A stretch of DNA of 64,000 bases from Gammaproteobacteria bacterium (GTDB lineage Bacteria > Pseudomonadota > Gammaproteobacteria > UBA6429 > Thiohalophilaceae): contig JAFLJQ010000110.1 in NCBI GenBank assembly GCA_022712915.1, positions 1 through 64,000 of the forward strand, given 5' to 3'. The position numbers and the translations under genes were made by a program. Positions within the stretch are counted from its first letter, which is position 1. Each line of letters begins with the position of its first letter. This document shows positions 1-64,000 of the stretch, in pieces. The notes under the pieces were generated by a model that did not search any database, was not told where the DNA came from, and saw only the letters and a program-made list of their open reading frames with translations.

Positions 1-180
1 GCTTCCTTCAGACCGCCCCTCGCAGGTTGGCCCTTGCCATTCGCTAGTCGTTAGCGTCTAATCACAACATGGTTTTCGACGGTGATCTTCCTACAGAGGA
101 CTTTCACCTCATTAGTTCATGCCCATGCTGGGCGTACACAAGCGGGTCAAGAGCGACGCGCAATAAAACGCGCGCGTTTT
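1..180. other. Non-coding edge element of unknown class
   Basis: No convincing reading frame is present. The stretch contains a short hairpin at 121-133 (GCCCA, loop TGC, TGGGC) and a perfect 16-base palindrome at 165-180 (AAAACGCG followed by CGCGTTTT). The block around 100-140 (GGACTTTCACCTCATTAG and onward) resembles a non-coding sequence I believe recurs next to accessory genes in proteobacteria, but I cannot name the family or check it. It is cut by the window edge. It sits directly in front of two small accessory genes, so it could belong to a mobile or cassette-like unit; no clear integron attC core pair was found. Confidence 0.35.
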
Positions 181-225
181 ACCCTTATCGTAATGCCTAT
201 AATATAATTAAGTAATTAGGAAGCT

Positions 226-716
226 GTGAATCATAAAACTACATTACATTTCTTTTGTGGAAAAATGGCCTCGGGGAAATCCACTTTAGCTAAAGAATTA
301 GCAGAAAAACACAACGCAATATTACTGGTAGAGGATGATTGGCTTTCTGAACTTTATCCTAGCGAAATATCTAATATACCAGAATACTTACAATATTCGT
401 CGCGCCTAAAAAACGTATTATTAAACCATATTAAATCATTGCTCTCTTCTGGCATCTCGGTTGTTCTTGATTTTCCTGCCAACACAGAAAATCAACGCAA
501 TTGGTTCCGTTCTATATTCGAACAAACAAATACATCACACATGCTTCATTTTGTAGATAAGAATAATGATAAATGTAAACAGCAATTAAAGGAAAGAAAA
601 AAAATAAACCTAAAGGCGCTGCATTCACAACCGATGAAGAATTTTATTCTATCACTCAATATTTTCAAGCACCTCTAGAAACCGAAGGTTTCAATATAAG
701 TAGGTATGAGCAGTAA
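226..716 (+). pseudogene. P-loop kinase-like ATPase, frameshifted at an A8 run
   Basis: The GTG start at 226 follows an AGGA motif four bases upstream. The protein opens with a Walker A P-loop (GKMASGKST, about residues 12-20) typical of small AAA/zeta-toxin-like nucleoside or small-molecule kinases of about 160 residues. In the zero frame it runs to 678 with an unrelated tail. A minus-one shift at the run of eight A (597-604) opens a tail that fits the family much better (KGAAFTTDEEFYSITQYF and on to SRYEQ) and stops at 714-716. So the gene is either broken by one lost A or expressed by slippage. The substrate is unknown. A TATAAT-like -10 lies near 198-203. Confidence 0.6.
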
Positions 717-753
717 AATCCCTAACAATAAAATCAACAAGGAGAGCTACGTA

Positions 754-1101
754 GTGGCAATAAGTGAATTTGAAATAAAAAAATGTGAAAAGGCAGTAGA
801 AAAATTCCTATCTACCCATCGACCACCAACACACCTCCGAAACGAAGTTGACTTGGGGTATAGGATAAAGAATCAAAGTGTAGAAATATTTGAAACCAGG
901 CCGCACTGGAATGACAAATCTGAAAAAATCGAGACGCCAGTGGCTAAAACAACTTATGTTAAGCGCCAAAAAATATGGAAAGTTTATTGGCATATGAGCG
1001 ACATGAAATGGCACGGATATGAACCAACACCTGAAGTTAGCAGTATTGAAGCGTTTTTAGTGCTTGTCGGTGAAGACAAACATTGCTGTTTCTTTGGGTA
1101 A
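754..1101 (+). CDS. DUF3024 family protein
   Basis: A small soluble protein of about 115 residues matching the DUF3024 pattern: an N-terminal helix, then RPPTHLRNEVDLGYRI, an SVEIFETRPHW block, a WKVYWHMSDMKWHGYEP block and a C-terminal CCFFG. The function of the family is unknown. The frame is open from an ATG at 706, but the GTG at 754 is preceded by AAGGAG at 739-744 with nine bases of spacing and gives the usual family N-terminus, so it is preferred. It lies just after the kinase-like gene on the same strand and converges on the TlpA gene. Both look like accessory cargo rather than part of the cytochrome block. Confidence 0.7.
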   Translation: MAISEFEIKKCEKAVEKFLSTHRPPTHLRNEVDLGYRIKNQSVEIFETRPHWNDKSEKIETPVAKTTYVKRQKIWKVYWHMSDMKWHGYEPTPEVSSIEAFLVLVGEDKHCCFFG

Positions 1102-1160
1102 CATAATTGGCACTATTTTTTTCAGCCTCGGCCTGTTCCCTTGCTCGTTAAACTTCAGAC

Positions 1161-1691
1161 CTAATCAGCAAGCAGTGTTTTTATAAGCTGGAGGGCCTCT
1201 GCACTTGCCCAATCATCACTGCCAACTATTCGGGCAATTATATTTCCCTTGCGGTCGATCAGGTAGCTGGCGGGTACACCGGAGACTTTGTATGCATCAC
1301 TTGCTATGGCTTGCGGATCAAGCAGGATGGGAAATGAAAGTTTAAATATTTTTTTAAATGATTCAACCCGTGACTTAGCATCTTCATCTAGGGAAATAGC
1401 GATCACAACAAGACCCTGCTCTTTATATTTCTGCCAAAGAGCTTCCATGCTCGGCATTTCTTGTCGACAGGGGATACACCAGGTTGCCCAAAAATTAACT
1501 AATAATAATTTTCCTTTGTAATCCGCCAGTGTTGATTTTTTACCCGTCAAATTTTCCAGTACAAAGGCAGGGGCAGTCTTGCGTTGTGCTGCTGGCGTGA
1601 TAGTTAGATCAGAGAGTGGCCCTGCCGCCAGTGTAAGTCCGTTAAATGCGGACAACACAAAAAATACAATCACCGAGGATAATTTATACAT
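1161..1691 (-). CDS. TlpA/ResA-like thioredoxin-fold protein
   Basis: 176 residues with an N-terminal signal peptide (hydrophobic to about residue 22, then LAAG), so exported to the periplasm. The redoxin fold shows the redox-active CIPC at residues 72-75 in the setting NFWATWCIPCRQE and the cis-proline region SGVPASYLID. Proteins of this type reduce disulfides, often on apo-cytochromes or copper proteins. It is the last gene of the long minus-strand cytochrome block, 12 bases after the dihaem gene, which suggests a role in thiol maintenance or haem attachment. The exact partner cannot be told from sequence. Confidence 0.85.
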   Translation of the reverse strand: MYKLSSVIVFFVLSAFNGLTLAAGPLSDLTITPAAQRKTAPAFVLENLTGKKSTLADYKGKLLLVNFWATWCIPCRQEMPSMEALWQKYKEQGLVVIAISLDEDAKSRVESFKKIFKLSFPILLDPQAIASDAYKVSGVPASYLIDRKGNIIARIVGSDDWASAEALQLIKTLLAD

Positions 1692-1703
1692 AGTAGAATT
1701 CTA

Positions 1704-2183
1704 TTATTGATTCGCCTGTTCTATCAAATAGCTCTGCACCAATTCAAACTCCTGCTCATTCAACTGGGGCACACCCGCCTGCTGCATACGCACCTGCATA
1801 AGCCTCATGATCATTTTCCATTGCATGGGTGTTAGCATATCCGGCTCGGGGCGTTGATGGCACAGGGTACACCGAGCGACGAAAACATCTGCCCCATGAT
1901 TTTTTTCCTCAGTGTTTTCCTGACGAGCCCTTTGTTGCAAATGGGCCAGTACTTGCTGTTTTTCCGCATCACTCAAGGGCGACTCACCCTTGATCTGTAT
2001 GATATGTTGCATAACATCAATAATGAGCTGCCATTGAGAAAAGGTTCTGCTGGACGCATCAGGCAGTTTATGGCAACGGCTACATTGTTGCGTATAGATA
2101 TCTTGTGAAGAGACTGTTTCTTCAGCCCATAGCAATGTTGAAAAGAGCAGACTAACAATTAAAACGGGATAACGCCTCATCAC
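1704..2183 (-). CDS. Small dihaem cytochrome c, internally duplicated
   Basis: 159 residues with a signal peptide (cleavage near LLWA/EET, residue 20). Two CXXCH haem c motifs occur at residues 34-38 (CSRCH) and 105-109 (CTLCH). Each is followed at similar spacing by a proline and a QW-x-hydrophobic-hydrophobic helix (QWQLIIDVM and QWKMIMRLM), so the protein looks like a tandem duplication of one small cytochrome domain. A distal methionine ligand is plausible in each half. The start codon overlaps the end of the lipoprotein gene upstream by four bases, indicating translational coupling. It is probably a periplasmic electron carrier. Confidence 0.85.
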   Translation of the reverse strand: MMRRYPVLIVSLLFSTLLWAEETVSSQDIYTQQCSRCHKLPDASSRTFSQWQLIIDVMQHIIQIKGESPLSDAEKQQVLAHLQQRARQENTEEKNHGADVFVARCTLCHQRPEPDMLTPMQWKMIMRLMQVRMQQAGVPQLNEQEFELVQSYLIEQANQ

Positions 2184-2737
2184 AATGCATCCAGTACCGC
2201 ACGCAAACGACTATTATTATAGTCTTCCTTCATTCTGATAATGCCCGTGCTGTCAATGACGATAGTCGTGCCCATACTGGCCTGATAGAGATGATAAAGT
2301 GACAGATCCGCATCAACCAACACATCCATATTACTGTAGCCATTATCCAGTTGCATTGAACGCGACACGCTAACCGAGCCCGAGACATAATCTACCAGGT
2401 AAAACGTGACATTCGGATAATCGGGAATAATATCTAAACGCATATTTGACATATGAGAATCACAAACCGGGCACCACATGGTGAAATAAATGAGCACAGC
2501 GCGGGTGCCCGGCAGCTCATGTGACAGAGTATGACTCACACTCAACGTATCCTGTAGTGTAAAGTCAGGCGATAGCTGGCTGACTTGCGTACCATTACTG
2601 CCGGCTTCCACCGCCGGGCGTTTATCATCACCAGAGGGATTCAGGTCATCAAATACACCGGTATCCATACCCCCACCACAGCCGGTAAGTCCCAGAATTA
2701 AAACAAACGCGATGCCCATTTTTTTAGCGTAATACAT
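2180..2737 (-). CDS. Redoxin-domain lipoprotein
   Basis: 185 residues with a lipobox (GLTGC, acylated Cys20) followed by a glycine run, so a membrane-anchored lipoprotein. The thioredoxin-like core has a CPVC motif at 89-92 in the setting IYFTMWCPVCDSHM and a later TTIVIDSTGIIR strand, as in TlpA/AhpC-type folds. It is the second thioredoxin-fold protein in this group of four genes. It overlaps the outer-membrane protein gene upstream by 14 bases and the dihaem gene downstream by four. Role inferred: delivery of reducing power, or metal or thiol handling at the membrane. Confidence 0.8.
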   Translation of the reverse strand: MYYAKKMGIAFVLILGLTGCGGGMDTGVFDDLNPSGDDKRPAVEAGSNGTQVSQLSPDFTLQDTLSVSHTLSHELPGTRAVLIYFTMWCPVCDSHMSNMRLDIIPDYPNVTFYLVDYVSGSVSVSRSMQLDNGYSNMDVLVDADLSLYHLYQASMGTTIVIDSTGIIRMKEDYNNSRLRAVLDAL

Positions 2738-3692
2738 AGCTTACCCCAACGGTATAAACATCGGTGACAGTAAAATTTTCACCCATGCCGTCTTTCGGTT
2801 CAGCATGGCTCCAGGTAAATTTGTATACCCAATCCCGATCCATGCTGGCATAGGCCATGGTAATGGAAGAAGAATTTTTTCCTATCTTGGTGGTAGGATC
2901 ACTCCGCCCATCGATCTCGCCAGCCTCTTCCTGTAAATATGAAAAGGCCAGAGTATAGGTCAGTGTCGACATATTCTCCAAAAAAGAGGTATACCCCAGG
3001 CTGTAAGTTTGTAAAAAACGGTCGCCCAGTGTTTGCGTATAGGGTTCCACATACTGACCATATTTACGGTTTACATCCCGCTCAAGGTATTTGCCATAGG
3101 AAAACACCATGGATACATTCCACGGATAAATGGTTTTATCCAACACAAGCGTACTGTCGACACGATAAAAACCCCGACCCGTCACATCGAAACTGTTATC
3201 AACATCATCATAGGGCGAAATGCCTGTGGGCACCGTCAGAGACATGCCGTAATAAACTGCAGGCACTAGATCTTTCCAGTCGCGCACCTTCCAGACACAT
3301 TTAATGCCGTCAAAAGCCTCGTAAAAAAGATTCAACGTGGTGTCGCCAACGCCTTCTGTATTAGAACTGATGCCGGCGTATTCACTCCGGTTCCAAACAT
3401 AGGGCATGATCACACTGGCCTGCCAGCGTGACGCCAACCGTTGTGCATAACCAAAATTCAACCGGTATTGACGCAGATCCGAACCCTGCGGGTCTTCGTG
3501 GTAGTCCCCTTGCGCATTCCAGTAGCCGTTATAAAATTCCATATCGGTGGACACATCAATCATGGCTTCGGAGAACTTGGGCAAAATCAGGGAAGAGGCC
3601 GAACCGCCACCACAACAGGAGGCGGCCCAGCTCAGGGGAGAAAAGGAAAGGGCGGCCCCGATAAGGGCCATCCGGGTACAACATAACATCAT
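2724..3692 (-). CDS. Predicted outer-membrane protein with CCGGG mature N-terminus
   Basis: 322 residues. A signal peptide ends near SWAA (residue 24), and the mature chain begins with the striking SCCGGGSASS. The rest alternates polar and aromatic residues and ends in VSYVLR, typical of a beta-barrel; it resembles the MetA-pathway/transporter-like outer-membrane families. The paired cysteines and glycines at the mature N-terminus are unusual for a porin and could bind metal or be a redox site served by the neighbouring redoxins. The start at 3692 has only a weak ribosome site; Met8 would still give a signal peptide. The gene follows the Met-rich lipoprotein gene by nine bases. Confidence 0.65.
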   Translation of the reverse strand: MMLCCTRMALIGAALSFSPLSWAASCCGGGSASSLILPKFSEAMIDVSTDMEFYNGYWNAQGDYHEDPQGSDLRQYRLNFGYAQRLASRWQASVIMPYVWNRSEYAGISSNTEGVGDTTLNLFYEAFDGIKCVWKVRDWKDLVPAVYYGMSLTVPTGISPYDDVDNSFDVTGRGFYRVDSTLVLDKTIYPWNVSMVFSYGKYLERDVNRKYGQYVEPYTQTLGDRFLQTYSLGYTSFLENMSTLTYTLAFSYLQEEAGEIDGRSDPTTKIGKNSSSITMAYASMDRDWVYKFTWSHAEPKDGMGENFTVTDVYTVGVSYVLR

Positions 3693-3701
3693 AGGAAAGC
3701 C

Positions 3702-5423
3702 TTACATTGACATGCCGTTGGTTGAAACCGTGAAGGTGCTATAGTTATTTTCATTGGCAGCCTTATCTTCACCATTAATCTGCACTCTGACATAGAGCGT
3801 ATCAACCAGCCCAGTGATTCCACTAGCTGACCAGTGGCCAACACCATTAACAGCAATATCATTAAGAGCATCAACCCAACATGTATCATCAACAGCTGGA
3901 TCAACAGCACATACCTGAACAACCATCGGATCAACAGTCAAAGGGTCGATGCCTGTGCCACTTTGAAGAACCGTAGAGGTTGATACACCCGGAAAACTCA
4001 TCATGTTTTCCTTAGCGGCAATATACAGGCTGAAGGTATAACCCATTTCTGCACTACCCGTAACGCCTTCGTTAAACAAGTAGTAAGTACGAGCCTCTGG
4101 TTTGGCCGGCATATTACCCATGGGCATAGCCATAATCTTGTCATCTATACCATATAATTTAGTAAGGGCAGTATCACCCATGGCCATTTTGACATCGGGG
4201 TAGAATATGGCGGTCTCACCGCCTACCATCATGGGCATACCATGTTCATCCTCACCCATTGTTGCACCAATCAAGACCTTAAGCTCCCAGAAGCCCATGG
4301 ACATGCCATTCATCATGCTTGAGGCCATTGAATAATAAAGGGTGCATGTAGAATTTCCATCACCATCAACGTCAGTGCAACCTTTACTGGGTGTGGCATG
4401 ATTCATCGCTGCCATGTGCATCATCGGCATCAGGCTCACGGTTTCGCCCGTAGCGGGGAAACCATCTGCATTGTTGGTGATACGCAAGGTGAAACTGCTC
4501 TTACCAACAACCTCATTCATCATCATTTTAGCCGGCATATATTTAACCGTATATGTTGCCGTTTTGGCCACTTTGCCAAACGGCAGGCTGCCAACCTGAT
4601 CATTGGTCAGGCCGGTCAGGCCTTTTGTTTCTTCGTGCATAAGAGCCAGTGCATGGCTATAGCGATTCTGCACATCAGCGGGCAACGATTTTGTATCGGT
4701 TATCGCAACGGCAACATCGTTTATATCCTGACCATCAAACTTGCCATCGGCAATATCATGGGCCAGAGCAGGTAGCAGATCAAACTGGTTTGGCATATCC
4801 GGGTTGATAACAGACAGACCCAGTTCAAGATTTAGCATGCTAAATACAGCAGCCCGCAAACCGGCGAGCATGCGGGCCTGTCCAGCACCCGCCGGTGGGT
4901 CAGTAACATCCACCGGTGCAATAGAGGTATCTGCTTCAAAACCAAAGGCATTCTTAAACAGCTCTTGTGCCTGGGCATGGTTTTTTTGCTGATTGCGCAT
5001 CAGATGCCGTACAATGGTCGAGGCAGGTGTAAGGTGCGCCCCTTTACTTGCGGTCAGGCTGTCAGCAGAGACATACGCCCCCAGAAAACCTGCGCTACCT
5101 TCAGCCCCGGTGGCCTCATCTTTGAATAAGCCGCCGGTAGATTCAAACATCAGCTCCCCCGTCAGGGACGCATTGGGAATAGTTATGCTATACGTACCGT
5201 CCGCACCGGTGGTAACCGGGCCTGCCACGGTATTACCGTTGCCGTCTTTTACCGTTACACTCGCCCCCTTTACAGGTGCCGCGACGACCGAACCGGTAAT
5301 AGTGGTATCGGTACTGGCCGCTGTGCCACCGCTGCCACCACCACCGCCACAAGCAAACAAAAAACCTGCCAGGCTGAGCAGAAGTAGTTTCAGGCTGGTC
5401 GCCACATACGATGTTCGAATCAT
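3702..5423 (-). CDS. Met/His-rich lipoprotein with Ig-like domains
   Basis: 573 residues. The lipobox is LFAC (Cys25), followed by a glycine run. Residues about 40-100 resemble a carboxypeptidase regulatory-like Ig fold (GSVVAAPVKGASVTVKDG). A helical middle contains NQQKNHAQAQELF. The region near residues 290-460 is very rich in methionine and histidine (for example MPMMHMAAMNHATP and SSMMNGMSMGF), similar in style to YtkA/FixH-like domains and to copper-binding sequences. The ATG follows AAGGGGGA. A RegA-like box lies 81 bases upstream, suggesting the 1161-5423 group has its own promoter. Copper or another soft metal is a guess from composition only. Confidence 0.6.
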   Translation of the reverse strand: MIRTSYVATSLKLLLLSLAGFLFACGGGGGSGGTAASTDTTITGSVVAAPVKGASVTVKDGNGNTVAGPVTTGADGTYSITIPNASLTGELMFESTGGLFKDEATGAEGSAGFLGAYVSADSLTASKGAHLTPASTIVRHLMRNQQKNHAQAQELFKNAFGFEADTSIAPVDVTDPPAGAGQARMLAGLRAAVFSMLNLELGLSVINPDMPNQFDLLPALAHDIADGKFDGQDINDVAVAITDTKSLPADVQNRYSHALALMHEETKGLTGLTNDQVGSLPFGKVAKTATYTVKYMPAKMMMNEVVGKSSFTLRITNNADGFPATGETVSLMPMMHMAAMNHATPSKGCTDVDGDGNSTCTLYYSMASSMMNGMSMGFWELKVLIGATMGEDEHGMPMMVGGETAIFYPDVKMAMGDTALTKLYGIDDKIMAMPMGNMPAKPEARTYYLFNEGVTGSAEMGYTFSLYIAAKENMMSFPGVSTSTVLQSGTGIDPLTVDPMVVQVCAVDPAVDDTCWVDALNDIAVNGVGHWSASGITGLVDTLYVRVQINGEDKAANENNYSTFTVSTNGMSM

Positions 5424-5503
5424 GAAAAATCCCCCTTAAATTGAGCCAGTGTGATCAGTTTTTGATGACTAGCATCCTAGCCACACTGTAAACAATTGGG
5501 AAT

Positions 5504-5518
5504 GTGACATAGTGTCGC
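5504..5518. promoter_or_regulatory. RegA/RegR-like box before the lipoprotein gene
   Basis: GTGACATAGTGTCGC matches the RegR consensus I recall, GNG(A/G)C(A/G)TTNNGNCGC, at every fixed position but one. The same 15-mer, with one change, recurs at 18669-18683, and the bases before it (AAT) are also shared. It lies in the 105-base gap between the NHL-cytochrome gene and the lipoprotein gene start. Confidence 0.6.
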
Positions 5519-5528
5519 AGGCAGGGAC

Positions 5529-8003
5529 TCACCTGAGATAATCCGCCCCACTGTCACGCGTGAATTTGTCATGGTAATACTTGTATTTCACCGGTGTCTC
5601 CAGGCCATGACAGGTGATACAGAAGCTGCCTTTAGGCCCCTTGCGGCGCAGAAAACTGTTTAGCACCGTGCCATCCTGATTACTTGCGGTAGCCGCTTTG
5701 GCCGATGGCAGGGCTGGATTTTTTGTTTTTACCTGCCAGCGGTGAGGGTTGTGGCAGGTAATACAGGCAATGATGCCGAACTCAGTATTATTATTCTGCT
5801 GATCCGTCAGTGGCATGATTTTGGCGTCTGAGCGCAAGACTATGTCTCTGGCTGGATGGGAAAAATGCGCTACTGCGGCCTTTTCAGCGAGACCCTTTTT
5901 ACGATGACAATTAAGACAGAGCTTGTCACGCGAGGGAACAGTTTGTTTATCCCACTCAAGGGCAGGCGCTTCAAGCTGTTTGGCAGCATAGAGAAACGGC
6001 GTTTTGGGTTCGCCTCGATGCAGGCTATGACAGGCGCCGCACAGACCCGCCTCTTCAGGCGTGTCGCCAAATTGGTTTTGACTTTTTTTGGCCGTCACAC
6101 GCAGGTCGTGATCGCTATTCGCCACGGCATCATATTCTTCATGACAGAAACTGCACAGCTTACCGTTTTTGTATTCATACTTGAGCATCGGCGTGCCTTG
6201 CTTTCCACCATGCAGACTGTGACAACTCAAACAGGTGACGTGCGAGATCTTCTCATCACCCATAGTGATCGGTTTATCCAGTTTGATATTGACCGGGTGG
6301 ACGCCTTTTTCACGCGCGTCTTTTTTATCTTTGGCATTGTGGCGTTGATGACATTCGGCACACAACGCATCGGCATCGAGGGGCAGCAGGGTTTCATTTT
6401 TAGCCCCGTGGATCTGATGACAGCTCTGACAGATCATTTGTCGATCTTTTCCCAGTGTCGCGCCGCGATTGAGCAAGGCCGTGGGCAGGCCCTTGTGCAG
6501 TTTTTTATCTTTTGCATAACCTATGGCAGCGGCATCTGGCGGGGGCTTGAAATAAATGCCCACAGGATGATTGACACCACGCAGGGGATATTTTTTATCA
6601 AGGCTACTGTCAAGTTTTGACTCATGACATTGTTGACATAAATCACCATCCTTATTCAAGACCCGCAACCAGGGATTGGCATGATCACTATATAAGGTTT
6701 CGGCATGGTCAATGCCTTTATTGTGCGGGGTGTGGCAAGTACCACAAGAGAGCTGCTTTTTATCACTCGGTTGAATAATCAGCTGTGGAAACGCCTTGGG
6801 TATTTTATCCTCACGTTGCGTGGTTTTTTCTGTGTGTGTTTTTTTACGTTGATGATGGATGTCAGGGTGTTGCTCACCCTGACCGATTTGACGACGTGAA
6901 TCGACCACCACACCATGGTGGCAGCTATAACACATAGCCGAGGTGGCCACAGGCACAACACCATCCTGCACACCTTCATCGGCCGGATAATTATCTGCCC
7001 AACTAAAATGACAGGTGATACAATTTTTTTGCGAAGAAGAGGCTTGACGCTCTGATCTGGCAGTGGTTTGTTGTACATCCCGCTTGTGTAAACGAAACAG
7101 GCGGATGCGATTTTTCTGTGCTTCGACTACATAGAGCTGATCTTGCCACACGGTCAATACCGTAGGAGTGGTAAAATTCAGCGGTTTGCCATACTGATCC
7201 TGTAAAAAATCAACAAAGCGCCCGCGCCGGAAAATAGATACCGTACCACGATAGACATCACTCACCAGTAATCCGCCCTCTGCCTCAAAGGCCAGACCAT
7301 TAGGGCGATAAAGTTCGCCTTCCTCCAGACCAAAACGGCCAACATCAATAAAGTGCTGAGCCTGAGCATTGAACACCTGCACCCTGGCATTGAGAACATC
7401 GACCACATGCAGATAATTGTCCCGGTCTATCGTCAACTGAAACGGAAATTGAAACTCTCCCTTGGCCTCACCCCGTTTCCCCCAACAGCGTAGTGGTTCA
7501 CCACTCTTGATATCGGTGCGACATAGTTGGTGGTTACGGCGGTCGGCCCAGGTGATCACACCGTCATTAACTATAAGTGAGACCGGCTCTGGCAATGCAA
7601 CATCAAGCGGATGAGCCATAATGGCAACAGGTAAGACCAGGGAATTTATAAACAGACCCTGTAGATCAAACACGGCAATTCGATGATTACCGCTATCGGC
7701 AATATAAACGCGCCCATCGGCAATCGCGATCCCCATGGGCAGCTTGAGTTTGGCATCAAGGCCAAAGATAAAATCCTGCTGGCCTTTTTTTGTGAACACC
7801 ACCACCCGAGCATTGACGCCATCGAGTACATAGGCGCGACCATCATGACTAATCGCCACATCACTTGGTTGATCAAGATTAGCCTGTAACACGCCAATAG
7901 GTTCGGCAGACAGTGAGGGAGTGGCATATATTGTGCCAATTTGACCGAAGAAAAACAGACCAAGTAAAACAACAATATCTTTTTTATACAAAAATCGTTT
8001 CAC
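5529..8003 (-). CDS. NHL-repeat dodecahaem cytochrome c
   Basis: 824 residues with a signal peptide (to about residue 27, IYAT). Residues about 35-330 carry NHL beta-propeller repeats, with recurring patterns such as QPSDVAISHDGRAYVLD, GIAIADGRVYIADSGNHRIAVF and ARVQVFN. Residues about 345-810 hold twelve CXXCH motifs (CITCH, CYSCH, CGTCH, CQQCH, CQSCH, CAECH, CLSCH, CSFCH, CGACH, CLNCH, CITCH, CITCH), many followed by xxH as in SLHGG or NPH, giving bis-His ligands. A propeller joined to a haem wire suggests a large periplasmic or surface protein that binds a partner or mineral and conducts electrons. Its start overlaps the trihaem gene by four bases. Confidence 0.85.
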   Translation of the reverse strand: MKRFLYKKDIVVLLGLFFFGQIGTIYATPSLSAEPIGVLQANLDQPSDVAISHDGRAYVLDGVNARVVVFTKKGQQDFIFGLDAKLKLPMGIAIADGRVYIADSGNHRIAVFDLQGLFINSLVLPVAIMAHPLDVALPEPVSLIVNDGVITWADRRNHQLCRTDIKSGEPLRCWGKRGEAKGEFQFPFQLTIDRDNYLHVVDVLNARVQVFNAQAQHFIDVGRFGLEEGELYRPNGLAFEAEGGLLVSDVYRGTVSIFRRGRFVDFLQDQYGKPLNFTTPTVLTVWQDQLYVVEAQKNRIRLFRLHKRDVQQTTARSERQASSSQKNCITCHFSWADNYPADEGVQDGVVPVATSAMCYSCHHGVVVDSRRQIGQGEQHPDIHHQRKKTHTEKTTQREDKIPKAFPQLIIQPSDKKQLSCGTCHTPHNKGIDHAETLYSDHANPWLRVLNKDGDLCQQCHESKLDSSLDKKYPLRGVNHPVGIYFKPPPDAAAIGYAKDKKLHKGLPTALLNRGATLGKDRQMICQSCHQIHGAKNETLLPLDADALCAECHQRHNAKDKKDAREKGVHPVNIKLDKPITMGDEKISHVTCLSCHSLHGGKQGTPMLKYEYKNGKLCSFCHEEYDAVANSDHDLRVTAKKSQNQFGDTPEEAGLCGACHSLHRGEPKTPFLYAAKQLEAPALEWDKQTVPSRDKLCLNCHRKKGLAEKAAVAHFSHPARDIVLRSDAKIMPLTDQQNNNTEFGIIACITCHNPHRWQVKTKNPALPSAKAATASNQDGTVLNSFLRRKGPKGSFCITCHGLETPVKYKYYHDKFTRDSGADYLR

Positions 8004-8818
8004 TTCAATATATTGCCGATGCGTATACGTTCATCATCTTTTTTATAACGTTCAAAAAAACGCACCACCGTATTGCGTTGCAGGGCATTCAATTGTTTTG
8101 TCGTGGCCCCAAGTGCCTTGAGATCGAGCAGGGGATTTTTTTTGCTATGACATGCCTTACAGGCAGGGCCCTGTTCTTTCAATGGGCTATGCAGGCGAGC
8201 CTTAATGCTGGCGCGTTGTTCATTGTCGGCCTCTTTCCAGTCACGTGCAGTCTGTTGTGCAAAATCACTGTCCTTGAATAACAGTACCGCTTCACCGTTC
8301 AAAAATGGGGCAATGCGCGCACCGACCAAGGGCGCAAGCGGCATTTTTTTTTGCTGGCCCTTGCGAGTGGCACTCTTATCCCCCGGTATTACCGTTGTCA
8401 CACTGCGTGGTGCAAGCATCGTCCCGGCCTCTACTCCGTCATAGGCCAGCCAATGGTATTCCAGCTGTATGTCTTTTGGTCGAAAGTGGCAGGTTTCACA
8501 GGCGATATAACGGCTGTGCATATTCATAAAGCTACGGTTGCGTTTATTTTTACGATGCGGCAGGGCCAGATGACAGCCCGTACACAGCGCTTGTTTAACC
8601 TGTATTTTTTGTTCGTCGCGTTTATGAAAGGGGCCAACAGCTATTTTAGCTCGTAGCTTGATCTCTTTATGTTCTTTTATCTGCTTGCGAGCCTCTTGCA
8701 GTGTTTTGTCACTTATCGTCGCAGCCTCAAGCTGTTGTTGATACAAGGGTTTAGCACTGACGGCTCCACTAATCAGCAATAACAGAAATACCAGGGCGTA
8801 ATGGCTATTCACTGTCAC
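8000..8818 (-). CDS. Trihaem cytochrome c
   Basis: 272 residues with a signal peptide (about residues 1-22, ending VSA). There are three CXXCH motifs: CTGCH (79-83), CETCH (107-111) and CKACH near residue 220, with candidate distal histidines in HLALPH and HFRPK. The rest is lysine-rich and helical. It overlaps its neighbours by a few bases on both sides (14 with the polyferredoxin gene), so it is translated as part of the block. Likely a periplasmic carrier between the inner-membrane fusion protein and the NHL cytochrome; that placement is inferred from gene order. Confidence 0.8.
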   Translation of the reverse strand: MTVNSHYALVFLLLLISGAVSAKPLYQQQLEAATISDKTLQEARKQIKEHKEIKLRAKIAVGPFHKRDEQKIQVKQALCTGCHLALPHRKNKRNRSFMNMHSRYIACETCHFRPKDIQLEYHWLAYDGVEAGTMLAPRSVTTVIPGDKSATRKGQQKKMPLAPLVGARIAPFLNGEAVLLFKDSDFAQQTARDWKEADNEQRASIKARLHSPLKEQGPACKACHSKKNPLLDLKALGATTKQLNALQRNTVVRFFERYKKDDERIRIGNILK

Positions 8819-11057
8819 CCTTTTTGTCCTTTGTGTGATGCGATGTTTTATGTCTATCTTTATGCACCGATTTTTTAGTCTGTATATTTTTTTTTCCTTT
8901 ATGCCTGACCTTCTGACCGATCATCTTTATCTGAAAGGCATCACCACCGAACATGGCATAGATCACGCTTCTTTTTTTATCGCCGTAACGGCTCCACCAC
9001 AGGCTGCCGATACCAATAACCAGAATAATGGGTGCCAGCGCAAATAGCGCCTTGGCCCAGCCTGATTCCAGCCGGGAACGATCGATAGGCACGATCTTGT
9101 TCATCGAGGGAATCATGTCAATGTCGTGCAAGTCAGTTTTGACAAACAGCTTGTTAAGCGGGTGAGTGGCAAAACCATGACACTCACTTTGCGCGCAGGT
9201 CTTGGCGAGGTTATCCTCATGTGTCGCCGCCTTTTTGTTTTCATCCCGTAATATGCCGTGACGAAAACCCTTCGGTGCATGACAGTCCACACAGGATGCA
9301 CCCTTCTCAACGCCACTTTCCAATAATCGTCCATGCAAGGTCATGGCATAACTGTCACTCGCCAGAATAAAACGGGGGCCGGCCTTTTTCTTTTCACCGG
9401 TTTGTTTGTTCTCGATCTCTACCTTGGCCATACGCTCATAATCGGCATGACACTCTATACAGACCCGGTTGTGGTCGGTTTTGTCCCAGCGCGCACCGAT
9501 AAAGCGGCGCAAGATATGTCCACCAAATTGCCCTAGCCAGATCTCCCCCTGATGGCAGCGGCCACATTCGGTATCAAGATGATCAAAGGCTTCTTTAAAT
9601 TTGGGGATGGATTTCTCACCGATATAAAGTTCATTGCGGTGACATTTGCGGCACGAGGGCAAGGCATTTTCACTTACCTCTTTAATACGGTTGCCTCCAG
9701 TAAAGCCTTTACTCCAGCCCTCACCGTGTATGGAGTCCTTGAACTCTTTAACCACCGCCTCATGGGTATAGGGTTTACCTTCAGAAGGTTCTTCCACATG
9801 ACAGGATTCACCGCAGTCAACTTCACCATTTTCCACCTTATGGGGATAGTCCTGAATCTTGCGGTGACAATCCTTGCAGGGCACGCTGCCATGCAATGAA
9901 CTGTAGTAGTGGTTTTTGTCGATGGACGCACTGCGCAGCACACCTTGTTTATCGATATATTCCAGGCCCTCGTAGGCATGACAGGAAAAACAACCATCCG
10001 GATCGGGGTGACGCTCCGCCGCCTTAAGGCTTGGACTAAAACCGATCAACAGGGCGCTGATCAAAAAAAAGCCAAACAATACCGCTGCCCGCCAACGCCG
10101 CTTACGTTTTTCTTGAAAACCTTGTTTGTGCGGCTCCACATAGATCGCCTGCCACTTGGGTTGAGGGTAAAACTCAACGCCTTTTTTCTTGCGTTTAGGT
10201 TCAATTTCCTTTGGTGCGGCGCGCCAATCAATCGCACCCCATTCACATACATCTACACATTCATGACAGGACATACAGGAGAGCTGATCGACCACGGCAA
10301 TGCGATCTTTCATCTGGATGGCACCGGTCATACAATTGCGGGCACAGATATTACAACCGGTGCAGCGGTCGCGCTCGACGCGGATGTGGCGAGTAAAATG
10401 AAATCTAGCACCGAGACGATTAACCAGGCCGTCAATCGCACCGATAGGGCAAAGGAACTGACAATAGGCGCGTCCCTTGCTGGCAAAAAAACCCAACAGG
10501 AACAGCAGTCCAATATTGACTAATCCCACAGCAGAAAAAATAAAGGCGATCCCTTTTGCTCCACCACTAAATGCCTCAAAAATGCGCGGTACGGTAATAA
10601 AGTTACACAGGGTACAGGCACTGATGCCCAACAAAGGCATCAACAATAAAAAGACTGCAAAATAACCATAACGAATCGGCACCTGGGGCAAAGCACGATA
10701 TTCAATCTTCCAGCGATCATTGAGACTCCGGCTGACCAGTTCAGGCATGCCGCCTACCGGGCAAATATAGGCACACCACATGCGACCATAAAAAAAGGTC
10801 GTGATCAAAATAGTCGCCAGCATATAGACGCCAATCGAGGCTACCTGCACCTGATTGACCAGATCCGCCGGGGACATACCCGGGAAGAGCAAATAAAAAC
10901 GGCGCATACACAGCTTGCCACAGAGATCGGGGTTGCCGACCAAACTAGGTAAAAATACCAGTGGCGCAAAAAACATGGAACAGGAAAGCATGATCAACAG
11001 GTAGCGATACTTCTGCTGATTAGGGATCGCCCTGATATTGTTAATTATGTTTATCAT
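8805..11057 (-). CDS. NapH/CcoG-like polyferredoxin fused to an octahaem domain
   Basis: 750 residues. The N-terminal half has five predicted TM segments (about 17-40, 70-90, 128-150, 165-190 and 322-342) and NapH/NosR/CcoG-type iron-sulfur sites: CAYICP, CQFLCP, CTGCNICARNC and CMSCHECVDVC. After TM5 comes a periplasmic domain with eight haem motifs: six CXXCH (CFSCH, CKDCH, CRKCH, CGRCH, CIECH, CVDCH), one CX3CH (CGESCH) and one CX4CH (CAQSECH). A sixth TM (ALFALAPIILVIGIG) and a basic tail close the protein. This is a likely quinone-linked inner-membrane module that moves electrons to or from the periplasmic cytochromes. The fusion and the wide haem motifs are notable. Confidence 0.8.
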   Translation of the reverse strand: MINIINNIRAIPNQQKYRYLLIMLSCSMFFAPLVFLPSLVGNPDLCGKLCMRRFYLLFPGMSPADLVNQVQVASIGVYMLATILITTFFYGRMWCAYICPVGGMPELVSRSLNDRWKIEYRALPQVPIRYGYFAVFLLLMPLLGISACTLCNFITVPRIFEAFSGGAKGIAFIFSAVGLVNIGLLFLLGFFASKGRAYCQFLCPIGAIDGLVNRLGARFHFTRHIRVERDRCTGCNICARNCMTGAIQMKDRIAVVDQLSCMSCHECVDVCEWGAIDWRAAPKEIEPKRKKKGVEFYPQPKWQAIYVEPHKQGFQEKRKRRWRAAVLFGFFLISALLIGFSPSLKAAERHPDPDGCFSCHAYEGLEYIDKQGVLRSASIDKNHYYSSLHGSVPCKDCHRKIQDYPHKVENGEVDCGESCHVEEPSEGKPYTHEAVVKEFKDSIHGEGWSKGFTGGNRIKEVSENALPSCRKCHRNELYIGEKSIPKFKEAFDHLDTECGRCHQGEIWLGQFGGHILRRFIGARWDKTDHNRVCIECHADYERMAKVEIENKQTGEKKKAGPRFILASDSYAMTLHGRLLESGVEKGASCVDCHAPKGFRHGILRDENKKAATHEDNLAKTCAQSECHGFATHPLNKLFVKTDLHDIDMIPSMNKIVPIDRSRLESGWAKALFALAPIILVIGIGSLWWSRYGDKKRSVIYAMFGGDAFQIKMIGQKVRHKGKKNIQTKKSVHKDRHKTSHHTKDKKGDSE

Positions 11058-11066
11058 TCGGCTACC

Positions 11067-11126
11067 TTTTAAATAATCCAGCGGGCTTTTAAAAAATACA
11101 GCAGGCTTTTAAAACACATGGCAGGC
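11067..11126. repeat. Three 20-bp tandem repeats
   Basis: The period is exactly 20: TTTTAAATAATCCAGCGGGC, TTTTAAAAAATACAGCAGGC, TTTTAAAACACATGGCAGGC. The third copy contains the stop codon and last codons of the hexahaem gene, including its final haem motif. The first two fill the gap before the polyferredoxin gene start. This suggests expansion of the gene end into the intercistronic space. Confidence 0.7.
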
Positions 11127-12125
11127 CAGACACAGACGGCCATCTTTGGCTGGTAGCCGTAACAACACCTCATGCTTGAGACGTTGATAAGAAAGTTTAT
11201 AAGTCATACCATTTTCACTTTCTAGTGCCTGCAAGCGATCTTTTTTATCGGCGCTATAAACAACATTCCAGTCATGTTCGACGTAACTCACCCCCTCATC
11301 CAGGCTAACGTCAGCCACCTGTTTGCCTGCTGGTTTTGTTTCTCTGATGACGCCTTTCTCATGCGGGTTATGGCAAGTAGTGCACATCACCTTGCCATCA
11401 CTATCCAGAGGCAGGATTACGTTCAGCTTTTGTTCTGCCTGTTTGATACGCTTGCGCATTTTTTCATCCACCTTGACCTGATGCTCAAGGGCGTTGAGAT
11501 GAGGTGTTTTCAAATGACAGCCAAAACAAATCTTTTGTGGTGGCAAACGAAACTTCAAATCTTTCAGGGCAATATCTTTAGTGGGATCGGGAGCCTTTTT
11601 GTGGCAGTACTCGCAAGCCTTCTTATCATACTTGCCATTTTTGTCGAGTAGCTTATGAATATTGGGAGGTTGGTAATCTTTCTTTTTATGGCAGTTGTAA
11701 CAAAAATCTGTCAGTTGTTGGTAAGGCCCGCCACGATGAAAGTTATCGGCTTTTTTATCGACCTCATCAAACGGGATATCTTTAATATCCTTAATGCCAT
11801 GACAGGTTTGGCAATCGATCTCGCCTTTTTTATTAAGCGGAAAAGATTTTGCCACCTGCATATCCTCTGGCGGCTTTACATTGGCGAGATGATGTAAGGG
11901 CGGCAGGTCTTTTTTATTATCTTGTCCTATCACTACGCTAGGCAACATCAGCACAAGCACAAGCAATAAGATATAGGTTGAGTTGAGGCATAAAACCCAA
12001 CAATGGTATAAAACAGAAAATTTAATGCCAGGGTAACTATCTATATTCCACGCTGAAATAGGATCGCTACCCCCCGTTGGGTTTCGTGTCTCAACCCAAC
12101 CTACATATAGTCTATGCATATTCAT
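11109..12125 (-). CDS. Hexahaem cytochrome c with MITE inside its signal peptide
   Basis: 338 residues as it stands, with six CXXCH motifs (CQTCH, CYNCH, CEYCH, CFGCH, CTTCH, CLACH); the last one ends only two residues from the C-terminus. Between MNMHRLY and ILLLVLVLMLPSVVIGQ lie 44 residues encoded by an inserted MITE (11973-12104). Removing them restores a classic signal peptide with a positive n-region and a leucine-rich core. The insertion keeps the frame, so a protein with an N-terminal extension may still be made; whether it is exported is uncertain. The start ATG overlaps the end of the octahaem lipoprotein gene by four bases. Presumed periplasmic carrier. Confidence 0.8.
   Translation of the reverse strand: MNMHRLYVGWVETRNPTGGSDPISAWNIDSYPGIKFSVLYHCWVLCLNSTYILLLVLVLMLPSVVIGQDNKKDLPPLHHLANVKPPEDMQVAKSFPLNKKGEIDCQTCHGIKDIKDIPFDEVDKKADNFHRGGPYQQLTDFCYNCHKKKDYQPPNIHKLLDKNGKYDKKACEYCHKKAPDPTKDIALKDLKFRLPPQKICFGCHLKTPHLNALEHQVKVDEKMRKRIKQAEQKLNVILPLDSDGKVMCTTCHNPHEKGVIRETKPAGKQVADVSLDEGVSYVEHDWNVVYSADKKDRLQALESENGMTYKLSYQRLKHEVLLRLPAKDGRLCLACHVF
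11973..12104. mobile_element. MITE-like insertion with ~30-bp imperfect inverted ends
   Basis: The left end (TAGGTTGAGTTGAGGCATAA and on to ACCCAAC) pairs with the right end read in reverse (TAGGTTGGGTTGAGACACGA and on to ACCCAAC). No ORF of its own is present. ATATAG occurs at both edges (11971-11976 and 12105-12110), so the target duplication may be TA, ATA or longer. Net insertion is 132 bases, divisible by three. A TA target and this layout are typical of MITEs mobilised by Tc1/mariner-IS630-type transposases; that assignment is inference. Confidence 0.75.
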
Positions 12126-13096
12126 AAACCCGCCTGCACCGCTTCACCGTGGCTATGGCAGGTTCGACAATCGCCACTGGTCTGATGTACGCCGGACAGG
12201 CCGTTGCCGGTATCCAGATCGCCATCATCGATAATTGCCTCCATCTGGTGGCACAACACACAGAGTTGGGCAAAATCGCCATCAGGGGTTTGCACCGTAT
12301 AGGGGTTGTTGCGTATCACTGCATCCAGTCGCTTCACGCCTTTATCGGAGCGATCAATAATAAGACGGATGTTATTCGTGGCGTGCATACTGTGACAGTC
12401 GGTGCAGTCCACCACACTTTGGTATGTATATCCTGTACGTAGTCCGGCATAACTGCGTTCGCCTGAACCATCCTGATAACCGTGTTTATTAATCAAGTGA
12501 AATTCATCGTCCACTGCTGTCAAACTATCATCTACGATTTCAAAACCAACTTGTTGATGATCTCGATTGTGACAACGCAGACAAAAATCAGACACATTGT
12601 TGTAGGCTGTAAATACTTGTCTAGCATCAGGGAAACGAGTGAGGTCCTGATTGTTATCAAATCGCCCATCCATATTAGAAGCATCATGACAAACAAGACA
12701 TTGTGCATCACCAAGCGCCGCCACTTTACCGACCGCAAAACCATGCGCATGTTGCCCTTGCAAGGGGGGTGACTGTGGTAAATCAGTGTCGTTATGACAT
12801 ACCCCACAGCGGCGCGGCTCACTTTCATTCGTACCGTTGCGACCATGACAACCTGTGCAGGTGGCATAGCCTTTGGTTTTGACTATGCTGCGAATATTGT
12901 CCAGACTCGCATGGATCACCCCGAGGGCATGACAACTATCGCAATTGGCCCGACCCCATGCATAGCCATTGCCACCGTGTGTGGCATCCAGGATCAGTTT
13001 GCCCTCGGCCTGCGACACCGTAGCTGTTTCACCCTTGTCACCGCCACCACAAGCTATCAATAGCAGCAGGAAAATAAATAAATAAATATTTTTCAT
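12122..13096 (-). CDS. Octahaem cytochrome c lipoprotein
   Basis: About 324 residues from the ATG at 13096, which overlaps the preceding TGA (TGATG); an upstream ATG at 13117 is less likely. The sequence MKNIYLFIFLLLLIACGGG is a lipoprotein signal with acylated Cys16. Eight CXXCH motifs follow: CDSCH, CTGCH, CGVCH, CLVCH, CLRCH, CTDCH, CVLCH and CRTCH. A lipid-anchored multihaem protein next to a beta-barrel gene is the pattern of outer-membrane porin-cytochrome conduits such as the Omb/Oma/Omc systems of Geobacter, though no close sequence match can be claimed. It could sit on either face of the outer membrane. Confidence 0.85.
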   Translation of the reverse strand: MKNIYLFIFLLLLIACGGGDKGETATVSQAEGKLILDATHGGNGYAWGRANCDSCHALGVIHASLDNIRSIVKTKGYATCTGCHGRNGTNESEPRRCGVCHNDTDLPQSPPLQGQHAHGFAVGKVAALGDAQCLVCHDASNMDGRFDNNQDLTRFPDARQVFTAYNNVSDFCLRCHNRDHQQVGFEIVDDSLTAVDDEFHLINKHGYQDGSGERSYAGLRTGYTYQSVVDCTDCHSMHATNNIRLIIDRSDKGVKRLDAVIRNNPYTVQTPDGDFAQLCVLCHQMEAIIDDGDLDTGNGLSGVHQTSGDCRTCHSHGEAVQAGL

Positions 13097-13731
13097 CAAG
13101 GTATCTTCCGATGGCAATCAATGCAGTACGATGCCTCATGACAACGACCGCACTGGGCAGCATTCATTCGCGCCTCAACACCATGGCTGCCACGATAACC
13201 GAGGGCATGGTTTCGACGCTGTGCGCCATCGCGCCGGAAGTGGCAATCAGAGCAAAATGATAAATCGATATGGCAACTTCGACACTTGCCATCATCCAAC
13301 TGGGCATCCACTGCATGGCGGTGGATATAATTGAAGTTATGATCCTCCGGCCAAATAGAGGTCATATCATAATGACAAAGACTACAACGACTGGTGGCGG
13401 TCATTTTTTCCACGTGGCAGTCATGGCAAATCGCCTTCATCGGTTCATTGGCAATGACATTGAGCCGCTTTAGTTGTTTAAGATCACTGACCTTGTTTTT
13501 ATTAAATGAGTGACAAATCAGACAGGGATCGCCATTTTTTTTCATCACCTCCATATGAGCCTCATGGGGATAATAAATTTCCAGTTGTTCTTTGCGTTTC
13601 TCCCACCAGCGTTTTTCCTTGTCTGATTTTTTCTCTACCGGCAATGAAGAAGCAAGGGGATTCACCACTTTATCCGCTGCATATGACAATGAAAAAAGCA
13701 TCAGCAAGATGATCGCAAGCCCGGACTTCAT
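13096..13731 (-). CDS. Heptahaem cytochrome c
   Basis: 211 residues with a signal peptide (MKSGLAIILLMLFSLSYA). Seven CXXCH motifs crowd into about 150 residues: CLICH, CHDCH, CSLCH, CRSCH, CSDCH, CGRCH and CIDCH. Many histidines nearby (HNFNYIHRH, HALGYRGSHG) can be distal ligands. The high haem density suits a nanowire-like segment, perhaps one threaded into the neighbouring barrel as MtrA-type cytochromes are; that parallel is functional inference only. It starts at the end of the barrel gene (shared base) and overlaps the octahaem lipoprotein gene. Confidence 0.85.
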   Translation of the reverse strand: MKSGLAIILLMLFSLSYAADKVVNPLASSLPVEKKSDKEKRWWEKRKEQLEIYYPHEAHMEVMKKNGDPCLICHSFNKNKVSDLKQLKRLNVIANEPMKAICHDCHVEKMTATSRCSLCHYDMTSIWPEDHNFNYIHRHAVDAQLDDGKCRSCHIDLSFCSDCHFRRDGAQRRNHALGYRGSHGVEARMNAAQCGRCHEASYCIDCHRKIP

Positions 13732-14990
13732 TACCCCGATCCTGGAGAGTGGTCGTTAAATCGATAGCTTATACCCAGGGCAATACGGTATTCATCCTCC
13801 AGGCGGCTATTCCAGATATGAGACAATTGCGTAGTGAAAAGCAACCCTGGCCTGGCGTCCTCAATACGTAACATGTGTTCCAGACGAAGCTCGATACCCA
13901 CCGCGTTATTATCACCGGCCAACTTTTTTTCCTGTCGTTGCCACACCCCACCCAACACCGTGCGCGTATGAGTGCTCAAGGGTTTTCTCATTTCCACGTA
14001 AAAACTGCTGGCACGATCGTCTCTTAGTACGAGGCGATCAAGTTGCGCCTCAAAACGCAGACCCCGGCCATCACGGTGCAGCCAGTTAATCGCCTGGCCA
14101 TAACCGCCATCACCCGATTCCCGTTCAATCTGTCGCCCACTAAACGAGCCGTTATGCCTGCCCCGGGTATTGATGTGCAGCGCCGCCCGACTCTGGGATT
14201 GGCGGCCACTATCATAATGTGAATAAAAACGGTCTCTAAAGCTCAGAACTTCTGTAGCAGGTTCATAGGTTTCATAATCGAATTGCAGACGGGCATCATC
14301 ACCCAACATGGCAGACAAATTGAGTTGATATGACTCCCACATCTTTTCATCCATAAGCCAGCTTCCCGCCAGTGAAAGACTGAAGGGTTCACCGTTGCGT
14401 CGGCGGGTGTCCGTTGATTTTGCCTTTAAACCCACCGTCATGCGCTCAGTCTTACCTTGCTGTTCAAAAGCCTGCCAACCGAGACGGCCATCCAAAGCAA
14501 ATGTTCCCCATGTTTGCTCATGCAAATGAAGATCGGCTCCAGAAACTGACTCGCCTTCAATAGAACGTAAACCTTCAATACGACGCGGTACGCCGCGATA
14601 TAACAATAACGATGTCAGGTCACCGGACAATCTAAGGCGAATACCATCCAGGGTATAAAAACCAAGACCATCGGCCTGTTCAAAACGTCCCAACCTGACG
14701 GCACTGCCGTTATCACTTAATTTTTTTTCAAGGTAGAGTTGATAGACATGTCCCTCATCTTCATCATCTCGTTGGCGCAACCCCAGACTCATGCCGCCAT
14801 GCAAACCTGCCTTTTGATCGCCGTAATTAATATCGAGTCGTTCTTCGAGCCCCTTCTTATCCTGAAACTCGCGGTTGTCCAAGGTTATTAGCGTATCAGA
14901 ACGCCCCGATAAACCCGCCAGACAATACGACGGCAACAACATCAAACCTGCCACCACAAGAAAACCACGCATAACCCACCGTGGTTGCAC
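13731..14990 (-). CDS. Predicted outer-membrane beta-barrel of the cytochrome conduit
   Basis: 419 residues from a GTG at 14990 that overlaps the stop of the small upstream gene (TAGTG). The ATG at 14972 also gives a good signal peptide (MRGFLVVAGLMLLPSYCLAG). The mature chain has alternating hydrophobic and polar strands separated by charged turns (for example GHVYQLYLEKKL and SAVRLGRFEQ) and ends with a strand containing a terminal aromatic (RIALGISYRF). No haem motifs occur. Its place between the small CSTCGGC protein and two multihaem genes argues for the porin part of a porin-cytochrome complex. It is shorter than MtrB-type barrels (about 700 residues) and close to Geobacter-type porins. 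Confidence 0.6.
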   Translation of the reverse strand: MQPRWVMRGFLVVAGLMLLPSYCLAGLSGRSDTLITLDNREFQDKKGLEERLDINYGDQKAGLHGGMSLGLRQRDDEDEGHVYQLYLEKKLSDNGSAVRLGRFEQADGLGFYTLDGIRLRLSGDLTSLLLYRGVPRRIEGLRSIEGESVSGADLHLHEQTWGTFALDGRLGWQAFEQQGKTERMTVGLKAKSTDTRRRNGEPFSLSLAGSWLMDEKMWESYQLNLSAMLGDDARLQFDYETYEPATEVLSFRDRFYSHYDSGRQSQSRAALHINTRGRHNGSFSGRQIERESGDGGYGQAINWLHRDGRGLRFEAQLDRLVLRDDRASSFYVEMRKPLSTHTRTVLGGVWQRQEKKLAGDNNAVGIELRLEHMLRIEDARPGLLFTTQLSHIWNSRLEDEYRIALGISYRFNDHSPGSG

Positions 14991-15220
14991 TAGACCGACT
15001 TATTGCTGTCGCCATAAAAATCGCCGTCTTGCCTTTTTTTATACAGCGCCCAACCGACAAGGGTGGCCAATGCCACCACGCAACCGCCACAGGTCGAACA
15101 ACGGCCTTCTTTGGGTAGTGTGCAATTAGAGGAGACAACAATATGACTTAGCGCGAGACCCGCTCCCGCTGCCCAAGGCAGATACTTCTCATGATGCTTT
15201 AACCAACTTACCCCTTTCAT
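14990..15220 (-). CDS. Small membrane protein with CSTCGGC motif
   Basis: 76 residues. It has two hydrophobic stretches (WAAGAGLALSHIVVSS and GCVVALATLVGWALY) around a cysteine cluster CSTCGGC, and a basic then acidic tail. I do not recognise the family. The clustered cysteines could bind a metal or cofactor at the membrane. It follows a strong intrinsic terminator and leads directly into the barrel gene, so it may be the first gene of a separately transcribed unit. Confidence 0.55.
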   Translation of the reverse strand: MKGVSWLKHHEKYLPWAAGAGLALSHIVVSSNCTLPKEGRCSTCGGCVVALATLVGWALYKKRQDGDFYGDSNKSV

Positions 15221-15239
15221 TTTTTATACCTCATTATTC

Positions 15240-15306
15240 AAAAAAAACACCATGGAGAGAGGATACGGAAGCATTACTGGAAGGGAATGCTCGGCTCTCC
15301 ATGGTG
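15240..15306 (-). terminator. Long intrinsic terminator after the octahaem gene
   Basis: Perfect 12-base arms, CACCATGGAGAG at 15248-15259 and CTCTCCATGGTG at 15295-15306, with an inner GCATT/AATGC stem. On the minus strand the stem is followed by eight T. It lies between the 975-residue cytochrome gene and the small CSTCGGC protein gene, so it may end or attenuate transcription there. Confidence 0.7.
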
Positions 15307-15326
15307 GTACACCGGTAACTGTAAAA

Positions 15327-18254
15327 TTAATTATTCATGCCTTTGCGCCGCCACAGGTAGAGGCCACTCAGAACAACAAGCATGGGTAACAAGGGATCAA
15401 AGGAGACATTGCGCTGCATGCTACAACCACTGCCGCCGCCACTGGCTGCTACAGTTTTATTTTCCACATTGCTGCCATCAACGCTGACCGTGCTATCGAC
15501 CAATGCGTAATAGCTGAAGTGGTTGGTTTCGAACGCCACATAACCCGGGACATCTTCTGACTGTCCTTTCAAACCAACAATTTTATCCACATCGACCTTC
15601 GCCCAGGTCGAACCATCCGAAGAGCTAATCAGACTCACTTGTGCTTTATCTGTGTTTGCCCCTTTATACGGTAGTTTTACCCATATAGGACTGGTAAAGC
15701 TGCTAATTTGTTTACGGTTTTTGTCCATGATTTCAAGCGAGAAGACATCTGATACTAAACCGCCCAAACCGGCATAATTAGCTGACCGGGAAATACCATC
15801 GCTAGCAATGGAAAACTCCGCACGGGAATTTGCCAGCCACCCTGTCTGCTCATTGATTTCTGACATCAGGCTCACACCACGCATGGCTTCATTTCCATAC
15901 GTGGACTGGAAACGGAAGACTGCCTGAGTAACACCCGATAGTTTTGCGCAAGACGGACTACCGTTGGCATAACTGTCATTCAATGCCGTTTGCAGTTTTT
16001 TAAAATCAGACTCACTCACATCAGCCTCAGCAAGCACCTCACTTGTGGCGCTACAAATTATTTCGCCACCCACCGCTGCTGCAGTTGCCGATTTCAATAT
16101 AGTTAATGATGGATCCAACTTCGTAGCGTAAAGAATATCCGCCACATTTTCGGTCACTACACCGCTTGCATCCATTTTCATGAATGGCATATCAAGCACA
16201 ACGATACCTTCCGTCACTAACCTGGGGTCGATCAGGCTCACAATCTCTTTAGAATTACTTTTTCCAAGCACCCCATCATCTGATAACAAGGAACTAAACC
16301 CACCACGAACTTTTTCATCATGACATTCAACACATTGTATCGATTCACCAACCGGTCTCGTATTGTGTGACAGAATATAGGCATTAGGTTCAGACCACAC
16401 CATAGCCATATCCGGCTTACCAAAACCTTTTGATACCATTAATTGGTCATAGGCATTTTTTAGCTTGATAAATACAAGATAGGCTTCAGGGTCACGGAAA
16501 CGCCACGCCCCATGGGATAAATACACTTCCACCTCAGCCAATGGTTCCCCCGTACCCGGGTTAATAATATAACCCTTTGGCGGGTTCATGTGGTCCGTGG
16601 TATCACCCACCAGTTTATAGACACTATCTGCTTCGGTTTTATTCAATACATGACCACTATTTTTATCTCGCCAGAATGCTCTCGGTTTGGATTGGTAAGG
16701 CGTGATCTTGCGCTGACCATCCTCACTTTCACGATAGCGATAAAGTATCTGTATTGGTTTACCTCTGCTTTCTTTGTTTGTGATATGACAGGCCTGACAG
16801 CTCACCTCATCCAGATGCACCTGAGTAATGCGCTTGCGCGACTCTTCTGTCGAAGCATTATAGGATAACTCAGAAAGCCACGCCTCATTATGTAACACTA
16901 ACATGCCATCCGCGTGTGTTAATGATTCCTTATTTATTGCATTTTCATGGCAATATTCACAGGTCTTTATCCCGGGAGAATAATCCAGGTCATTACGCAC
17001 ATCCATATCTGAATTTCCTTTTAAGAAATTATGGCTGGCGTCCATATCCACAGTTTTCTCCGTTTCAGAATTAAAATAGTTCCGGGTATGGCAGGCATTA
17101 CAATTCTCAATCATGCGTTCCACGCGACTGTCGCCACTACCCTCAACCCACGTTGCATTCTTATGGATGTCAGTTTTATAGGTTGAAACAAGTTCATTCT
17201 CTTCTAAAACTGCTTCGGCAACATCACCAAAACCATAGAAGCCACGCCGTGAATTACTTGTTCGGTGGCAACTCATACAGTTGTCATTATCCGGAAAACG
17301 CAGCATGGGGATCTGTACTTCCTTTGTCTCGTCAAAGGCAGCTTCATTCCAATTCAAAATAGGCAATCCATCATCACCTTTTACCAGCTTGCCATCAACA
17401 TCGCGCTCAAAGCTCACCACAGACTTATCAAGTTCCGGACTGAGAGGTTCGAGATTGAGGTTGATGTAGTTGAGAATGGCCGTGTTTGTGTAACGAAATA
17501 AGCCATCCTTAATAAATTCTGTACCACGTACATAACGGAATAAATCAAGCGGTGCAGAATCAACAACGGGGTTGCCCATATGATCTTTAAGCACTGGCTG
17601 ATCACCAAATGATTTGTTCAGCGCCTTAAGGTCTACATGGCACATCAAACAATCATTCTCAACCACGCCACTCTTTTTCCAATCCCAGCGAGATACCGTA
17701 TCACTTGATGCCTTTTGATTCTTGTCATCCGTACCACGATTATAGTAATCACCATCAAAAGGGCTAATCAAAGCCGTATCAACCTCATCATAACGTCGGC
17801 CATTTCGATCCTTTTCCATCCAGCCCCCACCGGCATGGCAACTGCTGCAACGCTGAATCCAACCGGCAGAACCCAGGTCTCCAAAAGCCTCGGCACTGGC
17901 ATTATTTTTTTTTGCCAGTCGTTCCGGGTTATTGCCGCCCATACAGTTGTAGCCCCCAAAATAACCAGGGCCGACCAGCACAGGAAACCCTCGTTTCGCA
18001 CCAAAATCATCGCGTGTTTCATCCCGGCCCTGTTCGATATGAAAAGCATGTGTGATGGAATCATAGTTATGACATTCACCACATGTCGTTTTAGAGCTGT
18101 ACGGCTTCTTACTGACAAATGCATTAGCGCCATTTTCATCCAGCAACTTGATTGCCGGATGCATACTAACCTGATCTATTGGCTGCGTTCCTGCATACAC
18201 CAGATTTACAACCAGCACCAATAACGAAAACAACGCGACTCTTGATTTACTCAC
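15327..18254 (-). CDS. Large octahaem cytochrome c with C-terminal sorting tail
   Basis: 975 residues starting at a GTG with AGGA close upstream; signal peptide to about residue 22. Eight CXXCH motifs span about residues 60-650: CGECH, CSSCH, CLMCH, CMSCH, CNACH, CEYCH, CQACH and CVECH. The C-terminal third lacks haems and looks like beta-rich surface domains. The end is a glycine-rich stretch with a cysteine (SGGGSGCSM), a hydrophobic helix (LLPMLVVLSGLYL) and RRKGMNN. This tripartite tail resembles GlyGly-CTERM/JDVT-CTERM-type sorting signals, implying protease-processed surface display. Its enzymatic role is unknown; a terminal reductase or oxidase at the cell surface is possible. Confidence 0.8.
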   Translation of the reverse strand: MSKSRVALFSLLVLVVNLVYAGTQPIDQVSMHPAIKLLDENGANAFVSKKPYSSKTTCGECHNYDSITHAFHIEQGRDETRDDFGAKRGFPVLVGPGYFGGYNCMGGNNPERLAKKNNASAEAFGDLGSAGWIQRCSSCHAGGGWMEKDRNGRRYDEVDTALISPFDGDYYNRGTDDKNQKASSDTVSRWDWKKSGVVENDCLMCHVDLKALNKSFGDQPVLKDHMGNPVVDSAPLDLFRYVRGTEFIKDGLFRYTNTAILNYINLNLEPLSPELDKSVVSFERDVDGKLVKGDDGLPILNWNEAAFDETKEVQIPMLRFPDNDNCMSCHRTSNSRRGFYGFGDVAEAVLEENELVSTYKTDIHKNATWVEGSGDSRVERMIENCNACHTRNYFNSETEKTVDMDASHNFLKGNSDMDVRNDLDYSPGIKTCEYCHENAINKESLTHADGMLVLHNEAWLSELSYNASTEESRKRITQVHLDEVSCQACHITNKESRGKPIQILYRYRESEDGQRKITPYQSKPRAFWRDKNSGHVLNKTEADSVYKLVGDTTDHMNPPKGYIINPGTGEPLAEVEVYLSHGAWRFRDPEAYLVFIKLKNAYDQLMVSKGFGKPDMAMVWSEPNAYILSHNTRPVGESIQCVECHDEKVRGGFSSLLSDDGVLGKSNSKEIVSLIDPRLVTEGIVVLDMPFMKMDASGVVTENVADILYATKLDPSLTILKSATAAAVGGEIICSATSEVLAEADVSESDFKKLQTALNDSYANGSPSCAKLSGVTQAVFRFQSTYGNEAMRGVSLMSEINEQTGWLANSRAEFSIASDGISRSANYAGLGGLVSDVFSLEIMDKNRKQISSFTSPIWVKLPYKGANTDKAQVSLISSSDGSTWAKVDVDKIVGLKGQSEDVPGYVAFETNHFSYYALVDSTVSVDGSNVENKTVAASGGGSGCSMQRNVSFDPLLPMLVVLSGLYLWRRKGMNN

Positions 18255-18310
18255 TTTCCTATCCCCCTAAACATAATCTAATTGTGCATTCAATATTATT
18301 TCACTATTTA

Positions 18311-18592
<282 letters not shown>

Positions 18593-18668
18593 TTAAAATT
18601 ACAATATTAGATACGGTGACAGGTTCTGTATAGGATGTACTTTATATGCACAACAGGGGATAGAAAAT

Positions 18669-18698
18669 GTGGCATAGTGTCGCGCGACAATTTGTCGC
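18669..18698. promoter_or_regulatory. Two abutting RegA/RegR-like boxes
   Basis: GTGGCATAGTGTCGC (18669-18683) is followed without a gap by GCGACAATTTGTCGC (18684-18698). Each fits GNG(A/G)C(A/G)TTNNGNCGC with one mismatch. The second is a perfect inverted repeat of seven bases around one central base. They lie about 105-135 bases before the ferredoxin start and downstream of regA. Confidence 0.65.
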
Positions 18699-18832
18699 AG
18701 CATGATTTTTTTCAGTGGAGAGAGGATAATGGACATTGTATGGACCATATTTCCGCACAAGGCGGCAAGGTGTCTATTACGATGCGAGAATAAAACTTTT
18801 ACCCGTGCCCGGATTTGTCAGGGAAATCTGGC

Positions 18833-19396
18833 CTAGTTTCTGACCGGATGTTTGTTGAGTTTTCTTTGCAGTGTGCGGCGATGCATTCTCAGGGCACGGG
18901 CAGCGGCAGAGATATTACCACCACAATCAGCCAACACCTTGTGTAGATGTTCCCACTCCAGTCTTTGTACCGAGATAAGGTGTTCCGATGGCATGACGCT
19001 GGCATCACCTGCATCACGATTCAAGGCATCTAAAATTTCATCTACATCCGTAGGCTTGGTCAGATAATGAATTGCACCGAGCTTAATGGCTTCAACTGCT
19101 GTGGCAATACTGGCATAGCCGGTCAGCATAACAATACGCGTATTTTCATCCTGTTTTTTGAGTTGCTCAATCAGCACCAAGCCCGATTCTTGGCCGATGC
19201 GTAAATCAACCACGGCATATTCTGGTTCACTTTCCTTTGCCAGCCGGGTAGCTTCAGCCAGATTTTCTGCAATCAAAACTTCAAAGCCTCGAGCTTCAAA
19301 CGCCATACTGAGCACTTTGCAAAAGGTGGGATCATCATCCACTAACAACAATCGGGGTGCTTCTTCAGCCGCAGCAGGCAATGGATGCTCTGTCAT
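18833..19396 (-). CDS. regA: Redox response regulator RegA/ActR/PrrA type
   Basis: 187 residues from the ATG at 19396, which overlaps the regB stop by four bases. The receiver domain has the acidic pair in LLLVDDDPTF, the phospho-acceptor Asp in YAVVDLRIG, the T of MLTGYAS and the K of YLTKP. A short linker leads to a Fis-type helix-turn-helix at the end (GGNISAAARALRMHRRTLQR), which is almost diagnostic for RegA-family regulators. These proteins activate or repress respiratory and photosynthetic genes in response to quinone redox state. The boxes at 18669-18698 and 5504-5518 are its likely targets, including the adjacent cytochrome block. Confidence 0.9.
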   Translation of the reverse strand: MTEHPLPAAAEEAPRLLLVDDDPTFCKVLSMAFEARGFEVLIAENLAEATRLAKESEPEYAVVDLRIGQESGLVLIEQLKKQDENTRIVMLTGYASIATAVEAIKLGAIHYLTKPTDVDEILDALNRDAGDASVMPSEHLISVQRLEWEHLHKVLADCGGNISAAARALRMHRRTLQRKLNKHPVRN

Positions 19397-20706
19397 ACCG
19401 TTTCCTCTGTAGCAGCCAATTTCACCAAGGGTAGAATAATCTGTGTGCAAACCCCTCCGCCAGTACGGTTGAATAAAATCACCTTGCCCCCCAAACGTTC
19501 AATTGAAGCATGGGCCAGAAAAAGGCCCAGACCAAGCCCCTGTTGTTTGGTGCTATACAAGGTTTTACCAACATGGGCGCAGGTTTCTGCACTGAGCCCT
19601 TCGCCTTGATCATTAATTTCAATGAGCAGTTCATTATTGCCCCACTGCGCCTTAAGCTCAACATAACCGGGGGAGGCATCGGCAGCATTATCAAGAATAT
19701 TAGTCAATGCCTGATACAGGGCATGATCGGCAATAATATGTTGCGTGCTTTGTTCACTCTGTATATTAAGGTGTAGCTTAATATTAGGCCGTTGTTTATG
19801 CCACTGCAGGGTCAATTTTTCAAGGTAATCATTAACCGCTACCAATTGGCCTGACTCAGCACGAACCTCTCCCGCTGAGGCGGAAATAATGGATAAAGCC
19901 TGCTTACAGCGAGCAATTTGTTGTCGGATAATCCCCAGCCGATTATTTAAATCAGGATTAACTTCAGCAGGATATTCGCGTTCCAGCTCACTGCTAACAA
20001 TGGCCATGGTTCCAAGTGGCGTACCCAATTCATGGGCTGCCCCTGCGGCCAAAGTACCTAATGCAACCAGACGTTCATCACGCAAGGCCTGCTCTCTTGC
20101 CTTGGCAAGAATTTGATCACGTTCACGCAGGGTATTGGCCATGCCCGCTACAAAGTAAGCAACCATGGCCGCACTAAAGACAAACCCAAACCACATACCG
20201 AATACATGCTGTGTAAAATTATCACCATGACTCATGTCATGCCCCATACTGGACATATCAGCCGGATGCAAAGGCACAAAAAACCAGATAAGTAATGAAT
20301 AACAAGCAATCGTCAACCCAGCCAACGCCCAGGCAAATCGCCTTGGCAACACAGTAGCGGCAATAATAACCGGTAACAGAAAAATCCAGGTAAAGGGATT
20401 GGTTGCCCCACCGGTAAAATAAAGCATACCCGCCAGGGCCACGATATCAATAGTTAGCTGAAATAAAAAATCACCATCCGTTATCGTTCTGACTTGCTGT
20501 AAACGCTGCCAAGTCAACAAATTCCAGACCAGCAAAAAACCGATAATGACCCCAAGTTGCCATAGGGGCAAGGAAACTTCAAGCCACCTTACCGTCACTG
20601 TAATTACCAATAACTGGCCGGCAATACCTATTGCTCTCAAGATAAACAAGCGAAACAGGTTCAATCGGGTTGAATCGTGACTGGGTGAGACAAACATGGC
20701 GCACAT
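19393..20706 (-). CDS. regB: Redox sensor histidine kinase RegB/PrrB type
   Basis: 437 residues with six predicted TM helices in the first 200. The quinone-binding signature GGATNPF follows TM4 as in RegB. The H-box is ALGTLAAGAAHELGTP. The conserved redox-active cysteine of the dimerisation region is present in ARCKQAL. N, G1 and G2 boxes follow (NILDNAADAS, INDQGEG, GLGLFLAH). An extracytoplasmic loop between TM5 and TM6 is rich in Met and His (MSSMGHDMSHGD). It phosphorylates RegA according to the state of the quinone pool. It is upstream of and coupled to regA. Confidence 0.9.
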   Translation of the reverse strand: MCAMFVSPSHDSTRLNLFRLFILRAIGIAGQLLVITVTVRWLEVSLPLWQLGVIIGFLLVWNLLTWQRLQQVRTITDGDFLFQLTIDIVALAGMLYFTGGATNPFTWIFLLPVIIAATVLPRRFAWALAGLTIACYSLLIWFFVPLHPADMSSMGHDMSHGDNFTQHVFGMWFGFVFSAAMVAYFVAGMANTLRERDQILAKAREQALRDERLVALGTLAAGAAHELGTPLGTMAIVSSELEREYPAEVNPDLNNRLGIIRQQIARCKQALSIISASAGEVRAESGQLVAVNDYLEKLTLQWHKQRPNIKLHLNIQSEQSTQHIIADHALYQALTNILDNAADASPGYVELKAQWGNNELLIEINDQGEGLSAETCAHVGKTLYSTKQQGLGLGLFLAHASIERLGGKVILFNRTGGGVCTQIILPLVKLAATEETV

Positions 20707-21003
20707 CTAAAGCTTAAACTCACACCATTATCAATTATTTTTACGCCATTGTCAGCAACAGAAAAGGAAACACATCAATATACAAATTAAATTATAATGG
20801 GTCCAAATAGTCCGCAAATTTCAACATGAATCATGGTGTTTATGCCCCATAGTTAGTTCACCTCAGGCAAGAATAAATAAGTTGCTTTACAGCGCAATAA
20901 ACGTATCCATCGACTCTTGATACAGTAAGAACAACGACACAAACAATCTATAGGCCACGCCTATTAATTCACTTTTTACCTTTGAGGGAACAGGCCCGCA
21001 GTA

Positions 21004-21060
21004 GTAGCGTCAGCGCCGTGCCTTCATGAAAAAATCACTATTCCGTAGATGAGTTCTATA
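21004..21060 (+). repeat. Dispersed repeat family 2, copy a
   Basis: About 55 bases containing TCAGCGCCGTG, TCATG, AAAAATCACTATT and TAGATG. It is closely matched in reverse at 31881-31936, and more loosely near 27488-27535 and 34245-34320. Function unknown; no transposase nearby. Confidence 0.55.
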
Positions 21061-21137
21061 CTAAAAGGTTAAGCAGAAGACTGTTATTAATCAGCATGGT
21101 TTGCAATAAATTCAAGATGACATCTATTATTACAAAT

Positions 21138-21412
21138 CACTGCCGTCCCGCTAACCATCTATCTATAATACAATATATCTATTAGGTTACTTGAAGGCTT
21201 GAGGAGAATGGAATAAGTGCGAGATATGAATATGCACACGTAAAAAACACATCATCACAAAGAAAAAATAAATCCGGTAATTTATAAAAAGGGAGTTTGA
21301 AGTCTTCGGACAACCTCTAATTTGCCTCTAAGATAAAATAACCTTACTATCCTTTGTGTTCTTTGTGGTTTAGATCTTTGAAATGGATTAAATGCTTAAC
21401 GGGACACCAGTG
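21138..21412 (+). mobile_element. MITE-like element, full copy A (275 bp)
   Basis: Ends are CACTGCCGTCCCGCTAA and TTAACGGGACACCAGTG, an imperfect 17-base terminal inverted repeat. The interior matches 55612-55803 (same strand) and 61869-62132 (reverse) in blocks such as CTTGAGGAG, GGTAATTTATAAA and GAAGTCTTCGGA. No ORF. It is likely a non-autonomous element moved by a transposase encoded elsewhere. Confidence 0.7.
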
Positions 21413-21677
21413 ATCACGAATACTAAAAAATTAATTTTTATCGAGTATTTTAATACCTATTTATTCTAAAGATAACAAGATTTCACACAAATTAAAAATG
21501 TCTCGGCATCATCAATCGGCTTGGTCCCACTATAATTTTTAACAGTGGATAATTATGAGTTGTAGTCTCTGCGTTACCACAAAGTAAAGAGCCCGCCAAG
21601 GGCCGATATCAAAGGCTAAGGTAACATAGCATCTTAAACCTTCATGCTATGATTTCTTCCCCTGAGCCAGTTGCGGC

Positions 21678-21940
21678 TACCAGCAGAAATATGTTCCCTG
21701 ACTAATGCCTAATGCCCCCTGAACCATCTTGTCAACCCGATCCAGGATCAAACCAGCCCCCTTAATTACTCCGAAGATACCGCTGAATACCATTAAATTA
21801 GGCATAATGCCCGTAAATATTTTTCTGGATATGGTCGAAGGTCACCCGGATGCCAAAGCTAAAGATTGACCCAGAGAAGATAAATACCCGTTAGGAGTAT
21901 CAAACTAGCACCACCCCCAGAAAAGGCGTTTGCTAATAAA
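21678..21940 (-). pseudogene. Decayed membrane-protein gene remnant
   Basis: Reading the minus strand gives protein-like segments in different frames: LLANAFSGGGASLILLTGIY (a TM-like stretch), then IRVTFDHIQKNIYGHYA, then MPNLMVFSGIFGVIKGAGL continuing to an early stop. Frameshifts and stops separate them. It looks like a fragment of an integral membrane protein eroding by indels. Family not recognised. Confidence 0.4.
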
Positions 21941-22046
21941 GCTACCAAAAATAACAGGTTTTGTTCTCACATTAATCTGTTCTGGATACAAAACTATGTA
22001 TAATCGCCCCTGTCCATATGTAAGCCTTATCAAAGGATAATATGTT

Positions 22047-22661
22047 TTGGAAGTCAATTTTCTAACAGCGATTTATCTATTTCTGTTCCTTATTGTGAGC
22101 TCATCAACTCATGCGTCCTATATAAAATGCTGGGACAATAAACAAAATATTCGTGAATGCAGTGAAACCGTGCCGCCTGAATACGCCCAACAGCGCATTG
22201 AATTCATCAATGAACAGGGGATTGTGGTAAAGATCATTCAACCTCGCAAAACCAATGCACAATTAGCGGCTGAAGCCCGCGAAACAAAAAAACAACAAGT
22301 TAAAAAAGAACAGCGACGCCAGGACCTGATTCTGTTAAAGACTTTCACCACAGAAAAAGATTTATTTCTGTCCAACGAAAAAAAGCTTAGCGCCACCGAT
22401 GGGGCAATTAGCATTGCCAACGGCAACCTGCGAATACTAAACAGCAGCCTTGAACAGCTAGAAAAACAGGCTGCCAATCACGAACGAGCCGGAAACAAGG
22501 TTCCCAAGCCGTTAATCACTGACATTGATTCGGTCAAATCTCAGATTCTGGATAATGAGAAGTACCTGGTAGGTAAAAAAGAGCAAAGAAGGGCGTTTGA
22601 AAAAAAATTTACCGCAAACCTAAAGCGTTATCGTGAGCTAAAACAAGTCAAGCCTCACTAA
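22047..22661 (+). CDS. DUF4124-like secreted protein with coiled coil
   Basis: 204 residues from a TTG start preceded by AAAGGA about nine bases upstream; an ATG five bases earlier opens only a seven-codon frame. There is a signal peptide to about residue 23 (SSSTHA). The mature N-terminus, YIKCWDNKQNIRECSETVPPEYAQQ, fits the DUF4124 pattern seen in many gammaproteobacterial envelope proteins. The remainder is highly charged and predicted coiled coil (repeated K/E/Q runs, about residues 75-200). Probably periplasmic; the function is unknown. It converges with slmA, leaving eight bases between the two genes. Confidence 0.7.
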   Translation: MEVNFLTAIYLFLFLIVSSSTHASYIKCWDNKQNIRECSETVPPEYAQQRIEFINEQGIVVKIIQPRKTNAQLAAEARETKKQQVKKEQRRQDLILLKTFTTEKDLFLSNEKKLSATDGAISIANGNLRILNSSLEQLEKQAANHERAGNKVPKPLITDIDSVKSQILDNEKYLVGKKEQRRAFEKKFTANLKRYRELKQVKPH

Positions 22662-22669
22662 AGCTGGCT

Positions 22670-23272
22670 CTAGCCAAATATCTGGCGCAGCATTCTCCAC
22701 TGCGTAGGCCACATGTCCATAGGCGAGCGCTTAAATCCACTTTTGACAAATTGCTGCATTTTACCATCTGTATAGGCTATCAACATATTAGCCATGGCCG
22801 GCACTTTGTCACCGCACTGCAACTCACCACTCAAGTCACCTTCACGCAAGACCTGTTTTAGCTGGGTCTCCAGGCGCACATAAAACTGGCCGATCCGTGC
22901 CCGTAAACGCTCGGTTTCTCCCGTTAGAACATCCCCGGTTAACAGGCGAGTGATACCGGGGTTGCGTTCGGCAAAGCCCAGCACCAGAACTATAATTCTT
23001 TTGACCCGTAACACCGCCGACGGCTCATCTTGCAAAATGCGATTGGTCAAACCAAACACCGTCTCTTCGATAAACTCGATCAGGCCCTCGAACATTTTGG
23101 CCTTGCTGGGAAAATGACGATATAACGCGGCCTCAGAAACACCCACCGCGCGAGCCAAACCGGCCGTGGTAATACGCTCACCGGGACTTTCTTCCAACTG
23201 GCGCGCCAATGATTCGAGGATCTGTTGTCGGCGTGAGGGTTTAGTTTTAATATCCTTTTCAGTGACTGCCAT
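22670..23272 (-). CDS. slmA: Nucleoid occlusion factor SlmA
   Basis: 200 residues, TetR family. The N-terminal helix-turn-helix (RITTAGLARAVGVSEAALYRHFPSKAKMFEGLIEF, quoted here only as key parts AGLARAVGVSEAALYRHF and FEGLIEF) is the characteristic SlmA form. SlmA binds dispersed chromosomal sites and blocks FtsZ assembly over the nucleoid. The position next to argB, algC, dut and coaBC is the standard gammaproteobacterial arrangement and supports the call. Confidence 0.92.
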   Translation of the reverse strand: MAVTEKDIKTKPSRRQQILESLARQLEESPGERITTAGLARAVGVSEAALYRHFPSKAKMFEGLIEFIEETVFGLTNRILQDEPSAVLRVKRIIVLVLGFAERNPGITRLLTGDVLTGETERLRARIGQFYVRLETQLKQVLREGDLSGELQCGDKVPAMANMLIAYTDGKMQQFVKSGFKRSPMDMWPTQWRMLRQIFG

Positions 23273-23275
23273 GGT

Positions 23276-24178
<903 letters not shown>

Positions 24179-24222
24179 TTACATTAAATAAAAGCTGCGA
24201 GATTAAATGCCGTAGTTAATAA

Positions 24223-26853
24223 CTAAAACGGCAAATTCAGATTTGGATCCAGTTCCAGTATCTGTTTGCGAAATTCGTTCTGCACCCGTTGCATGGCCTC
24301 TCTACTAGTGCCTTCAAAACGTAATACTAGTACAGGCGTGGTATTGGATGCCCGAACCAAGCCCCAGGCATCGTCATAATCCACACGGATACCGTCAATC
24401 ATGGTGATATTGGCATCGCCAAAATCGGCCTGTGCCATGAAAGTTTCCATAAAGCGGTGGTGTGCACCTTCTTCCATCTTGATGTTCAGCTCAGGAGTAT
24501 TGAAGGCATCAGGTAAACTGGCAAAGATTTGCTGCGGGGAGCCTGTTTCATTTGATAAAATTTCCAACAGACGGGCACCGGCATACAGACCATCATCAAA
24601 ACCATACCAGCGTTCTTTAAAGAAGATATGGCCACTCATTTCACCCGCCAGCAAGGCACCCGATGATCGCATCTTGGCCTTGATCAGGGAGTGACCAGTC
24701 TTCCACATCAGCGGCTCACCACCCTTTTCCCAAATGACTTTGGTTAGATTATTACTGCATTTAATGTCATAGATAATCTGTCCGCCATGATTGCGCGACA
24801 ATACATCCGCAGCAAATAACATCATCAACCTGTCCGGCCAGATGATGGAACCATCTGAGCTGACTACACCCAACCGGTCACCATCACCATCAAAGGCCAG
24901 ACCCACATCAAACTGCCCACCTTTCACAATTTCAATCAAATCCTGCAAGTTTTCCGGCTTGCTGGGATCGGGATGATGGTTAGGGAAATTACCATCTACG
25001 TCACAATAGAGCTCAGTCACATCGCAACCAAGGTCACGATAAAGTTGCGGTGCGATCTTGCCCGCCACACCATTACCACAATCAATGGCGATACGTAGTT
25101 TACGTTTCAGTTTTACATCACTGGTAATACGGGTGATATATCGTTCGGGAATAACGACCTTTTCATATTGCCCCTTACCTGCCGCAAAATCACTGCTCTC
25201 GATACACTTGCGTAAACTCTGAATAGCCTCACTTGCCAGCGTCTCACCACCCAGCACCATTTTGAATCCATTGTAATCAGGCGGATTGTGGCTGCCGGTC
25301 AACATAACACCGGTGCCATTAGTCAACTCAGCGGCGGCAAAATAGAGTACCGGAGTCGGTACCATACCAACATCAATCACACTCACGCCGGTTTCTAAAA
25401 TGCCCTGCACCAGTGCCTGGCCCAACTCCGGACCCGATAAACGGCCATCTCGGGCAAAGGCAATTTTATCCAGCCCGCGTTTAATTGCCTCACTGCCAAG
25501 TGCCCGACCGATCAAAGTGGCATGATGCGGTGTTAATGTCCTACCGACAACACCGCGAATATCATAAGCCTTAAAAATTTCCGCTGGTGGCAAAGTCGGG
25601 GCATCTATCTTAGTATCAATCGGGGGAACAATTTTCTGCTGGGATTCAGTTTGATTCATTGTCTGGGGCTGCTCATTGGTTTTATTAAATTTGGCCGGCG
25701 CATACACACTACTATCCAGCTCTTCAACGTCTATCATACTGGTCATCGCGTTGGATGCATTTTGTGATATTTGTTCGTAACTAATATCAATAGAACTGGA
25801 ATCATCATCCCGCTCACGGTCTAGGGACTTGTTACAGATCATATCTTCAACACGAATAGCCGCGCGCCGAAACTCGCGCATGCGAAGAGCATAGGCATGA
25901 TTCTTGCTGCCGCGTAAGGTCGCGATTGTATGTCCCACCAAGCTATCAATATCGTGAGTCATGGCACGACTTAAAGAGCGGCGTAATAACCAGGCAATGG
26001 TTCCAGCCAGAATCAGGCCTATCGCCATCACAGCAAATATTCCGGAGTTAAAACGAAAAAAGGAGGCACCTTCAGGCTGCCATGTCCGAAGCTGCCAGTT
26101 AGCACCATTAATGGGTAGCGCCGTTGAAAAATAGATCAATGATTTATATTCTTTGTTGCCGGCACTGGCGATGAGTGCATATTTCTTTTTATCAATGCGT
26201 TGTTCGACTTCAATATAATCCTCACCGGCAAGATCAGTTACCCATTGATTTAAAAGCTCAACATCCAATATCAATTGTAAAAAACCGAGTATCTTGCCTT
26301 CAGGCGTGGTCACCGCCTGCACCAGATCAAGATGTTGTTGAGGCGTATCAGCGGCATGTATTTCAAACGGCGAAGACTGATGGTTGCGAGCCGAATTAAA
26401 CAAATCCAGACAAGCATAGCTAATGTGGGGGGTAACAGATGTATCAAGTGTACTTTTAGCACCCTTGGTTAATCTTAGGTCTAATGCATCCTTTATTGTC
26501 GGTTTGAATTTTTGTAAGGTCAACACCATGTCTTGAGGGCTAGTCGATTGTAATGCAGCAATGATGTCTGGGTGCTGACTATAGACTTGTAAGGCCAAAT
26601 GATAGGGTGCAACTTTATTTGATAATCGGCTAGCAATGCTCTCTGCGTGGCTGCTGGTTTGCAGGTGACGAATTTTTTTCAGCTTTAACTGGGTATCAAT
26701 TTGCGACAGAAATACTGCCACGATAATAGTTACACTAAATGCCCCAAAAGCGATCATGCTGACCGTAGACAACGGTAAACCGGCCCCCGCCATCTGAGAT
26801 GACTTACCGCCAAAATAACGCTTGCGTCTACGTAATGAAGGGTTACTTGCCAT
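24223..26853 (-). CDS. algC: Phosphomannomutase/phosphoglucomutase with membrane N-terminus
   Basis: 876 residues. The N-terminal part (about 1-420) has TM helices near 28-50 and 268-290 with a periplasmic domain between, then a cytoplasmic linker rich in acidic residues and glutamine. The C-terminal part (about 425-876) is the mutase: phosphoserine loop TGSHNPPDYNG, metal loop DGDGDRLG, sugar loop GEMSGHIFF and phosphate loop RFEGTSREAM. It interconverts 1- and 6-phospho sugars for LPS and exopolysaccharide precursors. The long membrane extension matches the form known for the Pseudomonas algC locus rather than the short enzyme. Confidence 0.9.
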   Translation of the reverse strand: MASNPSLRRRKRYFGGKSSQMAGAGLPLSTVSMIAFGAFSVTIIVAVFLSQIDTQLKLKKIRHLQTSSHAESIASRLSNKVAPYHLALQVYSQHPDIIAALQSTSPQDMVLTLQKFKPTIKDALDLRLTKGAKSTLDTSVTPHISYACLDLFNSARNHQSSPFEIHAADTPQQHLDLVQAVTTPEGKILGFLQLILDVELLNQWVTDLAGEDYIEVEQRIDKKKYALIASAGNKEYKSLIYFSTALPINGANWQLRTWQPEGASFFRFNSGIFAVMAIGLILAGTIAWLLRRSLSRAMTHDIDSLVGHTIATLRGSKNHAYALRMREFRRAAIRVEDMICNKSLDRERDDDSSSIDISYEQISQNASNAMTSMIDVEELDSSVYAPAKFNKTNEQPQTMNQTESQQKIVPPIDTKIDAPTLPPAEIFKAYDIRGVVGRTLTPHHATLIGRALGSEAIKRGLDKIAFARDGRLSGPELGQALVQGILETGVSVIDVGMVPTPVLYFAAAELTNGTGVMLTGSHNPPDYNGFKMVLGGETLASEAIQSLRKCIESSDFAAGKGQYEKVVIPERYITRITSDVKLKRKLRIAIDCGNGVAGKIAPQLYRDLGCDVTELYCDVDGNFPNHHPDPSKPENLQDLIEIVKGGQFDVGLAFDGDGDRLGVVSSDGSIIWPDRLMMLFAADVLSRNHGGQIIYDIKCSNNLTKVIWEKGGEPLMWKTGHSLIKAKMRSSGALLAGEMSGHIFFKERWYGFDDGLYAGARLLEILSNETGSPQQIFASLPDAFNTPELNIKMEEGAHHRFMETFMAQADFGDANITMIDGIRVDYDDAWGLVRASNTTPVLVLRFEGTSREAMQRVQNEFRKQILELDPNLNLPF

Positions 26854-26889
26854 CTTTGTTGGTGTTACTCCGTCTTAACAGCAATTTAT

Positions 26890-27342
26890 TCAAGCATGTC
26901 CAGTGTGGCCAAACCCACCCTCAGCGCGGGCACTGCTATCAAAGTCTGCGACAATCTCAAAGGCAGCCTGCACCACGGGCACGAATACCAGTTGTGCAAT
27001 ACGATCACCTACATTGATCGTAAAGGGATCTCGCCCTCTGTTCCAGCAAGAAACAAATAGCTGTCCCTGATAGTCCGAATCAATCAGCCCAACCAGATTG
27101 CCCAACACAATACCATGTTTATGACCCAGGCCCGAGCGTGGCAGGATAACTGCCGCCATACCAGGATCATCTATGTGGATAGACAACCCGGTAGAAATAA
27201 GGTGAGTATCTCCGGGGTGAATCGTCAAGGCATCATCCAGACAGGCACGCAAATCCATCCCCGCCGAACCATCAGTCGCATATGCAGGCAATGCAATCTC
27301 ATTGCCCAATCGAGCATCCAGCAATTTCAGTTTTACTTTCAT
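26890..27342 (-). CDS. dut: dUTP diphosphatase
   Basis: 150 residues from the ATG at 27342 (MKVKLKLLD), the usual start. All five dUTPase motifs are visible: [40 protein letters not shown] and the C-terminal [10 protein letters not shown]. It hydrolyses dUTP to dUMP, limiting uracil in DNA and feeding dTMP synthesis. It lies between coaBC and algC, as in related genomes. Confidence 0.95.
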
Positions 27343-27439
27343 GATTTCCACAAACAAAAAAATTGGTTAATATTATACGATTATATTTAATACAAGACAC
27401 TTCTGAAAACAGTGTTTTTTCGTGAGCACAAGGGAAACA

Positions 27440-27535
27440 CTGCGCGCAAAACCGCAGCGTATTGGGATACATTAAGATTTGAGCATAATGCCGACACCGC
27501 TTTCATGCAAAAAGTGTATTTTTAGAATACCTTAC
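27440..27535 (+). repeat. Dispersed repeat family 2, copy b
   Basis: The block GGGATACATTAAGATTTGAG (27465-27484) and the following ATAATGC-CACCG-TTTCATGC-AAAAGTGTATTTTTAGAA align loosely with 34205-34320 and with the better copies at 21004 and 31881. It lies between the coaBC stop and the dut start. Confidence 0.4.
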
Positions 27536-27538
27536 GAC

Positions 27539-28816
27539 TCACTCAGACGCAGGGGTTGCCACTCTCTTTAAGTTAACCACATTATTGATCTTTGGAAAAC
27601 CTTTACGGTGACAATCGGTATAATATTGCACGATAGAGGCTATCAATGAGCGTGCCAGTTTAGTTTTATTGGCCAGAGGCAACTCGATCTGGCCATCGGC
27701 CCAGATCAACTGCAAGGCATTAATGTCACTGCCAAAGGTTCCATTGCTGTCCTCTGCGGCTTCCCCCACCCAATTAGCGGCCACCATTTCGATGCCCTTT
27801 TTCACCAGCTTACTACGGGCATGACCTAGCAGATCGTCGGTTTCAGCTGCAAAACCCACGCAAAATACCTCAGGGAAGCGAGCTTTGGTTTCAGCCAAAA
27901 TATCTGGTGTCTTTTCCAGCGCCAGGGTCATGATCTCATCTTGCTTCTTGATTTTGTTCATTGCCGCCTGCACCGGGCGGTAATCGGCCACCGCTGCCGT
28001 AGCAATAAAGATATCTACTGGCATACGGGCCTGTACGGCATTAAGCATTTGCTCGGCCGTTTCAACATTGACAATTTCCATCCGATCCGGAACAGCCAAC
28101 GCCGTTGGACCACTAACCAATATAACTTTGGCCCCAGCCTCCACCGCAGCCTCGGCAATAGCGTAACCCATTTTGCCCGAACTGTGATTACTCACAAATC
28201 GCACCGGGTCAATGGGTTCTCGGGTTGGGCCGACAGTAATCAATACCGTCTTGCCCATCAAGCTCTCCACCTGGAAAATATCCGCCAAATCGTTGACAAG
28301 CAAATCAACTTCACGCATCCGGCCCTGCCCTACTTCACCACAGGCCTGCTCGCCACTATCCGGGCCAAACAATAAAATCCCTCGGTTGGAGAGTTTTTTC
28401 GCATTGTCGACCGTAGCCCGATCGTGCCACATACGGCCGTTCATAGCCGGCGCCAATGTCAGAGGGATGTCCCCGGCTAAACACACTGCCGTCAATAAAT
28501 CATCGGCTCGGCCAAGTGCTAGGCGGGCCATAAAATCAGCACTCGCCGGGGCCACCATAATGGCATCGGCCCAACGAGCCAGTTCGATATGGCCCATGCC
28601 TGCCTCAGCCTCAGTATCGAGTAAATTCTGTCGCACCGGGTGACCCGACAGAGCCTGTAGAGTCAGGGGAGTTATAAAGGCCTCAGCTCCACGGGTCATA
28701 ACAACCTGCACATCGGCCCCGGCATCACGCAAGCGGCGGATCAGATCTGCTGATTTATAAGCCGCAATGCTGCCGGTCACACCCAGCAAAATGCGTTTGT
28801 TAGTTAATCTGTGCAT
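27539..28816 (-). CDS. coaBC: Bifunctional phosphopantothenoylcysteine decarboxylase/synthetase
   Basis: 425 residues. The N-terminal flavoprotein CoaC domain begins with LLGVTGSIAAYKSADLIRRL and carries the PAMNGRMW motif. The C-terminal CoaB domain has the KMGYAIAEAA region and a VGFAAET motif. It makes 4'-phosphopantetheine in coenzyme A synthesis. Divergent from radC, with a 150-base shared promoter region; dut lies downstream. Confidence 0.95.
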   Translation of the reverse strand: MHRLTNKRILLGVTGSIAAYKSADLIRRLRDAGADVQVVMTRGAEAFITPLTLQALSGHPVRQNLLDTEAEAGMGHIELARWADAIMVAPASADFMARLALGRADDLLTAVCLAGDIPLTLAPAMNGRMWHDRATVDNAKKLSNRGILLFGPDSGEQACGEVGQGRMREVDLLVNDLADIFQVESLMGKTVLITVGPTREPIDPVRFVSNHSSGKMGYAIAEAAVEAGAKVILVSGPTALAVPDRMEIVNVETAEQMLNAVQARMPVDIFIATAAVADYRPVQAAMNKIKKQDEIMTLALEKTPDILAETKARFPEVFCVGFAAETDDLLGHARSKLVKKGIEMVAANWVGEAAEDSNGTFGSDINALQLIWADGQIELPLANKTKLARSLIASIVQYYTDCHRKGFPKINNVVNLKRVATPASE

Positions 28817-28968
28817 AATTAACAGTGTAACAGACTTTACAAACCCTACCTGTGAAGTGATAAGCTATCGGAACGTAAAAAATTCAAATTACCGATCGTT
28901 GACAGTTAGGCACCATGCAGGCAAGACAGCCTGTTTGTTCAACGGCGCGAAAAACATGGAGGTTTAAA

Positions 28969-29643
28969 ATGGCAATAACCGATTGGCCCAAGGCCGAGCG
29001 CCCACGTGAAAAACTCCTTGCCCAAGGTGCTAACACCCTTTCTGATGCTGAGCTATTGGCTATTTTTCTGCGCACCGGGGTGCGTGGTAAGACAGCAGTA
29101 GATCTTGCACGTGAGCTGCTGAATGAATTCTGCAGCCTGCGCCACCTCCTAAATGCTGGACAAAAAGCCTTCTGTAGTCACACCGGCCTTGGCCCCGCTA
29201 AATACAGCCAATTGCAGGCCGTGCTGGAAATGGGGCGACGACATTTATTTGAAACCCTGCAACGGGGTGAGACCCTCACCGACCCCAGCGCCACCCGGCA
29301 GTATCTCAGTGCCCGCCTGCGCGACCACCCTCACGAAGTATTTGCCTGTCTGTTTCTCGATAATCGCCACCGGGTAATCTGCTTTGAAGAACTGTTCCAA
29401 GGCACCATCAACGGCGCCTCGGTTCACCCCCGCGAAGTCGTCAAAAAAGCCCTGCACCATAATTCCGCCGCCGTCATCCTCGCCCACAACCACCCTTCCG
29501 GCGTGGCCGAGCCCAGCGAGGCTGACCGACAACTGACCCGCAAACTACAACAGGCCCTGGCGCTGGTGGATATTCGGGTGCTGGATCATATTGTTATCGG
29601 GGATGGAGAAGTGGTGGCCTTTGCCGAGCGGGGCTGGTTATGA
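28969..29643 (+). CDS. radC: RadC/JAB-domain protein
   Basis: 224 residues from the ATG at 28969, which has a strong GGAGG at 28957-28961; an upstream ATG at 28915 lacks family sequence. The start [17 protein letters not shown] and the early helix-hairpin-helix-like region are typical. The C-terminal MPN/JAB metalloprotease-type motif is present as [10 protein letters not shown] and [14 protein letters not shown]. The cellular role of RadC remains unclear despite its name. It heads the group with rpmB and rpmG. Confidence 0.93.
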
Positions 29644-30112
29644 AGAAAACCACTGAAGCAACACTGGCTTCGTTAAAAACAAGCTCAAAATGCTCATTTA
29701 CTCTAAGTGTAAACTTCGCGTTGTGCTCACCACACCCCTACTATGGTGAGCCCCTTCGGGGCCATGCTACCTCATGTCCAATATCATTCCTGATGATTTT
29801 GTCGCTTGTTTTTGCCTTGCCATTATCTGCTTGATTGAATTTTTAGAAGTACCCTGTTGTCAGTATCAATACCATCATCCAGAAAATTCCACTCCACCAT
29901 GTCAGCTATCCTCAACAACCTGTCACAGATGCGACCAGTGGTGAAACCTGAGCCATCCTGAAGAGATGCGCCCATCAGCTCAGTTAGCCTTTACCTGTTC
30001 TCTGTTCGAAAAATCCCACTTTTACCTCAAATCCGGCTTGTATCCCAAGGATGTTTTACGTAGAATTGCCGGCTCTTTGCATAGTAGCAATACATTTTTA
30101 CTGGAGATAATC
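29644..30112. other. Intergenic region between radC and rpmB
   Basis: I see no gene I trust here; a 64-codon frame from 29640 has no family features. Two nested hairpins occur: GCTCACCA (29725-29732) pairs with TGGTGAGC (29744-29751), followed at once by CCCC-TTC-GGGG. There is no T-run after them. The rpmB promoter probably lies in the second half. Confidence 0.5.
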
Positions 30113-30349
30113 ATGGCAAGAGTATGCCAAGTAACTGGAAAACGACCGATGACGGGGAACAATGTGTCCCACGCCAAAAACAGAACACGCCGTCGTTTTC
30201 TGCCCAATCTGCATGCCCACCGTTTCTGGGTTGAATCTGAAAATCGCTGGGTTCGCCTGAGACTCACGCCCAAAGGCATGCGTATTATCGATAAAAAGGG
30301 CATCGATGAAGTCCTGACGGATATGCGCCGTCGTGGTGAGAAAGTTTAA
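30113..30349 (+). CDS. rpmB: 50S ribosomal protein L28
   Basis: 78 residues, the normal length. The N-terminus [20 protein letters not shown], the basic stretch [11 protein letters not shown] and the ending [16 protein letters not shown] are characteristic. The ATG at 30113 follows GGAG. It is 12 bases ahead of rpmG, the standard rpmBG operon. Confidence 0.97.
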
Positions 30350-30361
30350 GGAGTCCCGTTA

Positions 30362-30529
30362 ATGGCTAAAAGTGCACGTGAAAAAATTCGTCTGGTCTCC
30401 AGTGCCGGAACCGGTCATTTCTACACAACTGACAAAAACAAGCGCAATATGCCGGAAAAAATGGAGATCAAGAAATTTGATCCCGTTATCCGCCAACATG
30501 TCGCTTATAAAGAAGCGAAGATAAAATAG
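30362..30529 (+). CDS. rpmG: 50S ribosomal protein L33
   Basis: 55 residues: [20 protein letters not shown], then [20 protein letters not shown] and an ending of AKIK. It is the zinc-independent form, since the paired cysteines of the zinc-binding type are absent. AGGAG sits just upstream. It is followed directly by an intrinsic terminator. Confidence 0.97.
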
Positions 30530-30551
30530 TCACTTCCTGGCAGCAAATCTA

Positions 30552-30579
30552 GAAGTCCGCTTTATGCGGGCTTTTTTTT
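30552..30579 (+). terminator. Intrinsic terminator of rpmBG
   Basis: AAGTCCGC, loop TTTAT, GCGGGCTT followed by a T-run of eight. It lies 23 bases after the rpmG stop. Confidence 0.9.
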
Positions 30580-30644
30580 GCTCGAAAAAAACCTCTGCTA
30601 GCCGATAACCATGCTGATACCCCAACCGTTTACCTGGAAAAATT

Positions 30645-31859
30645 ATGCCCAGTATTGCCATTGGCCGCCAACCTATTTTCGACCATAAATTGAATACAGT
30701 GGCCTATGAGCTATTGTTTCGCGACTGTGATGGACAAAACCGCGCCAAAATCACCAATGGCGACCAAGCCACCTCCGAGGTCATTCTCACCGCCTTTACC
30801 GAAATTGGCCTAAAAAATCTGTTTAACAATAAACCGGCCTTTCTTAATCTGACACAAAGTTTTCTTGAAGGTGATATCCCCTTACCCAATTTGGTTGGCC
30901 TGGCTGTACTGGAAGTGTTGGAAACTATACCCGTAACCGACGCCACGGTGGCAGCCGTACACAAGCTGGCTCAAAAGGGTTACACCATTGCCCTGGATGA
31001 CTATGTCTACCACCCCCATCTAGACCCTTTTATCGATGCAGCCGAGATTATCAAGCTGGATGTGTTAGCTCAGGATCACGACATGCTGGCTAAAACCGTC
31101 AAAGTACTGCGAGGCAAGGGCAAAAAACTGTTGGCAGAAAAAATCGAATCCCATGCCGAATTTAAGTTCTGCCAATCACTTGGTTTTGATTATTATCAGG
31201 GTTACTTCTTTTGTCGACCTGAAGTACTGACCCTCAAGGCCATGCCGGCCAACAAGTTACAGATATTAAACATCCTCACCAAACTACAAGATCCCGATAT
31301 CACTGTTAGTGAACTAGAAAACGAGATCAGTCATGATGTCTCCTTGAGTTACCGCCTGCTACGTTATATCAACTCAGCCCACTTTGCTCTGCGCCAAGAG
31401 ATCGAATCCATTAGCCAAGCCATTATGTTACTCGGTTGGGACAATATCCGCAGTATCGCCACCCTGATCATTCTATCGCGCATCGAGGACAAAACTCTCG
31501 ACCTGTTCAAGACCGGCCTGATACGTGCCCGCATGTGCAGCCTATTGGCCACCAAGATCAAACCAGGGGCAGAAGACATCTACTTTACCGCCGGACTACT
31601 CTCTATCATTGATGCCCTGATGGATCTGCCTATGCAGGACGTTATGCAACAACTCTCTCTGTCAGAAGAACTGCAAAATGCTCTGGTTCATCAACAAGGT
31701 GATATCGGACATACCCTGTTTAATGTCATTGAATATGTACAAGGTAATCCATCGGCAATCAAAAGCTCAGATCACAACATGGGCGACCTTACCGAGACCT
31801 ATCTGCAAGCCATGCAATGGGCCGATGTCACAGCAATGGATATTACCGTAGCAGCATAA
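30645..31859 (+). CDS. EAL/HDOD-domain signalling protein
   Basis: 404 residues. The N-terminal half (about 1-200) has the EAL phosphodiesterase fold with a degenerate signature: YELLFR in place of EAL, plus EVLE, ALDDYVY and KLDV. The C-terminal half (about 200-390) is an HDOD domain (LLRYINSAHFALRQEIESIS and LGWDNIRS). Members of this class often bind cyclic di-GMP or act as regulators without catalysis. The loss of consensus at the metal site suggests a non-catalytic role here. Single gene, no obvious partner nearby. Confidence 0.8.
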   Translation: MPSIAIGRQPIFDHKLNTVAYELLFRDCDGQNRAKITNGDQATSEVILTAFTEIGLKNLFNNKPAFLNLTQSFLEGDIPLPNLVGLAVLEVLETIPVTDATVAAVHKLAQKGYTIALDDYVYHPHLDPFIDAAEIIKLDVLAQDHDMLAKTVKVLRGKGKKLLAEKIESHAEFKFCQSLGFDYYQGYFFCRPEVLTLKAMPANKLQILNILTKLQDPDITVSELENEISHDVSLSYRLLRYINSAHFALRQEIESISQAIMLLGWDNIRSIATLIILSRIEDKTLDLFKTGLIRARMCSLLATKIKPGAEDIYFTAGLLSIIDALMDLPMQDVMQQLSLSEELQNALVHQQGDIGHTLFNVIEYVQGNPSAIKSSDHNMGDLTETYLQAMQWADVTAMDITVAA

Positions 31860-31880
31860 CAAAAATAATTTGACCATACT

Positions 31881-31936
31881 CTAGGGCGCATCTATAAATA
31901 GTGATTTTTCCATGAGAGCACGGCGCTGATGCCGCT
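31881..31936 (-). repeat. Dispersed repeat family 2, copy c (reverse)
   Basis: Read on the minus strand it gives TCAGCGCCGTG, TCATGG, AAAAATCACTATT and TAGATGCGCCC. It matches copy a at 21004 over about 50 bases. Confidence 0.6.
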
Positions 31937-31945
31937 ATCGCGGAC

Positions 31946-32005
31946 TTGTGCCCTTTGCGGTTTAGATCTTTACAATGGATTAAATACTTAACGGGACAGC
32001 AGTGC
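31946..32005 (+). mobile_element. MITE-like element, right-end fragment C
   Basis: GTGCCCTTTGCGGTTTAGAT, then AATGGATTAAATACTTAACG and GGACAGCAGTG. This equals the right end of copies A and D. The left three quarters are missing. It abuts the family 2 repeat. Confidence 0.7.
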
Positions 32006-32076
32006 TATATTTTACAGCCTGTTCCATAGAAATTTATTTTTACTAGCCACTATCATGTTAGGTGTTGACCAGATTA

Positions 32077-34056
32077 TTATCCGATTTTCTCCAACAACAA
32101 ATGTCCTTCTATCTGCACGGTACAACGCCACCCATCACTAATAAAACTTGTTGCGACAGTCTCTGCAATCAAAGCTGGGCCTTGAATTTGCTGGTTTACA
32201 GTCATGGCAGTACGTTGGTACATAGGAATCAAAGATGAGTAACCATAGAGTTCAACCGATTCGATAGCCTCAGATTCAACTTTAACATGCGCCAGCTTAA
32301 TACGATCTACCGGGCTTCGTAGCGCAACACGCACATTGACCAACTCCACCGGCAGATCAAGGGCATGACCATAACGGGCATGGTGCAATTGATGAAAGGC
32401 CTCACTGGCCGATTCAATATTTTCCCAGTCCACATTCAGGTAATAAGACTGTCCGTCATAACGCAGGTCCAGACTACATCTGATATTGATATGCTCCGCC
32501 TTGACCCCTTCGGCCATCAGGGCAAACCGGCCTTGTTCGATCAGTTCACTAAACAGGACGAGCAAATCACTCTCGGTCATATCTTGGCAAAGACCATTCA
32601 CCGTACGCGAAAGTTGCCTGGCCCTCGGTGCCACCAACATACCCAAGGCCGACAACACCCCGGCATGGATGGGCACTAGCGCCTGGGTCATGCCCAACGC
32701 CTCCGCCAAAGCACAGACATGCAGACCGCCCGCGCCACCAAAAGACATCAAGGTCAATCCACGCGGGTCGATACCACGCTGGATAGACATCACCCTCAGG
32801 GCCTGGGCCATATGTTCATTGGCGATACGGATGATACCGGCGGCTGTCTCTTGTATTGATAAATCCAAAGCCTGACTCAATCGGTCGATGGCATCCCGTG
32901 CAGCCTGAATATCCAGTTGCATCTTTCCACCAAGAAAGGCTCCGGCCTGCAAACGACCCAGCACCATATTGGCATCGGTCACAGTGGCTTGCTTACCACC
33001 TTGCCCGTAACAGGCCGGCCCTGGATCGGCCCCGGCCGATTGAGGGCCAACCTGCAACAGGCCGCCGCTATCGAGCCAGGCGACGGAACCGCCGCCGGCC
33101 CCAATGGTGTGCATATCGACCATGGGCACCGCCACCGGATAGCGGCCAATATGGCCCTCATTGGTGAGCATAATGCTGCCATCAATAAGCGCCACATCGG
33201 TAGAAGTGCCCCCCATGTCAAAGGTCAGTAAGCGCTCACGTCCGATGGCCTGCCCAATGGCATGGGCCGCTGCCAATCCCCCAGCCGGGCCAGACAGCAA
33301 CATATGCACAGCTTCATGTCCCGCTTGTTGCGCCGCAATAGTGCCACCGGAGCTTTGCATTACCGACACCGTCGCATCAGGCACACCGGCACAAAGCCGG
33401 GCCAGATAGCCTTCCACCAGAGGGCCAACATAGGCATTCAACCAGGTGGTCATGCCACGCTCGTATTCTTTATATTCAGGCAGAATTTCTGACGAGCAAG
33501 AAACAAAGCAATTTTCCGGCATCACAGCGACAATCTGTTTTTCAAACGTATCATCGATATAAGAGAACAACAGATTGACGGCCACCGCCTGCGGAGCAAG
33601 CTGTTTAACCTGAGCCTGCAAAGATTTCAAATCATCATCCGTTAAAGGCTCAACGACCTCCCCGGTGGCGGACAGCCGGCCACCGGTTTCCAGACAATAT
33701 TCACGAGCAACCGGTGGGGTAACCGGTTTGGGTTGCAGCTGATATAGCGCCGCTCGGGCCTGACGGCCAATGGTGAGCATGTCACGTAGCCCACGGTTGG
33801 TAATGAACGCAGTTTTAACACCTTTGCCTTCCAGTACGGCGTTGGTCGCCACAGTCGAGCCATGTACGATATAAAAATCAATATCCGTATCCTCCATACC
33901 CAGTTCTCGCACACCTTGCAAGATAGCCTGCTCCGGTTTGGCAGGAGTGGAGAGCACTTTGTGGATACGCAACTCACCCTCGATCAGCAAAACAAAATCC
34001 GTAAAGGTACCGCCTGTATCAATGCCGAGTAAAACGCGTTTCAAAACCTGCCTCAT
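32077..34056 (-). CDS. Hydantoinase/oxoprolinase A-subunit family protein
   Basis: 659 residues. The N-terminal block RVLLGIDTGGTFTDFVLL and the region HGSTVATNAVLEGKG define the Hydant_A_N domain. The ATPase-like core has LTFDMGGTSTDVALI and GPQSAGADPGPACYG. Enzymes of this family open hydantoin or 5-oxoproline rings with ATP, usually with a B subunit (HyuB) in the same operon. No B subunit is present on either side here, so the substrate is uncertain. The A and B functions may be split on the chromosome. Confidence 0.85.
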   Translation of the reverse strand: MRQVLKRVLLGIDTGGTFTDFVLLIEGELRIHKVLSTPAKPEQAILQGVRELGMEDTDIDFYIVHGSTVATNAVLEGKGVKTAFITNRGLRDMLTIGRQARAALYQLQPKPVTPPVAREYCLETGGRLSATGEVVEPLTDDDLKSLQAQVKQLAPQAVAVNLLFSYIDDTFEKQIVAVMPENCFVSCSSEILPEYKEYERGMTTWLNAYVGPLVEGYLARLCAGVPDATVSVMQSSGGTIAAQQAGHEAVHMLLSGPAGGLAAAHAIGQAIGRERLLTFDMGGTSTDVALIDGSIMLTNEGHIGRYPVAVPMVDMHTIGAGGGSVAWLDSGGLLQVGPQSAGADPGPACYGQGGKQATVTDANMVLGRLQAGAFLGGKMQLDIQAARDAIDRLSQALDLSIQETAAGIIRIANEHMAQALRVMSIQRGIDPRGLTLMSFGGAGGLHVCALAEALGMTQALVPIHAGVLSALGMLVAPRARQLSRTVNGLCQDMTESDLLVLFSELIEQGRFALMAEGVKAEHINIRCSLDLRYDGQSYYLNVDWENIESASEAFHQLHHARYGHALDLPVELVNVRVALRSPVDRIKLAHVKVESEAIESVELYGYSSLIPMYQRTAMTVNQQIQGPALIAETVATSFISDGWRCTVQIEGHLLLEKIG

Positions 34057-34204
34057 ATAATGTCTTTTTTGTAACCACCAGCACTTGTCAAACTACTCAT
34101 GCCCCATATGATTTAGGCTGTAATCCTAACACATGGAACCTTTTCATTAAGTATGCCTCTAATGGGTGATAAATTTTTTGACTTAGCTTTATGGCAGAGC
34201 AGGG

Positions 34205-34320
34205 CAGCACGCATCGAGCTGCACTATATATAATGGACACATTAGGATTCGAGCACGATGCTATCGTGGATCTCAAAGCCTCTTGAAGATAAAAAACACA
34301 TTTTTAAACGTGCCCTTAAG
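34205..34320 (+). repeat. Dispersed repeat family 2, diverged copy d
   Basis: GGACACATTAGGATTCGAGC and ACGATGC align with the copy near 27465. ACACATTTTTAAACGTGCCC aligns with the ends of copies a and c. It lies in the 331-base gap before the ABC transporter genes. Confidence 0.35.
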
Positions 34321-34387
34321 CCCATCAAATGGATGAGATACAGGGCTTGCAGTTGATTAACAAGTCATTCAGTATGCGCTCCATAAT

Positions 34388-35344
34388 ATGAACAATAATC
34401 TACTTATTAAAGTTGAACATCTCTCCCGTCACTACGGCCCCATCCAGGCAGTCAGCGCAGTGGATTTTGAACTTAAGCGCGGTGAAGTGCTGGGTTTTCT
34501 CGGTCCCAATGGCGCAGGCAAATCCACCACCATGCAAATGATTACCGGTAACCTGGCCCCATCTACGGGAAAGGTGACTATTTGTGGTGTCGATCTGCTG
34601 GATGACCCCAAAACCGCCAAGGCTGAAATCGGTTACCTACCGGAACAACCACCGGTATACCGCGACTTCACCGTCGATGAATATCTGAATTTCTGTGCTC
34701 GCATCAATCGCATTAGCAAAGACAAGATCAGCCGCGCCGTCGACCAGGCCAAACAACGTTGTGGCCTGACTGAAGTCAGCAAGCGCCTGATCGCAAATCT
34801 GTCCAAGGGTTTTCAACAACGGGTGGGCATCGCCCAAGCCATTATTCATTCCCCTGCCATCGTGGTACTCGATGAACCCACCGTCGGCCTCGACCCCATC
34901 CAGATCCGCGAGATCCGCAGCCTGATTCGTGAGTTGTCCAGTGAACACGGTGTGATCCTATCCACCCACATCCTGCCAGAAGTACAAATGACCTGTGACC
35001 GGGTACAAATTATCAACAAGGGCAAGCTGGTCTATTCCGATGATATTGCCAACCTTGACCAGCGCATGCGTGCCACCACCCTGTTACTCGAGCTGCGTAA
35101 GCCACCATCGGAAGACGTATTACAAAATCTGTCTGGTATTAATAGGTGTGAAGCCCTTGGTAACAATCATTTTCGTTTGCATCACACCCATGAGCAAAAC
35201 CCTGCCGAACAAATCGCAGAACAGGCAGTGAAACAAGGCTGGGGTTTATTAACCCTAAGCCCGGAACGCAAATCTCTGGAGCAGGTGTTTGTCGAGATCA
35301 CCAGCTCTGAACAATCCAGTAGTGAAGAGGGACAGGCGGCATGA
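34388..35344 (+). CDS. ABC transporter ATP-binding protein (GldA-like)
   Basis: 318 residues. Walker A GPNGAGKSTT (about residue 37), signature LSKGFQQRVG, Walker B VVLDEPTVGLDP and the switch histidine in STHIL. A C-terminal extension of about 90 residues follows, as in GldA/CcmA-type ABC-2 exporters. It overlaps the permease gene by four bases. With the next three genes it forms the GldAFG-plus-DUF4340 type cluster found also in non-gliding bacteria; the substrate is unknown. Confidence 0.9.
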   Translation: MNNNLLIKVEHLSRHYGPIQAVSAVDFELKRGEVLGFLGPNGAGKSTTMQMITGNLAPSTGKVTICGVDLLDDPKTAKAEIGYLPEQPPVYRDFTVDEYLNFCARINRISKDKISRAVDQAKQRCGLTEVSKRLIANLSKGFQQRVGIAQAIIHSPAIVVLDEPTVGLDPIQIREIRSLIRELSSEHGVILSTHILPEVQMTCDRVQIINKGKLVYSDDIANLDQRMRATTLLLELRKPPSEDVLQNLSGINRCEALGNNHFRLHHTHEQNPAEQIAEQAVKQGWGLLTLSPERKSLEQVFVEITSSEQSSSEEGQAA

Positions 35345-36102
35345 TGATCCTGACCATCGCTCAGCGCGAAATCCGCAGCCTGTTTTATTCACCCTTGGCC
35401 TGGGCCATTCTGGGGGTGACTCAACTCATTTTGGCGTACCTGTTTCTCAGCCAGTTGCAGGAATACATTCACCTGCAACCGCAACTGAAGATGATGGCCG
35501 CCGCACCGGGCATCACCGATGTTGTTATCCTGCCTATATATTCAAGTGCTGCCTTTATCATGATGATGGTCGTTCCCATGCTGACCATGCGCCTGATCAG
35601 TGACGAGCGACGCAATAAAACCCTGACCCTGCTATTTTCCGCCCCCATCAGCATGACCGAGATCATCGTAGGCAAATACCTTGGCATTGTCGCTTTTATG
35701 TTGATCATGGTGCTGATGATGACGTTGATGCCCTTATCTCTTACGATCGCCGCGACCCTCGACTTTGGTCTGCTCATGGCCGTCATCATCGGTCTGGTAC
35801 TGATGGTCGCCGCCTTTGTCTCGGTTGGCCTGTATATGTCCACCCTGACCATACAACCCACGGTTGCAGCTGTTAGCACTTTTGGGATTTTATTATTGCT
35901 ATGGATCATCGATTGGGCGGGCAATAAAGTTGTCGATGAAAACGCCAGTGGTGCACTGTCCTACCTTTCCATGCTGCGTCACTTTGAACCCCTGGGCAAA
36001 GGCATATTCAGTACCGGTGATATTATGTATTACCTGCTGTTTATCACCACCTTCCTGGTATTGAGCATCCGCCGCCTCGATGCCGATCGTCTACAAGGTT
36101 AG
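35341..36102 (+). CDS. ABC-2 type permease (GldF-like)
   Basis: 253 residues with six predicted TM helices, for example LAWAILGVTQLILAYLF, IVAFMLIMVLMMTLMPL and STFGILLLLWIIDW. The cytoplasmic coupling region RLISDERRNKTLTLLFSAP is typical of ABC-2 permeases. It is coupled to the ATPase gene upstream and followed six bases later by the GldG-like gene. It probably forms the membrane channel of this exporter. Confidence 0.88.
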   Translation: MMILTIAQREIRSLFYSPLAWAILGVTQLILAYLFLSQLQEYIHLQPQLKMMAAAPGITDVVILPIYSSAAFIMMMVVPMLTMRLISDERRNKTLTLLFSAPISMTEIIVGKYLGIVAFMLIMVLMMTLMPLSLTIAATLDFGLLMAVIIGLVLMVAAFVSVGLYMSTLTIQPTVAAVSTFGILLLLWIIDWAGNKVVDENASGALSYLSMLRHFEPLGKGIFSTGDIMYYLLFITTFLVLSIRRLDADRLQG

Positions 36103-36108
36103 TCATCT

Positions 36109-37491
36109 ATGGAAGTTACCAAACAATCTCGTCTGCATATCCGTCTGCAAAATATTATTTTTATGCTGTTGTTTCTCACCAGCATTATCCTCATTGCATG
36201 GTTGACTAACCGTTACAGCCTGCAGTTTGACTGGACAGCAGGGGGTCGTAACACCTTGTCCAATGCCAGTATTGAACTGGTCAAACGTATGCCCGGCCCG
36301 ATCACCATCACAGCCTTTGCCACTGACAGTGAACTTGTACCCGTTAGAAAAACCATCCGTGAAGTCCTGGGCCGTTATCAGCTATATAAAGATGACATCA
36401 AACTCAGCTTTGTCGACCCCAACACCGCACCGGATCAAACCCGCGAGTTGGATATCCGTGTCGACGGTGAACTGGTGGTTGACTATCAGGGCCGAACCGA
36501 ACACATCCAACAATTAAATGAAGAAATCATAACCAATACCCTGCAACGTTTGTTACGCAGTGGTGAGCGCTCACTAATATTTATCACAGGCCACGGTGAA
36601 CGTCAGCCCGATGGCCATGCCAATCATGATTATGGCTCTTTCTTTAATGCCTTAGGCAAACAAGGCATCAAGGCCAGCAGTCAGGCTCTGAGCAGCCTGC
36701 CAAACATCCCCGATACAGCTGCGGCATTGGTGATCGCCAGCCCACGAGTAAAATTGCTGGAGGGTGAAGTCAAACTCATTCGTGAGCACGTTAAAAAGGG
36801 CGGTAATCTGCTGTGGATACGCGAACCAAAAGATAACTCCGGACTGAATGAGCTTGCCCAGGATCTCGGCATTGAATTTCAGGTCGGCACCATTGTTGAC
36901 CCCACGACTCAACTGCTTGGCATTCCCGACCCCTCTTATGCCATTGTTGCCGAATACCCTGCCCACCCGATCATCCGCAGTCTGAACTATTTAACCATTT
37001 TTCCACGCGCGGGCAGTGTGACGCAAAAGGATGGCGAAAAAGACAAGTCTGATTGGGATGTAGCGCGTTTTCTTAACAGCGCTCCAACTAGCTGGCTGGA
37101 AACCGGATCTCTCGACGGTGCCGTACAATATGACGCAGGCAAGGACACCATGGGGCCATTATCATTGGGGCTGGCCCTGAGCCGCGAAAACGAGAGTAAT
37201 AATGAAACCACGGCCAGCAAACAACAACGCATTGTCATCCTGAGCGATGGTGACTTCCTGTCCAACGCCTTTTTAGGTAACCAGGGTAACCAGAAGCTAG
37301 GCGAGAATATTATTAACTGGATCAGCAATGATGACAGCTTTATTGATATCCCGGCCAGAAGCTCACCGGATAAGGAAATTACCCTTAGCCAGGGCACTGG
37401 CATCACTATTGCGCTGATCTTCTTGATCCTGATCCCCCTTGGTTTACTGATCAGCGGTGTCATGATCTGGTTAAAACGCCGCAAACAGTAA
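36109..37491 (+). CDS. GldG-like ABC transport auxiliary protein
   Basis: 460 residues. One TM helix lies near the N-terminus (NIIFMLLFLTSIILIAWL) and one near the C-terminus (ITIALIFLILIPLGLLIS), with a large periplasmic domain between. That domain resembles the ABC_transp_aux family (ITAFATDSELVPVRKTIREV, quoted to show the start of the core, and FITGHGERQPDG). It belongs with the preceding ATPase and permease. Function unproven outside gliding bacteria. Confidence 0.8.
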   Translation: MEVTKQSRLHIRLQNIIFMLLFLTSIILIAWLTNRYSLQFDWTAGGRNTLSNASIELVKRMPGPITITAFATDSELVPVRKTIREVLGRYQLYKDDIKLSFVDPNTAPDQTRELDIRVDGELVVDYQGRTEHIQQLNEEIITNTLQRLLRSGERSLIFITGHGERQPDGHANHDYGSFFNALGKQGIKASSQALSSLPNIPDTAAALVIASPRVKLLEGEVKLIREHVKKGGNLLWIREPKDNSGLNELAQDLGIEFQVGTIVDPTTQLLGIPDPSYAIVAEYPAHPIIRSLNYLTIFPRAGSVTQKDGEKDKSDWDVARFLNSAPTSWLETGSLDGAVQYDAGKDTMGPLSLGLALSRENESNNETTASKQQRIVILSDGDFLSNAFLGNQGNQKLGENIINWISNDDSFIDIPARSSPDKEITLSQGTGITIALIFLILIPLGLLISGVMIWLKRRKQ

Positions 37492-37508
37492 TCTTCGATT
37501 GAGCATAA

Positions 37509-38435
37509 ATGAAAGAACTCTTACACAAACTTAACTCGCGCAGCCTGCTTAATATTGGCCTGTTACTTTTTATTCTGTTATTAATCTCCATGGTATGGCT
37601 TGAGCCAGGTAAGGAAGCAGAAAAAAAACCTGTACACCTGACTAAACTCAAGCAATCTGACATTCAAGACATAGAGCTACGACGGGCTAACGAAACCGAC
37701 ATCAAATTACAAAAACGAGATGGTGTCTGGTATATCACCGAACCTTACCAATTACCAGCCAATGACTTTCGGGCACAATCCGTTTCAACGCTGGCCGAAA
37801 TCAAAAGTCATTTGCAATATGATGTAAAAACCATTGAGCTGAACAAATTCAAACTTGATAAACCTGAAATCAGCATCATCCTGAATAACAAGATCACACT
37901 GGACATCGGTGGTGTCGATCCAATTAAAAATCGGCGTTATGTCAAAAATGGTGAAACCCTGCATCTAGTCAGTGACACTTTTTATTATCAGATCGTTGGC
38001 AAAGTCACTGCCTACATCAGCTATCAAATGCTGCCTCCGGACATAAAACTCAGTAAACTGGTTTTGCCAAAATTCACGATCACCCTGCAAGAGGGTGACT
38101 GGAAGATCACACCGGAACAAAAAGACGTGTCGGCTGACAGCATCAACGAATTCGTCAATGAATGGCGACATGCCCAGTCGCTTGAAATCGCCAAATACAA
38201 CGACAAACCACACAAGGCCAACTTCCAGGTATTTCAGGAAGGCAAAGATGAACCGACCAGGTTCAGCCTGATAAAAAAAAATGACAACACCTTTCTGATT
38301 CGTAACGATCTCAAACTACGTTACAAACTCTCAGATGAAACAGCTGAAAAATTACAAAAATTGCCCGACCCACCTGAGCCAGAAGAACCGCTTGCAACGG
38401 AACAAACGGACAATGAAAAAAAACAACCTGAATAA
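37509..38435 (+). CDS. DUF4340 family protein
   Basis: 308 residues with one N-terminal TM anchor (LLNIGLLLFILLLISMVWL) and a beta-rich extracytoplasmic domain containing KLQKRDGVWYITEPYQLPAN, followed by repeated strand and helix units. The C-terminus is Pro/Glu rich. DUF4340 proteins commonly accompany GldG-like genes, and this one follows by 17 bases. It probably completes the exporter; the role is unknown. Confidence 0.8.
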   Translation: MKELLHKLNSRSLLNIGLLLFILLLISMVWLEPGKEAEKKPVHLTKLKQSDIQDIELRRANETDIKLQKRDGVWYITEPYQLPANDFRAQSVSTLAEIKSHLQYDVKTIELNKFKLDKPEISIILNNKITLDIGGVDPIKNRRYVKNGETLHLVSDTFYYQIVGKVTAYISYQMLPPDIKLSKLVLPKFTITLQEGDWKITPEQKDVSADSINEFVNEWRHAQSLEIAKYNDKPHKANFQVFQEGKDEPTRFSLIKKNDNTFLIRNDLKLRYKLSDETAEKLQKLPDPPEPEEPLATEQTDNEKKQPE

Positions 38436-38449
38436 TCTGGCCCAGTCCA

Positions 38450-39265
38450 ATGCCTGAATTGCCTGAAGTCGAAACCACTCGGCGCGGCATCGAACCTCAC
38501 CTGCTAAACCAGATATTTACCGGCGCCATCGTTCGGCAATCACAATTGCGTTGGCCCGTGCCTCGTGGACTGGCAAAAAAAATCAGCCAACAGTCCATTC
38601 ATGCCGTTGAACGACGCGGTAAATATCTATTACTGAAACTTGAGCAGGGCACCATCATGTTGCATCTCGGCATGTCCGGCAGCCTACGCATTACCCCCAG
38701 CAAGACACCGCCAGAAAAACACGATCACATCGACTTGCAACTGGATAGTGGCCAGTGTCTACGCCTGCGTGATCCGCGTCGCTTTGGATCGTTGCACTGG
38801 GTCACTGGCGAGCCACTACAACATAGCCTGTTAAAAAATCTTGGGCCAGAGCCTTTAACCGCTGATTTAAATACCGCGTATTTGTTTCAAAAATCACGTA
38901 AACGCAAACTTGCCATCAAACTGTTTATCATGGAAAGCAAGATCGTGGTTGGAGTAGGAAACATTTATGCCAGCGAAACTTTGTTTCATGCTGGTATTCG
39001 CCCAACACGTGCTGCCGGTCGGGTCACTCGGGCCGAATACAAACGACTCGTGCATGCCATCAAAGAGGTTCTTAAAGCCGCCATCCAATCAGGTGGCACG
39101 ACCTTGCAGGACTTTACCAATAGCGAGGGAAAGCCAGGTTATTTCCAACAAAAACTCCATGTCTATGGCCGTGCCGATGAGGCCTGCCATACCTGTGGTA
39201 CACCCATTAAACATCGAGTGATGGGGCAACGCGCCAGTTACTATTGCCCTCAATGTCAAAGCTGA
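38450..39265 (+). CDS. mutM: Formamidopyrimidine-DNA glycosylase
   Basis: 271 residues. The N-terminus MPELPEVETTRRGI supplies the catalytic Pro and Glu. GKYLLL holds the beta-elimination lysine. Helix-two-turn-helix and VGVGNIYASE follow, and the C-terminal zinc finger is CHTCGTPIKHRV with YYCPQCQ. It removes oxidised purines such as 8-oxoguanine. It lies 14 bases after the DUF4340 gene, and its stop overlaps the next start (TGATG). Confidence 0.96.
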   Translation: MPELPEVETTRRGIEPHLLNQIFTGAIVRQSQLRWPVPRGLAKKISQQSIHAVERRGKYLLLKLEQGTIMLHLGMSGSLRITPSKTPPEKHDHIDLQLDSGQCLRLRDPRRFGSLHWVTGEPLQHSLLKNLGPEPLTADLNTAYLFQKSRKRKLAIKLFIMESKIVVGVGNIYASETLFHAGIRPTRAAGRVTRAEYKRLVHAIKEVLKAAIQSGGTTLQDFTNSEGKPGYFQQKLHVYGRADEACHTCGTPIKHRVMGQRASYYCPQCQS

Positions 39266-39885
39266 TGAAACAAGAAAATATCACAGACATTGTATTTGAT
39301 GTTGGCCGCGTGCTGATCGACTTCAGCTATGATGATTTTTTTGCCTGGCTGACAACACAAGGTGCCAATATTAATAGTGTTGCAGACTTTAGTGAGAAAA
39401 CAGACCTATTGGCCTATGAACATGGGCATATCACGGATGAACAGTTTCTTACCAAACTAAACTATTTATTAAACAGACCAGTAGACAGGCACACGCTAAT
39501 TACCAGATGGCTGGATCTGTTTGAACCAATCAGTGACATGTTACAACTTGCCGAACAATTAAAGGGAAATTATGGTGTCTATTTGTTGAGCAATACCAGC
39601 GCCCTGCACTGGCAACATATTGTGCCTTGTTATGATCTAAGCCAGATAAGCCACGGCCTATTGGCCTCATTTGAAGTAGGTGCCATGAAACCCGATGCGG
39701 CCATTTTTCGTGCCGCAGAACAACAATTCAAGCTTAATCCTCATACTACGGTCTTTATTGACGATATAACAGATAATACTGAGGGAGCAATACGCTGCGG
39801 CTGGAAGGGAATCCACCACAAAAATTCACACGATACCCGACAGCAATTGCAAACACTTGGCATAATACTTAAAACAGAAGACTAG
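39265..39885 (+). CDS. HAD-superfamily hydrolase (YihX-like)
   Basis: 206 residues from the ATG at 39265, which overlaps the mutM stop. Motif I is IVFDVGRVLIDF, with a glycine in place of the second Asp, as in YihX-type phosphatases. Motif II is YLLSNTS, and motif III/IV are KPDAAIFR and FIDDITDN. Probably a small sugar-phosphate or nucleotide phosphatase. Translationally coupled to mutM and 11 bases ahead of lepB. Confidence 0.85.
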   Translation: MKQENITDIVFDVGRVLIDFSYDDFFAWLTTQGANINSVADFSEKTDLLAYEHGHITDEQFLTKLNYLLNRPVDRHTLITRWLDLFEPISDMLQLAEQLKGNYGVYLLSNTSALHWQHIVPCYDLSQISHGLLASFEVGAMKPDAAIFRAAEQQFKLNPHTTVFIDDITDNTEGAIRCGWKGIHHKNSHDTRQQLQTLGIILKTED

Positions 39886-39896
39886 CTGGAACGTTC

Positions 39897-40583
39897 ATGA
39901 TTAACAAATATGCCTTAAAGTCCCTGTGGCGCGAATGGCGTGGCCTTATCATTTTTATTGTCATGTTGATTATCGTGAGAGGAGCCGTGGCTGACTGGTA
40001 TTCAGTTCCCACCGGTTCTATGAAACCAACTATCATCGAAGGCGACCGCGTCTTTGTAAATAAAGTGGCCTATGGCCTGCGAGTACCTTTTTCCAAGTCG
40101 ATCATCACCCTGTGGGGAGAGCCTGAGCGTGGCGAGATCGTGGTATTTTATTCCCCTGAAGATGAAATCCGTTTAATTAAACGTGTTATCGGACTGCCAG
40201 GCGATACCCTCGAAATACACGACAATAAATTAATGATCAATGGTCAATTTATCGAATACAGCCCGGCCAACAAGGACTACCCCGTCACAATCTGGCAAAA
40301 CGAAATCAACCGCAATGTTATTGATGAACAGGTTGGCCGTCACCGTCATCCCATTGCTCTGACCCCAGCCGATATCCAGATAGAAGACTTCGGGCCAGTA
40401 AAAGTACCGAACAACCACTACTTCATGATGGGCGATAACCGCCACAACAGTGCCGACTCACGTGTCATCGGTTTTGTCGACCGCTCAAGGATCCTCGGTC
40501 GTGCCAGCCATGTGGTGTTATCATTGGATTATGAAAACTACTATTTGCCACGTAGGGAACGCACACTGATTGAGTTGCCCTGA
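39897..40583 (+). CDS. lepB: Signal peptidase I
   Basis: 228 residues with a single TM helix (GLIIFIVMLIIVRGAVADW) followed by the catalytic Ser41 in VPTGSMKPTI and the catalytic lysine in IRLIKRVIGLPGD. The MMGDNRHNSADSR motif closes the fold. It cleaves signal peptides on the outer face of the inner membrane. Only one TM anchor is present, unlike the two-anchor enterobacterial form. No rnc, acpS or era follows, so this may be a second, stand-alone copy. Confidence 0.92.
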   Translation: MINKYALKSLWREWRGLIIFIVMLIIVRGAVADWYSVPTGSMKPTIIEGDRVFVNKVAYGLRVPFSKSIITLWGEPERGEIVVFYSPEDEIRLIKRVIGLPGDTLEIHDNKLMINGQFIEYSPANKDYPVTIWQNEINRNVIDEQVGRHRHPIALTPADIQIEDFGPVKVPNNHYFMMGDNRHNSADSRVIGFVDRSRILGRASHVVLSLDYENYYLPRRERTLIELP

Positions 40584-40607
40584 CCGAATTACTCTGTTTC
40601 AGATTGA

Positions 40608-42272
40608 TTATTTCACTACCGCCTGTCCTTCCCCCCGTTTATCACTTGCAGCACTAACCTTGCCCTGTTTTTTATCCCAAACCACGACATGCATGTTGCC
40701 ATAATTATTTTCGAGAGATTTTAACTCATGCCCCAGACGCTTTAGACCAGTCACTTCTTTCTGGCTAAAAGCTTCCGCTTCATGCTGAATATGGTCGGGA
40801 AGATACTGGTGATGATAACGTGGTTGGTTGACAATACTGTTAACATCTTTGCCGTCAATAAAGTCAAGAATGCCATGCAATACCATGGTAATAATTCGAC
40901 TGCCACCGGGTGTGCCGATAATGGCAACATGGTCTTTGTTTTCGACAAAGGTTGGACTCATGCTGGATAACATACGTTTGCCCGGTTCTATGGCATTGGC
41001 CTCTGCCCCGACTAAACCGTAGACATTAGGCTCACCTGGTTTGGAAGAGAAATCATCCATTTCATCATTGAGTAAAACACCTGTACCAGGAGAAACAAAA
41101 CCAGATCCAAAGGGATAGTTAATACTCAGTGTTGCACTAACACGATTACCTTCTTTATCCAGAATCGAAAAATGTGTCGTATGAAAACCACTGTCTTTTG
41201 TGGCAACAGGCTTAAGCTCACTGCTGGGCGTAGCTTTATTCAAATTAATGGATTGTTGTAATTGCTTGGCGTACGCAATATCAACCAGCTTATTTACAGG
41301 CACTTTAACAAAGTCAGTATCACCCAGGAATTCCGCCCGATCCCGATAGGCGCGGCGCATAGCTTCAACGATCACATGTTTTCTTTTTACAATAGATAAT
41401 TTTTCCAGTTCAAAGCCATTCAATATATTTAATATTTGAATAATCGCAATACCACCAGAGGAAGGGGGAGCCACCGATGTTATGCGGTAACCTTTATATG
41501 TTCCCGTCACTGGTTTACGTTCAACAATCCTATAATCACGAAAATCTTGTTGTGTCCAGTTACCGCCGGCAGCACGATTACCCACCACCAGCCGTTTTGC
41601 GATATCACCTTTATAAAAGCCGTCATGGCCACCTTGTGCCAGCACTGTAAGTGTTTTAGCAAGATCCACCTGTTTAATGATGTGACCCAGAGCAGGCACA
41701 TCATTATCTTTCAAAAAAATTTTGGCCGCTGCTGGTGAGGTTCTTAATACCTTTAAACGTAACGTTGCCATGCGCTGATAATGCGGTGTGACTTGAAAGC
41801 CATTTCGCGCAACGCGAATGGCTGGGGCAAGACTCTTGCTCAATGGCAAGCGGCCATATTTTTTTGCTATATGCACCAGCGCTGCCGGTTCACCGGGAAT
41901 GCCCGCCGCTAACGGGCCATCAACGGATAAATGTGGAATAACATCACCCATAGTATCGAGATACATATCGCGGTGTGCCGCCAAAGGTGCTTTTTCACGG
42001 CCATCGATCATCACCTGTTTAGCATCACTCACACGATGCAATAACCAAAAGCCACCACCACCGAGACCAGAGCTATAGGGTTCCACCACGGCAGTAGTTG
42101 CACTCACCGCCACGGCAGCATCAAAGGCATTACCGCCAGCTTGTAAAATTTCAAACCCGGCAGCAGTCGCTGTGGGATGGGCGCTGGCGATGGCTGCTTG
42201 GGGGGGACTACTGGCCGCATACAAGTTAGCATTAAAAATAATACTGGCAATCAGGATAAATGTAATTCTCAT
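40608..42272 (-). CDS. ggt: Gamma-glutamyltransferase
   Basis: 554 residues with a signal peptide (to about residue 19, LYAAS), so periplasmic. The autocatalytic cleavage and nucleophile site is GFHTTHFSILD, where the second threonine starts the small subunit. The substrate loop is NDEMDDF, followed later by a GTPGGSRI motif. It hydrolyses or transfers the gamma-glutamyl group of glutathione. It converges with lepB, with 24 bases between stops. Confidence 0.93.
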   Translation of the reverse strand: MRITFILIASIIFNANLYAASSPPQAAIASAHPTATAAGFEILQAGGNAFDAAVAVSATTAVVEPYSSGLGGGGFWLLHRVSDAKQVMIDGREKAPLAAHRDMYLDTMGDVIPHLSVDGPLAAGIPGEPAALVHIAKKYGRLPLSKSLAPAIRVARNGFQVTPHYQRMATLRLKVLRTSPAAAKIFLKDNDVPALGHIIKQVDLAKTLTVLAQGGHDGFYKGDIAKRLVVGNRAAGGNWTQQDFRDYRIVERKPVTGTYKGYRITSVAPPSSGGIAIIQILNILNGFELEKLSIVKRKHVIVEAMRRAYRDRAEFLGDTDFVKVPVNKLVDIAYAKQLQQSINLNKATPSSELKPVATKDSGFHTTHFSILDKEGNRVSATLSINYPFGSGFVSPGTGVLLNDEMDDFSSKPGEPNVYGLVGAEANAIEPGKRMLSSMSPTFVENKDHVAIIGTPGGSRIITMVLHGILDFIDGKDVNSIVNQPRYHHQYLPDHIQHEAEAFSQKEVTGLKRLGHELKSLENNYGNMHVVVWDKKQGKVSAASDKRGEGQAVVK

Positions 42273-43130
42273 AGCAAGTTTTTTCCATTTATTAACTAAA
42301 AATAAAAATCGCTCAATGGATGGTTACACCACTAATCCATTTTCGACATTTTCTATCCGTCTGAATATTATCCAAAGGTATTGCTATTCAGTAATGCATA
42401 TTATTATGTAACCGATACACGCAAGACATGATGCCATAGGTCTCACAACTAACAAAGTAAAGATCATTGCTGGAAAATTAATCAACGTTTGCCTTGTCGG
42501 AATATTTTAACTCCAGTCTGCCGTATGAGTCCAAGGTGTATACAGCACAGCACTTCGTTCACTGCAAAATATGCACCCGCACATTAAATATATGAACTGT
42601 TGCGGTGAGAGCCCATAAAATCAGCATCACCCTTTTAGTTAAAGGCTTATGAGGCCTAAAATAAAGATGAAGCATAAAAAGTAACGGTAAAACACATTTT
42701 GCAGCCTTTGTTGTTTATATTTTTAAACGGTATTAATATTTAATTAGAACAACAGTAATAAACGAATAACAAATATGTTCGAGGTGACAAGCGGAAGATC
42801 ATTAAACGTAAGCTTGTACAGGGAAATCATTCATAGTATCTACAACACAAACCGGAGTTTAACCAACAAAAAAAACTCTAACATTTTACAAAAACTGAGT
42901 TATACGCTGAGGTATCAATCAATAAATTTCGTTAATCACTATTTTATAACCTATCAAAACAGTCATTTATTATAATTTGCAAGTTTTGATCTAAGTCAAA
43001 TCCATCTTCAATATTACTCTAGTAACATCAGACCATCGTTGGAGGTAAGGTTGTATACTTTCCATTAAAAACTTTGCAGAATAAATTAGTAACTATAATT
43101 TTTAATATAAGGGACTGCTGAATAATAATA
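42273..43130. other. Intergenic region upstream of nap
   Basis: 858 AT-rich bases between the divergent ggt and napF genes. A 66-codon frame at 42775 shows no protein-like composition. The only signal I support is the FNR-like box at 42986-42999. No RNA gene or repeat was recognised. Confidence 0.5.
42986..42999 (+). promoter_or_regulatory. FNR/ANR-like box upstream of napF
   Basis: TTGATCTAAGTCAA matches the FNR consensus TTGAT-N4-ATCAA with one mismatch. It lies 131 bases before the napF ATG, in a plausible position for anaerobic activation of the nap operon. Confidence 0.7.
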
Positions 43131-43631
43131 ATGAGTAAATCGATTACCAGGTCACAATTTCTAAAGGGTGACTTTAGTAGTACGCAGCGTCATATTCGAC
43201 CACCATGGTCAAATAGTGAGCGTGCATTCACTGGAAACTGCACTCGTTGTGACGCCTGTATATCCATTTGCCCAGAACACATCCTCACAAAAGACAACAA
43301 GGGTTTTCCACTCATAAATTTTCATAAGGGTGAATGCACTTTCTGTGGAGAATGTGCAAAGGCCTGTGATGCTGGAGTATTAAAGAACAACAACACATCA
43401 CATCCATGGACCTTAACAGCCAACATTGGAAATAAATGTCTACCTTTACAAGGTGTAGTCTGTGGTCGTTGCGCCGAAGAATGTGAAACAAGCGCTATTC
43501 GCATGCGGTATGTGATTGGAGGCATCGCCATTCCGCAGCTGGAAAATAAATCTTGTAACGGCTGTGGTGCCTGTTTTCGGGTCTGCCCTGTCACCGCTAT
43601 CGAATTATCCTATAACGGAGCAAATACATGA
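43131..43631 (+). CDS. napF: Ferredoxin-type protein NapF
   Basis: 166 residues with several cysteine clusters for [4Fe-4S]: CTRCDACISICPEH, CTFCGECAKACDAG, CGRCAEECETSAIR (a shortened form) and CNGCGACFRVCP. NapF is a cytoplasmic protein thought to help insert iron-sulfur into NapA before export. It overlaps napD by four bases. The ribosome site is weak (AAGGGA is about 17 bases off). Confidence 0.92.
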   Translation: MSKSITRSQFLKGDFSSTQRHIRPPWSNSERAFTGNCTRCDACISICPEHILTKDNKGFPLINFHKGECTFCGECAKACDAGVLKNNNTSHPWTLTANIGNKCLPLQGVVCGRCAEECETSAIRMRYVIGGIAIPQLENKSCNGCGACFRVCPVTAIELSYNGANT

Positions 43632-43882
43632 ATGAAGTGGAAACAAACGAAGTCATTAACATCTGTGGTGTTCTTATCCACGCTATTCCCGATCAGGTGT
43701 CACAGGTACAAACAAAGCTATTACAGTACGAAGGTGTCGAAATCCACAACGTCACCGAAAATGGGAGACTGATCGTCACGATTGATCACCCGGATCGCTA
43801 CCTGATGGCGGATACCATCAATCACTTGAACAACGTAGAGGGTGTTCTCTCTGCAGCCATGATTTATCAACATAACGAATAA
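43628..43882 (+). CDS. napD: NapA signal-binding chaperone NapD
   Basis: 84 residues with the family pattern NICGVLIHAIPDQVSQVQTK and a C-terminal VEGVLSAAMIYQHNE. NapD binds the twin-arginine signal of NapA to delay export until the cofactor is in place. It is coupled to napF and followed by napA. Confidence 0.93.
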   Translation: MNEVETNEVINICGVLIHAIPDQVSQVQTKLLQYEGVEIHNVTENGRLIVTIDHPDRYLMADTINHLNNVEGVLSAAMIYQHNE

Positions 43883-43913
43883 CTTATACGAGAGCTAACA
43901 GGAGGCCTTCCGC

Positions 43914-46418
43914 ATGAAACTGACAAGGCGTGATTTTATTAAGAATAATGCCATCGCTGCCACCGCTACTGCGGCTGGTGTTACCCTGCCCGGTATCAAG
44001 TTTGCCGAGGCACAAAATCGAGACATGATCCGTTGGGATAAGGCACCCTGCCGTTTTTGCGGCACAGGTTGTAGTGTTCTCATCGGCACCAAAGATGACA
44101 AAGTGGTCGCCACTCAAGGGGATCCCGATTCACCGGTCAACCGTGGCCTCAACTGTATCAAGGGTTACTTTCTATCCAAGATAATGTACGGCAAGGATAG
44201 GCTGACCAAACCATTGTTGCGCATGAAAAATGGTAAATACGACAAAAATGGTGATTTTCAAGAAGTAAGTTGGGATAAAGCCTTCGATGTCATGGCCCAA
44301 AAATGGAAAGAGGCACTGAAGAAAAAAGGACCAACGTCTGTGGGTATGTTTGGTTCCGGACAATGGACGGTGTGGGAAGGCTACGCGGCCTCCAAACTAC
44401 TCAAAGCCGGTTTCCGTTCTAACAACCTCGATCCCAATGCCCGTCACTGTATGGCCTCAGCCGTAGGTGCCTTTATGCGCGGCTTTGGTTCCGATGAACC
44501 TATGGGTTGTTACGATGACCTGGAACATGCCGATGCCTTTGTACTATGGGGCTCTAACATGGCTGAGATGCACCCCATCCTGTGGTCGCGTTTGACGGAT
44601 ACCCGTCTGACCAAACCCGGTTGTGAAGTGCATGTACTTTCCACCTTTACACACCGCAGCTTTGACTTGGCCGATAACGGCATGATATTTGTCCCACAAA
44701 CCGATCTGGCCATTCTGAATTACATTGCCAACTACATTATTCAGACCAAGGCCTACAACAAGGACTTCATTAATAAACACGTCAACTTTAAGAAGACACC
44801 TACCGATATCGGTTATGGTTTACGACCCACTCACACGCTGGAAAAGAAAAAAACCGGCAAGGGTGGCAAACTGAGCAAGATTAGCTTTGAAGAATATGCC
44901 AAGTCTATATCCAAATATACCCTGAGCTATACCTCAGAACTCAGTGGCGTACCCAAGAAAAATCTGCTGCGTCTAGCCAAGTTATACGCCGATCCCAAAA
45001 AGAAAGTCACCTCTTACTGGACCATGGGCTTCAACCAGCATACTCGTGGTGTGTGGGCCAACGGCCTGATGTATAACGTGCATCTGTTGATGGGCAAGAT
45101 CTCCGAACCCGGTAACAGTCCTTTCTCTCTGACAGGCCAACCTTCCGCCTGTGGTACCGCACGTGAAGTCGGCACATTTTCCCATCGTCTGCCCGCCGAT
45201 CTGGTGGTAAAAAAGAAGGCACATCGCGACTTTGCCGAAAAGATCTGGAAACTGCCCTCTGGAACCATTCCAGCCAAACCCGGCTTCCACGCCGTATTAC
45301 AAAACCGCATGTTGAAAGACGGTAAGCTGAATGCCTACTGGGTAATGTGTAATAACAACATGCAGGCCGCCGCCAACATGAACGAGGAAACGCTACCCGG
45401 TTATCGCAACCCGGAAAACTTCATTGTCGTATCCGATCCTTACCCCACCGTTACCGCACAAGCAGCCGACCTGATTCTGCCCACCTCCATGTGGGTAGAG
45501 AAAGAAGGTGCCTATGGTAATGCCGAACGCCGCACCCAGTTCTGGCGCCAACAGGTCAGCGCACCCGGTGAATCCAAATCCGATCTTTGGCAATTGATGG
45601 AGTTTTCCAAACACTTCAAGGTAGAGGAAGTCTGGCCAGCGGATCTGATCGCCAAAATGCCACAGTACAAAGGTAAAACCCTGTATGACGTGCTGTACAA
45701 AAATGGCCAGGTTGATAAATACAAAAAACAAACCGTCACAGACAAGCAAGGTAACCGCTATCAGAATGACGAAATGGATCACTTTGGCTTTTACGCACAA
45801 AAAGGCCTGTTTGAGGAATATCGTCTCTTTGGTACAACCGGCCCCAAAAAAGGGCATGACCTGGCTGAATTTGATCAATACCACGCAACACGCGGAATGC
45901 GCTGGCCGGTGATTAACGGTAAGGAAACCTTGTGGCGTTACCGCGAAGGTTATGATCCTCTTGTTGGAAAAGGCAAAGATGTTGAGTTCTACGGTAAAAA
46001 AGACGGTCGCGCCAATATTATAACGGCCCCTTTTGAAGCCGCTGCCGAATCTCCCGATAAAGAATATGATCTGTGGCTTTCCACTGGTCGAGTTCTGGAA
46101 CACTGGCATTCCGGTTCCATGACCCGTCGTGTACCGGAACTGTACCGAGCCTTCCCCGATGCCGTGGTGTTCATGCACCCGGATGATGCTAAGAGACGTG
46201 GTCTGCGTCGGGGTATGACCGCAAATATTGTCAGCCGCCGAGGTGAAATGACCGCCGAGATCGAAACCCGTGGCCGTAACCGCCCACCGGAAGGCCTGGT
46301 ATTCGTCCCCTGGTTTGATGCCAGTAGACTGATAAACAAGCTGACCCTCGATGCAACCGATCCTCTCTCAAAAGAAACGGACTATAAAAAATGTGCCGTG
46401 AAGATCGTCAAAGTATAA
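43914..46418 (+). CDS. napA: Periplasmic nitrate reductase catalytic subunit
   Basis: 834 residues. AGGAGG at 43900-43905 precedes the ATG. The twin-arginine signal is [12 protein letters not shown]. The [4Fe-4S] site is [13 protein letters not shown] with a fourth Cys in GLNCIKGY. The molybdenum-ligand cysteine is in [13 protein letters not shown]. The C-terminal molybdopterin region is [18 protein letters not shown]. It reduces nitrate to nitrite in the periplasm using bis-MGD molybdenum. Confidence 0.97.
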
Positions 46419-46430
46419 CTGTGACGAGCC

Positions 46431-47291
46431 ATGGGCAACGTCGACAACAAGGTCGATCAGTATCGGCGGCGCTTTTTGATTCGCACCGCCGGTCAGGCCT
46501 GTGGTGCTACGTTGCTGGGCATGGGCTTGATCACCTTTTCCAATCAAGCCCAATCTTTGCCCGCTACCGCCATACGTCCACCAGGCGCACTGGCAGAGAA
46601 AGATTTTCTTTCTGCCTGCGTGCGTTGCGGTCTATGTGTACGGGATTGTCCTTACGATACCTTGAAACTGTCCAAACTAGGTGATGCTGTGACAACCGGG
46701 ACACCTTATTTTGTTGCGCGTGACATCCCTTGCGAGATGTGCGATGACATTCCCTGTGTAGTCGCTTGCCCAACCGGCGCACTTGATAAGAGTCTCACCA
46801 ATATCGACGATGCCCGCATGGGCCTGGCCGCCCTGGTCGATCAGGAAAACTGTCTCAACTACCTTGGTCTGCGTTGCGATGTCTGTTATCGCATCTGCCC
46901 ACTAATCACTAAAGCCATTAGTATTGAAGTACAACGTGATCCACGCACAGGCAAACACACCTTGTTTATTCCCGTGGTTCACTCCAATGCCTGTACTGGT
47001 TGCGGCAAGTGTGAACAGGCCTGTGTTCTGCCGGAGGCGGCTATCAAAGTACTACCAGTACGACTGGCCAAAGGGGCATCGGCTCAACACTATCGTCTTG
47101 GCTGGGAAGAAAAACGTAAGGCCGGTGGCAGTCTTGTCACCCCCGATAGCAAGCATCAATACAATCTACCGCAAGGTTATCAATATGATAATGACGGTCG
47201 TGGTCTGACCAAAGACAAGCAGGCCAAACCCACTCCATTTGCCAATAACCCCCTCGACACCCTCAACAAGCAACCGGAGCGCAAGCAATGA
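46431..47291 (+). CDS. napG: Ferredoxin-type quinol dehydrogenase NapG
   Basis: 286 residues with a twin-arginine-like signal ([14 protein letters not shown]) and four [4Fe-4S] motifs: [35 protein letters not shown] and [12 protein letters not shown]. With NapH it passes electrons from quinol to NapB/NapA. Overlaps napH by four bases. Confidence 0.93.
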
Positions 47292-48187
47292 GTGCCCTAT
47301 TGAGACCCGGTTCTGAAGCAATAGAAGTCAATGGCTGGTGGTTTGCCCATCGGTGGCTGTTTATACGACGTGGCATGCAACTTAGTATACTCACGTTATT
47401 TTTAATCGGCCCCTGGTTTGGTATATGGGTCATTAAGGGCAACATCACTTCATCCTTACTACTGGACGTGATACCCCTGAGTGATCCCTACTTATTGATT
47501 CAAAGTCTATTTGCTGGTCACTGGCCGGAAACCACGCTTGTGATAGGCGCGGCAATCATCACCCTGTTTTACTTTCTAATCGGTGGTCGGGCTTACTGCG
47601 GCTGGATCTGCCCTGTCAACATGATCACTGATTTTGCAGCATGGTTGCGGCAACGCTTTAATATCAAAAGTGGTGCACATCTTCCACGTCAGAGTCGTTA
47701 CTGGATCCTGGCCATGACCCTCAGCGGCGCAGCCATCACAGGCAGCCTGTTGTGGGAACTGGTCAATCCCGTCACCCTGCTCTATCGCGGGTTAATCTTC
47801 GGCATGGGTTCAGTCTGGCTATTAATGCTGGCACTGTTCTTATTTGACCTGCTGCTCAGCCCACGTGGTTGGTGCAGTCATCTCTGCCCCATGGGAGCCT
47901 TCTACAGTCTGTTAGCCAAATACGCTCCTTTACGTATCAGCGCGAGCAAACGTGAAAAATGTAATGACTGCATGGACTGTTATGCCGTTTGTCCCGAACC
48001 TCAGGTCATTCCACCGGCACTCAAAGGTGCTCAGCAAGGGAATGGCCCGGTTATCCTCGATATTAACTGCACCAATTGTGCACGCTGTATCGATGTCTGT
48101 TCAGAAAATGTTTTTAAATTTAGCCATCGTTTTAATAATTCAATTCAATCAACCCATAATTTCAAGCAAAGTGAGGTCCTGTCATGA
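47288..48187 (+). CDS. napH: Quinol dehydrogenase membrane component NapH
   Basis: 299 residues, four TM helices, with cytoplasmic [12 protein letters not shown] and [13 protein letters not shown] and two ferredoxin-like motifs, [12 protein letters not shown] and [12 protein letters not shown]. It takes electrons from quinol and works with NapG. It is a distant relative of the N-terminal half of the 8805-11057 protein. Confidence 0.93.
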
Positions 48188-48630
48188 ACCATTTACTCAA
48201 GCGCACGACAATCATGCTTGGCATAACACTCATCGTTCCCACTATTAATGCAGCAGAAGTGGAATCCTTGCGAGGTTCACAGCCTCTTAGTGAAAATGCC
48301 AAACAACCCGTATCCAAAAAATGGCAGTCAGATCGACCGCCTATAACAAGAGATTTTGTACAACAACCGCCCCTGGTTCCTCATTCTATTGAAGGCTACG
48401 TCATTAATATAAAATCAAATAAATGCCTGAGCTGTCATAGTTGGGCAAATTATAAAGACAAGGGGGCGACCAAGATCAGCCTGACCCATTTCACCGATAG
48501 AGATGGACATGATCTAGCCAATGTCTCAGCACGACGTTATTTCTGCACCCAATGTCACGCGCCACAAGTCGATGCCCAACCACTGGTTAAAAATACCTTT
48601 ACACCCGTAAAAGGCATCATAGGTCGATAA
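48184..48630 (+). CDS. napB: Dihaem cytochrome subunit NapB
   Basis: 148 residues with a signal peptide (to about residue 22, INAAE) and two CXXCH motifs, CLSCH and CTQCHAPQVDA. HSIEGYVI and THFTDRDG supply distal ligands. It is the direct electron donor to NapA in the periplasm. Overlaps napH by four bases. Confidence 0.95.
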   Translation: MNHLLKRTTIMLGITLIVPTINAAEVESLRGSQPLSENAKQPVSKKWQSDRPPITRDFVQQPPLVPHSIEGYVINIKSNKCLSCHSWANYKDKGATKISLTHFTDRDGHDLANVSARRYFCTQCHAPQVDAQPLVKNTFTPVKGIIGR

Positions 48631-48676
48631 GCCTGTGGCATACATTATGCGAAGAATTACTAGACAGGACTAGATT

Positions 48677-49309
48677 ATGTCAGACAAAAACAAACGTAAT
48701 AAAGTAAAACAAGTAGTAGCTGACCTCTGGCAGACAATGAAAAACCCCAGCGCCAAATATTCTCTTGGCACACTACTTGGTGTTGGAATTGTCGCCGGTG
48801 TTATCCTCTGGGGTGGCTTCAACACAGCGATGGAGATGACAAACACTGAAAGCTTCTGCATCTCCTGCCATGAAATGCGGGACAACGTGTATGTAGAGTA
48901 TAAAAACACCATTCACTACAATAACCGTAGCGGAGTGCGTGCCACTTGCCCTGATTGCCATGTACCCAAAGAATGGCATTTAAAGATACTACGCAAGATC
49001 AAGGCCAGTAATGAACTGCTGCATAAGGCACTTGGCTCCATTGATACACCAGAGAAATTTGAAGCCAAGCGACTCACGCTGTCCCGTAATGTCTGGAAGA
49101 CAATGAAAGAAAATGACTCACATGAATGCCGTAACTGTCACGACTTTGAGTCCATGGACTATGCGCGGCAAGGCCGCCGAGCTGTCAAAAGCCATACCAA
49201 AGGTTTTGACGCTGGCAAAACGTGCATCGATTGCCATAAAGGTATAGCCCATTCACTACCTACCATGTACAAAGAAGACCCAAGTGCCGCATTCCCAACA
49301 GGTAAATAA
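48677..49309 (+). CDS. napC: Tetrahaem quinol dehydrogenase NapC
   Basis: 210 residues with one N-terminal TM anchor (YSLGTLLGVGIVAGVILW) and four CXXCH motifs: CISCHEMR, CPDCHVP, CRNCHDF and CIDCHKG. NapC/NirT-family protein that oxidises quinol and reduces NapB. The operon therefore has both NapC and NapGH routes. It is the last nap gene, followed by a terminator. Confidence 0.95.
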   Translation: MSDKNKRNKVKQVVADLWQTMKNPSAKYSLGTLLGVGIVAGVILWGGFNTAMEMTNTESFCISCHEMRDNVYVEYKNTIHYNNRSGVRATCPDCHVPKEWHLKILRKIKASNELLHKALGSIDTPEKFEAKRLTLSRNVWKTMKENDSHECRNCHDFESMDYARQGRRAVKSHTKGFDAGKTCIDCHKGIAHSLPTMYKEDPSAAFPTGK

Positions 49310-49340
49310 TAAATTTAATTTAAACGTCGCATAACAAATA

Positions 49341-49369
49341 AAAAAGGTGGGCTATGCCCACCTTTTTTA
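49341..49369 (+). terminator. Intrinsic terminator of the nap operon
   Basis: AAAAAGGTGGGC, loop TAT, GCCCACCTTTTTT. Twelve-base stem ending in a T-run; the A-run on the other arm lets it act in both directions. Confidence 0.92.
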
Positions 49370-49460
49370 TTTTTGTAATTAAACTTGGTGAAAAAAATTT
49401 CTCTATAATCCATCTGTCTACAAAAACTCCCTACTCAACCTATTAGCCGATGTCTTTATT

Positions 49461-50000
49461 TTAGATCATAGCCAACAGCTCCGGGTTAGGCTCAGGGTGA
49501 GTTAAATGATTAATGTAATTAGACAATGTTTTTATCGACACCACCAACATCACTTCAAGGATCTGTTGTTTTGTAAAGCCGGCATTTATAAATTTCTCTA
49601 TCGCAACATCACCAGGACGGCCCCGACTTTCAACAACAGCTTGAGTAAATTTAACCAACGCAGCATCTTGTACATCATCAATCACATCACCCGCATTAAG
49701 CGCATCCAGTGTTTGCTGATTTGCCTGTTTCATTTTACCAATCGCCCGGTGTGCCACGATACAAAAATCACATTGATTTTGAACACTGGCGGCCAATAAA
49801 GCGACTTGTTGCTGACCTGGGGTAAAAGACGTTTTATCGATCAGTGCATTTAATGCCAGATAACCTTCAAGCGTGGTGGGGGCTTCCGCCATGTAGGCAA
49901 ACAGATTTGGAATATATCCATAACCCTGATTGATTTGAGCCAATATGGATTTTGCCTCTTCTGAGGCCGTTTCTAGCGTGTGGAACGTAAAGTCAGTCAT
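49461..50000 (-). CDS. AhpD/carboxymuconolactone decarboxylase-like protein
   Basis: 179 residues. The redox centre is CDFCIVAHRAI (CXXC plus histidine three on), in the alkylhydroperoxidase D-like fold. Such proteins can reduce peroxides or act on other electrophiles. It is divergent from an AraC-family regulator gene whose start is close by, so that regulator probably controls it. Confidence 0.82.
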   Translation of the reverse strand: MTDFTFHTLETASEEAKSILAQINQGYGYIPNLFAYMAEAPTTLEGYLALNALIDKTSFTPGQQQVALLAASVQNQCDFCIVAHRAIGKMKQANQQTLDALNAGDVIDDVQDAALVKFTQAVVESRGRPGDVAIEKFINAGFTKQQILEVMLVVSIKTLSNYINHLTHPEPNPELLAMI

Positions 50001-50027
50001 TTATCTTCTCCTCATTAATATTTTGTC

Positions 50028-50972
50028 ATGCCGAGTTTAGAGGCTATACTCAGGACGATGAATGACAATAAATACGCATTAAATGCTAAATCGTCCGAAT
50101 TTGACGCATTATCAGAAATCCTGTCCCTGCTAGAACTGGATGTTGATATTTACCACAACGCAAAAGTCTGCGGTAACTGGCGCATTGATGAGCATCTACT
50201 CGGCGCGACCTGCTTTCATATCGTGACCCTGGGGAGTTGCCAGCTCTATGTGCCAGACCATGAGCCGGTTGAGCTACAGTGCGGCGACCTGGTTATTTTC
50301 CCGCGTGAGACCACCCACCACATGCTACCCATCGAATCACAAGAGGGTAAACAACAACACCTGTCCTTTACACAGGCAGAATTAATCACCGGCACCGGCT
50401 TACTCTGCGGCGAGGTGCGGTTCCAACACAAAGGAAGCCACTACCTGTTAGATGCCTTACCAGCCTTTTTTATAATTCAAAACACTCGCAATAATCATTG
50501 GCTAAGCGCATTACTGAAGATGATAGTTTACGAAAACACCCATTCCCAGCCAGCATCAAAATCCATCATCAACCGTTTGTCTGAATTATTATTTACCTAT
50601 GCCTTACGCCAATATCTCGAAGACAAGCCTGATGAATCCGGTATACTGGCCGTGTATGGTGACACCAGACTACTAAAAGCGATCCGCTGCATCCACCAGG
50701 CACCACAACAAAACTGGACACTAGAGTACCTCGCAAAAGAAGCAGGACTATCACGCACCGTCTTTGCCGAAACATTTAAAACCATCAGTGGCTGGACACC
50801 GGGACAATACTTAATCTGGTGGCGCATGCAACTTGCCTGGTCTTTATTAAATAAGGGAGAATCTGTATCACAGGCTGCAGAACGCATCGGATACAAATCT
50901 GAATCTGCCTTTTCACGTGCATTCAGTAAAATGTTTTCAGTTAGCGCAGGAAAAGTCAGGCGGGGTTTATAA
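50028..50972 (+). CDS. AraC-family regulator with cupin sensor domain
   Basis: 314 residues if started at 50028; the ATG at 50058 (MNDNKY) is more likely, because it leaves room for the divergent promoter. The N-terminal cupin-type AraC-binding domain has a glycine and proline pattern (LQCGDLVIFPRETTHHM). The C-terminal pair of helix-turn-helix motifs is WTLEYLAKEAGLSRTVFAET and VSQAAERIGYKSESAFSRAF. It probably senses a small molecule and controls the AhpD-like gene and the DsbA-like gene downstream. Confidence 0.85.
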   Translation: MPSLEAILRTMNDNKYALNAKSSEFDALSEILSLLELDVDIYHNAKVCGNWRIDEHLLGATCFHIVTLGSCQLYVPDHEPVELQCGDLVIFPRETTHHMLPIESQEGKQQHLSFTQAELITGTGLLCGEVRFQHKGSHYLLDALPAFFIIQNTRNNHWLSALLKMIVYENTHSQPASKSIINRLSELLFTYALRQYLEDKPDESGILAVYGDTRLLKAIRCIHQAPQQNWTLEYLAKEAGLSRTVFAETFKTISGWTPGQYLIWWRMQLAWSLLNKGESVSQAAERIGYKSESAFSRAFSKMFSVSAGKVRRGL

Positions 50973-51039
50973 TGATCAAGCACTCACTACAGGCTTTTCA
51001 AAACATCGATATATTAATATGCAACTCAGGATAGCCTAA

Positions 51040-51675
51040 ATGACACCCCCCACAATACTCTGGTACTTCGCTGATCCCATGTGCTCCTGGTGCTGGGGTT
51101 TTACACCGGTTTTCGAGAAAATCCAGGCCGCTTATAGTGATCGTATCAATCTCGCCCTAATGATGGGAGGCTTACGTCCGGGGACAACAAACCCCCTGAC
51201 CGCAGCCGCAAGGGATGAGATCCTGCATCACTGGCATGACGTCAATAAATTAACCGGTCAAGCCTTTAATTTTGAAGGTGCCCTGCCAGAAGGTTTTATC
51301 TATGATACCGAACCGGCCAGCCGTGCAGTAATCACCATGGCCGCTCTTAGCCCAGAGCAGATTTTTCCTTACTTCAAATCTATTCAGTCAGCTTTTTATC
51401 TCGAAGACCAGAATGTCACAAACGATGACACACTGGCCGAACTGGCACAGCAACAAGGCTTATCTGCCGATAAATTTTATGTCCACTTTCAAACAGATGG
51501 CGTAAAAGAAGAAACGCAACAACATTTCCAGCGCACACATCAATCCGGAGTGAGCGGTTTTCCAACACTGGTACTGCAAAGGGAATCTGATTTTGAAGTG
51601 ATAACCAGAGGTTATCAATCATTTGATACGCTTTCAGAACAGGTTGAAAATTGGTTAAAAAAAACTGTTCAGTGA
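51040..51675 (+). CDS. DsbA-family protein (FrnE/YwbO-like)
   Basis: 211 residues, no signal peptide, so cytoplasmic. The N-terminal WYFADPMCSWCWGF has the CSWC redox motif of FrnE/DSBA-like thioredoxins, and GVSGFPTLVL holds the cis-proline. It likely acts as a disulfide isomerase or a glutathione-dependent enzyme. With the AhpD-like and AraC genes it forms a small oxidative-stress-like group. Confidence 0.82.
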   Translation: MTPPTILWYFADPMCSWCWGFTPVFEKIQAAYSDRINLALMMGGLRPGTTNPLTAAARDEILHHWHDVNKLTGQAFNFEGALPEGFIYDTEPASRAVITMAALSPEQIFPYFKSIQSAFYLEDQNVTNDDTLAELAQQQGLSADKFYVHFQTDGVKEETQQHFQRTHQSGVSGFPTLVLQRESDFEVITRGYQSFDTLSEQVENWLKKTVQ

Positions 51676-51678
51676 AAT

Positions 51679-52587
51679 TTGTGGATTAAAAATGCAATGA
51701 ATTCAAAGTTACTTGATCACCAAAAAATACTCGGCCATTTCACTAAAATATGGTATTTAAATCATTTCATTAGAAAATTATTTCACAGAGAGAACCTAAA
51801 AACTCTACTGAAGAGCCATATTTTTTTCTTAAGTTTAATATCCTGCTCTATAACAAACATAAATGCCACCGAAGTAAATACCAAACCCTCATCAGGAATG
51901 GATTTACCCTTTGGGGAACCTGTTACTGAAAATCCATCATAACAAAAAAGTTGGTTTGACGGCTACACCATCATACCGAGTTTGATGGTAAAAAATATCT
52001 ACTTTAGATATGTTGATGGTGATAATTTCAATCGGATTGATAAAGAGGCACCACTAGGCATCATGGTTGAAGAGAGGCACATAACACCAGGTATCACCTT
52101 CCGCAGCCCAATCTCATTTACAGATAGCCACATCAGAGGATTAAACATCGGTGCATTCTTTGAAACTGCTTTTTCTACTTTTGAAGTAACTAAACAGAAA
52201 ATTTCCAATAGCAGCGGCTTATCGGAACAAGATCTTGGCACAGAAGTTCATGGACAGGCATTAGACCTTGTCTATATTCTCTATATCCAATACCACGACA
52301 CCTATTTTGTGACAGACAAAAAACATGCCATTCGTTTTGGCCTTGGTGGCGGGATGGGGTATTACACCGCAAAGGGTAATATTTATCTCACGGAAAACAC
52401 CCAGGAATGGCAAAAAATAAACATTGATTTTAATGATAAACATGCAATCCTCAAGGGAATGATCGAATACCAATTTGGTGAGTTCCTATTATCTATCAAA
52501 GATAGGGGGCTAGTCCATTTTTTTACCGGATATAAAAGCACCCTTCGCGAAAGAACCATTGAGGCCGCATATGTATACGAATTTTAA
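51679..52587 (+). pseudogene. Outer-membrane protein gene split by one in-frame TAA
   Basis: The frame opens at 51679 (a start at 51697 or later is possible), has a signal-like segment (HIFFLSLISCSITNINA) and runs to a TAA at 51940-51942 after FGEPVTENPS. The same frame continues open from the next codon (QKSWFDGYTIIPSLMV) to 52587 with no other stop. The continuation has the alternating pattern of a small beta-barrel and ends with an aromatic residue (AAYVYEF). A single ochre codon thus interrupts an about 300-residue reading frame. It could be a recent nonsense mutation or rarely read-through. Family not recognised. Confidence 0.65.
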
Positions 52588-52618
52588 GAGAGAGGCTCTG
52601 GCACCCAGCTTAACAACC

Positions 52619-52657
52619 CGCCCGTAGGGTGAATTAGCAAGCGTAATCCACCGTACG
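52619..52657. repeat. Palindromic intergenic repeat (GTAGGGTG type)
   Basis: CCCGTAGGGTGAATTAG, a short loop (CAAGC), then GTAATCCACCGTACG. The arms pair with a few mismatches. The sequence resembles the GTAGGGTGGATTA-type palindromes I recall as common between proteobacterial genes. Single copy in this window. Confidence 0.55.
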
Positions 52658-52905
52658 TCTCAACCCCAACACACCTGCACAAATGTCAATATCACTCTCC
52701 CCCCAATCCATTGAGTAGTCCCCACTATAGATACTACCTAAATGTTGAATAAGGCCATTCTATCTGACCCTTGGCTAAACTATCGATGCAAAGCATGTGT
52801 TCCAATAACTCCACCCATACCTCAATAACTCTTACCTAGACACCCAGCTTAAGCATCCTTATTTGCTGCACCAAGACTTGAGCCTGAATTTTCTTGAAGA
52901 AACAT

Positions 52906-52960
52906 AACTCATTGAGCGTTAATGATAATATGCAATTTTTTAAAGTGGGTATACACACAA
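52906..52960 (+). repeat. Dispersed repeat family 3, copy a
   Basis: AACTCATTGAGCGTTAATGA and TAATATGC-ATTTTTTAAAGTGGGTAT match 55800-55850 (AACTCATTCACAGTTAATGA, TAATACGC-ATTTCTTAACGTGGATG) at most positions. Function unknown. Confidence 0.5.
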
Positions 52961-53005
52961 ACCCACACAGATAGGCCTTCTCTAATAATATAAAAAAATT
53001 GTTCT

Positions 53006-54622
53006 CTATGACCAGGGTATAAATATGCTGACAGAACTTGAAAAGCCACTTTCAACACCATTTGCGTCATATGCGGTAACAACAAAGTAATATGTTGTAT
53101 TTCCCATCAAGTTATCTAAAACATATGTTGCAATCCCCGGATTGGGTAAATCAATCACATCAAGATAGCGGTCAGGTGATGTCCCAGAGTAAATCTTATA
53201 TCCTCCTAAATTAGTTAATGGGCTATTGTCTGTGTACGCAGTTGGGGGTACCCAGGTTAATGTTGCAGATCCATTACTTGCTGGCTTAGTTACAACTTCG
53301 ATATTGAATGACGCCAAACTTGCCGTATCAATGCCATCTGTAACGCTAATTATTACATTGGAATAAGTACCAACATCTACACTCGAAGGTGTCCCTATCA
53401 AGCGCCCTGTACTGGCGTTAAACGTCGTCCAGGAAGGTTGATTAACTATATTAAACGTTAGTGCATCACCATCACTGTCCATCACGGTCGGGGTAAAGTT
53501 ATAGGCATCGTTCTCGTAAACGTATCTAACCGGATCTCCACCAATAATTGGTTTATTATTCACAGGGGGCACGGGCTTATTCATGACGTCGACATTGAAT
53601 GGTGCCAAATTTGCTGTATCTGTGCCATCTGTAACGCTAATTATTACATTGGAATAAATACCAATATCTGCACTCAAAGGGGTTCCTGTCAAGCGCCCTG
53701 TATTGGCGTTAAACGTCGCCCAGGAAGGTTGATTGACTATATTAAACGTTAGTGCATCACCATCACTGTCCGTCACGGTCGGGATAAAATGATAGGCATC
53801 GTTCTCATAAACAGACCTGACAGGATCTCCATCAATAATTGGTTTATTATTCGCAGGGGGCGCGGGCTCATTCATAACGTCGATATTGAATGGTGCCAAA
53901 TTTGCTGTATCTGTGCCATCTGTAACACTTATAATTACATTGGAATAAATACCAATATCTGCACTCAAAGGGGTCCCTGTCAAACGTCCTGTACTGACGT
54001 TAAACGTCGCCCAGAAAGGTTGATTGACTATGTTAAACGTTAGCGCGTCACCATCAATGTCCGTCACAGTCGGGGTAAAATAATAAGCATTGTTCTCGTA
54101 AATAGACCTAACAGGATTTCCGCTAATAGTTGGCGGGGTATTTATGGAACCCACAGGGGGAGAAGAATTAGCGATATTAAAATTTACATAAAAGGGAACG
54201 GGTGCACTCTGATCCGCAAAGAAGACATCAATATATAACTCATAATTTCCGTCTTGATACTGAGAGAGATCAACATCCATACTATAAGGGGGCGCGCTAT
54301 CTGCTGGAAACTGTGAGTGAGACAATGAACTGTTTTTGCAGCAATAAAAAATGACCCGGCTAACCCCCCTTGCCGACCAATCACTTCCCTCCTGAAAGTG
54401 TACATATATATTCCCTTCGACAGCAGATCCTTCCAAGGTTTTCGCCTTACTCAAATCAGCATTTGAACTTACCATTGCTACGGCATTTTTCCCTATTGTT
54501 CCCGTATTGTTGTTATCCGGCTTGTTAGCATTGCTTTCCGTCTCAACAGAACCACCACCACAAGCGGATAAAATAAAAATTGAAATTAACAATAGAACAA
54601 AACGCAAATTTAAAACCATCAT
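53006..54622 (-). CDS. Lipoprotein with three identical-looking Ig-like repeats and FnIII
   Basis: 538 residues. The lipobox is ILSAC (acylated Cys21) followed by GGG. A short beta-domain (about 50-150) carries a CCK pair. Three cadherin-like/Ig-type repeats of exactly 97 residues follow (each with GDPVRSVYEN, TDSDGDALTFNIVNQP, NTGRLTGTP, IISVTDGTDTANLA). A fibronectin type III-like domain ends the protein (LTNLGGYKIYSGTSPDRY and TYYFVVTAYDANG). DGDGD-type turns suggest calcium binding. A cell-surface or adhesin-like lipoprotein is likely. Confidence 0.75.
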   Translation of the reverse strand: MMVLNLRFVLLLISIFILSACGGGSVETESNANKPDNNNTGTIGKNAVAMVSSNADLSKAKTLEGSAVEGNIYVHFQEGSDWSARGVSRVIFYCCKNSSLSHSQFPADSAPPYSMDVDLSQYQDGNYELYIDVFFADQSAPVPFYVNFNIANSSPPVGSINTPPTISGNPVRSIYENNAYYFTPTVTDIDGDALTFNIVNQPFWATFNVSTGRLTGTPLSADIGIYSNVIISVTDGTDTANLAPFNIDVMNEPAPPANNKPIIDGDPVRSVYENDAYHFIPTVTDSDGDALTFNIVNQPSWATFNANTGRLTGTPLSADIGIYSNVIISVTDGTDTANLAPFNVDVMNKPVPPVNNKPIIGGDPVRYVYENDAYNFTPTVMDSDGDALTFNIVNQPSWTTFNASTGRLIGTPSSVDVGTYSNVIISVTDGIDTASLASFNIEVVTKPASNGSATLTWVPPTAYTDNSPLTNLGGYKIYSGTSPDRYLDVIDLPNPGIATYVLDNLMGNTTYYFVVTAYDANGVESGFSSSVSIFIPWS

Positions 54623-54645
54623 TCAAAATTTTCCAAATTTTCAAT

Positions 54646-54762
54646 ATGAACACGATAGGCATGATACTTTTATCGCTGATGTTCTTTATTTCGTACGCAA
54701 GAGATGGTTGCCGTAGCTCAGGTTTATTGTTTGGGGAACCTGTCACACTTATAAGGTGTTAG
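54646..54762 (+). CDS. Short secreted peptide or gene remnant
   Basis: 38 codons: a signal-like segment (MNTIGMILLSLMFFISYA), then RDGCRSSGLLFGEPVTLIRC and a stop. The LFGEPVT stretch equals that in the split outer-membrane protein gene at 51910-51930 (PFGEPVT), including the DNA TTTGGGGAACCTGT. It may be the truncated start of a paralogue of that gene. Too short to be sure it is expressed. Confidence 0.35.
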   Translation: MNTIGMILLSLMFFISYARDGCRSSGLLFGEPVTLIRC

Positions 54763-55289
54763 GCTGTAAAATCATGATGGGTATCACAAAAGCCGTGTGT
54801 CCAAAGTCTTAATTTAAACAGCATGTTTTAATTAAAAATAGACAGTGGCCTTTATTAGCTAGTGGTTTAATGCCTCTAGCGGTCTGATGAAAAATAAACT
54901 GACATTAGAACCTGAGAAAGCCCCACAAAAATGGAATAAGCATAAAATACTGAGTAATAGCCGAAACTACAAAATAGCTTAAATAAAGCTATTTATGAAT
55001 ATTAATGATAACGATTTTTCCTGGTATTATTTGTCATAAACATCAGTTCCAGTTTGTTGGCAAACCTTCAGTTTTAAAGTTGTCGATTTAGATAAAATTT
55101 ATATGGGGTGACTCCAGGGTCAAATCTTGGTTTTTTCTAACATTAGAAATTATTAATGATTAAAGCAGACTTTGTTTTTCTATCACTCTTAAGCAAATGT
55201 CCCACAACCGCTATTGAATCCTTTTGCTCCAGAAAAATGTTCAATGGACATAGGCATATGAGTGCTCAGGTAAAAATCAACATTAAATT
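54763..55289. other. AT-rich intergenic region
   Basis: No gene, terminator or RNA recognised. It contains scattered AT-rich sequence upstream of the intron-like fragment. Confidence 0.4.
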
Positions 55290-55611
55290 TACACCCAGTA
55301 CACCGAGCTAAATAGGTAGTTAATCAATCGGTGAAAGCCCTGTACACAGAAAGAGCTAGCCACTCACTGTGGCCTCTAGTCATCGGACTGTTATCGTAAA
55401 AAACACCGTTAAGCGTTGACAAGGGAACATGCAAGCTTGGTATAGAGTTCCAAAACCAGTCTTGAGAACGTCACCTTGTGGTGTGAAAGTCCTTAACAAA
55501 GGGAAAGATGATACGTCTTGCTGGAGATCGTGACACGAAGTACGATGCAATCTGAAACGAGAATGAATCGTCTACGATAGGAAATAGGCTATAACAGCGT
55601 TCATATTTCGT
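55290..55611 (+). ncRNA. Probable group II intron 5' fragment
   Basis: The stretch has features I associate with domain I of bacterial group II introns: GGTGAAAGCCCTGTACAC, GGGAACATGCAAGCTTGGTA, TAGAGTTCCAAAACCAGTCT and GTGGTGTGAAAGTCCTTAAC in this order. No reverse transcriptase ORF or domain V follows; a MITE copy begins at 55612. It is therefore a truncated relic. The assignment is from memory of such sequences and needs a covariance search. Confidence 0.5.
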
Positions 55612-55803
55612 ATCACTGCTGTCCCGTTAATAATCTAAAAATCACGTACCTAGCGAGTACTTAACGGCTTGAGGAGGTTGAAATGAGCGTGAGACATGAA
55701 AATTTTTTATAAAACACATATTACTGCAAAGGTCGCAAAGAGGCGCAAAAAAAGAATAAATTCGGTAATTTATAAATAATGAGCTTAAAGTCTAAAGATA
55801 ACT
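55612..55803 (+). mobile_element. MITE-like element, left part, copy B
   Basis: Begins with ATCACTGCTGTCCCGTTAAT and carries the same interior blocks as copies A and D (GGCTTGAGGAGGTTGAAATG, CGGTAATTTATAAATAATGA). Similarity ends near 55803, so the right TIR is missing. Repeat family 3 copy b follows directly (55800-55850). Confidence 0.65.
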
Positions 55804-55978
55804 CATTCACAGTTAATGATAATACGCTATTTCTTAACGTGGATGTCCGTGCACATGATCATGACGTAACGAGAGAGTTACTAAAAGCCATTTTTTCTCA
55901 GACTAACAGGGTTCAATTTTGCTTGAAAAACAAATGAATATGCTTGCATAAGCATTGTAAATTGATACAGCTAAATTT

Positions 55979-56455
55979 TCATTTTACTTTTACTCGAAAT
56001 ATACCCGCATCAACCGAGCTAACAACGACACGTTGACCTCGGTTGATATGTTCAACATCTGCATCCTGATCGATTTCTACACGCCAACTAATGCCGGAGT
56101 ATTTTGTCGTTCCAGTTTGAATGGTGGTGATATCTTGCTCGAGAATAAAGTCCAGTCCTATCAGGTCGCTGCTCTGTTTTTGTTGGGGAATGCTATTGGT
56201 CTGAATGCGTAACAAGGGTTTCCAAAGCAGGACACTATAAAGTCCAGTGCTCAAACCAAAACAGGCAATACCTGCTATCCATGTATGAGGTAAGATCTCT
56301 GCTTGCATCAGCAGGCCCGTGGTTACGGCACCCAGTCCGGCGAAAAATAGCGCAATGGTAGAAAAACCAAACACCATCACCTCGACAACAAGCAAGATAA
56401 ACCCCAGGGCCATCCAGAACCCTGCCTGATGGCTTTGTATATATTCCGTCATCAT
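55979..56455 (-). CDS. NfeD-family membrane protein
   Basis: 158 residues: two or three TM helices in the first 90 (FWMALGFILLVVEVMVFGF and IALFFAGLGAVTTGLLM), then an OB-fold (GISWRVEIDQDADVEHINRG and VVSSVDAGIFRV). NfeD proteins pair with stomatin/SPFH proteins, and this one overlaps the stomatin-like gene by four bases. The pair is thought to organise membrane microdomains or membrane proteolysis. Confidence 0.9.
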   Translation of the reverse strand: MMTEYIQSHQAGFWMALGFILLVVEVMVFGFSTIALFFAGLGAVTTGLLMQAEILPHTWIAGIACFGLSTGLYSVLLWKPLLRIQTNSIPQQKQSSDLIGLDFILEQDITTIQTGTTKYSGISWRVEIDQDADVEHINRGQRVVVSSVDAGIFRVKVK

Positions 56456-57417
56456 GACGTGTTCTCGCTGCTTTGTTGTTTATTTAGTGTATTGATGATG
56501 GTCATGGCCTCCGCGACAATGTTGGATGCACTGGCTTGATTATCCGGCATCAGCACCACGGAAGATAATTTTGCAATCGCATGTTTGGCCTCAATGGCCT
56601 TACCTGCCAGCTCAAGTTGAATGGCCTTTTGGCCCATCTCAGAAATGGCGATATTGCCGATGACCTCCAATGCTCTTGCCTTGGCGTCGGCCACTGCCAG
56701 AATAGCCTGGGCCTCGCCCTCTGCCTTGAGGATCTGTTCAGCCTTATCGGCCTCGGCGGATAACACCCTGGCTTGTTTGTCGCCTTCAGCAACATTAATG
56801 GCCGATTGACGATGGCCTTCAGACTCAAGGATCGCGGCACGCTTTTCACGCTCAGCTTTCATCTGTCGCTCCATGGCTTCAAGGATTGAGCGGGGTGGCT
56901 CAATGTCCTTAATTTCATAGCGAAGCACCTGAACACCCCAGGGACCAGCCGCTTCATTAATGGCCGCAACAATATTAATATTCAAGCTTTCCCGTTCCTC
57001 AAAACTCTTGTCGAGTTCGATTTTGCCGATTTCACTACGCATCGTGGTCTGCGCCAACTGGGTCACGGCATAGACATAATGGTCCACACCATAAGACGCC
57101 TTGTAAGGGTCAATGACCTTGAGATACAACACGCCATCAACTTCCAGGGAAATATTATCTCTAGTAATAGCCGATTGACTGGGGACATCAACAGCTTGCT
57201 CCTTGAGTGATCGGTAATAGGCCACCTTGTCGATAAACGGTAATATAAAGTTCAGGCCAGCGTCCATGGATTTGTTGTACTTCCCAAATCGCTCCACTAC
57301 ATAAGCCATATTCTGTGGCACAGGCTTGATTGACGTTTTGACCAGCACAATGGCCAAAATTGCAAAGCCTACCCAAAAATTGAAAATGATACTCAAAAAA
57401 TCTTCAAGCCCTAACAT
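56452..57417 (-). CDS. Stomatin/SPFH-family protein (QmcA-like)
   Basis: 321 residues with an N-terminal TM anchor (FWVGFAILAIVLVKTS), the SPFH domain (NMAYVVERFGKYNKSMDAGL, then YRSLKEQAVDVPSQSAITRD), and a C-terminal Ala/Glu-rich coiled coil (EREKRAAILESEGHRQSAIN). It forms membrane-bound oligomers with NfeD. Operon of two with the downstream nfeD gene. Confidence 0.92.
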   Translation of the reverse strand: MLGLEDFLSIIFNFWVGFAILAIVLVKTSIKPVPQNMAYVVERFGKYNKSMDAGLNFILPFIDKVAYYRSLKEQAVDVPSQSAITRDNISLEVDGVLYLKVIDPYKASYGVDHYVYAVTQLAQTTMRSEIGKIELDKSFEERESLNINIVAAINEAAGPWGVQVLRYEIKDIEPPRSILEAMERQMKAEREKRAAILESEGHRQSAINVAEGDKQARVLSAEADKAEQILKAEGEAQAILAVADAKARALEVIGNIAISEMGQKAIQLELAGKAIEAKHAIAKLSSVVLMPDNQASASNIVAEAMTIINTLNKQQSSENTS

Positions 57418-58520
57418 CTTTATTACCCCTGAACAAAGTTAAAGAATCAAAATATATACCAAAATGGTTGTGGGAGATATGAATATTCAACCAGATTGAG
57501 TGAGAATATGAGATATAAGTGTAGCCCGTCTACATGATGCCGTAATCAAGCTAAAAAACGGCTTAGATGGACTTCGTGTTGTATTGCCCTATTTTGACAA
57601 AAAATGACTTATGGGTGACGCCTTGATTATAAATATTGCAGAGGTGAAACTATTTAGGTTTATAGTTGTCCGTAAAACACCTGAGTTCGCCGCCAATATT
57701 AAATACTGTGGACAGATTCCCTGGTTGATTTGTACTTGTTTATTTCAAAAATTTATCTCTGCTGTTGTCTGAAATTATTTTTTGTAATTTCAGAGCTGGC
57801 TGTTGAACGGTAGTCACTTCGAACTTTCAAATCTATTATGGTTTTCCTGATAGGCGAATTAAATTTTGTTTACTCACGCTCACGACATTCTATTCCCACA
57901 TAAATTTTAGCGCATAAATATTTTCTTTTTTACAGTATGTTTCAAACAGTGTTAAAGGCACTTCTATAAATGCTCTTACTGCCAAACAAGCCGAATATTT
58001 TTAAACGTAATACCGCCTATTTTTTAGTAGCACTTTATGAACTAAATTGAACCAAAATATATTACCTCACCTAAATATTAGGAGATTGGTAAAAAAACAA
58101 TAAACATTAGTGTCCAATTGAACATTTGCGAGGAGATATCGCTAAATGGAAGTTTGCAACAGTCCTGTTTCAGGATAATCTTGTTGCCGACAAAATGCTT
58201 GACTAGTAGACAACGGTATTTCGTCAACGATATGCCAACACATTGCGATTGGCATGGTAACCGTGATGCCACAACATTAAGTAAGCATCAATGACCTATG
58301 ATTGTATGTCATGGTGGTGTATTTTTGTTTGCGAATGTAAAATTAAGCCAATTATTGAGTTTTGAAAAAGCAGGTTTCACATCGTGTACCAATATACAGC
58401 CATTCAGGGCCACTATATGCGCTTCGTCAAATCGAGTCGCAATGTGAGGCAATGGTGATTAAGCTCTTGTGTTGAAAGTCGAAACGTTAAGATTCAGGTG
58501 AAGACATTGTTGGCATACAA
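57418..58520. other. 1.1 kb AT-rich gene desert
   Basis: Between divergent SPFH and sensor kinase genes. A 64-codon minus-strand frame at 58078-58272 (SQCVGISLTKYRCLL) is not recognised and may be decayed sequence. No repeat, RNA or terminator recognised; promoters for both flanking genes must lie here. Confidence 0.45.
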
Positions 58521-59579
58521 ATGATGGCCCATAAAACATGGAAATCAGTTTTATTGGCTCGAAACATATACGTACAGCTTGTTATTGTTTTGCTGTTCAA
58601 TACTGCTATTGCGATTTTACTCACCTTGGTAATCGAACCGGCCGATTTCTGGAACGTGCTGATTGTCTCTCACTGTATCGGAGTAACCATATTTTTAACT
58701 TTTCGTCTGTATGAATGCTTCTATGCGCTAAAAGGTTGGCGCACGGTCATTCCCATGACCGTTGGCGCGGTACTGGGTGTATTGTTGAGCGTGGTGGTAA
58801 TAGGCTTGATAAACAATAAATCACTGAGCATTATAGGAAATGCGATCGTTAGTAATTTTGAACAGATATTGGTCAATCTGTTTCTGGCCTTTTTCTTCGG
58901 CATTATTGTCATGTATTATTTTTTTAGTCGAGAACGGCAATTTCGCGATAGCAGTGCCCTTAAAGAAATACAACTTAAAAATCTTGCCCATAAAAAACAA
59001 ATTGTCGAAACACAATTGCAATTGCTTCAGGCGCAGATCGAACCCCACTTTTTATTTAATTCACTATCAAATGTCATCAGCCTGATAGAAAATGATCCAT
59101 CACGAGCAAAGTTGATGCTGGAAAGTTTGACCCGCTATTTACGGGCCAGTTTGTCGCGCAGTCATAAACAGGATGGAACCCTGGAAGATGAACTTGATTT
59201 GATCGAAAATTACCTGAAGATTATTCAGATACGTATGGGTGAACGTCTGACATATACAATTAACATACCGGAAAGTCTGTTGCCCCATCCCTTCCCCATC
59301 ATGTTATTGCAACCATTGGTTGAAAATGCCATTCATCATGGGCTTGACCCCATGTCACAAGGGGGCCAGATTGTGATCAATGCCATACCTAGAGATGAGA
59401 TATTACTGATCCAGGTGATAGACAATGGTGAAGGTTTCAGAGATGAAACACTATCTGGTTTTGGCCTGTATAATGTGCGACAGCGCTTACAATCACTGTT
59501 TGGTCAGGCCGGTAAATTACAACTTGAAAACAACATACCGCAAGGTGTGTGTGCAAGCATCGAGATACCCTATGCATAA
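58521..59579 (+). CDS. LytS/AlgZ-type sensor histidine kinase
   Basis: 352 residues. There are four predicted TM helices in the first 155, then a short coiled coil. The His_kinase motif is QIEPHFLFNSLSNVISLIEN, with phospho-acceptor His in PHFLFN, and the ATP-binding N-box is QPLVENAIHHGL, followed by DNGEGF. This is the non-canonical LytS/YehU/AlgZ class. Its stop overlaps the start of the LytTR regulator gene by eight bases, so they form a two-component pair. Confidence 0.88.
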   Translation: MMAHKTWKSVLLARNIYVQLVIVLLFNTAIAILLTLVIEPADFWNVLIVSHCIGVTIFLTFRLYECFYALKGWRTVIPMTVGAVLGVLLSVVVIGLINNKSLSIIGNAIVSNFEQILVNLFLAFFFGIIVMYYFFSRERQFRDSSALKEIQLKNLAHKKQIVETQLQLLQAQIEPHFLFNSLSNVISLIENDPSRAKLMLESLTRYLRASLSRSHKQDGTLEDELDLIENYLKIIQIRMGERLTYTINIPESLLPHPFPIMLLQPLVENAIHHGLDPMSQGGQIVINAIPRDEILLIQVIDNGEGFRDETLSGFGLYNVRQRLQSLFGQAGKLQLENNIPQGVCASIEIPYA

Positions 59580-60342
59580 AATACGCGCCATTATAGCTGA
59601 TGATGAACCCAATCTAATTGGCTACTTGCAGAACATGTTGGCCCGCCTATGGCCAGAGCTTGAGGTCACTGCCACTGCTGGCAACGGTATAGAAGCCCTT
59701 GGGCTGATTCGTGATGCTGAACCTGATATCGCCTTTCTGGATATTCGAATGCCGACACTGACGGGGATACAGGTGGCCAAGCGAGTGCAGGGTGAATGTA
59801 ATATCGTGTTTATTACCGCCTATGACGAATACGCAGTGCAGGCATTTGAGTCAACCGCAATAGACTATTTATTAAAACCTATAGAGGAGCAGCGTTTGGC
59901 CACAACCATTGAACGCTTAAAAGAACGTATCGCCAGACCTTATAGTGATAACAAAATGTGGGCGCAGACCATTGAGCGACTAGCCCAACAACGGGGAGGA
60001 TCTCATCGTGAGGCCCATTATCTAAGCTGGGTGCGGGCTGGTGAGGGGGATGATACTTATATGATCCCTGTAGATGAGGTGATCTATTTCAAGGCGGATG
60101 ATAAATATACGACTGTCGCAACCAGGGAAAAAGAGTTCCTGATTCGCAGGGCCATCAAGGAACTTGCAGTAGAACTGGATCCAGATCTGTTTTGGCAGAT
60201 TCATCGTGGCTGCATTGTTCAGTCCAGCGAGGTTTCACATGTCAAAAAAGCCGTTAACGGCGGCTACCAATTACATTTGAAAGAAGGCAAACAAACACTC
60301 AGCGTCAGCCGACGCTATGCTCACCTGTTCAAACAAATGTAA
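59572..60342 (+). CDS. LytTR response regulator (AlgR-like)
   Basis: 256 residues from the ATG at 59572, which gives the family start MHKIRAIIADDEPNL. The receiver domain has DDE, the acceptor Asp in IAFLDIRMP and the K of YLLKP. The C-terminal LytTR DNA-binding domain shows VDEVIYFKADDKYTTV, FWQIHRGCIVQ and LSVSRRYAHLFKQM. Partner of the kinase upstream. AlgR-type regulators control envelope, twitching and exopolysaccharide genes. The Omp85-like barrel gene 110 bases downstream may be a target. Confidence 0.9.
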   Translation: MHKIRAIIADDEPNLIGYLQNMLARLWPELEVTATAGNGIEALGLIRDAEPDIAFLDIRMPTLTGIQVAKRVQGECNIVFITAYDEYAVQAFESTAIDYLLKPIEEQRLATTIERLKERIARPYSDNKMWAQTIERLAQQRGGSHREAHYLSWVRAGEGDDTYMIPVDEVIYFKADDKYTTVATREKEFLIRRAIKELAVELDPDLFWQIHRGCIVQSSEVSHVKKAVNGGYQLHLKEGKQTLSVSRRYAHLFKQM

Positions 60343-60451
60343 CGCTATAGCGCATTTTAAACGCCATAATGGTTCGTTTATCGCATAGGATAGAAAGACC
60401 CTCTCATCTGAGATAGTTTTGTCTCAGGATTAAAACATAATGGGTTGAGTC

Positions 60452-61732
60452 ATGTTGCGCTATGCAGGTTGGGGTTTATTTATTTTTTTATATACGATAG
60501 GCCCATTGGCCTTTGCCGAGGTGTTGGCCGATCGGCGTCGGGATCAGTATCCAGCCAACTTTGGGTATTTTGTCTATCCTATTTTAATCCAGATTCCGGG
60601 ATTAGGCTCGGCCAGTGGTGCAGGTGGAACCTTTGTCAATATAGCGGAAACCGACACGGATCTAACCGCCTTTTACCTTGATGGCGATTTTCATGCCGCT
60701 GGTATCACTGCCTTGAATATGCACCTTGTACCACAGCGTTTAATTTTTGATACGGCCTGGTATAAGTACCGTGTGGCATATAAACATTTTGAGCGCGGTA
60801 TTAATTCAAACAAAGATAAGTATTTTTACCCTGAAGTTGAAGGCGATGGAGGTACGGCCCAGTTGACACTGACCTTTTTTGACAAACGCCTGGATTTTTA
60901 TTCTCGGTATGGTGAGCAAACCTACCAGATTAATCGTATTTTTAGCCGCAGTGGTTCAAATGAATTTCAAATAAATGATCATCGTGAAACCACCAACCAA
61001 CTACTAACGTTGGGAATGAATATTGATCTGACCGATGATAGGCAGGACCCACGCACAGGGGTTCGTCTGGAGGCCAATCGTAAAGAACGACTGGATGATG
61101 TTGACCCGATCTACAGTACGTTTATTGTCTACGATACCAACCTTACGTTCTACATCCCCATTGGTAGTAAAGACACCTGGGTGTGGAATTTCTACCGTTC
61201 ATCAACTCGCATCAAGCGTCAGGGATCAACTAATTATGATGAGTTACAGAGCCGTTTTGGTTTTAACTGTAGTTCAATAGGTGACGCTACTGCGCAGGCC
61301 GAGTGTAATGACAGCGAGTCACAATATATTAGCTCGATCGAGGCCAATAATCGTTACGGCACGGCCAGTTCGCTGGGGGGCACACAACGTTTGCGATCTT
61401 ACTCCGGCGGCCGTTTTTTTGCCGGTGAAAGTCTGTTTATCGGCACAGAGTATCGCTGGAACCTGACGGAGGAATACACGCCAATGGATTGGTTTTTTAT
61501 GCGCGGCTATCGCACCAATATGCAAATTTCTTTTTTTGCCGACGCCGGTAGCGTGTCAGAAACCTCATCAGGTTTAACTGACAAGTTTAAATATTCTTAC
61601 GGCACGAGCTTTCGCCTGTTATTTGAAGGCACCACTCTGCGCGCAGATATAGCGCAGGGTGACGAAGGTACAGAATTAATTCTGTTTATCGATTATCCCT
61701 TCTCGCTGTATTCAGTGGACAGTCCAGAATGA
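60452..61732 (+). CDS. Omp85/BamA-type barrel protein without POTRA domains
   Basis: 426 residues. A signal peptide ends near GPLAFAE. The barrel has features of the surface antigen D15 family: DLTDDRQDPRTGVRLEANRK, then LGGTQRLRSYSGGRFFAGES (the RGY-type loop as RSY) and a C-terminal strand FIDYPFSLYS. No POTRA repeats precede it; the first strands begin by about residue 60. A 13-cysteine-free chain apart from one extracellular pair (NCSSIGDATAQAEC) is seen. Probably a stand-alone outer-membrane pore or assembly-like protein of unknown substrate. Confidence 0.7.
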   Translation: MLRYAGWGLFIFLYTIGPLAFAEVLADRRRDQYPANFGYFVYPILIQIPGLGSASGAGGTFVNIAETDTDLTAFYLDGDFHAAGITALNMHLVPQRLIFDTAWYKYRVAYKHFERGINSNKDKYFYPEVEGDGGTAQLTLTFFDKRLDFYSRYGEQTYQINRIFSRSGSNEFQINDHRETTNQLLTLGMNIDLTDDRQDPRTGVRLEANRKERLDDVDPIYSTFIVYDTNLTFYIPIGSKDTWVWNFYRSSTRIKRQGSTNYDELQSRFGFNCSSIGDATAQAECNDSESQYISSIEANNRYGTASSLGGTQRLRSYSGGRFFAGESLFIGTEYRWNLTEEYTPMDWFFMRGYRTNMQISFFADAGSVSETSSGLTDKFKYSYGTSFRLLFEGTTLRADIAQGDEGTELILFIDYPFSLYSVDSPE

Positions 61733-61868
61733 TTAACGATGAAGTTTTGTTTAAACATTTACCACCAAGGTCGCCCCATGATCCTCAGCCACTGAGGCAC
61801 TCGCATATCCGGAGACATCACACCAAGAATTAATATTTAAAAAACTTCGTGTCCTTTGTAGTAAGGAT

Positions 61869-62132
61869 CACGACTATCCCGTTAAGTATTTAATCCATTT
61901 TAAAAATCTAAACCGCAAAGGGCACAAAGGAACGCAACGTTACTTTGTTTTACATTAGAGGTTATCCGAAGACTTCAAGCTCATTTTTTATGAATTACCG
62001 AATTTATTTTTCTTTGCGGTAAAGTGTGTTTTATAGACAATTTTCATATCTCATGCCCATTTCAATCTCCTCAAGCCAGTAAAAGTACCCGGTAGATACA
62101 TGATTTTTTAGATTATTAACGGGACAGTCGTG
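61869..62132 (-). mobile_element. MITE-like element, full copy D (264 bp, reverse)
   Basis: Terminal repeats CACGACTATCCCGTTAA and TTAACGGGACAGTCGTG differ at one of 17 positions. The interior is the reverse complement of copies A and B. No transposase ORF. It is the best preserved copy in the window, so perhaps the youngest. Confidence 0.75.
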
Positions 62133-62336
62133 GGTGGAGACTGAGTTAGTCCTAAACCCCTCCGTTCATCCAAAATATTTTTGCAGTAGGAATGTTGATC
62201 CTTATCATAGGGTTGTGCCAATATATCTTACAGCCATTAAGTTTATAACTTATAACTAATTGATTAATCTATATTTAATTCTTGGCCCATTAATTACCTG
62301 CATTAAAGTAAGTTAATTTTATTGCTGGAGTTGATA

Positions 62337-62931
62337 ATGACAAAACGAATGATGGGTATGTTTCTGGTTGTGGCACTGGCCCTACCTTTTAATGTAAACG
62401 CGATACTAATTGGTTCCACAGATGGCTTGTTTGATTCGTCTTCCGGCCTTGAGTGGTTGAACACGGATCTTAATGAAGGCATTGGCTATAACACTATGAT
62501 TGCGGCAGACCTAAATGGTTATGCCGCATTAGGTTATCGGTATGCGGCGGTTGCTTAAATTGGTATATTGTGGGGCAATGCGGGTGCCGTTGTACCGTCA
62601 TTTGGCGGGGTTACCAATGATGCAGCTAATGCTGTGGCAGGCCTTCTTTTAACAAGTTTGCTGGCTAATCAATATGACTCCGTCCCAGGTGGGCATACGT
62701 TTATTCAAGCTTTCTCTGGTGATAGTGCGGATGGGTAGTGCATATACGCCCTGGATTGATACCACCGGAACAGCATCATTAGGTGGGTATCTGCCATCTA
62801 TGTGTACGGCATCACCGAATATCAGCAGTTGGCTTGTGCGGACAAATCAGGTTCCAGAACCTGGAACGCTTAGTCTGTTTGGTTTACTCGGTCTCGGCTT
62901 CCTTCAGCACCGTAAAGTCTCATTTACATAA
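62337..62931 (+). pseudogene. Broken PEP-CTERM protein gene
   Basis: ATG at 62337 after GGAG. A signal peptide (MFLVVALALPFNVNA) is followed by SGLEWLNTDLNEGIGYN and GYRYAAVA, typical of short PEP-CTERM exosortase substrates. A TAA stops the frame at 62556-62558. The frame then stays open to a TAG near 62738, and the C-terminal sorting signal VPEPGTLSLFGLLGLGF with HRK is in another frame, ending at 62931. So at least one stop and one frameshift have destroyed the gene. The intact family would be secreted and sorted by EpsH-type exosortase. Confidence 0.8.
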
Positions 62932-62934
62932 TAT

Positions 62935-62958
62935 AAAGCCCCACAAAGGGGCTTTTTT
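62935..62958 (+). terminator. Intrinsic terminator after the PEP-CTERM remnant
   Basis: AAAGCCCC, loop ACAA, AGGGGCTTTTTT. Confidence 0.88.
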
Positions 62959-63028
62959 ACTTACCGATAACCAGCCCAAGCCTGTATGCGAGAGCTGCTT
63001 TTGAGTACTTCAGTTATTTATTCTGTGT

Positions 63029-63922
63029 ATGATCATGCCTATGGACTGGCAACCAATTGCATCAAGTATTACCCTCGCCCTGGATGAACCGTTCGAGGTT
63101 GAGCATTGCCACAGTATTGGTGGCGGTTGTATTAACTCGGCCTTCAGACTTGAAGGCAAGGGTAGGCAGTTTTTTATCAAGCTAAATCAAATTGACCTGC
63201 TGGATATGTTTATTGCCGAGGCCGAAGGTCTAACTGAGTTGACCAAGGCCCATGCAATCAAAGTGCCTGAGCCAGTTTGTTATGGTACCAGCAATGGACA
63301 GGCCTTTCTGGTGCTGGAAAACCTCAATTTCAGGGGCAGTATCCAGGATACAATGCGGCGGCTGGGACAACAGCTTGCGGCCCTGCACCGCTACACAGCC
63401 AAACAATTTGGCTGGCAGCGTGATAACACCATTGGTTCTACCCTCCAGCCCAATGATTGGCAGCAGGACTGGGGGACATTCTGGCGAGATGCACGTCTGG
63501 GTCATCAGCTACGGCTGGCCAAACAGCAGGGTGCCAGCAAGCGGATGTTAAATAAGGGTGAGAAATTAATGGGGCATGTGGCATATTTTTTCCGTGACTA
63601 CCAACCTGAGGCCTCGCTCTTGCACGGCGATCTCTGGTCTGGAAATTATTCGATCCTATCCTCAGGTGAGCCAGTTATTTTTGATCCGGCCGTGTATTAT
63701 GGCGATCGTGAAACGGATATCGCCATGACCGAATTGTTCGGTGGTTTTAGCAAAGATTTTTATGCCGCTTATAATGAGGCTTGGCCACTGGATGACGGTT
63801 ACATGCAGCGCAAGACTTTTTATAATCTGTATCACATACTCAACCACTATAATATATTTGGTGGTAGTTATGGCTCCCAGGCGGAAGGTATGATGGATTG
63901 CCTGTTGAGTAATATCCAATAA
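63029..63922 (+). CDS. Fructosamine kinase family protein
   Basis: 297 residues; alternative starts at 63035 and 63041 are possible, as no clear ribosome site is seen. The aminoglycoside-phosphotransferase fold has HSIGGGCINSAFRL, FFIKLN, the catalytic LLHGDLWSGNYSI and the metal-binding IFDPAVYYGDRETDIAM. Family members phosphorylate ketosamines such as fructosamines on glycated proteins for repair. The operon context is cut by the window end. Confidence 0.9.
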   Translation: MIMPMDWQPIASSITLALDEPFEVEHCHSIGGGCINSAFRLEGKGRQFFIKLNQIDLLDMFIAEAEGLTELTKAHAIKVPEPVCYGTSNGQAFLVLENLNFRGSIQDTMRRLGQQLAALHRYTAKQFGWQRDNTIGSTLQPNDWQQDWGTFWRDARLGHQLRLAKQQGASKRMLNKGEKLMGHVAYFFRDYQPEASLLHGDLWSGNYSILSSGEPVIFDPAVYYGDRETDIAMTELFGGFSKDFYAAYNEAWPLDDGYMQRKTFYNLYHILNHYNIFGGSYGSQAEGMMDCLLSNIQ

Positions 63923-63960
63923 ACCCTGTCAATTCGAATTCAGCGGTAAAAAAAATCACT

Positions 63961-64000
63961 ATGCAAACAGTCACCATTAGCTATGTCATTGGCAATAAAC
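63961..64000 (+). CDS. Possible start of a further gene, cut by the edge
   Basis: An ATG at 63961 opens a frame (MQTVTISYVIGNK) that runs off the window. Too short to identify. Confidence 0.25.
   Translation, partial: MQTVTISYVIGNK

Follow-up and report, generated by a model that had tools for sequence, protein, structure and literature searches.

A doublet of GTAG-tagged REPs lies in frame within the signal-peptide region of a hexahaem cytochrome gene

Introduction

What becomes of a periplasmic cytochrome when a mobile palindrome settles in frame inside its signal peptide? The question is raised by a hexahaem c-type cytochrome gene (11109–12125, minus strand) in the 64-kb window, by which the whole stretch of DNA analysed here is meant. 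The gene has 338 codons, 44 of which belong to a 132-bp insert (11973–12104) lying between codons 7 and 8. Its product is of the Cytochrome_C7 type with paired CXXCH motifs, six in all, and matches multihaem cytochrome c7 families. An earlier note on this DNA had described the insert as a MITE that keeps the frame open, either a recent hit that disables export or an adopted N-terminus, and the open reading frame does run continuously through it. The account that we regard as probable, taken as a whole, is that a doublet of REPs, moved by a RAYT-type transposase, inserted into a gene that formerly had an ordinary Sec signal peptide, and that the balance tips somewhat towards the gene still being in use.

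The gene sits in a long multihaem cytochrome cluster on the minus strand (2724–18254), perhaps an uncharacterised extracellular electron conduit. Other members are an NHL-repeat/multihaem fusion (5529–8003), a NapH-type ferredoxin fused to a multihaem domain (8805–11057), a probable outer-membrane barrel that has no Pfam or NCBIfam match (13731–14990) and a large multihaem cytochrome (15327–18254) with a C-terminal JDVT-CTERM sorting domain (44.8 bits; cut-off 27), which suggests that this last product may be membrane-anchored or processed. Directly upstream of the hexahaem gene lies another multihaem cytochrome gene (12122–13087, minus strand), whose stop codon overlaps the hexahaem start (ATGA). 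A search of 369 genomes of the class found the hexahaem gene in only 7, its own genome counted among them.

Anatomy of the insert

REPs are named for their extragenic position. Read along the minus strand, the insert begins with GTAGGTTGGGTTGAGACACGAAACCCAAC, an intact REP (12076–12104, minus strand) in which a perfect 8-bp stem comes directly after a 5' GTAG tag (hairpin z -3.8). The exact 29-mer of this right unit recurs in 10 stretches from several bacterial phyla. At the other end lies a worn partner in inverted orientation (11973–12001, plus strand; ATAGGTTGAGTTGAGGCATAAAACCCAAC), with ATAG in place of GTAG, a mismatched stem and no stable hairpin of its own. It differs from the nearest canonical form, GTAGGTTGGGTTGAGGCACGAAACCCAAC from Limnothrix (L090:3980), at 4 of 29 positions, all of them C:G-to-T:A transitions. 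This wear makes the supposed recency of the insertion doubtful, yet the gene is still open.

A spacer of 74 nt (12002–12075) separates the two REPs. As DNA the entire insert folds into a single long hairpin (z -5.6), and the RNA of the region gives a z of -5.1. The inverted ends of about 30 bp reported earlier are borne out as 31-nt arms, 84% complementary and 74 nt apart; inverted pairs of like quality occur nowhere else in the 64-kb window and in none of three shuffled windows. The GTAG tetranucleotide with its short palindromic stem is the hallmark of GTAG-tagged REPs (PMC3733652), and two inverted REPs that form a single hairpin are the build of a REPIN or BIME (PMC3116915). The insert is such a doublet of inverted GTAG-tagged REPs, and it encodes VGWVETRNPTGGSDPISAWNIDSYPGIKFSVLYHCWVLCLNSTY. 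What the host genome does not have is a high-copy population of these units: its related REPs are few, and besides this doublet there are two others. High copy number is typical of REPINs and lies outside their structural definition.

A classical MITE is a derivative of a DDE-transposase insertion sequence. The target-site duplication expected of one is absent here, so that of the earlier designation the general part stands, a small mobile element in signal-peptide coding sequence, as the orthologues and the REP anatomy indicate, whereas the class is that of a GTAG REP doublet.

An N-terminus gained by insertion

Comparison with relatives, which the earlier note had proposed, points the same way. 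Seven orthologues were found, at 44–69% identity, and all six with a readable N-terminus (G014, L041, L042, L043, L044 and L046; L045, whose start is not settled, was left out) have a short signal peptide and no extension. The closest, from a genome of the same family (G014), is 69% identical; its product begins MRELCVTVFLFLPVVLFATE, its start lies two bases past the upstream stop, and its cluster is syntenic over all six genes tested (51–76% identity), the upstream cytochrome gene being 64% identical and in the same order. The remaining orthologues come from six further families of the class (44–67% identity). In L025, L041, L042, L043 and L044, too, the hexahaem start either overlaps the upstream stop or lies almost next to it, and in L041 and L042 the ATGA overlap is identical to that in the host genome. 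Since the orthologues lack the extension and share this start context, the start codon at 12125, which opens the seven codons MNMHRLY (12105–12125), is ancestral and the 44 residues were added. Two genomes of the same genus have no close orthologue of the gene, and a protein scan of the genome contigs with the hexahaem product returned no relatives.

The extension might instead be native and the repeat-like DNA a coincidence, and it is true that none of the relatives found is close enough to offer an empty site at the nucleotide level. Every readable orthologous N-terminus is nevertheless free of the 44 residues, and one arm of the insert matches a REP of other phyla exactly. We give this idea next to no credence.

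Frame, junction and target site

Removal of positions 11973–12104 restores the frame and yields MNMHRLYILLLVLVLMLPSVVIGQ, which confirms the earlier claim that MNMHRLY would be joined to a signal peptide; the resulting N-terminus, MNMHRLYILLLVLVLMLPSVVIGQDNKK, has the outline of a normal Sec signal peptide. Its hydrophobic core and cleavage region now lie displaced at 11922–11972 (minus strand; ILLLVLVLMLPSVVIGQ). Of the insert's six frames, all but the one in use are closed. Under a first-order Markov model of the insert, an open frame of 44 codons has a chance of about 10%, and being both in frame and open is an event of about 3% without selection.

The earlier note had also pointed to flanking copies of ATATAG (11971–11976 and 12105–12110), but as a target-site duplication they do not hold up. 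Collapsing the copies deletes 134 bp and gives a frameshift and a stop (MNMHRLYLIACACADVA*), so they are not the duplicated target of an in-frame ancestor; cutting at the REP boundaries removes 132 bp and restores the frame. As the left-hand copy shares bases with the left REP's worn GTAG tag, the pair is best read as chance together with decay of GTAG to ATAG. Nor does the cutting chemistry fix the junction. TnpA-REP enzymes cut in vitro at CT-type sites (PMC8266576), and excision between the flanking CT dinucleotides takes out 140 bp by our own count, which is out of frame; the exact insertion junction is therefore not settled by the CT-cutting model.

REP relatives and candidate transposases

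RAYTs, the REP-associated tyrosine transposases (TnpA-REP), act on single-stranded hairpins, and the doublet was probably moved by such an HUH transposase. The host genome carries a full-length RAYT gene (C140:5229–5762; L093), which matches NF047646 with 197.7 bits against a cut-off of 80 and is flanked on either side by related GTAG REPs, the arrangement of a REPtron. The stem of these REPs is GTTGGGG/CCCCAAC (GTAGRTTGGGGAGAG...CCCCAAC), as against GTTGGGTT/AACCCAAC in the insert, and because of this difference the resident RAYT is not claimed as the cognate enzyme. Four IS200/IS605 TnpA genes are also present.

Among 369 genomes of the class, the pattern GTAGGTTGGGTTGAG-N4..12-AACCCAAC was matched in 5, one of which has seven copies, and a reversed control pattern gave no matches. 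In the host genome, where REPs were counted by pattern only, there are two exact-pattern copies, besides more REPs of this broad type and two further REP doublets (C175:132–216 and C166:110–407). The exact 29-mer of the right REP is also found in Nostoc, Leptolyngbyaceae, Chamaesiphon, Endozoicomonas, Poribacteria and others. The spacer has no convincing homologue in the host genome, in 40 genomes of the order or in plasmid records, and the worn form of the left REP was not found in viral contigs.

Two further arrangements of REPs were seen. On another contig of the host genome (L094; C200:35554, 36477 and 37400), three GTAG REPs run in the same direction at a spacing of exactly 923 bp, and two of them are associated with a repeated stretch of about 290 bp that is 94% identical. 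Leptolyngbyaceae and Poribacteria each have two exact REPs whose adjoining bases match (L083 and L087; L082 and L088), and the poribacterial pair is a doublet with the same spacing. This REP is thus mobile or duplicated in phyla that are not related to one another, a hint of horizontal spread.

Fate of the protein

Translation should still begin at 12125, with the conserved ATG that overlaps the upstream stop. It would give a precursor of 338 residues whose hydrophobic core starts only at residue 52, behind some 50 residues that carry no net charge. Could such a protein still be exported? The net charge over the last 15 residues ahead of the core is 0, and to judge from the sequence the loss of a positive n-region beside the core could impede export or reverse the topology. 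It is nevertheless somewhat more likely than not that the gene is still used and that the encoded tail serves as a long n-region, in which K36 would precede a weakly hydrophobic stretch continuous with the old core.

In the bleakest outcome, the REPIN has parted the positive start from the hydrophobic core, the product is not exported and therefore gets no haem, and the gene has begun to decay into a pseudogene. The neutral tail near the core and the position of the core at residue 52 would fit, as would the fact that REPs are mostly extragenic (PMC3116915; PMC3733652) and that a strong mRNA hairpin starts about 20 nt past the start codon. The state of the gene speaks otherwise: the remainder, 282 codons long, is open, without stop or frameshift and with all haem motifs present, the left REP seems old and not newly arrived, an insert both in frame and open would be a coincidence, and the cluster and its neighbours are intact and syntenic with those of the G014 genome. 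Loss of function is a serious possibility, though not the outcome that we expect. A second, more distant cytochrome in the host genome (C30; 34–38% identity) sits in a cluster of different build and is not an obvious backup for the hexahaem gene.

How long would an unselected gene have stayed open? With the left REP diverged at 4 of 29 positions (95% interval 4–32%) as the basis, simulations at 4% and 14% divergence left a gene free of selection open in 54% to 4% of runs, depending on divergence and model, which makes the stop-free remainder weak evidence of use; the four differences may also predate the insertion. With an open frame, an intact cluster and the S to L and P to S changes described below on one side and a neutral tail and the range of the simulation on the other, the lean towards continued use is slight: a gene still in use, with the extension tolerated and translated, is favoured by a small measure over a disabled one.

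In another rival reading, the precursor never includes the REPIN-encoded residues. If translation began downstream, the REPIN would in effect be a 5' untranslated control element and the signal peptide would be short and near its original size, as PMC3733652 argues for many N-terminal REPs. In-frame TTG, GTG, GTG and ATG codons do occur within the displaced core. Starts at these positions would, however, lie inside the hydrophobic core and deprive the peptide of its n-region (MLVLVLMLPSVVIGQ is one example), the candidate codons have nothing like a Shine-Dalgarno sequence in front of them, and the conserved ATG at the upstream stop is still there. Because the candidate starts fall in the core and lack a Shine-Dalgarno-like sequence, that explanation fits this gene poorly, and we hold it to be decidedly improbable.

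A retained gene translated from the conserved ATG, the reading preferred here, leaves room for a stronger proposal, in which the REPIN has been taken over as the n-region. Relative to the canonical REP, the left unit encodes S to L and P to S changes beside the core, with one more change silent (CWVSCLNPTY to CWVLCLNSTY), and for the best segment of 19 residues the summed apparent insertion energy falls from +1.0 to -1.8 on a hydropathy scale, which is not a signal-peptide predictor. In this proposal the two substitutions would have made the peptide a continuous hydrophobic extension of the old core. Such adoption is unlikely; if true, a periplasmic electron carrier would have a mobile palindrome as part of its functional signal peptide or signal anchor, one of unusual length.

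Comparison with known systems

Fixed in frame where n-region and core meet, the doublet offers a natural test of how far a Sec signal peptide tolerates disruption, and of whether REPIN-coded peptides come to be used. What sets it apart is that it lies in a signal peptide, and within a cluster of respiratory cytochrome genes; a literature search on REPs in signal peptides returned nothing specific.

In its general features the insert resembles the REPINs of Bertels and Rainey (2011, PMC3116915), which likewise consist of two inverted REPs and a spacer that fold into one long hairpin; unlike those, it resides in a genome with few related units, not hundreds, and its spacer is single-copy. The Rickettsia palindromic elements (RPE) also form in-frame palindromic inserts in coding genes, N-termini included, and some of the proteins that bear them are expressed in vivo (PMC3733652). 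They belong to a different sequence family.

The closest likeness is to the GTAG-tagged REP dimers surveyed by Di Nocera et al. (2013, PMC3733652), who found REP doublets inside ORFs, often at the N-terminus. The GTAG tag, the short palindrome and the two opposite units are shared, as are the position within an ORF, near its N-terminus and in frame. The differences lie in the host, here a multihaem cytochrome, in the site, exactly between the n-region and the core of a signal peptide, and in the length encoded: the single doublet supplies 44 residues, whereas in the survey dimers and groups contributed 20–30 and larger clusters 43–82. Events of this class were surveyed as early as 2013, and the present case is a new and well-bounded example of it.
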